64,000 nucleotides of DNA from Sipunculus nudus (lineage: Eukaryota > Annelida > Sipuncula > Golfingiida > Sipunculidae): the NCBI GenBank assembly GCA_026874595.1, contig CM049310.1:49691558-49755557 (forward strand). The letters run 5' to 3'. The translations under genes and the position numbers were made by a program. The notes under the pieces were generated by a model. That model searched no databases. It was not told the DNA's origin and saw only the letters and a list, made by a program, of their open reading frames with translations. Every line of letters begins with the position of its first letter. Positions within the stretch are counted from its first letter, which is position 1. Of this stretch, positions 1 through 64,000 are shown piece by piece.

Positions 1-194
1 TTGTACCACATCATTGTTTAGGATCAGTTTGGTCTCATCGTGATAAAAAGGGCATGAATGCCCCAACAGTATATGCTACCGTCAACCAGTTCAATGCCGT
101 GTCTTATCGTGTTATATCCACCGTGCTTAAAAATGTTCACCTGCAGCCAGCCCAGAGGGCAAAGGTCATCGAGCAATGGCTCGAAGTTGCCCAG
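1..194 (+). CDS. RGL: RGL exon: mid RasGEF domain
   Basis: The reading frame has codons starting at positions divisible by three, is open from the first base, and encodes [15 protein letters not shown] followed by [13 protein letters not shown] and [13 protein letters not shown]. These are the conserved helices of the CDC25-type exchange domain, where family members have CLG.W..RDK and R..V.E.WI.VA. The exon ends in phase 0 at CAG with donor GTTTGT. Its 5' boundary is outside the window. Confidence 0.93.
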
Positions 195-3100
195 GTTTGT
201 TTTCACTGGTCAAAGTAAAACAAAATGTATATTTGCATGGATGTGTTAAGTGAGCACATCTTTTATGAATGTCTTGAGACATTGCTTCTGATTTGTAAAA
301 CAAACTCTTGAGACGTGGCTTCTGATCAGTAAAAACTTAAATGTTGCCATAAGAGATGACTGTTCTACAGCCAATGAAATGCAGTGATTTAATAAATGTA
401 GCCAGTCTGTGTTAATGCACCTGACCGATAATATATAACAAAATATTAATGAAAATTTTCAATCAGTTTCTGTAATATGTATATTTTTTGTAGAATTAAT
501 TTCTAATTAATATACCTGATCAACTAGTTCATGTTCTGTATAATTATTATGATGATCAAAGTAATGAAACATTTGTAGATACCCAGCAGTGTTTAAACTT
601 CTATTTCATATTTTCTTATGAATATCTTCTTTCAGGAACTGCGATATTTGAAAAACTTTTCTTCACTGAAAGCAATAATCTCTGGCCTTCAGTCCAACCC
701 AGTGTACAGGCTGAGACAGGTCTGGTTCGCTGTCAGTAGGTGAGAATGTTTATCTTAAATTTCACCTTCAGCTAATCATGTAAGAAGCATTACCTGATTT
801 TTATAACCTTCTCAAATCAAATGCAATGATGTCTAGGTATCGGAATCAGTTAAATTTAAAATATATACCAGGTGCAACTAAACAAATCTTGATTTGAAGG
901 TGTCGACTCAGGAAAATGATATTTTAATGAAAAGCTCACCTAGTTGTGAGTCATAAGTTCACAAGCAGTGTCATTACATATAATGAGAACTAATAGAAAG
1001 AAAACTTAATATGCAGAACAATAGGACCAATTAGCTCTAGCATTTGCATTGGCATTTCCATATAAAACGATGTAGTAATAATGTAACCTCATTTCTGTGA
1101 GCTAGCATTTGATAAATTTCTACCATAGGCAAGTTCATCTGAGCTTCACGACCCATGGGTCCCTTGTTTTTCAACTGGATGTTTGCTCTGCACTGTTGCT
1201 TGCCAACCAGTGACATGAATGAAATAATAACTTATTGATGAATTCAGTGAGGGACTATTTTTTGAGTTTATTGATGCCAGTAACCAAGATACAGGTGAAT
1301 CCTGTAAGAAATGTTGTTTTTGTAAATGAATTCCAAGGCAGATAAACAGAGCAGTCTCCTTAGGTGTTGCTTATCAGATTTGTTAAGGAGACGCCAAGCG
1401 GGTTATCACTAGAACTGTGTTTCCAGGTTATCAGGTGATATTTTATCAGCTGTAGACTGGTCTTTGTATTTGACTGTTTCCGGAGTTATATGTGCCTTAT
1501 CCTTATCTCATAAAAGAATCTGACAAGAATGATATGGATGCTATCTTCATCCTGAGAGATTTTTCTGCAGAAAAAAATATATCAGTAAATGTTGAAAAAA
1601 ATCATGTTATGTTTGCATGCAGTACTGGCCAGAATGTTTCCAATATTTTACAGCAGGGTTTTGCAGTTTCAAAGCAGCTAAACCTAGATTATCTTTATTA
1701 TGTATGTATTAGTGCTAAGAATTGCTTTTAAAATCATAATGGATGATTGAAAAATAAAAACAACCAATTATCAATTATTATCAGATTATTTTATGCACTT
1801 TCTATATTACCTTGACATCTGCTGTATAGTAGTTCCTAAAATGTTGACCCCAGTAAATAGACTGTTTGTACATTGGTATTCATAATGAATCCATCAATCA
1901 TCTCACATCCAAGGTCGACTTGCCTTCAGATGATCATTGGACGTGCAAGGTTCTGTTTTGATTCTGTTCGTTACTTTGTGTTCATATATCTCTAATAGGA
2001 TAAGATTCTTTGCATGTACATACATAATTGTTTTCAATTGATTATGCAAAAATACAATCAGTTTAATTGATTTTGAAAGACTATGACCAATCATTGATTT
2101 AATAAATAATCAGCACACCTCTAGTATGTACAGTTTCTGTTATATAGCATGAGTGGCAGCATTGTAAGGGCCTGCAATTTCTTGTGCCGTTAGTCACAGA
2201 CAGTGAGCTGTCGTTAAAGAGTAGGAATATGTAGATGAATCAATTATGATTTTTAAAGCCTACTTATGTATATTTTGTTATGTCTTGTGTCTGTTACAGG
2301 GAAAGCATAGAAACCTTTGAAGAACTTGCTGAAATCTTCTCTGAACAGAACAACCAGATGATGATCAGAGAAATGTTAGTCAAGGTGGGTGAACTCATGT
2401 TAAATACTCCACGGATTCCCTTTGTTTGTATTCTTAACGGTTTAAGTAAAAAAGTCACACTGTTATACTATAATGGCATTTCGGAAGTTAAAAGCATCCT
2501 GATATGGTACCAGGCTGCTGTATGTTTTGGAATATTGTTAAGGCCAGAAAAAATAAAAGGTATGGTTCTCAGGCAGCACCCGTGTCAGTTTTAACCCCCT
2601 GCATCAAAAATATTTATTTTGAATTTCATCTTTCAAGAAGATAAAATAGTACAATTTTGATAAGATTTCCTTTGTTTAGTAGTGGTCTTACCTGTTAAGC
2701 AAAACATAGTTATTTTAATGATGTTCACTCATCATATGACATTTTAATGACACCCAAAAAACACAACAAAAAAAGGTTAAAACATAAAAAAATTGTCCGT
2801 ATGCACTGATTTCTGAAAAAAGTGCCTGAGAACCATCAGGGTTTTTTTTTTGCCTAATGGATGACTTTTTCCTTTCTATCTCTATATTTGGCTTCATGCT
2901 AATGATGCATGGTAAGAATATTAATAACCCCTATAGTCTGACATCCTCTTGCGATTTTTATTGTGCCAGGCCACAAAATTGCTTCTGCTTTGGAAATTAT
3001 TTATCTAAGATTATATAAATATTAGAAACATACATGAAATTCTGTGTTACTAAAAGAACCAGATCCCTTTCTCATGATTAGCCATCAAAGTATTCACAGT

Positions 3101-6100
3101 TGTCCATAAAATTGTGGATACTTGATCTATTAAGGCCAGAATGTGTAAATGTGATATTATGAAAGTACAGTTTATTTTTTTTTAGATATTTTTATTTCAA
3201 TAATTTGAATGTCTTTCCAGGAAGGAACTGCCAAATATGCAGACCCAGAAAGTGATGCGACCTTGACAATGAAGGGCCATGTGAAACGGAAATCACAAGC
3301 CAACAAAAGAAAATCAATATTTGATAATGTGAGTTTTATAATGGAATTTCTAATCAATTCATGGTACATACCTATGTAATACAGTGACATGTTTTGCAAA
3401 TCATATATTAATGTAAATGGATAATTATTACCATTAATTAAATTTTACTTTAAACCAAGAAAAATTGGCTGTATTTCTCCTTTAGACTTTCAGTCAATTT
3501 TGTCATGTGGAAATCTTCCAGAATAATAATTGTAAAGAACATAAATAAAATCTGTACACCTTCATTGTTAGTAAGGCATTGATTTTACACGTGAGTGTGA
3601 ACACATGTTTAATGATTGAAGTTGTCTTGTTTTGCAGAATGGAGAGGAGGTAATGATATCTTGTAGGGGTCTTTTGTTTGTAACGCCTTTCCATACACCC
3701 TGCTCTTAATGTTACCGTCTTCAGTACTTATTTTATTTAAACTTGCTTATAGCACTTGATAGAAAAATATGATTTATGTTTTAAGTTAACCAGCACTATT
3801 CCTGGCATTATTGTGGTTGGTTTAAATTGATCACATTTTTGTATCAATATTTTTTGTTATTATATTATTAGTAAAAATACTTTTCTCCAAAAAAAACTTT
3901 GTATTTTTATGAAGATAATAATCCCTTTAAATATTGAAGAATATTGATGAACATTGGATGATAGACAAAATATAACTACACCAGGGGTGTGGGTACTAAA
4001 CCATAAATAAATTGGTTAGGTTCTGGCTGGTTATGGAGGGGTTATGGTCTTGGGTTACAATCTGTCAATCAAACGATGAACTTAACCTGACCAGTCACAG
4101 GCAGCAGTATTATCTTACCATTGTGCTATATTTATGAAATATGGTTAGTTAAAATGACAGTCCGCAATATTTATTTTTCTTCGGGTGAAGAACATACATT
4201 TATACTCATAATGGGAACATATGTAAGCGCATACTACTTGAGAAAAGGGTGGATATCTCCCAAAGATATAGAGTCCACCATCTTCATACTATCAAGCCTC
4301 TCTGGGAGCTATGCATTTTCAGACCTTGAATTAGTGAGCCACCCTGGCATCTATTTCATGAATAATGTTTGGGCAGAAGTCACAACTATCAATCAAACCA
4401 AATGTAAACAATGCACTGTTCACATGTCATCTGAGCAAGAAAATGTGCACCAGAAGCACGACAGGTTCAAATGGCTTTATTTGATTGTTCAGATTCTTCA
4501 TGTCCTCCTGGCAGTGCTAAATGTATGGTCTAAAAATAGCACCAGACATGCTCCGGCAGCCACGTGTAACAAGTGTACATGAGTCGTTTGATTGGTTCAG
4601 TTGTCTTGTTCATTATTCATAAAAGAATGGCTTGCTGAATCAAGGTATCTGAAAGCATAGCTACAAGAGGCTTGATAGTATTGAGATGTGATCCAGCAGA
4701 CTCAGCATTACCTCTTTAATTACATATATAAGTAAACCTGAAGGTAATAATATAATCATTTTAAAATTGGTAAAATGGTATCTACTGGCAGCAGGGGCAA
4801 CATGGTTTATTCTTCTCACATAGGTGAAAAGTAACCATCTTAAAATGTGGAGAAAAATGTATATTGTATTAAATATGCATGACATTAGTTGTAGTACTCA
4901 CTAATGAGGGTGACTTAATGTAATTATATAAGGTGTGTTTTATAGATGTGTTTTGACTAGGCTTTCATTGATGTTTAAACGTCTTTCAAGTTAGGTTGTC
5001 ATGCAAATATGATATAATTTGATAAATATAAGGCTAGAGATTTATGTTTCATTGGATCTGTAGACTGCAAGTATATTGTAACAAGAAACGACTCATTATG
5101 CACCCTTTTGGCATCTATGTGTGTTATACATACAGTTACATATATCAGAATATTCTTGCAGCATTGGTGTTTTAGACCAGTCAGAACACTTAATTTCAAA
5201 GTTGCATATGTATTTTCATTTTGATCCTAATTTTAATATCAGTACACAAATACCCTTAAAACATCTGATTGCATATACTATGTCACCTGCAGAAGTTTTT
5301 CATGATATCTTATTTTCAGTGCTGCTATTTTATAATACATGTAAATCAGGACATCTTCAGCATTATGGTTTATGAATGAATAAAAAATATAATTAATTAT
5401 ATTTATTTATCTTATTTTCAGCAAATGCTGGTACCTCAGGGAACCGTACCTTATTTAGGAACATTTCTCAGTGACCTCACCATGCTGGACACAGCCATAC
5501 CAGACAAAACGGATGACGGATTCTTCAACTTCGATAAAAAGAGGAAAGAATTTGAGATCCTTGCTCAGATCCGCCTCCTTCAGTCAGCAGCTCAGATGTA
5601 CCAGATCCGTGCGGATCCTGCTTTTCAGGAATGGTTTTATAGCATACGGATCTACGATGATAAAGAGAGGTATTTTGCACACTAAGCAAAATCTTAAAAA
5701 GAGCTTCACCAATGTTAAATACATTACTTTCATGATGATTATGTAAATAGGCCAAAGTCAAAGAATATTTGTGGATAAAGGATTAGTCAGATAATTCAAA
5801 GATCTTTCCCAACTGACTAGTGCCACCTGCCTGCAGTAACTAGTTAACACTGAGTATTTTAGTCTGTTATATTGACAAGAAAAATCATATTTTATTATTT
5901 CTAAAATGATGAAGTAGAAAAAAAAAATAAACTTTTACCTTTCATGGTAAGGGCTCTGTCAGACCCTCTGGCATCCTGCTATAATTTGCAAATGTAGGCA
6001 TGGACATTGGCCACCAAGCTCCCTCCTCAGATAGATTCCTACCTTCAGACCGTCCTCCAAGTGCTTTTCTGTACATGTTGTATTTCCATGCTCTTATGGA

Positions 6101-9100
6101 AACCTATCTCCCACAAATATGGAAATCCCTAAATGAGGGTGTACACTAGGTACACTCTAAAACCAGATTTCCCAAGTTGCATGTCAGAGTTAATGTATCA
6201 CTATTAAACAAAGTCATGCCTGATCCTACTTATTGATTAGAAGTATTAATATCAAATGTTTGAAAAGTTTGATGAATTGATGGAACCAAGGATAAATAGA
6301 AATCATTGTGTTATCCCAGATTGTTTTGGTCTGATGTTAACTCATGGTTGCTTATATGTCAGCGATATTAATATATTTATCATTTCAGCTATGAACTATC
6401 CTGCGAAATAGAACCAGTCACTCCCTCCACACCCAAAGAGGTGAAAGGTCACAGGAAAAAATCCAGGTACTTTTACAGCCTCCTTCTCTGAAGAATGTGT
6501 CAGAATGTACCTATTTTTTTACCCAAAGGACCTCTGAAGTATAAAAAGCCCCAATAAACTATAAACTATGAGTAATAAATGCCTTTGTATATGGTATAAA
6601 ACAGATAATCTTATAACATTACTTTTCAATATAGATGTCATTAAAAAATTATTACTGAGGATAGATTTAGATTTGGCTAAGCGTGAATCCTGCTGGAAAT
6701 ACTGTATATAGTAACAGTAATGCTCCATAAGCAAAATTAAAACAGTTTGCAGGTAAGAATTAGTTAGATGTTCTTTACAGGTTACAGGCCTCTGAGTTAA
6801 GTCAAGCTCACTTTGGCAAGGGCCATGGTTTAATTGTTTTAGTGACCTGTCTGTATGCAGAATTAAGATTTTCATACAGGACGTACTGTAACTGTCATCC
6901 CCTGGTTACAGGCTGTCGGACCCTACTGGATTACTGCTCGTAAGACGTAGCAGTCTTAGGAACAGTTATACGTAGGTATCCTGCAATGTGCAAAGTTCAC
7001 TGATTAACCACCAGGGGTCTCTGAGGACTAGAATAATGAACTTACTAACACTAAAACTTCAATTGTACAGTGCTTGATATGAAAGGTGAATCCAACAGTA
7101 GCAATTTGTGGTACAAGGTAGATTTTATTTTCATGCACAGTTTATCGCTTATTAAGGAGAAAGAGCATTTAGTTGCTGCACATTTTTCAGCCAAGTGCTT
7201 TTAGAGGTAGCACTGCAATGGTGAGATTGATGTTATAATTGTTTTCCAGCAATGTTGTTGCATTTTTGCTTGAACATGTGTATTGAAGCGTGATGGCATA
7301 ATGGTAAGGATGCTGGAATTGTGACCACAAGGTTTTTGGTTCAAATCCCAACACACCCCCTTTCATGCTAAGACTCTGGGCCAAAAGACTTAACCACAAG
7401 GGTGAGCCCTCTCCACCCAGGAATGAATGGGTACTGGGCATACAGGGGTGGCAAGCAAAATGTACCGTAAAAGTCGTTGCAGAAGTCGCGATTTGTACTA
7501 GGAAATCGAATTCTAAAAAACTAGAATTTTCTAGCAAAGTCGGGGTGCGACTTGTATTACATACTTATCCCGTTTCTGTCAGCTTTCCCGGTACATGGAA
7601 CGACGTCAGTTGAGCGATAATCGGCAATACCTTTAACCAGTGCTTTGTGAAACGTCTTTCCCCAATAATTTACACTTTTAACCATCTCTTATGCTTTATA
7701 TTTTGTGAACTGACGTAATTTTCATTTAATTAACATTAAATGCAAATTTTAAATTTGCCCGGTTCAAGACCTACTCGTTCTGACAAGTCGCCATTCAAGT
7801 GACACTTCCTAATCTGCGTTAATATTATATCATGAGTCAATTTGACGCATATGCCAGTCTGCCGCTCTTTGATGTACATTTTCTTTCCGTTTAACTATAT
7901 GGGTATGCTTTCCATAATGAAAAACTCGCGGTTCCATATCCGTTTATGCATGTAAAGTTGCGTCACATTCAAGCTTGATCCACTACACATACGTCGTGAA
8001 TTCTTTTGCCTGCTCGGTTGATTGCTGAATACCAGCTGACCTTTGAAGCCGTGTAGCGGAAGTTCAAGCCCCGGGTCACCCCTGCAATGACCTTTACATC
8101 CCCATGTCAACTAAGCCTTCCGTGACTGATATCCACAATTATAAACTCTCATATTAAGAACCATTAGGTCACTGTCACCATCTCGTGGTTTTCAAGCGTT
8201 TTGGATAACAATGTTATAACGTTTCACGTGAGCTACAAATATACGATTTGCTTCGAGTGTTACCCGTGTCTCTTTCAGGACGATCGTATGTCCAACAATA
8301 TGGCGGCACGCATTTATTACGGTCAATCGTGCGTTGACGTATTCGTGATTTTTTTTATGAAGACACATTAATCAATACAATGAAATAACAAACACCATAT
8401 AGGTATATATTTTATTTACTTAAAATGCCACATACGCACCTAAATTCCACGGGAACCGGCACAGTTTGGTGTCGTGACGGATCTGGTTCAACATGGCTGA
8501 GTTTGCCATACATCCAAGCCACTTGAATATAATCACTGATAACGATGGAAATTGGGTTTTCCAGATATTATCAAAGAAAAATAAATCATTAGTCCCAGTA
8601 AATATAATATCTGTAAATTCAATTATGTTTATTTTACGTTAACTGACCGGTCAATAAAGCGTTCATTATCCCCCTGTTGACTGACATATATTTCAGTGAT
8701 TTCAGTAATACCGTGCATGTGCCGCGCCTAGATGGTAAGTTGTAACACTTAATTGAAGGGATAATAAATTCAGTTTTAGAGCCCATTTAAGAAATTAGGT
8801 GAATAAATTCAAACTGAATTATTCTTTCCATCTTTCAGTTGTCTTAAGTCAGTTCAAATCATGCCCAATGCGTCGGATTGGAACTCGTCACGCGTACGCA
8901 AACTAATCATAGTCTAATGAATCCACCCTACGTTTGACGATCTTTAACAATTTAAAGAGTTGCTCGATTGTAATAGTATTTTGCCTCAGACTCTTTTAGT
9001 TTATTAATACAGTCATTTAACTTGATATTTGCATTCTAATGTTACTTAACCTAGTAAGAAACGGCAACAAGGACATCGTTTCACAGCACAAAATTGTTAT

Positions 9101-12100
9101 CCGACGCAGCTGACTTTGGCACTGTACAAATCTTACCTGACAATTGAACCCCGACTTTATATGTTAAGATTCTGTTGTTATTCCTTAAATATAAGCATTG
9201 TATTAAAGCTGTCCAATTATTTTTACGTTTATATGGTTAATCTAGTTTATAAACCACAAAAGTACAACGGGGACGTTGGTTGTAGTCTTGCATCGCAAGG
9301 AATGATACTCAAATTCCAAATGTATCAGGTGGTTGGGACGCCTCCGAAGTCTGGGTGCGACCTATATTATGGACTTTTCCTGAAACTAAACTTGAACGGC
9401 TATTCCCCAGGGGGATCCTAAAAGTCAGGGTGCGACTTGTAATAAGGATGCAACTTCTGCAACGACTTTTACGGTAGAATGAATAACTTTATTGTACCTG
9501 CAAAAGACGAGTGTTACTGGGTGTATGCTCCCCCCGGGGAACTGAGAGAAGCTACAAGAATGAACAGGCCCAATACCAATAAGGCAAAGTGTGAAGTCAA
9601 ATGAGACTTACAGAGTGATATCTGACTATAATGCCAACCTTTAACTCTACATTTATTGTAGTGAAAGAGAGCCTTTTTAATTTACAGTTCAGAATGACAA
9701 GGTTTATCATGCCAACTTTGTATTTATTGTTCCCTGCTTCTGTGGCCTTTGCGGAACGGGGGACATTGATTTAGGTTTCTCTGTCCCTCTATCTGTCCAT
9801 CTGTCAGGTTTTCATTTTCTTAAATATTGTCCAATTTCATTCAAATTTGGGTCAGTGAATGCTCTAATGCATACCTTGGTTGGGATTGATTTTGGAGTGT
9901 CTGTCAGAAAATTTATTATCACCAGCTCCATAACAAACAAAAATTTTCCCTTTGGTTCCCAATTTACAACAAAATTTATAACATATTAAGACATCTTTAG
10001 GGGACAATGAAAACTAAAACACAGGCACTATGACAAGTGGAGACATCTTCAGGGGAAAATAAAAACTAAAACATATTTAGAAGGCAAGCATGAAGATCAC
10101 AGGAAGCTAAGTAACAAGATGAGGAAGCGGGGGACATAAATTCCACGAATTTGCTTGTTATTTACTTATTTAACAAATTTAGTGCAATATTATATTTTGA
10201 ACTTAAAGGTCAAATGAAAGAAGATCTTTATCTGATTTTCATGATCTTTGTGTGTTCAAGTTTCTGTGTCTGATCAGGTGATTACAGTATGAGGAGTGGT
10301 TATTATGTATTTTGTTTATATTCAGCTTAAATATTTCAGATAATTTAAAAGCATTAAAGCTAAAATAAATGGAGTAATGTATGGGCAGAAATAATATAGT
10401 TGGGATATCTCCAGCTAGTGGTAGAGGACTGCCAGACAAAACAACAAATTGGGAGGAAAGCTAGATAAACAAAAAGACAAATTGATAGAAAAGAAAGTAT
10501 GATTTGGGTGTCTTTGAATTATGACTGTTGGTCAGACTCTTTAAAGCTGAAAAAAGCTTGAATTTTACAAATATATTTATGGTTTTCCGAGTATCTCACC
10601 TACCCTTAACTTACTTTTCCACAAACTTTAATTCTTTAATCTCCAGGTAAAACTTTTTTAATATCCATAAAAATATAGTAACGAAAGGTGATAAGGTATT
10701 TTGAATGACCAGAAAATATTGGAACTTGGCATCAAAGGGTTAATTTTAATCTTCTTAATGATAACATAGTGAGCAAAGGTAGTACTAACTTATTTAAAAA
10801 AACAATACTTGGTTTAGAGAGATAACATCCATAGTTTGAGAACATAAAATTGCCCTGGATTAAGTAAGATCAGTCATTTACCAGTAGGTGTTATATTTAA
10901 AATTGCTTCATTTGAACATAGCTAAACATATTACTATTTTACTAAAAATAATAATATTAGCTTATGATATTCTGACCTGAAAATAGTTGTGATATTTTGA
11001 TGGTAGATTTGATAGGTAATGAACTTCTAGAAATTTAACACAAACACACAACTAAAAGAATATTTATCAATTAAGCAGCATTTGATTAAATACACCATGG
11101 GTAGTAAACATATAAAAATATTTTCTGAGTCTGTGCATTTTTAAATCATTGAAAAATCAGAAGTTCCCCGATTTCTTCTCTAGTCTATCGAAGTCTATCA
11201 CCAGCTATTCTTTATGTTATTACAGTTATATCAGTTATACATCTTTATCATATACTATGTGTTTACAGTTTGGGATTTTTCTCACCACGGAAGCCACAGG
11301 ACCCTGATTCTTATTCTGCAGTCTCAGTGGCCTCCCAAGACAGCCTTGGAACTGCCGAGGAGCGAATCAGCATCGCCAGCGCCCCTGACTTGTTGTCTCC
11401 ACCAAGGACGCGGGTAGGTTAACGCACTGTCACCATCAAATCTTAGAGTACAGCTGCCCACATTCTCATGTTTGGTCACTGATTTTAAGATATAACTGGA
11501 GTTCCTACTGTAACACATCTTTTAAAGCATTCTGCACACACAGTTCATTGGGATCTCCTGTGAGGAGTTAAGTTTATGAGAATCCCCATACGATTGGTTT
11601 AGAGGTAGATGCATAGAGTTTATGAGAACCAATTCTGATTGGTGTAGAGAAAGGTGAATAAAGTTTATAAGAGCCCCTATCTGATTGGTTTATAGGTAGA
11701 TGTATAAAGTTTATGAGAGCCTCCATCTGATTGGGTTATCGATATATGAATGAATTCTATGAGAATCTTCATCTGATCAGTATTGAGATAGCTGAATAGA
11801 GTTCATGAGAGCCCCTATCTGATTTGTGTATAGGTAGTTGAATAGTATATATGAGAGCCCTTATCTGATTGGTTTAACCATAGATGATTCTGCTAATCAA
11901 ATATCCTAAGTAGCGTGGCATGTTTTTGCATCTACTGTGTGATGCAAATGAAGGTAAAGGCCAAGGAGGTTAATTTACATAGATCCCTGTCGAATTTGCA
12001 TTGATGTTCATGCTTTTTTGGTGGCAGTAACTCTCCCACTTAACATTTGGAGTGAGAAAAAAATGGAGGCTGGATGATTCAGGCTTACTAACCTGTTGGC

Positions 12101-15100
12101 TATTCTCAGCTACTTTCTCATGTTTAAAAAAGTCTACATTTAAATTATACACAAAAGGTTTCAGGTGTTTTTTGTGTTTACATACTAACTTCAGTTTTGA
12201 TGACTCTCTGGTTTGAGCACCAGACCTCTCAGCCCATTATGGATGTTCTTGGTTATGTTCCAAACTGTTGGTTGCAAGATAAACTTTGATACAGATAGTG
12301 ACCCCTAATGGTGTATGATAGAACTAACAGGAACAGTATAAAATATTAATTACTGTAGAATGAAAATAAAGGGCAATTTTGTATAACCAATCTTGAAGCA
12401 GTTCTTCTGTGTCTATTTGACAGATGTATACTAGAAAATCATCAAGACTAATCGACACATAAACTTTAGGAATGAATAAGACAGAATTTGTCTTAAATGT
12501 GATAATACCTGAAATATATTACATTAGGAATAAACCTAGGATAAATAAGGAGTAACTTGTCAAAATACTTGCTCACTAATTTATTTTTTGCTTGCACATA
12601 TGTAGAAGTATTGGTCCTATTACTTGAAAAGGAGACATTTTAGTTTTTTGCTGTTAACATTAATGGTTTTGGTATATTAATATATGCACACTTGCATCTA
12701 ATTATATGTCATTTTCCCTTTTGTAAGCATGGGGAATCCCCTGATATAGACGTAAGTGGTGTGATTTAGGTGTTCTGTGTTCTTGGCATGATTTTATTTA
12801 TTATTTTCTAATTAAGATTATAACTTCTTTATCAGTTTATTATTTTGGTGTTTAACATGTAATGATTTTAGTTTACATTATGGACACTGTTAATAGTTTT
12901 TGCACACTGATGTGGTATTATTATAGCATGTGCTATTAATATACTGTTATTTTATAAAATTTTGTAACAATTGTTTATTTATGAATATGTTTGAACTGGC
13001 ATGTTTTATGGCTGTTTTGTTAGCTTTATAATTATATGCTTATGTTTTCACAAAATCATTGGTAATTCTTGGGTCTGTTCCAGGAAAGTGACTTAAGTCA
13101 GATTGTGGATTTAAAGAGGCATATGTGAGTCACTATGGAAACCATTATGATGTCACAGTTGTTACCATGGTGCTTATGTCTGCTCCCAGACTTATAATTA
13201 CAGCTGTTACAGCAAAGGACATCTGATCCGTAACATTTTTATAGATTTAGTTAACACCACATTGTACTGAAATTGTGCTACTTTAATCTTGTCAGATGTC
13301 AGTAGCATTTGAAAATATAACATTTAACTGTAACCCCTTCCACTCATTGAACTGGTTATATCTCCAACAATGGTATATTCAAGACTTTGCTTTTTACCTG
13401 TTCAAATGGAATTTAAAGCAGCCCATTCACCTACCTTTTGAACAAAAATTTATTTGAGTTCTGACTTCCACTGTGTATATATTAATGATCTAAGGGTAAT
13501 TCTGGTTATGAAAAACTTTATAACACCTCCGTGAACTTGATTATCAACACAGCAATGATGACAATGGGGAAAAAATATGTAACCTAAGGTAGTAGGTTGC
13601 ATATTTGTGGAGAGAGAAAGGTCACTTGTTGCAAAACGCCATTTGCAAAGCTCTGGCTTATCTGACTTGCAGCCAGATGCCCTTTTTGAATTTGTTTTGA
13701 TTATTTTGGTGGGCCTCCACATATAATATACATATGGATATAAAGAAAACAAGCAGCCTATGTGCAGTGATATCCACATTTTTTGGCCTATTCATATGAA
13801 AGCTCCAAGGGATTACCTTTAGTTTATAACGGTAAGATAGGTAAAAAGATTCCTTTAAGGGGGCATAATCAAGAGTAAGATTATTCCTATTTTTTCACAC
13901 TATTAGTTCAGCTTTGCTTTATACAAAAGTTTCTTAGCAGAACCATCCCACTACACAGTCTCAGTACCTTGCATACGGCTGTTTTACACCTTGTTATGAC
14001 TCTGCATGTTGGTAAACACAGTCCACATGTGTCTGTTTACCATAACAAGGTCGCGTGACCGGAGGTCTGATTGTGAGCCACAGCACGCAGTGTTTCAGCC
14101 AGCGGGAACATCTTTTACATTTTTGGGCCAAGTCAGTCAGAGCCTCTCTTGACTGACACTTATTGTGGCTCCGCGATGCACACGACCCCATGCGCGTTGT
14201 TTATGCTGACACCTGTGATCGCACCCGGAGCACTGTTTTTAACACTCGAGCAAATGGTTTCAAGGCAATATTTTGGCAGGTACAGATTTCTTTTGAATGG
14301 AAAGATCTGTTCTCTTGTTAATTTAACATGCTTTCTAGGTGATTGGGCCCCTTTAAGTTTTTGCAGTTTCATAAACTGCTCAAACAAAGCAATAAGTAGC
14401 TTCATCTCCCAAGCTTGTTGATGTAATTTGATTGACAGTTTGCAGAAAGCAGTTTTGAAAGGTTCCTTCTTGTCGTCAACCATCACTAAAAAAATATGTA
14501 CCTTACAAGTAACCTAATATCTGTCATGTCACAAGTATTGTTTTATTAGATCACAGCATGTACATTTACCATATCATAGTGTAGCCATATATTTTTTACC
14601 TTTATGAGTGACCCTTAGGGGCCTGAACAGCTGAATGGTAGAAAGCTCAGTCCTCTCTGCTGGTGACCCGGGTCTGATTTGTGAGAGTGGGTTGTAGTTG
14701 CCCACCCAAGGTCGATGGTTTTCTCCTGGTCCTCCGATTTCCTCCAGCCTTACCTACTACCAAGCTCCAACATCTTAACCATGGATAAGGCCTTGTATTA
14801 GTTATTATAACTGGTTGTACAGTCCATGTAAAATAAATAAAGTTTATATATATTTATATATTTATATGAGTGTCCCTTGTAGCGACTGAAAAAAAAGTAG
14901 CATTATATTTTTCCAATATTTATAAATATTTGAAAGTCTGTTTGAAATTTCCTTTACACCTATTAAAATTGTAACATGTCAGTTGTTTTAAAGTGCAGAA
15001 AAAAAATTGAAAAATTGAATTTTACTTTACACTAGAATTTCAGCTTCATACTTGAACCAGATGAAATTCGGGAATTCCCTTGGTGATGTGTTCATTGCAG

Positions 15101-16825
15101 ATTAACATGAATTTTGACGTTTATTTTACAGCTGAAGCACTCCTTGTCTGCCTCCTCCCTTAACTCCATGGACAGTGTCAGCATTGCTCAGATACGCTCA
15201 CAGGATCAAATGTATGTCAAGGTCATGGTCCAGACCGTCGAGAACCACAAAACCAACCACTATAAGTGTATCTTGGTGAGTCAGCTACACTCAGCACACC
15301 TGTTGATGATATTTAATTCCTGTGGGAATATTATAGCTTTTAAATGTATTTAGTGAATATGAGGCCCTGTCTGTATAAATGAACGATTGTTTATACATCA
15401 GCTTCTCTGGAATTTTATATATGTTATCCTTATTTTCACAATAGTCACCACAGGTCACAAAGCAAAGAATTGATTTCATAAATAATAAAAGATCTTTAAG
15501 GCCAAAAAAAAGGGTATGGTTCTCAGGCACTTTTTCAGAAACCAGTGCGGGTGGGCAATATTTTATTTTTTACCCTTTTTTATATTTTGATAAAAATGTC
15601 AAATAATCAGGGAAAAGCATGAAAATAACAGAATTTATTTGCTAAACAGGTAAAAGCACTACATAACTAAGGAAATCTTATCAAAATTGAATTATTTTAT
15701 CTTCTTGATAGATGAGAATCAAAGTAAAAATTTTTTTAAGTCAAGGGGGTTGAAAATGATGAGAACCATACCTTTTATTTTGTTTGGCCTTATCTTGACC
15801 ATAAATCAAAGATTGATATAAATAATTTCATCTTTTAAATTATGCTCAATCCTAATTGAAAACAGTTAGAATCCACAATCAAATTTTGATTGAAAATGGT
15901 TTCAGAAAAAAAAAACAGATTTAATGCACATTCGATAGCCATATGAATGGCCTGTGCAGACTGAATGCTGATTGAAAATGGTATATATTTCCTGTGTGAA
16001 AGGAGTTTAAGACTTAGCATATCAATTGTCTTTCAGGTGAACAATAGTGACCACACAGCCAATGTCTTGCGAAACATACTGATAAAGTTCCATATAGATG
16101 GCAAGCCTCAAGATTACTGTCTCTTTCAAACTTTGCCAGATGGAGGTAGGATTCTTAATTTAATGCAAACATTATAAATTATGTTTTCTGCTTTAATCAA
16201 GTTATATTAAATATTACATTAAATATTACAGAAGATTTTCTGATTAACTGTGCTTTGCTTTTATCAATTAATTTGATAGATAACAGTAAAAATAAGCTTT
16301 AATCAAGGTAGGACATGTTACAGATATCATAATGGTACAAAATTCCTTTTAGATTTTGCTGTTGATTGTCCTAGTGATGCATATACTCTGGCTAAACATG
16401 ACAGGTTGACAAGCTTAAATGAATATTCATATTTAGAGTCATGTTTAGTCGTATTAAAAATTTATATGGTGGACTAGCTAAAATGAATATTCATATTTAG
16501 AGTCATGTTATGTCATATTTTATGAGTCCTATTTAGATATATTTAGAGTCATGTGATTCAAACATTTCTGAATTTGCATAATATTTGCATATATTTGCAT
16601 ATAGTCATGTGAACCATATTATGATGTGTGTCATGATGTAACTAATTTGATTCTTATTACATATTTTCAGAGTTAAATATTCCTGACAAAGCAAACGTCT
16701 TCTATGCCATCAACACATGTCTTCCTGAGGTTAAGTTTATTGTACGAAAGAAATCTGACCTTGAGAGGTTAAAGAAAGCACGGCAGAAGAAAAAGAAGAG
16801 GCATCGCCTGTTGTTTAACTTTTAA
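1..16825 (+). CDS. RGL: Ral guanine nucleotide dissociation stimulator-like protein (RalGDS/RGL family), 5'-incomplete, multi-exon
   Basis: This is a guanine-nucleotide exchange factor that in known relatives activates Ral GTPases and is recruited by active Ras through its Ras-association domain. Exons were joined by hand: 1-194, 636-739, 2300-2384, 3221-3328, (3638-3649), 5422-5669, 6389-6466, 11269-11413, (12728-12751), 15132-15275, 16037-16145, 16671-16825. All junctions are GT/AG and in phase, giving about 467 visible residues. The CDC25/RasGEF part shows [29 protein letters not shown] and [19 protein letters not shown], then [20 protein letters not shown] and YELSCEIEP, all typical of RalGDS/RGL. 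The linker is Ser/Pro-rich. The C-terminus matches the RGL Ras-association domain ([12 protein letters not shown]) and ends in a basic tail. The REM domain and the start of the catalytic domain lie before position 1. Family assignment is firm; the exact paralogue (RGL1, RGL2 or RalGDS orthologue) is not. Confidence 0.93.
636..739 (+). CDS. RGL: RGL exon: RasGEF domain helix
   Basis: The acceptor is CTTTCAG and the donor GTGAGA. The exon encodes [20 protein letters not shown] followed by [14 protein letters not shown]. This is the signature region 'LxNFSSLxAIxSALQSxxIxRL' of RasGEF domains. It is 104 nt long and leaves two bases (AG) that complete an Arg codon with the next exon. Confidence 0.95.
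2300..2384 (+). CDS. RGL: RGL exon: RasGEF domain, FxxLxxIFSxxxN segment
   Basis: The acceptor is GTTACAG and the donor GTGGGT. It encodes [19 protein letters not shown] then MMIREMLVK, matching the family pattern FR.F..L..IFSDENN...SRELL. It is 85 nt long and restores phase 0. Confidence 0.94.
2540..2856 (-). mobile_element. MITE copy 1 of the TAAGGCC family
   Basis: This is a roughly 317-bp element with imperfect inverted ends (AAGGCC...AGGTATGGTTCTCAGGCA at the left, TGCCTGAGAACCAT...GCCTAA at the right). It is in the opposite orientation to the copies at 15,498, 18,011 and 36,484. It has no coding capacity and sits in an RGL intron. Confidence 0.75.
3221..3328 (+). CDS. RGL: RGL exon: basic insert before the GTVPYLG motif
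   Basis: The acceptor is CTTTCCAG and the donor GTGAGT. The 108-nt, phase-0 exon encodes [20 protein letters not shown] then [16 protein letters not shown]. RalGDS/RGL1 proteins have EGTxKFA at the same place, followed by a Lys/Arg-rich stretch just before [11 protein letters not shown], so both position and composition fit. Confidence 0.9.
3638..3649 (+). CDS. RGL: Candidate 12-nt microexon of RGL (residues NGEE)
   Basis: A pyrimidine-rich acceptor (TTGTTTTGCAG) and a donor GTAATG enclose exactly 12 in-frame bases encoding Asn-Gly-Glu-Glu. Both neighbouring exons meet in phase 0, so the microexon can be included or skipped without shifting the frame. It would lengthen the variable loop just before [13 protein letters not shown]. 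The call is inferred from splice-site geometry only. Confidence 0.5.
5422..5669 (+). CDS. RGL: RGL exon: catalytic core, [19 protein letters not shown]
   Basis: The acceptor is TATTTTCAG and the donor GTATTT. The 248-nt exon encodes [20 protein letters not shown], then [29 protein letters not shown] and [16 protein letters not shown]. This is the most conserved block of the RasGEF domain (P-x-LG-x-L-x-D, NF-x-KR). It ends with two bases (AG) that complete a Ser codon with the exon at 6389. Confidence 0.96.
6389..6466 (+). CDS. RGL: RGL exon: end of RasGEF domain ([10 protein letters not shown])
   Basis: The acceptor is CATTTCAG and the donor GTACTT. It encodes (S)[20 protein letters not shown] then HRKKS. 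RalGDS/RGL proteins end their catalytic domain with SY.LSCE.EP. The exon is 78 nt long and its trailing AG joins a T in the next exon to make Ser. Confidence 0.93.
7281..7462 (+). mobile_element. tRNA-derived SINE, 5' part (split by an insertion)
   Basis: Polymerase III promoter-like boxes are visible: an A-box-like TGGCATAATGG at 7294-7304 and a B box GGTTCAAATCC at 7338-7348, with tRNA-like spacing. The tRNA-unrelated body follows and is cut at 7462 by the TA-flanked element. The likely remainder resumes at 9477 and runs to about 9600. Confidence 0.7.
7463..9476. mobile_element. 2,014-bp DNA transposon-like element with perfect 24-bp terminal inverted repeats
   Basis: Positions 7463-7486 and 9453-9476 are exact reverse complements over 24 bases (outer end TACCGTAAAAGTCG). 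The outermost TA may be the target duplication, as in Tc1/mariner/pogo-type elements. The motif GGGTGCGACTTGTA recurs near both ends (about 7540, 9353, 9426). There is no transposase frame, so the element is non-autonomous. Its interior is visibly richer in CpG than the surrounding intron. Confidence 0.8.
9715..10150. repeat. Dispersed repeat with GGGGGACAT ends
   Basis: The segment starts with CCCTGCTTC...CGGAACGGGGGACATTGAT, contains repeated CTGTCC/CTATCTGTCC text and ends with GAAGCGGGGGACATAAATTC. The paired motifs at the two ends suggest a small non-autonomous mobile element. Boundaries are approximate. Confidence 0.45.
11269..11413 (+). CDS. RGL: RGL exon: Ser/Pro-rich linker
   Basis: The acceptor is GTTTACAG and the donor GTAGGT. 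It encodes [20 protein letters not shown] followed by [20 protein letters not shown]. It is low-complexity, Ser-rich and likely disordered, as expected between the RasGEF and Ras-association domains. The exon ends in phase 0, so the following candidate microexon or the exon at 15132 can both follow it. Confidence 0.85.
11570..11890 (+). repeat. Minisatellite of about 54-bp units
   Basis: About six diverged copies of a unit built on GTTTATGAGAGCCCCTATCT followed by GATTGGTTTATAGGTAGATG lie just after the RGL linker exon. Each unit carries a GATTGG-type (inverted CCAAT) word. Confidence 0.8.
12728..12751 (+). CDS. RGL: Candidate 24-nt microexon of RGL (HGESPDID)
   Basis: The acceptor CCCTTTTGTAAG and an ideal donor GTAAGT flank 24 bases encoding HGESPDID in phase 0. 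Inclusion or skipping keeps the frame between the exons at 11269 and 15132. The AAG acceptor is less usual than CAG, so this may be an alternatively spliced cassette or a chance pairing. Confidence 0.45.
13084..13124 (+). other. Candidate frame-breaking cassette exon in the RGL linker
   Basis: A good acceptor (GGGTCTGTTCCAG) and a strong donor (GTGAGT) surround 41 bases reading [13 protein letters not shown] in phase 0. Because 41 is not a multiple of three, joining to the exon at 15132 gives an immediate TGA and would remove the Ras-association domain. It could be a poison exon, be paired with another unseen microexon, or be a false splice pair. Confidence 0.25.
13412..13863 (-). mobile_element. 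MITE of the AAAGGNGCCCAATCACCTA family (copy in RGL intron)
   Basis: The left end reads TTTAAAGCAGCCCATTCACC and the right end GATAGGTAAAAAGATTCC then TTTAAGGG. Internally it shares GAAAGCTCCAAGGGATTACC, in reverse orientation, with the element at 56317-56596. A lone related arm (TAGGTGATTGGGCCCCTTTA) lies at 14336-14355. Confidence 0.6.
14612..14872 (+). mobile_element. tRNA-derived SINE with A/T-rich tail
   Basis: A tRNA-like head (AGCTGAATGGTAGAAAGCTC) is followed by a B-box-like GACCCGGGTCTGATT, then a body containing GGTTTTCTCCTGGTCCTCC and GATTTCCTCC. It ends in an AAATAAATAAAG/TATATTT simple tail. This layout is standard for tRNA-derived SINEs. The TTTCTCC...TTTCCTCC core resembles conserved SINE central domains found across invertebrates. 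Confidence 0.6.
15132..15275 (+). CDS. RGL: RGL exon: start of the Ras-association domain
   Basis: The acceptor is TTTTACAG and the donor GTGAGT. The 144-nt phase-0 exon encodes [20 protein letters not shown] then [20 protein letters not shown] and NHYKCIL. This corresponds to the first beta strands of the ubiquitin-like Ras-association domain (family pattern CIIRV....NMYKSILVTSQDK). Confidence 0.9.
15498..15792 (+). mobile_element. MITE copy 2 of the TAAGGCC family
   Basis: The element runs from TTAAGGCCAAAAAAAAGGGT to ACCATACCTTTTATTTTGTT then TGGCCTTA. Its inverted termini (GGTATGGTTCTCA / TGAGAACCATACC) are nearly perfect. It is 295 bp long, non-coding, and lies 220 bp after an RA-domain exon. 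Confidence 0.8.
16037..16145 (+). CDS. RGL: RGL exon: Ras-association domain middle
   Basis: The acceptor is GTCTTTCAG and the donor GTAGGA. It encodes [20 protein letters not shown] then [16 protein letters not shown]. This matches the helix and strand of the RGL Ras-association domain ('T..VI...L.KHN......Y.L.Q.L.D'). It is 109 nt long, leaving one G. Confidence 0.92.
16416..16512 (+). repeat. Short tandem duplication, about 63-bp period
   Basis: AATGAATATTCATATTTAGA followed by GTCATGTT occurs twice, starting near 16,420 and 16,483. ATGAATATTCAT within it is a perfect palindrome. It is in the last RGL intron. Confidence 0.7.
16671..16825 (+). CDS. RGL: RGL terminal exon: end of RA domain, polybasic C-terminus, stop
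   Basis: The acceptor is ATTTTCAG. It encodes (E)[31 protein letters not shown] and [15 protein letters not shown], then TAA at 16823-16825. 'L.IP..ANVFYAMN...F.LR' is the end of the RGL Ras-association domain. The Lys/Arg-rich extension after it is longer and more basic than in the vertebrate proteins I know and may bind acidic membrane lipid or nucleic acid. Confidence 0.94.
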
Positions 16826-17383
16826 CAATTTAGTATCTATATATTCTCATAATCCAAGTCTGTCTGGCTAAATGACTCCAGCAATTTTTTATGTTGATAC
16901 TTATCAAAATTGCATGAGTTATATAATAGGATTATTTGACACCAACTGTAAAATAACACACTTTATAAATTTTGCAATAATTTTAGTTTAAATATTTAAA
17001 TTTTGAATATTTGTCTTTCACACTGTGATATTAATATGGTGTACAAATGTTGCAAAATGAATTAAATAACTTGAAACTGTACCTTCATTTATGCAATACT
17101 GTTAGTTATTCTGGGCAGTGAATGATACCCTGTCAATTTGCAGTATCTGATAAGTGTCTGTGCTGCCTTTACTAATGGGACCATTATACACAAACATACA
17201 CACTAAATTATTTGTTAAAATAATAATAACTTGAAATAAGTGAGGGTAAAATACTTTGCCTTTTATATCATGAGAGCCAAGGGGTTTTCTTCCTTTATGT
17301 CTCAAGAGCATGGACAATAAAGAGAGGCACAGAATCAGCAACACACAGTTACACAATTATATCATTATAACCTGAGCTTTGTT

Positions 17384-17484
<101 letters not shown>

Positions 17485-17928
17485 GCAACAACATAGGAGT
17501 CTTTTAGCCAGGCAGGCATCAAACTAACTATGAAGCAATCTCAGTTCTTGTATATATTTATTTTCATATTTTATGTAGTGTATATTATTGATATTTCATA
17601 TGATCCCATTCCAAAGGCCAGAGTCACTAAGTATACAGATACATAGACCTGTACAGCCTTATGATACAAAAACCCTACAGCAATACTGATGAACCTCTGT
17701 GAGCAGTGCTGAGTGTGTGTTTCACAGCTTGTGCACCGGATTGATGGTGCTGCAGTTTTGTTTCTTACAAATGTTGAAAAAAATATTACTTGTGTTTGAA
17801 TCAAAGTACACGGTGTTACTTATATAAACACATTTTACTGTGTGCTGAAGTGATCAAATATATATTTCAACATATTTATTTATATATATTTATATAAAAA
17901 TATTATATATATATACATATTATAATAC

Positions 17929-17934
<6 letters not shown>

Positions 17935-18000
<66 letters not shown>
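17935..18000. repeat. (TA)n microsatellite
   Basis: A second pure TA run of about 66 bp, bounded by degenerate TATATTT sequence. It directly abuts the MITE copy starting at 18011, whose TA target site may have been supplied by this tract. Confidence 0.97.
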
Positions 18001-18005
<5 letters not shown>

Positions 18006-18010
18006 GTATA

Positions 18011-18323
18011 TAAGGCCAAAAAAAAGGTTTGGTTCTCAGGAACTTTTTTTAGAAATCAATGCATGCAGGTATTTTTTTTTATCCTTGTTTTTGTATGTTT
18101 CTATAAAGATGTCATATGACTAGGGAAAAGCATGATAATAAAAGATTTTTTTCACTAAACAGGTAAAAGCACTATATAAGAAAGGAAATTTTATCAAATT
18201 TGTAATGAAGTTTCTATATTTGTATGTAAGTTTCTATTGAAAATCAAAATCAAAATTTTTTGATGCAGGGGATTAAATTGACGCAGGTGGTGCCTGAAAA
18301 CCATACCTTTTATTTTTGGCCTA
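18011..18323 (+). mobile_element. MITE copy 3 of the TAAGGCC family
   Basis: The left end TAAGGCCAAAAAAAAGGTTT then GGTTCTCAGG is mirrored at the right by CCTGAAAACCATACCTTTTA then TTTTTGGCCTA. It is about 313 bp, has no coding capacity, and is in the same orientation as copies 2 and 4. Confidence 0.8.
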
Positions 18324-19078
18324 TATATACTGTGGTTGCCTTTTTGTTCGCAAGGGTTTTAATTTCGCGATATTCGCGAATGGGAAATAATCGCGAAAAA
18401 GAAACCCTCGGGAATTATAGCCAATTTGAGTATGACCTTCTAATTTAATGTAGTCTATACTCGTATGGGAATAGGTTAGAACAGTGAGAAATTTTAAAAT
18501 AAGTTACATCCATGCAGATATTGGGAAAACGTTCCCTTAAATTTGAACTAAACTATCTGTGCTGTGTGTACGGGCCCATCGTTATCTCAATCAACTTCAA
18601 TAAAAACTGTTCGTATACCTCCTTTAGGTATCTTTAAGCATTATAGTGGTACATTTGCAGATATTAAATATGTTATTACAACTGTGGGTACACCAGGTAC
18701 CTTGACAGTAACTTTTAGTACAAAGTACATTTAGTACTTCAAAATCATATTGCAATTTTTCATCAGTGGTTTGCCACTTTTACATATTGCAACTTGAAAT
18801 ACCTACAAATATTGGGACACTAATCGTAAAATATAACATCCATTAATATACCAGTATGAGGTTTTAATTGTCAGATCATTAGTTACAGATGTCATATGAT
18901 TATACATGATACAGAGAGTAAAACTGACAAACTACAGGTAGATATTACAACTATGGGTTACAGTAAAACTGTAGAACATCTCATTCTCTTAAAACTCAAA
19001 TTTCAAGAATGGGCAAGGTATGACCTAGAGCGAGCATGTAATTTTCATGAATTGCTTGTGGTAACATTTTTCATACAC

Positions 19079-19115
19079 TCACACACACACACACACACAC
19101 AAACAAATAAATAAA
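19079..19115. repeat. (CA)n and AAAT microsatellite
   Basis: A CA run of about 22 bp is followed by AAACAAATAAATAAAT. Confidence 0.95.
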
Positions 19116-22100
19116 TTGAGATAGAAATATATGTTTAAAAGCCAAACCAGGTCAGTAATGCATTTAATTGTGTCTACACAAGCAGGTCAGAGATGTGTAT
19201 GGTGTCCCCGTATAATTAGTGTTCAGACAGATGCTCCAGATAAATTGAACCTTAAAATCTTGCATTGGATTTGCTTACTTCCAGGAGTATTACTAAGTAT
19301 GGCATTCAATATTTGTGAGCAATTTAATTTTGCAAATCAAGGTTACCTCACAAAATTCATGAAAATACATGCTTGTGATAATTATCTGTTCTACTGTACT
19401 CAAGATTTAGACATAAGAGCTCTTTAATATGTAATAGCTACAAATATTGCAACAGCAGAACAGCAGTTTACTACTTGCTAAGCATCCTCCGCTACTATAT
19501 ATACTATTACAATGGATGCAGATATTGCATCTAATTGCACACCTGTTGTATGTATATAAAAAATACTTAATACAAAATCCTAAAAACACCTCTCTGTGTC
19601 ACACAAAATAAAAATACTGAATATTTTAGCACACCTGTGGCACACGTAGCAGCTGTTTGACTTGAAACCTGTTTTATTCAATAATAATTATAAAAATACT
19701 GTAAATTCTCATAGTCTTATGAATATTCATAATTGCTCATGGCATCAACAGAATGAAAAAAAATTATGCTTGTGTATCCCAGGTATAGTTTGGATATTTA
19801 TATATAATATAATATATAAAAATTTATATATAATAAATATTTGTGAATCACCATAAGCATATATAATAAAGAAGCTGATAATACAAGGGATCACTGATTA
19901 TATAGACTGGGCTATGGTTATTTTAAACTATGGGCTGGTTCACTGCAATCAGTGCTACAAACTGTCCATAATTGTCTGCAGTAAGATAAAGACATTTCAC
20001 TCACAGACTCTGTAGTCAGTAGAAGAAACAAAGTATAAATTGTGTAATGTTTAAAAAAAAAAGGATCAAAGAGATTGAACATGAACACAATAAGTACTAT
20101 GTCCAGGTTACTTTTTATAAATAACAATTTGTACAGTGGGTTAAGTGATTTAAAGGGTAAACATTTGTGTTGATGGAAATACTTGGCTCTGCAATTATGA
20201 TACTCAATCTGCACAATAGGTGGCAGCACAGGCAAGCACTTTAAACATTTAAGATCACATCTTCTGGTGTCTCCAGTTTTTAAGATTGAGTTCATTGGTT
20301 GATGCTCACTTGTTCCAATCAGTAGAAGGGTATGACAGACAGATACTATTGACTTGATCCTTCAGCTGTTGGTAGCAGAAAACTCATACTCCCACTTACA
20401 GTGGGTTTAAATATGTGTAGGCAATTTTTGTAAGAAACATAGTATGGTTTGGTGGGACACAACTTTTAAAGGACAGATTCTGTAAATCACATATTTGTTG
20501 TTCTCTACCACACAACACATGTGGGCATTTTTTTAATATTTCATACATGGATAATTTTAGTAATAAACAGTTCAGATAGCAAGTTACTGTAATGCATATT
20601 GCTCAGTAATACTCAATAACAGCTTATCAAAATGTTAATTTGGATAGGGTCTGTAATTAATGAATTGATTAAGAAGTTTCTGTGGGAGCTCTTTACCAGG
20701 GCCCTGTAAACTCAGGGCGAGGCTATAAATAGAAGTGCAGCCATTAAAAAAGGATCTACAGTACATTTAGTTTGGGTCAATTCTGTAAATGCACAGTAGG
20801 TTGATACTGTAATAACTGTTGTAATCAGCTCATTAGTACATTCTGTAGAACACAGCTGGTGCAGGCTGTGACTGTACCAGGTACAAGTTTGATGCTGCAG
20901 TGTGAGAGTTCTACTCTGGCTTTTTAAGCAATAACAGTTTAACTGTGACAGAATCAGGGATGGGCAGGGTGACCTCTGGTGGAGACCAGAGAGGAACTGA
21001 AGTTGCACAAAAAACACAAATATCAACATGGCCCAAATATAAAACTGGCTTGAAATAAAGATAAAAATTGTTCAAATCTTGATCTGTAGGCAAAATACAT
21101 GTTTTAAAAGAAATAATTGTATTATTATTTTTGGCACGTGATCAGTGGTTTTAGGTGATATATAAGGATTTTCCTGACAAGAGCAAAGATGGAAACACAT
21201 TATAAAAGGGATTTTCCCTTTACAATTAAATCTTTTTGCATGTTGAAAGGTAAATATTATTTTTATGAAGAATAGTTAGAAAGATTTGTACGTAAGAAAA
21301 AAGTTTATTTTAGCTTTCTGCTCAGAATCATAAGTGACAGGATACATGGGATTTGTACCGTGTAAGTTTATTTACATGATTAATATGTAAATGATGTGTT
21401 TTCTTAAAAGTAAAATATAAAAATACAAGATGAAGGATCCAATCCTCGCATAAAGTTCTTCTTAAAAAAAAAATAAATAAAATTTGTTATATAAAACAAT
21501 TATATGCAGGGTTTGTCATAATATAAGAATTTTTTTGTCTGAATGGTATATAAATATTAGGAATATCTTATAAATAACTTTTTATATAATCAATGGACTT
21601 CTTGAGAAATCTTGTACAGGTGAAAACTTGTCAATATTTCAGTTACCAAATGGGTGGTACTCTGTAGACAGCGCCATCTATAGGCAATGCTTTAAACTAA
21701 AAAATGATACACATGAACTTAAAAAATGGAAATTGAATGTTAATGAATAATGATTTGTGCAGGTATGTAGTACATAAAACAGTGATATGAGGACCATGAC
21801 CAAAAGCAAGTAATGTGAGCTGAGGTAAACAAGGGTAAGCTTGTAAGCAATAATCTGTCTCTTTGTGTCTTCATACATAACTTGTATCAGTGTTCTGCCC
21901 TGATGTCTATAATCGTTTTCACAATACAAGTGTGTTGAATTCTGTTTCCCAATACCCAGTTTAACATACAGGATTCGATACACTGCACACTGAATGATGT
22001 TCATTCTCCATCAAAAATAAGCATATTTGGTGATCAGTTCAATTTTCATTATATGTTCTGTGTTCAGTTATAGCGCATGCCCCTAAATATGTTCCCTTTG

Positions 22101-25100
22101 CTAAATGCATTGCAGAAACGAATACACATCTATAACTGTATTATAGAATTTGGTTATGAAACTGCCCCCGGTGTGGTTTCACTAATGTGGATCAATATGT
22201 GAATTGTTGTAGTGTGATCAGATTCAACAGATTTGGATTTTGAGGCAATCACTGTTTAATATTCAATACTGTATACAATGAATATGGGTGTAATGTGATC
22301 ATGCCTCAAGTGGCCTCATTCATAATTTGTATAAGTGCTCACTTCAGTTTTATGATGTTAGTATGCATTGTGATTTCACTGTGCCATGTCACTCTGGGCC
22401 AGAAAAATGTGTGGAGTATGTGTTTTCTATCGAAATACTAGCTTTATGAAGCATAGATGGAAAAAAAACCATAATATCAACTGCTTACTGAATTTTAATT
22501 GGTGATTGTATGCATAAAACTGGTGTGATATAACAAATTTGATTGATAAGAGCCCTTTTCATCAAATCTTTAATATTAATAAATGAAAAATTATATGACA
22601 TTTAGTATAATCTATAATAATGTTCATGAGAAGCCTAAATTCTTAAACAATTGAAATTGCAATTTTCAATTTATTATTTCCACTACTGGTACATATTTAC
22701 ATATATCCCAAATAAAGTGTGAAATATGTTGGACAAGTTTCTGTATTACTCAAGCAGGCTCAGATGTATATGTGCATCAGTATCACATGAATTCAATTAA
22801 AAGTTAATCTCACATTGTGCAAATTTGATAGAAAATGCAATTGTAACACAAAATGTGGTCATATATACATTATTACAATACACCATGACTATACATAAAA
22901 ACAAAAAGTGGAACACCCCCCGGAAATGGACAGTTTTGATGTGATGGTCACTGTTTATTTATGTTTTCATTTAAAATTTGATGATGGGCAGAATGGTCAC
23001 ATATCTAACCCTGCCTTGTTGCCAGCACAAACTGAGCGGTGTTTGTCTATGGTGTTTGTACCAACTTTATTGACTGTTTAAATATGTTGTTTCTTGTACA
23101 TTCTGGTAACTGTATATTGATATTATTACAAATTGTAATATTATTTAATCAAATATTCACCTTTCACTGCAGAATAATTTGTAAAAAGTATAAAGGGAAT
23201 AAACTAAAAAATATGTTGTTTACATGGTTCTTTCCTGTTTTGTATACAGATATTTGAGTGTAGGTTGACTGTTGACTCTGTGTATTAGGAGATTTGGGTT
23301 TGAATCTGACATTTGTAGGTCTTTGCATTTCCTCACCCATAAGAAGAATAATACTTCCTTTACTATGTGGACCCATGTACAGATATAAAAGAAACCTTGC
23401 AATCTTAATTGTATCAGCCAAAACAAATTTTTTTGGATACTATTATTGTATCCCCAGACATAGTTGGGATACTATGGTTTTACGACGGTCCCGCCGCCAC
23501 TGCCGTCGCCGCCGCAGAAAAACCTTGTGAGCGGGATAACTCAAAAAATATTTCACTGATCTTTTTCAAACTTTACATTTGTATAGATACAGGTAAGGGG
23601 ACGAAGCCTTTTTAAAATAGGGTCATGACCTTTGCTAGGAGAGTGACCTTGACCTTGAATAGGTCCATTTTTGCTGAAAATAAAACAAATTCTTAAATAT
23701 CTCAAGTAAGCTTGCATGGACTGGTCCAAAAATCAAGGTGACCGAAGATCTTGGATAGCCTTGTGATATATTGGAAACTGGTGGCGCCATCTATTTTCCT
23801 TTTCTTGTTTTTACACCTTTTAATACCCCCATAATTGCCACTTGACAGTACTGTAAGCATTATAAGTCAAAAACTAATGAACAGATTTCTTTCATATTAT
23901 GCACATGTAGAGAGATGGGTTATGGGATGAGGTCTATTTACATTTGGGTCATGACCTTTACCATGAGAGTGGCCTTGACCTTTAATGTGTCCATATTTGG
24001 TGAAAATCACACACCTCTTATGATATCTCAAGTGTTGATAGCCATATGGATTTCAAACGTGACTTATGTATTGCCCACCACTAAGGTAAGAACCCTATAG
24101 GTTCTAGGGTCATGAGGTCAAAGGTCAAGGTCGCTGGACTAGCATCTTAAAAGATACTATGGATGCATTTTAAGCCAAACTTTCATTCCAGGTCTTCCAT
24201 CTTGAATGTATAGTTCACTTGCCAATAGTGGATGATCCATATCAATTTTGGAGTCACAAGGTCATAGGTCAAGGCCACAGGAGCTATCTGTCAAAAAATT
24301 AGTTTCTGGATGATAATTCCTGCTTTTATTGATGTATGGATTTCAAACTTGACTTATACATGTCCCATTGAAAAAGCAAGACTCCAATTGATTTTGAGGT
24401 CATGAGGTCAAAGGTCAGGGTCACAGGACACATCTTTAAAAAGATTGTGGATGCATTTTCAGCCAAACATTTCATCTCAGACCTTTTATCTTGCACATAT
24501 AGTTCATCTGCCAATAGAGGAAGACCCCTATCAATTTTGAGGTCACAAGGTCAAAGGTGAAGGTCACAGGAGCCATTTGTTCAAAAATTAGTTTCTGGAT
24601 GATAATTCCTGCTTTTATTGATGTATGGATTTCAAACTTGACTTGTATATGTCTCATTTCAAAAGCAAGACCCGAATGGATTTTTGGGTCATGAGGTCAA
24701 AGGTCAAGGTCACAGGACACATCTTTGAAAAGAATGTGGATGCATTTTCAGCCAAACAATTCATCTCAGACCTTTCATCTTGCACATATATTTCACCTGC
24801 AAAGAGTGGAAGACCCCTATCAATTTTTAGGTCAAAGGTGAAGGTCACAGGAGCCATCTGTCCAAAGATTAGTTTCTGGATGATACTTCCTGCTTTTATT
24901 GATGTATGGATTTCAAACTTGATTTGTATATGTCCCATTCGAAAAGCAAGACCCAAATTGATTTTGGGGTCATGAGGTCAAAGGTCAAGGTAACAGGACA
25001 CATCTTTAAAAAGATGTGGATGCATTTTCAGCCAAACATTTCATTTCAGATCTTTCATCTTGCACATATAGTTCAGCTGCCGAGAGTGGACGACCCCTAT

Positions 25101-25469
25101 CAATTTTGAGATCAAAGGTGAAGGTCACAGGAGCCTTCTGTCCAAAGATTAGTTTCTGGATGATACTTCCTGCTTTTATTGATGTATGGATTTCAAACTT
25201 GACTTGTATATGTCCCATTCGAAAAGCAAGACCCCAATTGATTTTGGGGTCATGAGGTCAAAGGTAAAGGTCACAGGACACATCTTTAAAAAGATTGTGG
25301 ATGCATTTTCAGCCAAACAATTCATATCAGATCTTTCATCTTGCATATATAGTTCACCTGCCAAGAGTGGAAGACCTCTATAAATTTTGAGGTCACAAGG
25401 TCAAAGATGAAGGTCACATGAGCAATATGTCAAACAATTAGTTTCTGGATGATAATTCCTGCTTTTATT

Positions 25470-27070
25470 GATGTATGGATTTCAAACTTGACTTGTATAT
25501 GTCCCATTTCAAAAGCAAGATCGAATTGATTTTGGGGTCATGAGGTCAAAGGTCAAGGTCACAGGACACATCTTTCAAAAGATGTGGATGCATTTTCAGC
25601 CAAACATTTCATCTCTGATCTTTCATCTTGCACATATAGTTCACCTGCCAAAAGAGGAAGAACTCTATCAATTTTGAGGTCACAAGGTCAAAGGTGAAGG
25701 TCACAGGAGCCATCTGTCCAAATATTAGTTTCTGGATGATAATTCCTGCTTTTATTGATGTATAGATTTCAAACTTGACTTGTATATGTCCCATTGGAAA
25801 AGCAAGACCCGAATTGATTTTGAGGTCATGAGGTCAAAGGTCAGGGTCACAGGACACATCTTTGAAAAGATTGTGCATGCATTTATAGCCAAACATTTCA
25901 TCACAGACATTTCATCTTGCACATACAGTTCCCCTGCCTATAGAGAAAGACGCCTGTCAATTGTGAGGACACAAGGTCAAAGGTGAAGGTCACAGGAGCC
26001 ATCTGTCCAAAAATTAGTTCCCGAGATGAAAATTCAAGCTTGGATTAATATATGGATTTCAAACCTGACATATATGGCCCATCAATAAATCTAGACCTCT
26101 ATTGATTTATATTTAAAAAGTTGATGATCAATATCAATTTTGGGGCCAAAGGTCAAGGCCACAGGAGCCATCTGTCAAAAAAATTAGTTTCTGCATGATA
26201 ATTCCTGCTTTTATTGATGTATAGATTTCCAACTTGACTTAAATATGTCCCATTGAAAAAGCAAGACCCTAATTGATTTTGGGGTCATGAGGTCAAAGGT
26301 AAAGGTCACAGGACATCTTTAAAAAGATTGTGGATGCATTTTCAGCCAAACATTTCATCTCAGACCTATCATCTTGCACATATAGTTCACCTGCCAAGAG
26401 TGGATGACCCCTATAAATTTTGAGGTCACAGGTGAAGGTCACAGGAGCCATCTATCCAAAGATTAGTTTCTGGATGATACTTCCTGCTTTTATTGATGTA
26501 TGGATTTCAAACTTAACTTGTATATGTCCCATTCGAAAAGCAAGACCCCAATTGATTTTGGGGTCATGAGGTCAAAGATAAAGGTCACAGGACACATCTT
26601 TAAAAAGATTGTGGATGCATTTTCAGCCAAACAATTCATCTCAGATCTTTCATCTTGCACATATAGTTCACCTGCCAAGAGTGGAAGACCTCTATAAATT
26701 TTGAGGTCACAAGGTCAAAGATGAAGGTCACAGGAGCCATATGTCCAACAATTAGTTTCTGGATGATAATTCCTGCTATTATTGATGTATGGATTTCAAA
26801 CTTGACTTGTATATGTCCCATTTCAAAAGCAAGATCGAATTGATTTTGGGGTCATGAGGTCAAAGGTCAAGGTCACAGGACACATCTTTCAAAAGATGTG
26901 GATGCATTTTCAGCCAAACATTTCATCTCAGATCTTTCATCTTGCACATATAGTTCACCTGCCAAAAGAGGAAGAACCCTATCAATTTTGAGGTCACAAG
27001 GTCAAAGATGAAGGTCACATGAGCAATATGTCAAACAATTAGTTTCTGGATGATAATTCCTGCTTTTATT
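25470..27070. repeat. Higher-order repeat, copy 1 (1,601 bp)
   Basis: Landmarks in this block reappear exactly 1,601 bp further on: GATGTATGG 25470/27071, the GTCACATGAGCAATATG variant near 25417/27018, and the unit starts 26216/27817 and 26495/28096. I find only scattered single-base differences. Confidence 0.9.
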
Positions 27071-28671
27071 GATGTATGGATTTCAAACTTGACTTGTATA
27101 TGTCCCATTTCAAAAGCAAGATCGAATTGATTTTGGGGTCATGAGGTCAAAGGTCAAGGTCACAGGACACATCTTTCAAAAGATGTGGATGCATTTTCAG
27201 CCAAACATTTCATCTCTGATCTTTCATCTTGCACATATAGTTCACCTGCCAAAAGAGGAAGAACTCTATCAATTTTGAGGTCACAAGGTCAAAGGTGAAG
27301 GTCACAGGAGCCATCTGTCCAAATATTAGTTTCTGGATGATAATTCCTGCTTTTATTGATGTAAAGATTTCAAACTTGACTTGTATATGTCCCATTGGAA
27401 AAGCAAGACCCGAATTGATTTTGAGGTCATGAGGTCAAAGGTCAAGGTCACAGGACACATCTTTGAAAAGATTGTGCATGCATTTATAGCCAAACATTTC
27501 ATCACAGACATTTCATCTTGCACATACAGTTCCCCTGCCTATAGAGAAAGACGCCTGTCAATTGTGAGGACACAAGGTCAAAGTTGAAGGTCACAGGAGC
27601 CATCTGTCCAAAAATTAGTTCCCGAGATGAAAATTCAAGCTTGGATTAATATATGGATTTCAAACCTGACATATATGGCCCATCAATAAATCTAGACCTC
27701 TATTGATTTATATATAAAAAGTTGATGATCAATATCAATTTTGGGGCCAAAGGTCAAGGCCACAGGAGCCATCTGTCAAAAAAATTAGTTTCTGCATGAT
27801 AATTCCTGCTTTTATTGATGTATAGATTTCCAACTTGACTTAAATATGTCCCATTGAAAAAGCAAGACCCTAATTGATTTTGGGGTCATGAGGTCAAAGG
27901 TAAAGGTCACAGGACATCTTTAAAAAGATTGTGGATGCATTTTCAGCCAAACATTTCATCTCAGACCTATCATCTTGCACATATAGTTCACCTGCCAAGA
28001 GTGGATGACCCCTATAAATTTTGAGGTCAAAGGTGAAGGTCACAGGAGCCATCTGTCCAAAGATTAGTTTCTGGATGATACTTCCTGCTTTTATTGATGT
28101 ATGGATTTCAAACTTAACTTGTATATGTCCCATTCGAAAAGCAAGACCCCAATTGATTTTGGGGTCATGAGGTCAAAGGTAAAGGTCACAGGACACATCT
28201 TTAAAAAGATTGTGGATGCATTTTCAGCCAAACAATTCATCTCAGATCTTTCATCTTGCACATATAGTTCACCTGCCAAGAGTGGAAGACCTCTATAAAT
28301 TTTGAGGTCACAAGGTCAAAGATGAAGGTCACAGGAGCCATATGTCCAACAATTAGTTTCTGGATGATAATTCCTGCTATTATTGATGTATGGATTTCAA
28401 ACTTGACTTGTATATGTCCCATTTCAAAAGCAAGATCGAATTGATTTTGGGGTCATGAGGTCAAAGGTCAAGGTCACAGGACACATCTTTCAAAAGATGT
28501 GGATGCATTTTCAGCCAAACATTTCATCTCAGATCTTTCATCTTGCACATATAGTTCACCTGCCAAAAGAGGAAGAACCCTATCAATTTTGAGGTCACAA
28601 GGTCAAAGGTGAAGGTCACAGGAGCCATCTGTCCAAATATTAGTTTCTGGATGATAATTCCTGCTTTTATT
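27071..28671. repeat. Higher-order repeat, copy 2 (1,601 bp)
   Basis: This is the second copy of the block at 25470-27070, in direct orientation and immediately adjacent. A third, more diverged partial copy may continue from 28672 to about 29330, since the spacing 28672-29138 resembles 25757-26216. Confidence 0.9.
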
Positions 28672-29422
28672 GATGTATAGATTTCAAACTTGACTTGTAT
28701 ATGTCCCATTGGAAAAGCAAGACCCGAATTGATTTTGGGGTCATGAGGTCAAAGGTCAAGGTAACTTGACACATCTAAAAAAAGATTGTGGATGCATTTT
28801 TAGGCAAACATTTCATCTCAGACATTTCATCTTGCACATACAGTTCCCCTACCAATAGAGGAAGACGCCTGTCAATAGTGAGAACACAAGGTCAAAGGTG
28901 TAGGTCACAGGAGCCATCTGTCCACAAATAAGTTCCCAAGATGATAATTCAAGCTTGGATTAATATATGGATTTCAAACCTGACATATATGGCCCATCAA
29001 TAAATCTAGACCTCTAATTGATTTATATATAAAAGTGGATGATCAATATCAATTTTGGGGTCACAAGGTCAAAGGTCAAGGCCACAGGAGCCATATGTCA
29101 AAAAATTAGTTTCCGGGTGATAATTCCTGCTTTTATTGATGTATCGATTTCAAACTTGACTTGTATATATGTCCCATTGAAAAAGCAAGACCCCAATTGA
29201 TTTTGGGGTCATGAGGTCAAAGGTCACGGTCACAGGACACATCTTTAAAAAGATTGTAGATGCATTTTCAGCCAAACATTTCATCTCAGACCTTTCATCT
29301 TGCACATACAGTTCACCTGCCAAGAGAGGAAGCAAAAAGATTGTGGATTGATAGATGGAAGAAACAATAATTGCTTGCCAACTGTCAGTATATGCTGCTA
29401 AAAATGGGGGCCTATTCTTAAA

Positions 29423-29438
29423 GGGGGGGGGGGGGGGG
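29423..29438 (+). repeat. Poly-G run (16 G)
   Basis: Sixteen consecutive G lie beside the right inverted terminus of the family B element, a potential G-quadruplex. Confidence 0.97.
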
Positions 29439-29619
29439 CGTACTATGTCTGGGGATACTCTGGCACCTGCAGAAATGTCTAGTTTTTACCAGGTTCTGGA
29501 GAACTCCTCTGTGACTACTGGACCGATTTTTCTAAAACTTAACCCAGTTATCAGGTTACATGTGAACTGGTGCCTAACCATTTGGCGTTGACCTCTGACC
29601 TTTCCTCTATGCAGTGTGT

Positions 29620-30480
29620 CAATCTGTGTGTCAGTGTTTACATATTAAACCACATATCTTTGGACTCATTGACCCATCAGGCTGAAGTATTGCACCAGTG
29701 TAGCTTTAGGGTAGCTTTATATCATATAATTAACTGGTGGCGCCATCTGCAACCATTTTTGCGCAGTGTCCATCTGTTTGTCTGCCTTGGATTAAAATCA
29801 CTCCCATCTCTGCAGTAGTTTGACTAATTCACCTGAAATTTGGCATGCGGATACATCCTGAATGGCGTTCTTGATTTTATGACAGTGGCGCCACCTACAT
29901 TCATGTTCACGCTGCAGACATCAATGCTAATGTCTCCAGACTGGTTTGACGTATCTTCCTGAAATTTTGATTGTGTTTAGATCTCAAATAGCTCTTTATC
30001 AAACAAGAAACTGGTGGCGCCAGCTTGCATGGCGTCCATCTGTTCGTCTGCCTTGGGTTAAAATCACTCATATCTCTGCAGTGGTTTGACTAATTTACCT
30101 GAATTTTGGCATGCATATACATCCTGGATAGCTTTCTTGATTTTATGACATGTGGCACTACCTACATTCATGTTCAAGCTGCAGACATCCATGCTAATAT
30201 CTCTGGACTGGTTTGATGTATCTTCCTGAAAATTTGCATGTGATTAGATCTCATGTAGCTCTTTATCATACTCAAACTGGTGGTGCCACCTGCAACCATT
30301 TTTGCACAGCGTCCATATGTTTGTCTGCTGTTGGATAAAATCACTCCTATCTCGGCAGTGGTTTGACTTATCCAACTGAAATTTTGCATGTGTTTACATC
30401 TTGCATAGTTTCTCTTTCATATAGCAGGTGGTGCCACCTACAGTCATGTTTACGTGGCAGACATCCATGCTAATATGTAA
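29620..30480 (+). repeat. Family A tandem core (degenerate units)
   Basis: Units share GCAGACATC(A/C)ATGCTAAT, TGGTTTGA(C/T) and CTGAAATTTGGCATG. They carry TGGCGCC words with neighbouring monomers about 140 bp apart, as in the array at 48540-49830 but more diverged. Confidence 0.75.
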
Positions 30481-30845
30481 CACATCTCACTTCTATTTCC
30501 CCTTGCCACTCAATCCATGCCTCACTTCATCCCTCCTACTCTGATTTTGGCGGATACACGTAGTCTTTGTAGACTACACGTATTCTAGTTTTGGTGAGGC
30601 GTTTGCCATGTTCTCTCTCATTTAATAACAAAATGACAAGTATGCAATGCTGACAAGTTATGAAAGATGTCAAAGAGAAAGATTTGCAACTCTGTTGGCC
30701 CCCCAAGTGTGCATTTTAACTGCCAGCACCAGCTGTCCACATGCAAAGCAAACTTAATAAAAATAACATTTTCTTAGAAAAATTTCCTTAAACTTTGCTG
30801 AAACATGCCTCCTTGCAACCAAACTCCCTTCGGAGGTAGGTATTT

Positions 30846-31080
30846 CAGGGCATTAACTTTTGAAAGTATTAACATCTAGAATTTACTTGCCCTAAATGAA
30901 TTTTTACTTGCCCTACAAGAATCATTGATTGTATTTAAGAACACAAATATCCTTTTTCAAGCCTTTGGATAAAGGTTTATGTTGGTCGGCAAGTGTAGGT
31001 GACTTTTAGTTGCCCTTCCACTATTTTCTGTAAGTTTCACTTGCCCATGGCAAGCGGTTAACCGCTAATGTCGAGCCCTG
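30846..31080 (+). mobile_element. 235-bp MITE with CAGGG...CCCTG ends and TATTT target duplication
   Basis: The ends CAGGGCATTAAC and GCTAATGTCGAGCCCTG are inverted. TATTT flanks both sides (30841-30845 and 31081-31085). The body has ACTTGCCCTA words and GGATAAAGGTTTATGTTGG shared with the same-length element at 38345. Confidence 0.8.
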
Positions 31081-34000
31081 TATTTGCTTGTACACTGTCC
31101 ATGGAGTAGTTTTGTGTTGCACCCAAGTGCCCTTATAGAATCCCAACAGGTTTTATTTCTCCCAGTTTCATGAAACCCCTCATGGGGGCTGCCATTTTTT
31201 ATACACACTAAAACCTGGATGTCTCATAAAAGAATTATGGGTATACCACTAGTGTTTTAAATTTAAATTTAAGGAATTCAATTAATTTTTTTTTAAACTC
31301 AGTCATGATGAGCCATAGCAATGAATCTTTGTCAGCCATCCTTCTAAATAAAGGCACAAACACTGGGTTATGTTGTCTAGGGATATATTAACATCTTTTA
31401 CATTGTAAGGGAACTTAAAATAAATAATAAAGTGTACACAGAAATAGAGATAGCTTTTTCTTTCAAAATCAGCTTGTCTGATCAAACACACAAACAGCAT
31501 AAACACATCAGTATGCTGTGGTATATAGTTTATTAAAACAGCATCAGTTCACAGGGTACACTCTGAATATAAACAAAAAGAATACTACAATCTTTCTTGT
31601 TCCAGATGTGAACAACAAACAAAATACTCTATAACACTGTACAAATCATGACAGAATCTATTAAATAACTGTTATGGTTTGGTCAAACGTCATTATAATT
31701 CTTGTGACCCCATCTTGTGATGAGCATCAGCTACATGGTAAAATACATATATTCTACAGAATATATATATATATACATATATTCTACAGAATATATTTAC
31801 ATATTCATATAAATAAAATTGCATAGATTAACATAAATCAACATGAGGAACTACTGAACAACTTAATCACTAAATCAAGTGTTAAATTCATCCTTCATTG
31901 CTTGCATTTAAATGCCTAAGTGTTATTTTCATGTAAAAACTCTATTAGGGCATCTGTAACAGATAGTTACATATAACTGTATATAGTGGAATGTATCATA
32001 TTAATTGCTATGCACTGATCCATATCCATATAAAAAACAACTTAAGCTAGATGATAATATCATATTTAGCAAATTTTCTATGGCAAGACTGTAAATCACA
32101 ATTGTTCAACTCATCTGTTACAGGTGGTGCCACTTGGCAATAACTTCCTTCGTTTCTCCCTCTTTCTATTTGCTGGAATGAAGAACTGTAGCCATCTTTT
32201 TTTAGCTAATTTGGACCCCTTTCACACCATCACAGAAAACACAACTAGACACAAGGTCAAAGTTTACAAGATGATATCCAAATCTGTAATTCTATTGTGC
32301 AATCATAACAATAAGTAACACCATATATTGCTATAGGTATGTATCAAACAATATACAATTTATTAAACAAATGAATATTACATGTATTTAACACAAAGTG
32401 TTGTAATGACATGGCTCTTGTAATATCTTGTCATATATACATATGTACTATTTTTATCCGTTTTATACAAAAATAAATAGTATACTGATTTGGCGCTTAA
32501 TTCTAACATTAGTGAGCATCTTTGTACATCTGTATAGTGACTTACTGTGTCCATTTTCATACTGAATCTCAAAACTCACCAATCAAGGTAAGCCTAACAG
32601 ACAAATTATGTAAACATTTTGGATTAGGGAATAAATCTGAAATTATTCTGATAAATTGTAGATTCCGATTATTCTGGAAATTAAGAGTGCACAAAGTTAT
32701 GCAGTGTTATTATTAAAACTTAAAATGGAAAAAAAAATTAGAAAAATTGAAGCAATATTGATTTAGTTCTTTAAAGATTTAAAAAAACAAAATTTTAATG
32801 CATGAGTTTTTTCATAATGTTATCCTTCACTCTTAAGATATACTATTTGTGACACACTGAGATGTACTAATTATTGCTTCTAACTTTTTGAACATGTGTG
32901 CTGATTAAATATCATGGGTACCACTAGATGGTAAAATAAAGAATTTTTATATCATATTTTATATAATAATACAATCATATTTTGTGATTTCAAGTAAAAG
33001 TACTTTTTTGTTACCTAATTAAATTTTCATTTGATAATCTGTAGTGAGTCCATCAACAAGAGCCCTAATTTTATATATTTTTATTTTTTTAGATACTTTT
33101 ATGATTGGTCAGTGGAGATTACAGCAAAATAGGACTACAAAGTGTAAGTGAATACATATTTATCATAACAAAATGTAGGGGAAAAAATCAGATGTGGCTT
33201 TTATAGAACATAAATTTGTAATGTTTTTTTATTTTCTTCCCAAAGAATGCTGAACAAGGGTTCCATTTAAAGAAATTAAGATGGATTTGAAGTAACCCCC
33301 CCCCCATAAAAATAAATAAAAAAGGAGGACACCCAATGGTGGAACATTGGTTCCTTTAAAAAATGAAGTCATGGATTTGCATTTATTTAGCAGTCAGCCC
33401 ACCCCTTAAATTTTCTTATTTTCATTGGGTAAATATTCCAAAATAATTTTTTATTTAGACAAACACCTGAGCACATAACTGCTGACATCTGTCATGTTAA
33501 TGGTCATGAGAAAAAAATGGCTGAAATGGCTAAAATAAAATAAAACACTTAAGAATAATCGAAGTATTAAATGGAGCATAGCTAGTGCTTCTCAAGCTTA
33601 CATGTATGACAAACCAAGCTAATAAATAATACATACTGAATCAAGTTTTTTTTTTTGTTGATAAATCTCAAAATTACAATTACAATTTTATAAATTGTAA
33701 AATAAATCCTGGATTAGTTTTAGCATGAATAAATATGGTCTGCTCGACTGATAATATTCTGTGTTCATTTGTATCAATTATTTTTTTTGGCTGTTCCAAA
33801 TTTAAGACAACCTCCCTTTATAGAGCCTGCTATTCTCCAGCAGATGCATAAAAACAGTCTCTGCTGCAAACTTCTGTTCTCTCTTATCCATCACAGATTC
33901 TCTTTTATCTGTCACAGATAATGATCTTGTACAATGTCTATTAATGAATCGAATGGCTTACCTTTAAATTATAAATAACACACCTGTTTTTATTCAATTT

Positions 34001-34821
34001 CAGGGAAAACAGAATATCCAGTAATTAAGACTGTTTAGTTTAGTTTAGTTTGAATTTCATTAACTTCCTGGTAAGTTTAAAAGTCTATACAAACTCCAAA
34101 ATTATGATACATAAATTGAGTTTGCTTAAACATACAACTCTTTACTAACAACCTACACTACAGCAAGGATGTCTCTATATAACTAGACCTTCAGACTTAA
34201 AAATCACCACTACTACTGTTAGTCTATGCATAATTCTTACGCAACGTTCTTTGGTAACCCCTCAATAAATAATGTTATCATCCCATAAAATGTAACCTGT
34301 GTTTTGAGCATGAATAATTCTTGTCATCAATGCACCCATACTCAGAATAAAGTTCCTGAATTATAACAACAACCCTCAACAAAGTTGCAAACAGGTAAAC
34401 GAGCTGACATTAAAATTTTAAAATATTTGTGCATGTCAAGTGATGAACCATGAAACAGCAGCATGAAATATCTGACATAAATAACATTTCCCTGTATGTA
34501 AAATCACAAAACATTCTAACTGGTTTTAGCTCCCAAATTCTGTATTTTTCTATGAGAGTAATAAGAGGAGATATTGCTGTAATTTATCAGATTTTTGTAA
34601 GAATCCTTAGGCAAGGCAATAGGCCAATCCAAGAAAGTGCACTCTGTATGACCTTTACCTTGATCAGCTTCCAAATCAGCTGGGAATCCAGAACTGTAAA
34701 ATTCCAGGGATGAGGAGGTAACATCTATATCATTGATCTAAATTTTTCTTCGTATGTCCATTCTTTTTCATAACCAGCAGAATTTGGCACCATATACAGC
34801 AATTATTAGCATCTCCCTCTA

Positions 34822-34880
34822 TCACATGACTTGCTGTCACATGACAGTGGTCACATGACAAACAGGTCATGTGACATGAA
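34822..34880. promoter_or_regulatory. Cluster of TCACATGAC / TCATGTGAC motifs
   Basis: Three direct TCACATGAC words and one inverted TCATGTGAC occur within about 55 bp (34822, 34836, 34851, 34867), spaced 14-16 bp apart. The 8-mer TCACATGA matches the M-box/E-box core bound by MITF/TFE-type bHLH-ZIP factors. It may equally be a degenerate minisatellite. Confidence 0.4.
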
Positions 34881-36483
34881 GTTTTGTGACGGGAAGAGCT
34901 ATGATTATAAAAAAAAAATTCTATGCATGCAAAGTCATAGCCATAATATGAATATTATAATATGCTTCCATTTTAATAATAACACTGATCTCAATGGCTA
35001 ATCATCCTGTTAAACTCAAATAAATTTACAATTATCTATGCACATTATAGCCACACACCTTAACAGCCAGACTGTCAAAAACAGCTGTTAAAAAATGTGT
35101 CACATTTCATATCTGCCATATATTTAGCTAAAATTATTAATTCCCATCTGAATAAGCCCACAGAAATATATATTTGTGCTTTATAAATGAACTCTATCAT
35201 ATCATCACTCTTCTACATATACAAATAGCTTCCTTAATCACAGAGCTAGGAAACAAGATGTTATGTGAGAGAAACTATATATACAAGGTAACAAAATATT
35301 TTATTATAGTTTATTACTAACCTGATTGGTAAAAGAAAGATGTAAATCTAGGTTGTTTTCATATTCTGGGCAGTATACTGAAATTCTATTGTACCCTGAT
35401 GCATCAATATTGCAATACTTTTAAGGAAGATAAAAAAAAATGTGGGAAATATATATATATAATAAATAAGAAACATGCAAAATAATCACATATTTTTTCT
35501 TGATTTTAGATTCAAACATCTACCATGATCTTCTTTCCATGTTTTTCTGTGCTTTCTTTTTTATTGCACAACATCACTAATTGTGCCCTATCTCAAAGCC
35601 TAAGAGAAGTCTGAATTATTATTATCATTACATGTATACAAATTTAAACCTGTAATTTCAAAGGACTAAACATGCTGTATTAATATAAGTAAACTTGAAG
35701 AGAATCTTAACTGCTCATATTTCTGCAACTGTAAATATGTCACTGAAAATATTTGTCTTTTTTTTCTAGGAGAAAATATGACGTGGGCAATCAGATATTA
35801 AACTATGCTTAAAACCACTAAGCATTAAGAAAATTGACACAAGGATAAATGAGACCTGACAGACCACCCAGCCATCATGTGAAGACTGTTACTTATTAAT
35901 TAAGCAGTTCTTATGACGCAGTCGCCACAGTTGTCACTCTGTCACCTGAGCGCTCACCTGAGCTTACTAACTGGTTGTGTAATTTTAATTTTGCTGCTTC
36001 AGTGCTGGATGCATGCATGTGTGTAGCATATAAATGTAACAAGCTGCACTACTGACACAGTTTTTCACAAACTGGCTTAGTACAGTCTTTTATCTAGTGT
36101 AAATCTCCTAATACAGGACATATATTAACCCAATCTAGTCCAAATATGATTCTATACATGTATGTCTAGGGAGAGACTGTTGCTATCAACTCTTATCAAA
36201 TCACCTGATGTGGCTTACTTTTCACATGTTGTGACCTATCTCATGTTTTTGAGCAGCGAGTCGGAACCAGATAGTGTCAAATGACTCTAGCATGGTAATT
36301 CCTCTTTCGTGACATACTTTTAGACATGCCATATGGGAAACTGTTTTAAACATTTGAAGCTACTTTTCAAAGGTAGTTTTCTATTTGAGAGAGTGTATGT
36401 TTGAGAGCACAATGCTGGCTGCATTACTCTGCAAACATTTTATACATAAAGCTAATACCCAACAATGACTAGTCCCATATTTA

Positions 36484-36824
36484 TAAGGCAAAAAAAAATA
36501 ATGTTTGGTTCTCAGGCACTTTTTTCCAGAAATTGATGCGGTCAGACATTTTTTTTATTTATTTTATTTTTCGATAAAAATGTCAAATGATAAGGGAAAA
36601 TCATGATAATAACAGATTTATTTTTCTAAACAAGTTAAAGCACTACATGACAATGTAAATTTTATCAAAAACGTATGATTTTATCTTCTTGAAAGAAATG
36701 TCCGAGCAGCTGAGTTCAAAATTGGTAAGTTTTTGTTGAAAATCAAAATAAAAATTTTGATGCCAGGGTTTAAAATTTATGCTCGCAGTGCCTAAGAACC
36801 ATTCCTTTAATTCTTTGGGGCCTA
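36484..36824 (+). mobile_element. MITE copy 4 of the TAAGGCC family
   Basis: The left end TAAGGCAAAAAAAAATAATG then TTTGGTTCTCAGGCACTTTTT is mirrored by GTGCCTAAGAACCATTCC then TTTGGGGCCTA. At about 341 bp it is the longest copy, with small insertions relative to copy 2. Confidence 0.75.
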
Positions 36825-38344
36825 AAGTAGTTTTAAATATTTTTGGGAGTTTGATAGTTTAGACATCATAGTTTAGACATATAATGGCACAGTTTGTTTC
36901 CAGATTAAAACATACTGAGATGTGTACTTTTTATTCATAAATATAAATAAATTTATAAATATTATATATTATTCATTGTTTACATAGTTATCACCCAACT
37001 ATTGCTTCTAAAGTTTTCAGCATATACTTTACCCTGTTGTTAAAACCACAGGAGAGATCATATTTAAATATATTTATGTTATATTTCTTTGAAATAGAAT
37101 AAAGAAAAAACATAAATACTTCAAATGCTATTTTAATTATACTGTTTTTATGCAACTGTCATGTGAAAAAAAGAAGTACCCATGCAGAATAACAGGATAA
37201 TAAAAGTAACAAATTCATGAAAATGCGTCGACATTTTGCTTGCGTGTTTCACATACTGCTGGCAATTATCTATACAAAAAAAAATATGTATTAACAATAT
37301 AAAATAAACAAAACTGCATATCTAGCCAACAAAGCTGATTATACATTCATTTATATGAGTCAAGCCATCAACAAGTCTGAGACTATCTATTTTTGTAACC
37401 CCTCATCGGTCTCATGTTCAATTTGAAGGCATATTACACATGGTTTCTACGTTTCTGAAGAGTTTATACACTTTAAAAGATAAAATATCATGATTTTTAA
37501 ATATCTTGAACCATATCAGTACCCCAAGGATGCACAGCATGTGTTCTGAGCAGGCTTTCAACAAAAGTTTATGTATTTAAAAAAAAAAATGTTACCATGG
37601 TTGCTACATATATATTTTATACACTCCATGGAATGGAATTTAAGAACTCAACTTTCCCTGTTTATTTTTTACAGAATTTTTCATGGTTTTAAAGCGCAGT
37701 ATTTTACTTTTGGTTTTATTGAAGCATTCACCATTATTTCATAACAATGATACCACAATGACTAAATGTAACCATACCGTTCATAAAAATTGCTCTAGTA
37801 ACCTTATTTTCACATTATGGATCAAACCTTTTCAAGTGTGCGATATAATTAATTAACACACACCTGAGTAATAAGCACTCCTCCTCCAAATGGATCTGCT
37901 TCTGTAACATTTTATTTAACCATGGGTACATTCTTTTATTTATAAGTAATATCCTTCATACAACATCATATACACAAAATGTTTTTGAAAAACATTTGAT
38001 CACAATAACAACAGAGTCGATAAAACCTTGAAAATATTAACATTGCACACTCTAAATGTATATAAAAACGTGCAGAAACAATAAAATATCCTCAATCATG
38101 GCACAGGTTTGATACTATGCATTGTGCATAAACTGTAAGTGCAGTCATAAAACATACAACAGTACTGTAATTCCCCCTAAGAATAATAACTCCAACTATA
38201 TTTTGGCATTTTCCATCAAGTGTTCAGCTAAAAACCCATGCCCATATGCATGAAAATTGCTTCAAAACCTATATGTGCAGGTATGTGCATATATGTGACT
38301 TGTAAGTGGTTTCCAGTGATTCACAGAGCATACAGATCTGTAAG

Positions 38345-38579
38345 CAGGGTTTGACATTTGACAATACCTTCTGAAAGTACTTGCCCAGTTGGGAAATAAA
38401 CATCAAGATTTTACTTTCCCAATATGAAATTTTACTTCCCCTATCCCTTTGGCTAAAGGTTTATGTTGGACCCACTTGCCCAAACTGGAAAGAGGAACTA
38501 TCTTTTGTCTGCCCTGCCACCATTTTCTGGACATTTTACTTGCCCTGGGCAAACATTAAACTGTTAATGTCCAGCCCTG
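38345..38579 (+). mobile_element. 235-bp MITE, second copy of the CAGGG family
   Basis: It runs from CAGGGTTTGACATTTGAC to GTTAATGTCCAGCCCTG, shares GGCTAAAGGTTTATGTTGG and TTACTTGCCCT with the copy at 30846 and has the same length. No clear target duplication is visible. Confidence 0.75.
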
Positions 38580-39532
38580 ATGATACCCCAAGAGTTACTT
38601 GGACTTTCAGGAATTCAGGATAAAACAAGTATCAGTCACTGCCAACAGATGTCACTAGTATGGTGGGAAAGGTCTATTTTAATGCATATACCCATATGCA
38701 GTCACAACATTGAGTGATTTTTTATGCATAATTGCACACATGGATTTCAAGCTTAATTGCAGCTTCATGGTGGACCTAAGACCTGTCTCATTAAAAAATA
38801 ATCTGGGTTTCACTAACTTATCATATAATAGTTATATGTATAAACCCAGGTTCATACTTTAAATTGAGAGATCATGCTTAGAGATATCTGTTTTTATTAA
38901 CTGCTTAGACATCTGATCTGTTATGTGAGCTCACGTTTCAATGTGTGGTCTACATATGGCTTTGGTCCATGTAAGTACAATTAGATTTGTGTTTTTTTTT
39001 TGTGATTATGGTAAGGAATAAGAAAGTCATGAAGTGTCTCATTTTGAATAATCCTAGTCTGTGCAGACATTGTACCCTGTGAAGCAACAAAATCTTATTG
39101 ACAACACTTATTCTTTGTTTTGATGCTCTAAGGTAAGAATGGATCAAATACAGTTATTCTGTATTTAGAAATTTATCAATTATCAACTGAAACAGATAAA
39201 TCTATGCTCATGATGAAAATCTAATCTCCAACCAGATACACTCATATTTAGTGCAATTATTCAGTTTGTGCTATTGTTACAAAGCACATACACTTATGCA
39301 TATGCTGATTCATGTTCTCTTACCAGCACAGGAATAAATATACATAATTTACACTTATCATACACACATTCAAATACTTAATTTACATATCACTTTTGCA
39401 GAGTAAATTGCCTATTTAAGCTCTTTTATCTTATTTAAATACAGTATGTATTACATTATCTCAGCTTGAAAATATGATCCTGGATGGTAAAAGTGTACTA
39501 CAGTATATCATACATACTGCTACTGTAAAAGG

Positions 39533-39760
39533 ACTCATTAATATGCATGAAATTGTAATATATGTATAAAATCATAACCAAATATCATCGATAAGCATGG
39601 AATCATAACCATATTTCATGAATATCTGAACTGCACACTTATTTCATGAATATGCATGAAACTTAAATATCATCTCATGAATATGCATGAAACTTAAATA
39701 TCATCTCATGAATATGCAAGAAAAAGTAATTATATCTCATGAATATGCATGAAATTATAC
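39533..39760. repeat. 31-bp minisatellite with ATGAATATGCATGA core
   Basis: TCATGAATATGCATGAAACT-type units start at 39644, 39675, 39706 and 39738, with degenerate copies upstream (39534, 39614). Each has a near-palindromic TCATGAATATGCATGA that includes an octamer-like ATATGCA(T) word. Confidence 0.9.
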
Positions 39761-39858
39761 AGGAACATAGGTGATGGATACAATGGTCCTCAATATAATC
39801 TGAATATCATAAACTGGAATAATGGGAAGTCCTGAAACATGGCCACTCTGTGCCTCCT

Positions 39859-40026
39859 TCACCACTCTGTTGATTCTTTGGGGAGCAGATCTGCTTTTCC
39901 CTTTTCTGGGTAGAACTGTGAATACCACCTCCGATGCCTCAGCAGTAAGCGGTCTTCCTTTGAGGCGCAGAATACTGGTCGCCGCTCATACTTCTTGTTG
40001 TTCCAAATCATAATATCTCGCTCAAC
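39859..40026 (-). CDS. nvd: Desaturase terminal exon with stop
   Basis: On the - strand the acceptor is CTTATCCAG. It encodes VERDIMIWNNKKYERRPVFC, DRLLLRHRRWYSQFYPEKGK and LLPKESTEW, then TGA (39861-39859). 'VE.DI.IWN.K.Y...P......I...RRWYSQFY' is the characteristic C-terminus of this family. Confidence 0.94.
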   Translation of the reverse strand, partial: VERDIMIWNNKKYERRPVFCASKEDRLLLRHRRWYSQFYPEKGKADLLPKESTEW

Positions 40027-42384
40027 CTGGATAAGGAATGAATTTATGATTAGTCAGTACAACTGACAGTACATGCAGTCAGTACAATTTATTCACACAT
40101 GTACTGTGGTTGGCTTCATATTAGCAGGGTTAAATTTGTGTAATTTCCAAGAGTCAAATTTGGCTGAAATATCCTCCAATACTGTTTGTGTCACATTGTT
40201 ATCTTATTTTCTCAATGGCCTGGTGCATGTATTTGGACAGAGTAATATATATATTCTGCAAAAATTATGATCAAAACTGCCTAGAAGGAACTGAATGCTG
40301 TGATAATATCTTTAATACATGCTTATTACACACCTACCTTCTTATCAAACGATGTTATACTTTGGATACAGATATATCACTAAATAACCACATATTATCA
40401 CAACCTTCTCTTGTATGTTAACGGCAGTGCAGGAAGCTTTTGTTTTTTAATCAGTTGCAGTCATATCAAACCTACATTATTTAATCAAAGTTTACAAGTT
40501 GGTTTTGTTTGCTTGCAGCAAATACATGCCACATAACGGCTTATTACTGTCACTACATAAAAACACATAAGGCACAAATGTAATGAATTATGATACTGAT
40601 ATTAATTTATTTGGTTAAGTCTAGAGGCAGAACCTCAGGTGAGACCCATACAGAGTGGTCACTGGTAAGATCATACAATGACCTGATAACAAACTAAGAC
40701 ACACCATGTAATGGTATCATGATAGGGTGTATGGTATTAGTGATATCACCAACTGTACAATCAGATTCATATAACTTTTGAGTGGGAACGAGTTACAGAG
40801 TGGGCAAATGGAATACCTTCAAACATGATAACTGATACTGAAGGTAATTCAACTTTGCACATGTAATCTTCCTCTCAAGGGCTATCAAAGAGTACCCTCT
40901 GCCCAAATAACAGCAGTTGACATGTATACTCATTTGAACCTGTTTTCATGGTGATGAGATGTGCTTTGCTTTCATCTGGTTAGTTGCAAGTTTATTTTTA
41001 TGGAATAACAATGAAATGGGAAATATATATAATATTTTTAATTCTATGAAAATCATTATCTTGTTTTTTTCATTATCTTTTTTTTTACTTTTTCAACAAA
41101 TTAATGAAATATGAAATTTTATAATATACTTTTCAAAGCATTTTTTCAGATGTACACATCCTGGGATAAGTGTATGTATACAATAATACCTCACTTAACG
41201 ACAACCACAATTTAGCAACCACCCTCAAAATAATGACCTATATCTAATTTCGCGCAATCTTATTTGCTCTTTATATAAGACCTCCCTTAAGACATACACC
41301 TCTAAAATGCGACCACTTTATTGTAGTCCCCTTGGTGGTTTTTAATATCAAGGTTTGCTCTTTATATCAGAACTTGCTTAAACTACCACCTTGAAAATGT
41401 AACCATTTTATCAAGTTCCTGTTGGGGATCATAATTTCAGTTTAACTTTAATATCATTGATGGTTTCACTGTGTCACAATAATTACTTACCATTAATGCC
41501 TCCCCAAGTAAAAAGAATTTGCCAATAAATGTGGGCATGGACCAGTGGAAGTAAACATGGTGGATCATCCGCTGCATCAAAGGCTCTGTGGGAGTCAATG
41601 ACTGAAGGAAGGCTCCTTTACCAAACGGAGACTCAAACAGCAAATGTACAAGGCCTGGTCCAACCTACAAAACACAAGTGGATATATAATTAACAAGTGA
41701 CCTATGGGTCATGACGCTCAGCTGTCGGTTGTCCTACTGGCATTATACATAAGCCTGTACTTTATGTAAATGAGGTCATGGTGAACTTACTACCCAAGTT
41801 GATGTTGATGTGGACATTTGGTAAGGCAAATGAGTATATCATTGGAAAAGGATAATATACACCAGATGATTGAAAATGACATGTCACTTGGCTATAAATA
41901 GGTTTAAAGTGACCATGTCTCAGCAAATAAAAGTTAACTGTATCAAGAAAACGTGGATAAAAGACTTCCATATTTACTTAAAAAGTGTTTAAAGAAAATT
42001 AGATGGAACACTTAACTTTTAAAAATGTGAAACAGTACAAATGGATTCCTACTATTTTCACTATAGGTTTACACCTGATCCTATCCAACAGCAAACAAAC
42101 CAACATATATTCAGACACGGGTCAAAACACAAACTCCTTACCTGTCTAGCTTGAACTTTGAGATCCAGGAATGGACACCTGTATCCAAAAAATGTGATGC
42201 TATGAGTGAGGTTGAGAATCCCGATGTGTTTATCGATGGGGTCTTGTTGCCACTCCCCCGACCAGACATGTTTTCCGAAGTCCCACCATTTGCTGTACAT
42301 GTACCGGAGATCAATCCCTGATGTCATCAACGGGCTATGGACTTGTCCGAGGTGAGCCACATCAGCTCCATTTTCTGGGATTTC
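39859..42384 (-). CDS. nvd: Cholesterol 7-desaturase (Neverland/DAF-36-like Rieske oxygenase), C-terminal half, 5'-incomplete
   Basis: In arthropods and nematodes this family converts cholesterol to 7-dehydrocholesterol, the first step toward ecdysteroids or dafachronic acids. Three - strand exons (42384-42142, 41664-41491, 40026-39859) join in phase 0 and encode 194 residues plus TGA. EIPENGADVAHLGQVHSPL carries D-x2-H-x4-H, two His and part of the carboxylate shell of the mononuclear non-haem iron site. VGPGLVHLLFESPFGKGAFL then QSLTPTEPLMQR, and VERDIMIWNNKKYERRP then HRRWYSQFYPEKG, match the conserved end of Neverland proteins. The N-terminal membrane segment and the Rieske domain (CxH...CxxH) are not found upstream in this window. 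A related Rieske oxygenase with another sterol substrate cannot be excluded. Confidence 0.9.
41184..41425. repeat. Diverged repeat with CGACCACTTTATTG text in a desaturase intron
   Basis: TACCTCACTTAACGACAACC, GCGACCACTTTATTGTAGTC and a second internal GTAACCATTTTATCAAG resemble the wording of the TA-flanked element at 61554. It has no clean inverted ends and may be an old fragment of a similar element. Confidence 0.35.
41491..41664 (-). CDS. nvd: Desaturase exon: VGPG..FESPFGKG segment
   Basis: On the - strand the acceptor is GTTTTGTAG and the donor GTAAGT. The 58 phase-0 codons encode VGPGLVHLLFESPFGKGAFL, QSLTPTEPLMQRMIHHVYF and FFLLGEALM. This is the beta-sheet core that forms the substrate pocket in Rieske oxygenase catalytic domains, with Neverland-like wording (VGPG.V...F.TPFG.G...Q..TP.EP..QR). 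Confidence 0.93.
42142..42384 (-). CDS. nvd: Desaturase exon with the non-haem iron motif
   Basis: On the - strand the acceptor is TTCTTTGCAG and the donor GTAAGG. The 81-codon phase-0 exon encodes EIPENGADVAHLGQVHSPLM, then LRYMYSKWWDFGKHVWSGEW, ILNLTHSITFFGYRCPF and LDLKVQARQ. N-x2-D-x2-H-x4-H is the Rieske-oxygenase facial-triad signature. Confidence 0.93.
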
Positions 42385-45049
42385 CTGCAAAGAACAGAAT
42401 GACACATGAAAACCTTAACTCAAACTCACTGATACAAAGTAAAGTTCAACTTTATTAACTATAACCTCAAACTAACTAATACGGAAAACAAAATGATGCA
42501 TTAAATCCTCAACTAAAACTAACTGATAAAAAGAAAAGATTAACTCTTTAAACTATATATTATCTCAAACTAACTGATATAAGGAAAGGATAAGCTTTTA
42601 AAAAATTAAAACTGGTTTTAACTGAAGTGATTTCTGCTTGGTATTATATTTTTGCCTAGTGCATTTTTACAGGAAAGTATAATTGCACTGAACTCCATGT
42701 AAAGGCCCAATGGATATCAAAATTGATGTTATTGGTAAAACTGTTTTACATAGGAAATGGGTACAAGTGAGCACAAATCTAAAATTAATAACAGTGACAA
42801 AAAGCTTAGCTGTTATACACGCTCAAATTGTCCAATAAGGATATCCTTTTTTGTTTATTTCATGAAAGATAATAATCAAGAAAATTCAGCAGGAAATATC
42901 AAAGATCCTGGTAAACCAAACAACTGAATTTTTACAATGATAACCTTATAACCTAATCAATAGCTGGTTATGGCTATACTGGTTATGGCTCAAACCTCAT
43001 CCAAACATTTGATCATGATTCAGACTGGACATTAGACAGGCAGGCCAGACAGATACAAGGACACTAACTTTAACCATATTACTTTAACTGGACAATAGCT
43101 AGTGACACAAACATGATAATCCCATTGACATGATGCCCCAAATGTCCAAATGATTTATGAGTAACATTATGTATTAAACTGGTCTGCATAATGACACAAT
43201 CAATACATCAAAAGCAGGTCCTGATAAGTGTAATTTCAAATAAAATCCAGTGATTTCCTAAACAGCAGTAAATAATGGGACCAATAGCATAGAGCTATCC
43301 TAGCAAATCCAAGGAAATCATATTATTACAGAAATTGACAGGAAGTTATGGAGTTTTGAATAAACACATTTGTAACAGGGGAAATATTCATAGGAAATCA
43401 TACTATAATTCAGTGATGAAGGCAAAGTCGCCCAAAAGTTTTATTCTAGTTTCTTCTCAGACCTTACGGCTCCAATCACAATAAACCTCTCTCATGCACA
43501 TGGATTCATACTCTGACCTTTGTGTCTTATATATCTGAAGCAGTAACCTTATCAAACTCATTCAATTCTCACAAGCATTTCCAAACCTTTGACATGGTGC
43601 CATCTTTCATACAGACTAAAACCCAGATTTTACAAGTCTAAAGTCAGAATTAAGAATATAATCATTAGTTCTATAATAACTGCAGACAAACATAAAATAT
43701 CAGAACATGTGAAGAAAGGACAGAGAAATGTTAATACTTACGTAACATTTTTTCAGACATCTGTAAGTCTCATTGCAAAGTTTTAAAAAATATGATACCA
43801 GGGATCTGATTGAACTTTTGACATCTGGATGGGGAGTGTGTAAGATTGGGGAATGATTAAATTTTGGTGTAATTTCTCACATAAATAATCCCAGAGTAAA
43901 CGTTTTATGGCAGCACTGTACTGTGCACAGAGGGCAATGGCATCATGCCACATGACATTTCAAAGAATGGTAAGACGTCAGTATGGGTAAGTGCAGATTC
44001 AGCTTGGTCAAGGATGTCGATCATTTTGTATGGAATCTAGGGCAGCAAAATCAAAATGCCCAGAGGTGTATTTCATGACACACTTCCACTGGAAAAAACT
44101 TCCTACGGAACAATACTGGTTAACATCCAACATTCCAGGCTACCATCTGGAAAAATTTTCTTTAGGCACCAACTTCCATGCAGGGCTTTTGCCCTTAATT
44201 CAGACATATTTTTCTCATTCATTCTACATTTGTCTAACACCTATAACCAGTACTCAACCACAATACTAACCAGTACTCATCCACAATGGGTAAAGAGGGG
44301 GTACCTGGTGGTAAAGGTCTTAGCCTGGGGTCTTTACAACAGAGAACAGTAAATATGAAATGAACCCAAAACCTTTCAGTCACAATTTGAGACCATATTC
44401 AGATCATTACATCACCATATTACACAAGATGAAACAGAAAAAGGCCAGATGTCTGCAATGCACTGATTTGACAGCAATTAAATCCCACCGTTAAGATAAC
44501 AGTAAACTGAGTCCCAGATTACTTCAATGTAAACCTTGAAAACAGGGATGAACAGGAACTAGTACACCCTGTCTTGATCAGAGTCACAAGTACCCCTTCA
44601 GACGCTCTGTAAGGATTACATCAGCCGGTGTTAATAGGGATGTTACATGACTCCATCTAATCGATGTTCCATGAACCAAAACAAGATCATATGAACATTT
44701 ATTATACTCTAAGCTACTCGGATATTAAGTTACCTTCAACCTTGACTAACACAGATTATTCTCATTGTTATGACCTCAAGTTATCTGGTAAGCTGAGCCT
44801 TCTCACTGAATGATCAATTAATAACAAGGCATTTATGTTCCTGCAAGCATTATATAACCTTGGGTCCCATGTACAAAGTTACATAAATCAGATAAAAGCA
44901 CTCTTGAATCATAGTCTGTTCAGCAAGTAGGTGCCTACTGAAATTTGGTGATTGTTCTCTTAAACTTAAATATTATCACACTGATTGAGACTAAGCTGAT
45001 GAAGGACTAAAGACCTAATATGAGATGAAAAAAATATTTATATCCTGGT

Positions 45050-45283
45050 GTTAACGAAGCCTGGTGACTACAGCACCTGCAGGCCCATTGGAACCCCCAA
45101 AGGGGCACTAGTTTGTGAGTGAAACACGTACATCTGTTGGGCACAACTTTCCCTTTTAAGCCAGCATCCTGGGTGGGGCCCGGGGCTGACCGTGAAACAC
45201 CTCACTACCTTGGCTGAGATTTGAACTCGCAATCTCCTGGCTCTGAGTCCTGTGCTCTCCCCCTCAGCTACATAAGCTTGTCA
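45050..45283 (-). mobile_element. tRNA-derived SINE (TTTCACTCACAAAC family)
   Basis: On the - strand, GTAGCTGAGGGGGAGAGCAC (A-box region) and GCGAGTTCAAATCTC (B box) make a tRNA-like head. A body with GTTTCACTCACAAACTAGTG and TTTGGGGGTTCCAATGGGCC follows. The element at 60485 shares these body words. Confidence 0.75.
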
Positions 45284-47181
45284 AACACAAACATTCACAT
45301 TTTACAAACTACTAGCTGTTCTAAATTATGTTGCCTGGTAACTGACATGGTGCCTGTCATTGGCTGCCAGTCTCCATTTTGTTAGTTATATTTTCAGAAT
45401 ATTTATAACACTTTAGGAAACAATCAGTAGCTTTTTAAATGCATGTGTTATTTGAGCATGTGACCAGTGACCTTGGCCTTTATCAGTGGGGCTGAAATGT
45501 CATAAAAAAAAAGATTTCTCAGATAATGATCATACTTTAATACTGAAATATTTTGTAAGGTATAGTTTTGATTCATCTAGTTAATGGACCTATGCCTTTT
45601 TCTAAATGATCTGCCAATTAATAATTTCCTAGAAGGATACATATGGAACCGAGGGCCTGATATGGCGATGAAAACTTTTAAATAATATTTTAAATGAATA
45701 TAATTATATAAATAAATTATACTTTGAATATAACTTCTGTTTATTTTTCATGAATTTTTTTACTCTTTCACATTATCTGTCATGTCAGATGTGTCCCTGA
45801 TGAGTAACCTGATCTTTTCAGCTGGTTATATTTTTTAGAGTGTTTACATGACATGCATCATCCAATCAGCAGAGCTGTCAGCTGAGCCTGTTTACACACG
45901 ACTAATGACCTTAACTGCCATGAGTGAGGCTGATATGCTGTGAAATACAGGCTGATTTCATATTCTTTAAAATAAATGTTTCTTAAATAATTTGTAAGGT
46001 AGTTAGTCATTTCTCTTGTTGTAAATTAGGCCTGTTAATCTTGTTCCCTAAATTACCCTTTTCTACCTCAAATGTTACTAATAAAATTTTTCGTAGGGAC
46101 AAAAGAACAGGTGGACATGAGGTGATGGAACATACTTTAGCTGTATGAAGGCACAATTCCTTTTTATGTGGTTGCCAATACAGTCCAAGTAAATGTGAGT
46201 GTGACATGAAAGCATTCAGCAAGAGAGCCCAAGTCCATGTATTAATACGTGACAATAAACATGGATTTACAAGCTTAGCTTTTACACATCAGCATTTTTT
46301 CTATCCCCCACTTTGTCAACCGGATGGCAATTTTTTATTATCCCCAGCAAACTTGAGTCACTGCCTGGTGTGGTTGCTTGTAGTGTTTGTAAGGAAACTT
46401 TCCCCGCCAGGTACGATACAAGGAGGTTATAACACAGTAATCTACATGACATGTGCTTTATCAATTTTTATGACAGCCCTTATCAGAATACACAAAGATG
46501 ATAAAGTCCCCCAGTATGAAAGTAACACCCGCAGGTCCAAAGCTTACAGGAGGCACGTGTAGTGTATATCGTGACGTATAGTGCACATGCACTGGTTAAT
46601 GCCCTTTTGGGCTCTGGAAGGGATCCATTTACCATAATATTACACATGCTGTCAAAGAAGAGATATGTTTCACTTTTGTACTCAGAACTAATACAGAGGT
46701 CCACAAAAATATCACTGATACTGATATCATGCAACTAACACAAACCTTCTTTATATAAAGATTATTTGTAAAATCATTTGCATTATTAACCCTTGCATTA
46801 ACATTTTACGTTGAGAGCTTCATTTTTTTTCTAAATTTTATAAATAATCTTTGGTTATACTAACTTATGATCTTTGGCTGTTGTTAATTGTTTATATATC
46901 TTTATATAAACTTCATATAGAACCACTTTTTTCTGTTTCAAAGATTGCACAACTTCCCAAACAACCCTATTTCCAATCACGCTTGTCTAATTTACCTTTC
47001 ATAAAGATCTGTGTGCTCATGTAACAGACGGTAGCTATTATGGAAATAATGGTACTGCGTAATAATAATAAGATGATGATGATGTGAGTATGATGAATGT
47101 ATGGCTGTGACAGCTGTGATAATGTTGTTGTCTGTGTGTGCATAATAATGTGATAAAAATAATTATGATGATGAAGACAAT

Positions 47182-47405
47182 GATGTGAGATGTGATAATG
47201 ATGAAAACAACATTTGATGATGGTGATGATGATGATGACTATGATGATGGTCATGATATCAATGATGATGATAAAAATGATGATGCTGATGATTGTGATG
47301 ATGATATCAATGATGATGATGATGATGATGATGATGATGGTGATGAAAATGATGGTGATGATGATACAGAAATAGTGCTGGTGATGATAGTGTTCATAAT
47401 AATGA
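47182..47405. repeat. Imperfect (GAT)n microsatellite
   Basis: GAT/GATGAT units with interruptions run over about 220 bp. The open frames encoding Asp-rich or His/Ile-rich stretches here are products of the repeat. Confidence 0.93.
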
Positions 47406-48215
47406 TAACTTAGGTGTCAATACAGTAATGACAAAGACACAAAGATATTGGTGACAACAATGAAGCTGCTATTGGTTTGGGTGTTTCTTTTAAATGTATT
47501 CACTTGCTCGAGGAAATGAAATTAGATGGTACAGCACCAAAATTCACTACCGGTAAGCCTTTCTTATTTAAGATCTTTCATCACAGGAATAGTGCAAATT
47601 TAATTTGACATTTTGCCATACAAACACAACATGTGTATAATCAACTTATTGAACATCAAAGGTTTAGTAGCTATTTGTGTTAGAAAACCAGAAACTATTA
47701 TGACCTACTGCACCTAAAGCACCTGTTGCCTATATATGTACTACCACCTGTGTCCTATATACATAATTAGCACCAAGAAGTAAGTGTTACATTCTTATAA
47801 AATCCAATTATAAGCAAAGGTCTTGCAGCAGGTGTTTAATGTTTTTATAATCACACAGCATTAAGGCAATTAAGGATGTGGGTCAGACACTGTGAATGTG
47901 GGTCATTGGGTATCAGTTGTCATCTCTATGTTCACAGTAGTTTTTTTGCCTAATACAGTGCCTGGTTAATCCCTTTTCCTGGTTTTTCAAACACTGGCAT
48001 ACACAGCTCCTGTTGAGACCATTTCTACAGTTCTATTAAGTTGGAGTCAGTGTGATATAAAATTCTTTAATGTATAGCTCCTCTCAGATATATTCATGAT
48101 TATTTGTCAAAAATATTTCAAGAGTTTATAAAACAAGGATTTATTCAGAAATAATATGCCCATTACATTAATATTCATTTCCCAACTTCAAGAAAGCAAC
48201 ATCTTATCTCTTATT

Positions 48216-49957
48216 GTATCCGCCAAAACAGAGTTTTGCGGATACTATGTTTTCAGCTGGCCGCCGCCGCCGCCGCCGCCGCCGCGTAGGTTTCCGGAGA
48301 ACTCCTCTGTAACCACTGGGCGGAATTTTACGAAGACCAGGGATTATGTTCGGGTCACATGTGAACTGCTGCGCCCCGATTTTGTTTTGACCTCTGACCT
48401 TTCCTCTGTGCTCTGCGTCCGTTTGTGCGTCTGTTTCCACACATAAACCCACATATCTCGGGAACCGTTTGACGGATCAGGAAAATTTTTTCGCACAAAT
48501 GTAGCCCTTGGAGAGCTTTATAACATACACAAAAAATGGTGGCGCCACCTGCAACCATGTTTGCACAGTGTCCATCTGTTCGTCTGCCTTGGGTTAAAAT
48601 CACTCATATCTCTGCAGTGACTTGACTAATTCACCTGAAATTTGGCATGCGTATACATCCTGGATGGCTTTTCTGATTTTGTGACAGGTGGCGCCACCTA
48701 CATTCACGTTTACGCTGCAGACATCCAAGCTCATATCTCGGGAACCGTTTGACCGATCAGGAAAATTTTTTCGCACAAATGTAGCCCTTAGAGAGCTTTA
48801 TAACATACACAAAAAATGGTGGCACCACCTGCAACCATGTTTGCACAGTGTCCATCTGTTCATCTGCCTTGGGTTAAAATCACTCATATCTCTGCAGTGA
48901 CTTGACTAATTCACCTGAAATTTGGCATGCGTATACATCCTGGATAGCTTTTCTGATTTTGTGACAGGTGGCGCCACCTACATTCACGTTTACGCTGCAG
49001 ACATCCAAGCTCATATCTCGGGAACCGTTTGACCGATCAGGAAAATTTTTTCGCACAAATGTAGCCCTTAGAGAGCTTTATAACATACACAAAAAATGGG
49101 GGCGCCACCTGCAACCATGTTTGCACAGTGTCCATCTGTTTGTCTGCCTTGGGTTAAAATCACTCATATCTCTGCAGTGACTTGACTAATTCACCTGAAA
49201 TTTGGCATGCGTTTACATTCTGGATAGCTTTTCTGATTTTATGACAGGTGGCGCCACCTACATTCACATTTACGCTGCAGACATCCAAGCTCATATCTCG
49301 GGAACCATTTGACTGATCAGGAAAATTTTTTTGCACAAATGTAGCCCTTGGAGAGCTTTATAACAAACGCAAAACTTGTGGCGCCACCTGCAGCCATTTT
49401 TGCACAGCTCCTGTCTGTTTGTCTGCCATGGGATAAAATCACTCATATCTCGGCAGTGGTTTGACATATCTGGCTAAAAGTTTGCAGGTTTATACATCCC
49501 TGACAGCTCTCTTGATTTTATGACAGGTGGAGCCACCTGCATTCTAGTTTATGCAGCAGACATCCAAGCTCATATCTTGGGAACCGTTTGACCGATTCGG
49601 CAAAAGTTTTGCATGTGTATAGTTCTCACATAGCTCTTTATCATACGCAAAACTGGTGCCGTCACCTGCAACCATTTTTGCTTAGCGTCCATCTGATTGT
49701 CTGCCACGGGCTAAAATCACTCATATACATGTAGTGGTTTGACTTATCTGCCTTAAATTTTGCATATGTATATAACTGGGATGGCTTTCTGGATTTTGTG
49801 GTAGGGGGGCAACCTTCATACACAATTTGGCTGCAGACATCCATGCTAATATGCAACACTCTATTTCCCCTTGCCACTTTATCCATGCCTCACTTCACCC
49901 GTTCCACTCTGATTTAGGCGGATACACGTAGTCGCTTGTCGACTACCCGTATTCTAG
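48216..49957 (+). mobile_element. Family A Helitron/HINE (pearl-like) element, uninterrupted
   Basis: The 5' end folds on itself: GTATCCGCCAAAAC (48216-48229) pairs with GTTTTGCGGATAC (48233-48245), with one bulged C. A (CCG)n run follows at 48260-48284. The core is about four 280-bp tandem units. The 3' end has GGCGGATAC (inverse of the 5' start), a perfect 7-bp hairpin GTAGTCG-CTTGT-CGACTAC (49928-49946), then CTAG at 49954-49957 followed by TTTT. Subterminal inverted repeats, a microsatellite, a tandem core and a 3' hairpin with CTRR fit non-autonomous Helitron relatives known from molluscs. Confidence 0.75.
48540..49830 (+). repeat. Tandem core of family A: 280-bp dimers with GGTGGCGCCACC
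   Basis: CAGACATCCAAGCTCATATC recurs at 48718, 48998, 49278 and 49557 (period 279-280 bp), and the first two full units are nearly identical. Each dimer holds two monomers of about 140 bp, each ending near the 12-bp palindrome GGTGGCGCCACC or a one-base variant. Confidence 0.93.
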
Positions 49958-52900
49958 TTTTAAGAATGGCATAGGTTCCTTACAGATTACCCTTTGATAG
50001 CCCTTATGCAAAATAATGTCAAATTCTCGGGATTTGCTGGGAAAATATAGATGGTGACCCTCCTAAGGAAACACTTGGCATCTTCCCAATGTTTCAAGAA
50101 CAAAGACAGGCATCTTCCAGTTACTCTGTTTATCTTTCAGCAACTCTACTCAGAAAGTTTTGAACAAATTTTGATGAAAATATGTGTATGGTTAGGGTAA
50201 CATCCAAGGAAAAGTCCAATAAATTTTGGCAGTAATCTGTATCACTGTGTTAATATTTTTGCCAGATCATTCAATTGAAACCATCATTATTCATCTGTAT
50301 TTAAGGAACCTTAAGTGTAATTTCCAAACTGAGTGAGTGTGCACTGGTGTAAACAAGCAGGAGCTCTGACGGGAGAAACTACCCTGTGATGCAACCGTTG
50401 GAACCATGACACATTTCTATCAGCTTTGATTCAATTATTTCATGAGCTCACATAGCACACCCATCCTTTGATCAAGATCCTGGTAATACCATGATCTTGT
50501 GAGTTGTGACCCAGAATATTGGTGGAGGTAGGTGGTCTCTGAGTACTTTTTAGTGTAGAATCAGAAAGTAGCAATCCAGTCATTCATATTGGTATCAAAT
50601 TTCTGATGCTAAACATCTCTTTTCAATAATCCCTTTTTTTATCCAGGTATATTCACTGGATTTGTGCAATTATGAAATTAAAATTATACTTACATCAAAG
50701 AATAAAAACCACTTTAATGCCTGGGTAAAATATCTGAATTTTATCCATCACTAAAATTTAGGCTAATATACTATATAATTGACTCAGACATGAGTCTGCA
50801 AACATTCTGTCATATTTCTGTAATATTTATTAATATATATTGTTATATTTATATTCATATTTCATTCATAATCATTCATATTATGTAAATGAGCTATTTA
50901 CAAACTTGAGATCCCATGGTTATTAATGGTTCAACCTTAAAATTAAGAGGCCTCCGTCTCTGATGTTTCTGGTCATTAATGACCTTCAACTGCATCATAG
51001 GAAGAACGAAAGGTCACATGTTACGCTGACAGGGAATGCTTAATCATAAGTTTGTGTGGTTCTAAATGTTCCTTAAAATATACCCTGTTCAGTCTTTCTG
51101 ACGTAGCCGTGAGCTTTATCTTGCTATCCAGGCTGCTTATTATGTGTTAGCATGTTAGAGTGAGGCGGGTAATCCTGAGTCAAAATGAACTTGTAAATAT
51201 TTCATTCAAGAAGTCAATGATACATTCAAGCGATTGTGGGAGGAATTGTTGTCTAGACTAGCAGCACTAAACTCAGAGGCAAAATGAACACAGTACCACA
51301 GGCAGGATACAACACCTGAATATCAAATTAGTTAAAAATTATTAAAATATAACTCATTTCTATAATCCTGATCAAGAATTTTTAAATATATTACAGGACT
51401 GATGACAAATAGGAAAATCAATATTGCACTGTTTATCAAAACATTAAGTGTTTATAAAGTTTGATGTACTAAAGAAGACAATTCAACTTTCAGTTATGCT
51501 AAACTATAAATATCAGATTTGATTTTTGTCCAATATTAATATGAAGAACGAAGGGTATCTTTTCTCCCCTTTTTTTGGTAATAAAACCTTTTTCAGAGTG
51601 GAATAATGCAACATGATAATCTTTTATATATTTATTTTATACAATGTATATTTATGCCTTCCTTTAAATAAAATATTTATCTTTGTAGTCCATTGTAAAA
51701 TGTGCTATATAAAAAGGTTTCTGAATTCATTTTAATATACCAACTCACTTACAGGCTAACAAACAAAATGTCTTATTTTTGCAAACAATATTTTTCAGAC
51801 ATTAAAGAATAAATATTAACTGATGAGACAATAAATTTTTTCATTTATGCTGTGGTTGAGTACCAATGTGGATAAAAAATATTTTTTCCTCACAATGTTA
51901 TATGATGTCAAGCTTCAAAAAGAGATTAATTATATTTTACATGAGTAACACCCTTCCTTTCTTTTGTACAGGATATCACAGTCTACTTGTTTAATTGCAG
52001 GGACAGGATTGAGACCTAATAATCTGATTTATGGTTTAAATCTGATTAATCTCGCAGTGTGAGATGCTATTCTGGGCTTACCCCTCAATGCAGTTAATTA
52101 ATCAACAATCACACCTACCTGTGCACCTTCCCTGCATCCCACCCACACTTGTTAGTTATAAATAATTTTCTAACACTTGTTCACACCGGCTGCAATTTAC
52201 ATGTAAAATTTTCACTACCTTTTCCTTTTCTTCAAAATATCATACACAGGCCTCAGTGTCTGATTTTATGTAATTTCCTAGGACTTCCTTTGTTATAACA
52301 AAATCATGACCTATGAGACCACCTGTAAAATGTTTTTTTTAATTACCAATCATAAAATCAAAAGAAAATATAGCATATCAGGAAGTTTTACTGAAGAAAT
52401 ATAATTCAATACACTGTTATAACTCTTTGAATATTTTCTTGCATGAAAACCTTCCCAAAAAGTAATTTTAAAACTGAAGTTGTTATCTAATTTTAATAAA
52501 TATAATTAAAATCACAGATAACATCTTCTGTTCACAAAAAAATGAAAATTTTGCATTTGCAGAATGTGTATTGTTTAAAATAAAAGTCTTTGTAACACTC
52601 ACTAAACACATGAACAGTAAGCAGATAAAAAATATTCAAGGACAGCTATAAACCATTAACCAATGAACAGGCATGTAGTGCCTTGGACACAGAGACTGTA
52701 AATTGACCAATACAAGAAAATAACAGCGAAACATTCCCTATTCATGTCAGAAACAAGTCTTCTGATCTGTTTTGTGGCTTTTCAAGGATTTTTTATCCCT
52801 TTTTGTTTAAAGTTCTATTTTATGATATAAACACCTTGTTAAACAGTATAGTTGTGCAGGACATGCACCAGATAAGTGCTGTCTGTAGCCGGCTAGCAAA

Positions 52901-53204
52901 TCAGGGCTGCAGCGCTGAACATTCAGGCTGAGTTACTAGCAGTCAGCACTGCATGACTAAACTTTAGAATTGCCCAGTTTGTACAGCACTGGATGAAATT
53001 TCACCTAAACATTACAGTGCAAATAATCCACTTTCATTTACAATTTAAGAATATTGAAATGGCAATAATAACCATTTCATCATTTTTACTCTGGTGAGAA
53101 GAGTATACAGATAAGAGGACTGTTAATCTAATTATCTTGTGTTCAAAAAACAATAGATCATGACTTTTTGGACACTAACTGTGACTTCTTCATTTCATTA
53201 AAAC

Positions 53205-53520
53205 AAACTCCCTGACCTTTTCCAGATCTTACCCTGATCGGTTTTAAAATGCCAGCAGAATTATTTCCACTTTTTTATGAGGGGTAACACACCAAAATAG
53301 CACTATAGCCAATCATCCACTCCTTAAATTGTTTGGCCATAAGACAAAAAATAACAAACTGACCAATCTGTCTTTTGGGCAAATCAAATTCCCTGACTTT
53401 TCCATCTGTTATCAAGCTACCTGAATTTCCCCTGCCTGGAAAATAATTTTCCAGAATTTCCTTGATTTCCAATTTAGCTTGGAACCCTGACGACAAATTT
53501 TTTAATATTTTCATAGGTTA
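53205..53520. repeat. Dispersed repeat with TTCCCTGACTTTTCC text
   Basis: CCCTGACCTTTTCCAGATCT at the left and AATTCCCTGACTTTTCC, then TTTCCAGAATTTCCTTGATT to the right, resemble a widespread invertebrate repeat. The 79-codon - strand frame through it is probably incidental. Confidence 0.4.
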
Positions 53521-53880
53521 AGGACCAGCTAACACAAATAATTTACCATTGCCATCTAGTCTGCTCAAACATCACCTGAATTTTTTTTTATATTTTTTAT
53601 TTAAATTTTATTTTGAATCATTTCTTTCATCCTCTTAAATTATTGGACAGAGGCCATATCTCACTAAAGACTCTTCTAAAGTCTATATTTCTGTCAGGTA
53701 TACCCAAGATAAGTAATAAAATCTTACAATCTATTCATGCAAATTTAATGATGAATCAGCTTAAACTCACAGAGGACATCTACATGTCAGTCTAAATATG
53801 ACCATTAAAAGTCAGTTACACAAAATATCAAACACATTACAAACAGACAGACATTGATGAAAACAAACCCTCCATCTTAC

Positions 53881-54066
53881 ATTGTCATTGGAGGTAATAA
53901 ACTGCTCAAGATTCCTGTTAATGTGTGGGAGCAACAGGTTGACAGGCTTTGCCTTAGGCAAGGGCACATGGCTTGATGTATGGCTGTTTACCCTGGCTTC
54001 CTTTCTCCGTGTAATTAAACGATTATTGGAACTAACAGAGCTTAAACTGTTCCCAGCGACTGACAT
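53881..54066 (-). CDS. Possible first coding exon of an unidentified - strand gene
   Basis: An ATG at 54066 opens 62 phase-0 codons (MSVAGNSLSSVSSNNRLITR, KPVNLLLPHINRNLEQF) ending at a good donor, AAT|GTAAGA, with an in-frame TAA just upstream of the ATG. The residue composition looks protein-like (basic, Ser-rich). I do not recognise the family and no following exon was identified. It could be a 5' exon of a gene reading toward the desaturase, or an accident. Confidence 0.25.
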
Positions 54067-55027
54067 TTCTTACTCTTTGATGTTTGCATGGCGCAATGAC
54101 TGACAGGGGTCCACATAATCAATAAAGTACATACAGTCGCTGTGTCAAAAAGTATCTCCAATAAGCCAGCCCAGGTCTGCTGGGAGTGCTGCTGTATCAG
54201 GTGCAGGAATATACTTTTCCTACACTTAGCCTAATAATTATACTGTAAGGAAGACAGACCTATGCAGTGAAGTCAGAATTGATACAAACTACACTACAGA
54301 TGTAACCAGAGGTCAAACAAATATAACAGTTCAGACAAAAGAAATTGAAACTGAAGCTTGACCACTGAAGATATATGGGTGCATGCCTCCTAAAACTGAA
54401 GCTTTTGAGAACTAAGAGACATTTGATAAAGTAATTCCTGATTTAATGGCTGCATGTCTATTTACAGCCGCACCCTGAGTTTGCGAGCAAAACCAGTGAG
54501 GCTCACTTATTTTTACTTTTGACAATCTAACATTAAACAATCTAACATTTGACAATCTAACATTTTCCTGACAGTCCATCTCAGTACAATACACTGACCT
54601 TAGTCCATACACTAGGATCGAAATACTTTGAAATTTTCACCTTTTCAACTGAAAGGCATAAATACAGGTTTGCCTTTCCGCAGAAAAATTTGCCATTCCG
54701 CTTAAGATGCATCCTATCATCATATCAAACCTTCAGTCACACCTCGCTAAGTGTTACCTGAGTCTGCCATCTTACATGCCATCATACATGCATACTAACA
54801 TGCCAGAAGAACTGAATGTTTTAAAAAGTAAAACAGTTATATCAGAAACACGATTATGCTGAGATAAAAAACCCAGAAAAATATTGGAGAATGTTGGAAA
54901 ATAAAAGAAAATATAGGGAGTCGGTGGAACACCATCTGTAAAATATTAGGTTTTTCTTGTAATATTTGTTATTACCTATAAGCTACTAATGTGGAAAACA
55001 TCTATGTGGTCACCTTTCAAACAGATT

Positions 55028-55187
55028 GGTACAAAATGAAAAATGCCTTTCTGTGCACATGGGTGCCTTTCTAGGACAGGCGGAAAGGCTTAATTTCGAG
55101 CTCTATGGTACAAAATGAAAAATGCCTTTTTGTGCGAGTGTTTACCTGTCTAGGACAGGCAGAAAGGCATAATTTGGAGCTCAGCAT
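55028..55187. repeat. Tandem duplication of about 80 bp (AAATGCCTTTNTGTGC unit)
   Basis: ACAAAATGAAAAATGCCTTT is followed in both copies by CTAGGACAGGC(G/A)GAAAGGC and TAATTT(C/G)GAGCTC. The copies begin at about 55029 and 55110. Confidence 0.85.
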
Positions 55188-56316
55188 ACAGCATCACTAG
55201 ATCATACAGAGATACTGTCTAATGACACTGTGCACTGAGATTAACGATTAAAGTCAAATGAGAATAAATTGCTGTACATTATGGTCTGTTGATGGTCCAA
55301 CAAACCAGTTAACAGACAATTAACAATCTAAAACACATGTACCCTTTACAGTCTGTTTACAGTCAAATGTTTTCAGTTATTCAGCTGACAGTTAAAAGTT
55401 TCAAATAACAGTCAACACACAATCCAGGAATCTAGCAGCAATATTCAATTAATCAAGAACGTTTTTGGTCATCAAATCATAGTACAATGATATATTTCGG
55501 TCATGAAAATTATATTCTTTAGCTTATCCCCTGCCATGGATTAGCAAAAATTTTTTCTAGCTGATCCCATATTACCAAGGGAGCTGCTATATTCATCTGG
55601 AGAAGTGTATAAGCAAACATAGCTAGGTTTAACAAAGTTACAATCCCTGTTAAATGTGTGCCTTCAACTTTATTAATCTGTGCATGTAATACATCATATC
55701 CTATGGCACAGTGTCCTGTATATATTACATAATATACACAATAAACAACTGAATTATTGAAACAGACAACACATCAAAACAATTTGTTGTCTCACAGATA
55801 GAACTCTCATGTCAGCAATGTCTCAGCTCTGACAGATATATATACTCAAGGTCTCTTATAATGCAAAGTATCCCAGGGAAACGTGCATAAACGATACCAT
55901 AGGTCCAGGCAGTCTCAACAGGTCAATGCCTGCTTCTAAACGGTATTAATCGTGTCATCTAATCCAGTCACTGGTCACACACCGTAGTAATACAAGGGTT
56001 AGTTAGAGGGTTATTGACAATAAATACCGTGTAAATAGAGAACACTGGTGTATTTGTAACCAATGGCTACAAGAGTTATGGTTACACAAGCCCCCCCCAC
56101 TTCCCAAGGTACTTGTGTACCTTGACCTCTTGGTTCTATGATCAAAATTTTGACTTTTTAATTCACCTGACTTGTATAAATTGAAGAGGTACATCAGTTC
56201 ATTGTTCTTAACATGTATACTTTCAAAGTCCCCATTTTTTTCCAGTTTATTCAGTTTCAAAAGTTTCCACTGATGGCCTGTAGGTGGTACTGCCTACTGA
56301 ATGAGGCTGAAGGTTA

Positions 56317-56596
56317 CTTAAAGGGGCCCAATCACCTATCTGACCTTCATAAAGTAAAGGTAATCCCTTGGAGCTTTCATAAAAATAGGCCAGAAAATGT
56401 GGATATCACCACACATGCTGCTTGTTTTGTTTATATCCATGTGTTTATAAGTTAACAAGTTCACACATCCTTCACGAAGGCCTTATATGAGCTTTTCACA
56501 ACCAAAATTATCTTTAGATCATTAATATATACACAGAGGAAGCCAGAAATCACATAAATTCTTTTTCAAAAGGTAGGTGATTGGGCACCTTTAAAG
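56317..56596 (+). mobile_element. 280-bp MITE with AAAGGGGCCCAATCACCTA ends
   Basis: The left arm TAAAGGGGCCCAATCACCTA (from 56319) is mirrored by TAGGTGATTGGGCACCTTTA (from 56574). The body includes GTAATCCCTTGGAGCTTTCA, shared in reverse with 13412-13863. Confidence 0.8.
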
Positions 56597-58814
56597 CCTG
56601 TGAACAGCTAAGGGGTCTTTGATTCATTTACATAATCTATTAATGTATTAACTTCAAACTATGTTTATTTAACGCTGATAGTACAAATAGTTCTTTCAAC
56701 TGATAGATGCACTCGCAATGGCTCATGTTGTAGTGATCAGTAGTGTCAAGAGATGGAGGAACTGTTGGACCCAGGATAAAACCACTGATACTGTTTTTTT
56801 CAAGATTTTTTCAGGATTAAAAAAAGCTTTACAGCTTAGCAATTTAACACAAACAGGTAAGAAACTTGAGTGAATTCAATGCAGTGGTCTTACTATGTAT
56901 TATATCTATATTCTGTTTCACTGGTATGACAGATAATAATGCTAGATGAAATATTTCATTAGGTACGAGTTTAATCAAACGTAACAGCAGGTGTGAAGAT
57001 CAGTGAACAGCGGAATGCTGGGATACACTTGTTGGTGCACGACCTCATTTACGTCAATATAGACATTCCTGCCCACACTGAAAGAAAATCAGGATTACTC
57101 AATATGAAAATATTACATGCTCCCCACAATATCCAGATGACTGCAAATCAATCCCTCTTGCATTTGATAATCAATTAATTAATTAATGTTATAGGAGGAA
57201 CCTGTGATTCAATAAACATGAAATTGTGAAACGTTACCTTTGTGCACTACGGATATTTAATAGCCGAGAGTACGTAAACAACTCTATATAGTCAACCACT
57301 GTAACCAATGATCCTTGACCCAGTATTTATAAGTAAATTGTGCTTTCTGTAATTTAATATTAGTCTATTTGTGTTGTATCATTTCCTCAGAAATCTAGCT
57401 TACCTATCTAACTATCACTCTGTTTATCTACATATTTTTTTCTGGTCTAAATTTGTCTCTTTCAGTATTTAGCATACAGGGTTTTTGGTACTTATTTTAG
57501 TTGGGCAACATTATGCACACTTAATACCTATAAGAACAGTAGGATCCAATTTAAGATATAATTTTTATGAATTTCATTCAGTATTTTACCTGTATGTATA
57601 ATTTTGTTTAAACATACTCAAATATTTTTAAATTTAAGTAATATGCAGTCTTTTATACTGACATATCCACAGATGAAGAAATAAATGTAGTTAATTCCAA
57701 TAAGTGATCTAGTGTATAAAATCATAACTATTACAATATTCAATGTGTGTACGTGTAAGTGCATGTGTGACTTCAACAATTTTGATATCCTGCATATTGA
57801 CCGACAGTTTGATAGTTAAATATTACTGTTCATGAAGACAAACAGAACACAATAATAACTGGATGTATACACGGAACCATTGTGTGACAATTCACCATAT
57901 ACCTGAATAATAACCTTTGTTGTTTACAGTATAATCACACAAATATCAAGGGAGTTGTCCCACTAAAGGAACTGATAATCATACAAGAAAACTGCGCACC
58001 CAGACATCAATTATTATGACACGCCAGATAACAGGGTACATAGTTGATTTCATACTACACTCAGTCAAGGTTGCATGCCCACATCTACCACACTGCGTTT
58101 TAATAGCTTTCTCTTTCGCTGTACAAGTTTCCTGTTTCCATACACCCCTTTCCTAACATAATCAATTTTTTCTTATGTTTATCTAACTATTGACTGTTGA
58201 CACAGAATTCAGAACTCAATTACAAAGCTAAAATGAACACTGTAAAATAACAGAACTGAATACCATATTTGGTAGCTTTGACACTTTTATCCCCCTCATT
58301 GTGCAATATAAGGTGATTAAGAGTCCCATGTTTCTGTCATATGTGGAGTATATTGTGGATATACTCTATGCTGGGTCTTGAGATAAAATATTGGTTAAAT
58401 TGCAATAATATCACAAAATCTAATTACACACTTGTATTATATGTGTTTAAATTATCATTAAGGAAATGAATGCATAATTAAATAAACTTATTTTTGTTTC
58501 TTCAGTTAAACCTATGACATGGAACAAGTCATGGTGTTTTCATCAAATGTAACTTGAAGAGTGAACAGCTGAGTTTATTGTATTCACTTTTTTTAAGTAA
58601 GGCCAATGAACTATAGGTGGAACAGCCTAGTGAATTAGGATTATCAGAATCAATATATATGATACAAATTGATGTTATTATTACCTAAGTCTTGTGTATT
58701 TCATGTTGTTTTTGCACTGTGTTAGGAATAATTCACAACCGCTATATAGTATAGCTGAAATACTATTCATTAGGAGAGTCAATCAGACGGACCTCTAAGG
58801 TTTAATTTGCTGAC

Positions 58815-58912
58815 ATTTCACAAATTTTGCCAGCGAAGTTCAGGGGATTGAACTAAGGGCATTCACCTCTGAAAGTCCAAAGCCTGGACCATCTGGTTAT
58901 CTCCAACATAAG
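58815..58912 (-). mobile_element. tRNA-like SINE fragment
   Basis: On the - strand, GATAACCAGATGGTCCAGGC (A-box region) is followed by TTAGTTCAATCCCCTGAAC (B box) at tRNA-like spacing. Only the head region is recognisable. Confidence 0.4.
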
Positions 58913-60484
58913 GTGGACAATACGCATGACTTCTTAATTCAGCGGTGGTTGGGTTTTGAGCCAACTATCTGGATCAAGTCTGAAGTCCAAAGTTTCCACC
59001 AACTGATATTATTAAAGTCTAAACACTCCACACAATGAACTATTAAAAATATTGGTTTAAGGTTCTTTTGTTGGCCATACATAAAACAACCCCACCCTGG
59101 ACTACCTGGAGCAAGCCAGTAAGTACAGGAGGTTATCAGAGGACTGATTGTAAAAGTGCGCATGTCCCCATCAGAGGCTGTCCTTACACGCCTGGTACTG
59201 ATTGTCCCACTGCACTTGACGATGTCTATGCAGTCTCTGCCAGGCTTGCAGGGCTTATTTATGGTGCTGTGATAATAATGTGCTGTCCACCAGATCACAC
59301 ATCCAGGTATGAACAGGGAATGTGATAATGATATTATTACCTATAAACACGTATATTTCTTGTGTATAACTTTCATCTACTGAAGCATCTAACATATATT
59401 TGTTATAACTTTACCTGAAAGACTATAAATAAATAATATATTTGTTATATATCACTGCGAAAGTAACTCAGTGAAAAATTAATAATAATAAAATACAAAA
59501 AGTAAAAGAAATTTAGGAAACTAATTAAACTGCCCATGTAAACGACACAGTGGGAAATGCTGATCTAATTAATCTTTCTAAAAGAATTCTTTATTTTAAA
59601 ACAGAAATTTGTTACTGCCAGATCAAACAAACACTGAAAAACAGTTTTGATTATCAAGATTACTATTTTGATAAATTAACAATTAAAAATTACTAAAATT
59701 ACTATGATACATCACATCTTTAAAGGATTCAAGCTATCCCTGGAATCCCTGAAACAACTCATTACAGATTTTTCATACCAGCAAGTGAATCAGCATACAA
59801 ATCAAACTGTCTGTTTTTTAATTAGATCCACATGTTAGTATGAAAATAATTGTTCCTCATGAAAATGCTCGTTTTGAATAATAATCTTTTCACTTTTTTT
59901 TTTACTTAATATTGATGGTCATTATGAATATAGGTGCATGAGCAAGGGTGAAAGTCCATGATCCACTGGATAGTACTGAAGCCTATCTCGAACCTTGAGA
60001 TACAACTGAGATATACTTATGTTATACTGAAGACACCTGTAATCAGTACACCTGTACTGTTACTTCGTCATCTATCATCATGTAGTTTATAGAACATATT
60101 ATTTATATTACATATTAGGTTAATTACAAATCATGATACCATCATTTACATGTATCAAAATGGCACACTTTGACAACAGGGTTATTCAAATAAATCACTG
60201 TATAAATATCAGTTATGTCATCATGCATCCATTTATATCCATTTTGCCATCAAGAAACTTTCTCTGATTCAGGTTAATTCTTAAATAGTACAATAAAGAG
60301 TTTATACACAGAACATTTTATTTTTTTATAGGATTAGGCCCATGCCTTGTAGGTCACTCTGTCTGTCAAATGAGAAAGAAAACAACCTCATGGTCACAAT
60401 GATAATTTGTCATTGTTCCTACCTGACTTTTTGTTTTCCATGTCCCAAATAAAATCATTACCAGGATGGAGTCAATTGAGAGAA

Positions 60485-60705
60485 TTTCCAGCTCCTGTGG
60501 TCCAGGTGTAGAACACAGGATTCAAAGGTGGGAGATTGTGAGTTTGTATCTCAGCCGAGGCAAAGAGATTTTTCTCAGTCAGCCCTGACCCAGGGTGAGC
60601 ACTTGCAGACTTAATGGGAAGGCCAAATCCCATGGTTGTGTTTCACTCACAAACGGGTGCACCTTTTGGGGGTTCCTATGCCTGATTAACACAGGATATA
60701 AAACT
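60485..60705 (+). mobile_element. tRNA-derived SINE, second copy of the TTTCACTCACAAAC family
   Basis: The head GTGGTCCAGGTGTAGAACAC and GAGATTGTGAGTTTGTATCT are tRNA-like but with a decayed B box. The body GTGTTTCACTCACAAACGGG and TTTTGGGGGTTCCTATGCC matches the - strand copy at 45050. Confidence 0.7.
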
Positions 60706-60810
60706 AGAGAAAGTGTGTGCTACCACCCTGTCACATAGTCCTAAACCAGAATGAAATTCTGCAGATGTACATTCTTAGTGAAGCAAGTATTAATAAATGA
60801 AGGGGGTTAA

Positions 60811-60840
60811 CTAAAAAAAAAAACAAAAAAAAAAAAAACA
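60811..60840. repeat. Interrupted poly-A tract
   Basis: AAAAAAAAAACAAAAAAAAA-type sequence lies about 100 bp after the SINE. Confidence 0.85.
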
Positions 60841-61553
60841 GTGAATTCTTGAGGTTCAAATGAGATATCAACATTTTACATAAGAAACCTTGTTGTTGTC
60901 AAAGCCGAGAGCCAACAGGTCTAATAGCCAACATGTTGCCATCAAGATCATATCACCATAACATCTCATAAATTTTAACTTAAGTGTAACAAACTCCCCT
61001 GTCCTGACTGAACTTTGGCATATCTTAGTTTTTGGTCATGTTCTTTTGCTTTATGAATGTCTGCCTCCTTGTTGTCAAACAGTTAAACATAAACTACACT
61101 TGCTGAACCATGTCTGTTATATGCAGAATCAATTAACAGTTTCCTTTTTTGTACATCTGTTTCCCTTTTTTGTGTTTCTGTTAAAGGTTATTACCAGGGG
61201 TACAAGGAGACAGACTGAAGCCCTTAATAATACTGTAGAAAATGCTTTGGTATTAGAGATATGGTGAATACATTAGTACCATGATTAAATAACAGTATTT
61301 ACTCTCTTAACATTCAAAGTGCCCTAATTTAAGGACAAAGTCTGAGCATTTGTACTTATTCATACCAATAAATTTTTAACAATGAAAATACAAGAATGCA
61401 ATAAGCTCTAGATCTGCCAGGCAAAAAATTAAAGAGCCACTTAATCATGTGAAATAAAGCATAATTCCATGCATGAACTGTTGAGAGCGACTTGAGATTT
61501 TCTATAAAGGCCCATACAGAAAGACCTTAGTACTACCTCACCTTTGCATAGTA

Positions 61554-61804
61554 CAGTGGAACTCGCCTTGCGACCATCCCGCAATAATGACGACCCCCAC
61601 AATTACATCCACTTTTCTTGGTCCAGAATATATGATTCACGTAACTTAAAGTTTCTTAAATACGACCAGCCCTAAAAATTATGTTCGCTTTTCTTGGTCC
61701 AGAACATACAATTCACGTAACTTGTAGTTTCTTAAAAACGACCACCCCAAATTACGACCACTTTGGTCAGTCCCCTAGGTGGTAGTGATTGTGGGGTTCC
61801 ACTG
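61554..61804. mobile_element. 251-bp MITE with CAGTGGAAC...GTTCCACTG ends and TA target site
   Basis: CAGTGGAAC at 61554 and GTTCCACTG ending at 61804 are inverted and each is flanked by TA, consistent with Tc1/mariner/pogo-type insertion. Internally a segment with TTTTCTTGGTCCAGAA and TTCACGTAACTT is tandemly duplicated (about 75 bp). Confidence 0.85.
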
Positions 61805-63540
61805 TATTATTTAGTATTATATATCAATGTCTAGGACAGATAGAGGTTTCTGCACCTCAAGCCTAAAGATATCCCAGAACTTTTCCAGGACTTTCAAGGA
61901 CCTTCTTACCAATTATCAAGCTGTGAATTAAATCTTGTTCTTTACATCTTTACTTACTTAATTATTAAATGTCTAATATCATTTAGTTTTCCATATGGGT
62001 ACTGCTATATTACAACAAATAAGCTGAATGGGTGATAAAAAAACTACAACCATAGCAAAACAGGATTTATACACCAAACAAAAACCTACAACCACAGAAA
62101 AACAGAGATGGACAATCTGCAAAAAGTAATGAAGTGTTCCTTGAAGGTGCAATATATTCCCTCATAGTACCAAATTTCTCCTCAAACTGCTTTATTGACG
62201 AATCTTTGTATTTTTTTTATTAAATTAATGACACTTTGCAATCAGACAAAAACTATCCTCTAAATAATAAAAAAATATCCAGATAATCTCTGGATCTACT
62301 TTTAAATTTAATCAAAACTCCCCTGACGTGGGGCAAATGTGATCAGTATGGTATGTTATAAAAATCTGTCCAGACTGCTGGCTAATTGTAGTTACAAAAA
62401 GTGCCAGGTTTATTGATGGTTCTCCATTCAGTTATCGTTCATATACCAGAAAGTTAATTAAGAGAAAACTCTTGTGGACCAGGCATGGAACAGCATCTAT
62501 TTTAATCAAACCATGGTCTATGTCTAATAATAATTCAGTAGGATTATATTTTTCCAAAGCTAAGCAGAAAAAAAGTTTATAATTAAATAGTCCTGATGAA
62601 ACAGCTATAGTCTAGTAAATCAGGCAGTTGTGAAAACAAATACATATTAAGATTTAAAAAAGAAATGTCATGTCATAATTAATAACAGATAAACTGGCAG
62701 AAATAATATTTGCACTACTAAATCATAAGTGTTTTAAGCACTTGTATTTATGCGGAGCGTTATCACTCAAGATCGATCGTGAGCATTCAGTACCTTGCAC
62801 TACCAGTATGTCTTCTGCTCTCCAGCCCATCAACCCTGCCCCCTGCCACACAGAGCTATACTTGTGTACCGGACAACGTACTGTACTGACCCATTACCAC
62901 CTGTCTCCAGTGCCATTTTGAGGGATATTAATCACCCCAGTCACTTAAATCTTAGCTGGAGGTGACATTTGTCAATATATGACCGTAAAAGAAATGCATA
63001 AATAGTCTGATATATGTTAGACTAGAAGTAAGGTTCACTTATCTTATAATTTATATATACAACGTTTTAAAAAATTTAAAGAATTAGAACTTTATTAAAA
63101 ATATATGTTGTTAATAAATGGAGCACAGTCCTAAAATGTCAGTGGCATTTCTTGACTTGCTATTTTTATAAGTGATCATTCCTCATAAGCTGCAAAACCC
63201 TATATAATCTTTTTCTTTATTTTTTGACATACTAAAAATCCTATACTGAAATACTGAAATCAGCTGTGGTGACAGAATCACATTACCTATTTCCTCACAG
63301 AGCCTGCTTTCAGTTTTTGATGTGATAGCTGAGGGTAAACCACTGATAACTAGACTGACACTCAGTACAGGCTGTTAAGCATACCCTTATGCAAAAAAGG
63401 ACCAAAGTAGGATAAAAAATGCAGAAATGCCCAGATCTGACCTTTTACATGACAATAACAATTTCACAGCAGTTCACCATCTTTTGAAATTGTATGTCAT
63501 AAAACAAAACAAAAAAGTACAATAAATTTTGAAGAAAAAG

Positions 63541-63640
63541 TGAGAAAAAATAGGATTGAGACCAAATAGTATGAAAAATAGGACTGAGACCAAAAAAGTA
63601 GGAAAAATAGGACTGAGACCAAAAAAGTAGGACAAAGAAG
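63541..63640. repeat. Tandem repeat, about 30-bp unit (AAAAATAGGACTGAGACC)
   Basis: Three consecutive units of AAAAATAGGACTGAGACCAA with small differences. Confidence 0.85.
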
Positions 63641-63702
63641 GAAAAGAATCAGCAGTTGACACCTTTCAAAAGACCAAATATCTTACGCCGAGGCTTTCAC
63701 CT

Positions 63703-63754
63703 GATAGCTGGGGGTAAACCCCCAGCTATCCCCAGTGGTTTACCCCCAGCTATC
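63703..63754. repeat. Perfect 18-bp inverted repeat
   Basis: GATAGCTGGGGGTAAACC (63703-63720) is the exact reverse complement of 63737-63754, with a 16-bp spacer that partly repeats the same text. A one-mismatch relative, GATAGCTGAGGGTAAACC, lies near 63326. It is possibly the termini of a small mobile element. Confidence 0.9.
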
Positions 63755-63931
63755 ACCCCTTGTGGAACTGCACCAAAATTAAAGAGGGTCTTTGCTATCC
63801 TATGTTTCATTAGTTCTCATAAGAAAATCAGTTCAGGAGTGTTTCATTATCCTGCCAACTGATGGAAAAATAAACAAACCGTGGCAACAAGTAACCAGAC
63901 ATTGGTAAAAACATAACCTCCTCAGGGGGAG

Positions 63932-64000
63932 TTAAGGCTATAAAAAATTTAAGGTCATTAAACATTTTTATTTTGATTTTCATCTTTCAAGATGAAAAAA
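63932..64000 (-). mobile_element. Possible truncated TAAGGCC-family MITE at the window edge
   Basis: TTATTTTGATTTTCATCTTT then CAAGATGAAAA matches the subterminal region of copy 1 (about 2615-2645). The terminal part is degenerate and the rest lies outside the window. Confidence 0.35.

Follow-up and report, generated by a model that had tools for sequence, protein, structure and literature searches.

Structure of the family B element

The window analysed here (64,000 nucleotides of Sipunculus nudus contig CM049310.1) contains an element, termed family B, that is almost certainly a non-autonomous Helentron (HINE). It lies on the forward strand between 23448 and 29484, with edges uncertain by 1–2 T and the end placed from the homology of 16 other copies and from the subTIRs. 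The 5' subTIR, GTATCCCCAGACATAGT (23448–23464), is a perfect 17-nt match to the 3' arm, the arrangement that characterizes a HINE 5' end, and it is adjoined by a short inverted repeat, GGGATAC/GTATCCC (23466–23472). Then follow a G+C-rich, GTC/GCC microsatellite-like stretch seen by eye in the window copy (23484–23516), a left unit (23517–24044), a tandem array of period 289 (24045–29340), the 3' subTIR ACTATGTCTGGGGATAC (29442–29458, forward strand), and a terminal part with a shortened palindrome and a CTAGTT end (29459–29484). The microsatellite (again by eye in the window copy) and the central tandem repeats keep a fixed orientation to the frame, which supports membership in the HINEs.

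The original prediction placed the element at 23448–29458, between two perfect 17-nt inverted arms. The arms do bound that span but lie subterminally: in other copies the homology extends beyond the right arm as far as CTAGTT, which puts the 3' end here at about 29484. For this reason, and because no target duplication was seen, a DNA transposon whose 17-nt TIRs form its extreme ends was rejected. Seventeen family B copies could be bounded at both ends, and by eye none has a target duplication. TT closes the left flank in all 17, CTAGTT forms the end in 16 (one has a variant), and the palindrome GGCACC-N3-GGTGCC is present in 16, the window copy having the shortened form.

The family B 3' end has 4,866 matches in the 1.43-Gb genome at up to 3 mismatches, compared to 0 for the control, and array sequence was present in 10 of the 10 3'-end loci retrieved from these (the first on C1). 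When the window and loci L011–L052 were scanned for HINE structure, 20 candidates emerged – 14 with a family B start (six of them listed individually), 5 with a family A start, and 1 that is probably spurious.

The family B element is nested inside a second HINE, of family A, and the interrupted host copy is recognisable. Its 5' end is at 23411–23447 (23403–23443 is 85% identical over 41 bp to 48209–48248), and the remainder is at 29485–30590, the end being set by eye (29494–29659 is 72% identical to 48292–48458). Another family A HINE is found at 48216–49959. Both are on the forward strand, and each has a DR1 on the reverse strand, at 29589–29601 and 48388–48400 respectively.

Direct repeats in the central array

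The array consists of 17.1 copies of a 289-bp unit, itself made of two alternating, diverged halves, M1 and M2, and an AGGTCA direct-repeat box is present in each half. In M2 the box is a DR1 followed by a DR0 (a complete example, AGGTCAAAGGTCAAGGTCA, is at 24694–24712), while in M1 it is a DR2 variant, followed by AGGTGA and AGGTCA (for example AGGTCACAAGGTCAAAGGTGAAGGTCA, a DR2 plus a degenerate site, at 24540–24566, forward strand like the M2 example). Exact copies of AGGTCAAAGGTCAAGGTCA occur six times in the array and of AGGTCAAAGGTCA 13 times. AGGTCA is found 86 times on the forward strand of 24045–29340 and never on the reverse, with exact spacings of DR1 (14), DR0 (6), DR2 (11) and DR7 (25); DR3–6 and DR8 are absent from this interval. 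The left ca. 600 bp of the element has five half-sites with the opposite orientation, on the reverse strand at 23626, 23644, 23650, 23952 and 23976. Among the copies seen, array length ranges from about one unit to more than 15 kb.

These counts bear out the prediction of about 17 dimers with dozens of half-sites in about 5 kb. The prediction of a DR1 in every unit of ca. 145 bp was right as to a dense array with 14 exact DR1, but the two halves differ, M1 carrying DR2 and M2 the DR1 and DR0. The element is also enriched over shuffled background: as a whole it has 91 half-sites on both strands and 14 DR1, while 500 dinucleotide shuffles averaged 4.4 half-sites and none had a DR1. A single unit is the fairer test, as the array multiplies its own content, and DR1 appeared in 2 of 5,000 one-unit shuffles. 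By these shuffles and by the genome-wide DR1 count given below, AGGTCA direct repeats with a 1- or 0-bp spacer exceed chance. A coding function for the array was rejected, since a period of 289 is not divisible by 3 and no stop-to-stop frame among those listed inside it exceeds 117 aa.

Conservation of the boxes

One half of the refutation test set out with the original prediction concerns sequence: DR1 words should be better kept than the rest of the monomer. For M2 this holds, its DR1–DR0 19-mer ranking first in conservation among the 288 windows of the unit; the M1 box is equivocal (rank 55 of 288). None of the 19 columns of the M2 box was more than 5% variable, compared to 82 of 242 other columns, and identity was 99.3% versus 93.2% (a difference of +5.4 to +6.6 points by bootstrap over 20 arrays) in a sample of close copies picked by similarity to the window array. 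In the M1 box, 5 of 27 columns were more than 5% variable, and in the window's own copy this box was below average, at 0.879 versus 0.927 for the rest. The M1 and M2 half-units agree in 44 of 55 columns at the box end and in 40 of 97 over the remainder.

A neutral history is one way to account for the box. An AGGTCA(A) slippage repeat would have formed in the monomer of an ancestral satellite, HINE amplification and array homogenisation would have multiplied it, and descent or transfer as filler DNA would have carried it from one family to another, with no protein reader that benefits the element. The box does resemble a short tandem of a hexamer, and homogenisation may contribute to the conservation of the M2 box. 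Against this, the M2 box is the best-kept part of the unit while its flanks diverged; this and the comparisons among families described below make the neutral history rather unlikely.

Genome-wide counts

There are 65,466 DR1 in the genome, compared to 251 for a reversed control; for contrast, DR4 occurs 2,002 times (370 in the control). The prediction of a mobile element that multiplies DR1/DR0-type motifs is thus supported by the thousands of 3' ends and by this excess. The excess can be explained by how many copies families A and B have, so taken alone it is no evidence of selection, and it fits the neutral history. With A and B masked, 4 DR1 and 3 DR0 were left in 169,792 bases, the DR1 at L021, L028, L030 and L041 (L030 and L041 are copies of one repeat). 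Enrichment of the AGGTCA hexamer outside A and B was rejected, with an observed/expected ratio of 1.04 and a rank of 1494 of 4093 in this masked sample, which was drawn from the window and from flanks of retrieved loci rather than at random from the genome.

The family A word that includes the DR1, AGGTCAGAGGTCA, occurs 21,401 times, compared to 13,163 and 10,597 for two adjoining 13-mers. Among 60 family A copies picked by the first adjoining word, 46 retained the DR1 exactly, and the second word was retained in 35. A flanking word stands beside only 46 of the 100 family A-type DR1 listed. The family A DR1 differs from the family B box in both spacer and context, which argues against the neutral history.

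Any motif search for receptor targets here will be overwhelmed by the approximately 65,000 DR1 sites of the genome, which are largely transposon-borne among those looked at. With 65,466 DR1 sites facing 67 exon matches to the zf-C4 domain, titration of receptors by the arrays is conceivable, and arrays retained as a receptor sponge or as enhancers of host genes would have precedents in human Alu repeats, in which DR2 sites recruit RARs (PMC1785376) and which bind HNF4alpha (PMC3252374), according to the available text of those reports. The spread of the arrays over many contigs resembles the dispersal of an element, however, and retention for the benefit of the host is quite improbable.

Similar boxes in other repeats

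Boxes that resemble those of family B were found in three other repeats: C (L021), E (L030) and F (L080). Repeats C and E were not called by the structural HINE scan, and the F locus lies outside that scan; by eye repeat C resembles a HINE, and no such claim is made for E or F. HINE-framed arrays holding the box were also located in two other assemblies by a scan with the box. This gave six contigs, three of which (L054, L055 and L059) were taken as such elements and three (L056, L057 and L058) left unassigned. As the box was the query, only the frames and arrays of these three, the frames being located by eye, are unselected. HINE frames are present in L054 and L059, whose ends are unlike and whose monomers measure 147–158 bp; in L055 no match of at least 7 nt between 5' and 3' arms was seen. 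The scans of viral collections gave 0, 1 and 0 contigs; L053 has a G+C content of 0.61.

In the comparison among families, 60 of 63 matches fall on the box. The box matches join B, L054/L055 and L059 only; A, C and the left unit of family B had no match on the box. An extended block common to B, M1, E and F fits descent, as the neutral history would have it, and the ca. 45 bp that B and F share may be plain descent. Central repeats of oyster HINEs likewise appear in similar form in different frames, and the reverse (PMC7492417, in the part available). On the other side, B, L054 and L059 match in little except the box. Recurrence of a similar box in otherwise different repeats suggests selection, and the box has probably been kept by it.

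Candidate readers of the box

DR0 and DR1 are bound by nuclear receptors of the NR2 type (RXR, HNF4, COUP-TF), and NR5-type receptors bind TCAAGGTCA. The host encodes candidates, with 67 zf-C4 exon matches. Compared to the PDB, five of these exons had as best matches RXR, HNF4, RXR, NR5A2 and NR5A2. NR6A was absent from the best matches of these five, the first of which matched RXR; this germ cell nuclear factor is a DR0 binder in the available text of PMC10909835.

Of the readings weighed here we favour that the box is a cis-module recurring among HINEs, and most likely a putative host nuclear-receptor site under selection on the element, and we regard this as having about an even chance of being correct; that a nuclear receptor is the putative reader is an equally balanced matter. 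The box would be a binding module for a host protein, retained by selection on the element, and the likeliest reader would be one or more host DR0/DR1-binding receptors of the NR2 or NR5 type. Such a receptor may be recruited where transposition must happen, in the germ line or early embryo, a timing that is proposed tentatively. There it would keep the element DNA open or transcribed for a Helentron Rep/helicase acting in trans, with array length setting the dose and effects on host genes as by-products.

Rolling-circle Rep proteins bind short direct repeats, and the box might instead be a set of iterons to which the Rep/helicase (or endonuclease) of the Helentron itself binds in order to load rolling-circle replication, with a coincidental likeness to receptor sites. 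The genome has at least 143 Helitron_like_N matches, seven of them in open frames of more than 2,200 aa; the box is present in several HINE-framed elements; and a trimer at spacings 1 and 0 exceeds the need of a dimeric receptor. However, one would expect iterons to vary together with the ends, and AGGTCA is constant though the ends differ among A, B, L054 and L059. The half-site is also found in either orientation relative to the element, and the parts of the flanks covered for 2 of the 143 candidate partners showed neither A nor B ends. Iterons are an unlikely explanation, slightly more so than the neutral history.

The receptor-type box offers a testable answer to the question of why HINEs carry satellite-like arrays and keep parts of them, namely host-factor recruitment by a DNA transposon. 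A broader form, possible though doubtful, is that the DR1–DR0 box is of ancient origin and almost obligatory as an internal cis-element in animal HINEs, a licence for opening or copying in receptor-expressing germ cells. If so, the box would outlast the turnover of monomers and termini, and tens of thousands of receptor sites would be expected in the genomes of bivalves and other invertebrates, their number governed by competition among transposons and not by the regulation of host genes.

Comparison with known elements

Additions to the original prediction are the identification as a HINE, the insertion within family A and the similar boxes in other repeats. A literature search found no report joining Helitron and nuclear receptor, though papers naming only those two could escape it; none was found with any of five long box strings, and shorter strings were absent among the matches listed.

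Dispersal of receptor direct repeats by mobile elements has a parallel in human, where 90% of 108,582 consensus DR2 are in Alu, with HNF4alpha sites in Alu as well (PMC1785376, PMC3252374, available text); here the count is 65,466 DR1. The same texts trace Alu DR2 largely to CpG deamination within a non-consensus motif, while the family B box is part of the consensus of a tandem repeat in a DNA transposon, and receptor binding has been shown for Alu sites, while those of family B are known from sequence. Drosophila ISX similarly disperses sites for a host complex, that of dosage compensation, and these are called functional and refined by selection in the available text (PMC4384637); the family B sites are predicted, and their role putative.

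Family B belongs to a kind of rolling-circle element that is already known. With bivalve Cg_HINE/Pearl-type non-autonomous Helentrons, as far as the available text describes them (PMC7492417), family B has in common the 5' subTIR and inverted repeat, a GTC-rich microsatellite in the same place as in oyster HINEs, the 3' subTIR, the palindrome, central tandem repeats (there mostly 140–180 bp), and insertion at TT without target duplication. That text mentions neither AGGTCA boxes nor nuclear receptors. Family B also differs from the elements described there in its unit, of period 289 with two diverged halves, and in one array of more than 15 kb.

Direct-repeat array of family B

The tandem array of the family B element (24045-29340), a HINE or non-autonomous Helentron, has a period of 289 bp and contains 86 AGGTCA half-sites on the + strand and none on the – strand. 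The exact direct repeats (DRn, with n the spacer in bp) comprise 14 DR1, 6 DR0, 11 DR2 and 25 DR7, and no DR3-6 or DR8 was found in this interval. DR1 appeared in none of 500 dinucleotide shuffles of the whole element, which averaged 4.4 half-sites, and in 2 of 5,000 one-unit shuffles. The dense array of the original prediction stands out from the shuffled background. A DR1-type repeat in every unit of about 145 bp had also been predicted; this goes too far, as the family B unit is made up of two halves that have diverged – M2, which carries GGGTCATGAGGTCAAAGGTCAAGGTCAC, and M1, which carries AGGTCACAAGGTCAAAGGTGAAGGTCAC instead. The window also holds extended arrays of the AT dinucleotide, as well as a 46-bp tandem array (17388-17482, 17872-18012, 11571-11887).

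Element anatomy

Twenty regions of the genome that surround the window array's best matches were fetched. Sixteen of these, plus the window, provide 17 bounded copies; L011, L012, L015 and L027 lack a complete frame within the fetched stretch. The left flank ends in TT, followed by GTAT(C/T)CCCAGAC, in all 17. Directly inside the 5' end are an inverted repeat of the subTIR and a G+C-rich microsatellite-like stretch. The right-hand homology spans the 3' subTIR and a palindrome and stops at CTAGTT in 16 of the 17 (L013 deviates). The window copy has a shortened palindrome and ends near 29484, not at 29458 as first proposed. The same anatomy is reported for the oyster Cg_HINE non-autonomous Helentrons (PMC7492417).

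The shortest array is about one unit (L032). At the other extreme, array matches cover two overlapping fetches throughout (L011 and L012, G000:C7:82899002-82914468), ca. 15 kb with no element ends within the fetched stretch – perhaps a standalone satellite-like array. In two sister elements (L028:6360-7962 and L033:2145-3032), a left unit of ca. 330 bp with opposite-strand half-sites is itself tandemly repeated.

Copy number and nesting

The window is located on contig C5 (49691558-49755557) of the host genome (153 contigs, 1.43 Gb). In this genome, the family B 3' end was found 4,866 times with at most 3 mismatches (reversed control, 0), and the first exact 3'-end matches on contig C1 (L031-L040) had array sequence in 10 of 10 cases. 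Two spacings were counted genome-wide: DR1 (AGGTCANAGGTCA) occurs 65,466 times vs 251 in the control, and DR4 2,002 times vs 370. The DR1 of family A, AGGTCAGAGGTCA, occurs 21,401 times vs 44. Among the matches listed, 7 of 12 DR1-G loci have family A context and 5 do not (L042, L043, L045, L051, L052), several of which look like diverged family B units. The copy number of families A and B suffices to explain the genome-wide DR1 excess.

Family A is the second HINE type, within which the window copy of family B is nested: the family B flanks 23403-23443 and 29494-29659 match 48209-48248 and 48292-48458. It has ends of its own (TGTATCCGCC) and one DR1 per window copy, on the – strand. The two window copies are 72% identical over 167 bp, and the longest stretch that they share without a mismatch, 21 bp as counted by eye, includes the DR1. 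Two family A flanking words occur 13,163 (first) and 10,597 (second) times genome-wide. In the first 6.55 Mb of C1, copies picked by the first word kept the exact DR1 in 46 of 60 and the second word, farther away, in 35 of 60; left-flank copies having the second word (n = 44) retained the DR1 in 39 and the first word in 35. The DR1 is thus kept better than the flanking words, by a modest advantage. In the reverse direction, the first word lies beside 46 of 100 DR1 among the matches listed. A second motif found in different repeats, the palindromic GGTGGCGCCACCTACA, is common to family A (48216-49959) and repeat C (L021:7441-7900).

Conservation of the box

Conservation of the box, the AGGTCA direct-repeat cluster of each half-unit, was measured in 20 arrays (the 17 bounded copies plus L011, L015 and L027), from which 184 units were cut, 170 of them distinct within their own array. 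With equal array weights, identity to the consensus is 99.3% for the M2 19-mer, 96.5% for the M1 block and 93.2% for other columns. Ranked among 288 windows, the M2 box is first and the M1 box 55th; with all half-site columns pooled, 6 of 287 circular shifts do as well or better. Better keeping of the box than of the rest of the monomer thus holds for M2 but not clearly for M1, which in the window copy is less conserved than the rest (0.879 vs 0.927).

Family B is a mobile element of high copy number in which the M2 box is the best-kept window of the unit, and similar boxes occur elsewhere. Selection probably holds the box; its candidate reader would be a nuclear receptor, and the benefit could fall to the element in the germ line.

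Similar boxes in other repeats

With A and B masked, a non-random sample of 169,792 bases (window plus fetched flanks) shows no excess of the AGGTCA hexamer (1.04) and retains 4 DR1 and 3 DR0; ca. 0.03 DR1 are expected from the reversed DR1 control. Two of the DR1 are copies of one repeat (L030, L041) and the others lie in L021 and L028; the DR0 are all in L021, two in tandem units 301 bp apart. Box-bearing blocks also lie ca. 330 bp apart in L080, the flank of a Helitron gene; one aligns over ca. 45 bp with family B M2, its third half-site being AGGCCA.

A single scan of genome_contigs (84,980 species) with the box 20-mer gave six contigs. L054 and L055, filed in a Bacteroidetes MAG named Glo_2, have tandem monomers of 147-150 bp; L059, from a Bathymodiolus brooksi gill-symbiont assembly and probably mussel DNA, has monomers of 158 bp. 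Their HINE-like frames were located by eye and then measured: the 5' and 3' arms match over 11 nt in L054 and 10 nt in L059, and no match of ≥7 nt was found between the L055 arms. L055 is 90% identical to L054, and the ends of all three differ from those of A and B. The box itself was the search word for these contigs, so the evidence they add is limited to their frames, their arrays and how unlike the remainder is. The remaining contigs are L058 and two that look bacterial, L056 and L057; L056, binned as Bacteroides, has a GGGTCAAAGGTCAAAGGTCAAGGTCAC stretch at 1557-1589.

B, A, C, L054, L055 and L059 were compared by blastn (E 0.01), with the L054–L055 pair excepted. Of the 63 matches, 60 fall on the box, every one of these linking B, L054/L055 and L059, and the remaining 3 are the GGTGGCGCCACC motif common to A and C. 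The box may have spread neutrally, with descent or exchange. Alternatively, it may serve as iterons for Rep; the half-site stays constant, in either orientation, across elements whose ends are unlike, which argues against iterons.

Host receptors and Helitron enzymes

There are 67 zf-C4 exon matches in the host genome, of which 20 exons were read; two, L061 and L065, we take to be COUP-TF and NR2C. Five exons compared with PDB gave as best matches, in order, RXR, HNF4, RXR, NR5A2 and NR5A2. NR6A, a DR0 binder according to PMC10909835, was not the best PDB match for any of these five.

HINEs carrying satellite arrays are already known; what appears new is a receptor-type box, of predicted sites, inside them. 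Alu is a likeness, as a mobile repeat for which receptor sites were known earlier (PMC1785376 and PMC3252374). A multi-term search, which papers with only two of the terms would escape, found no link between HINE arrays and nuclear receptors, and "nuclear receptor" occurs 0 times in PMC11136912 and 0 times in PMC8268682.

Helitron_like_N has at least 143 matches in the host genome (e.g. C8:80139053-80139664, C13:66180677-66181288), and neither A nor B ends were found in partial flanks of 2 of these loci. Seven matches lie within open frames >2,200 aa, so intact autonomous Helitron-like elements may be present, and these genes are a possible enzyme source.
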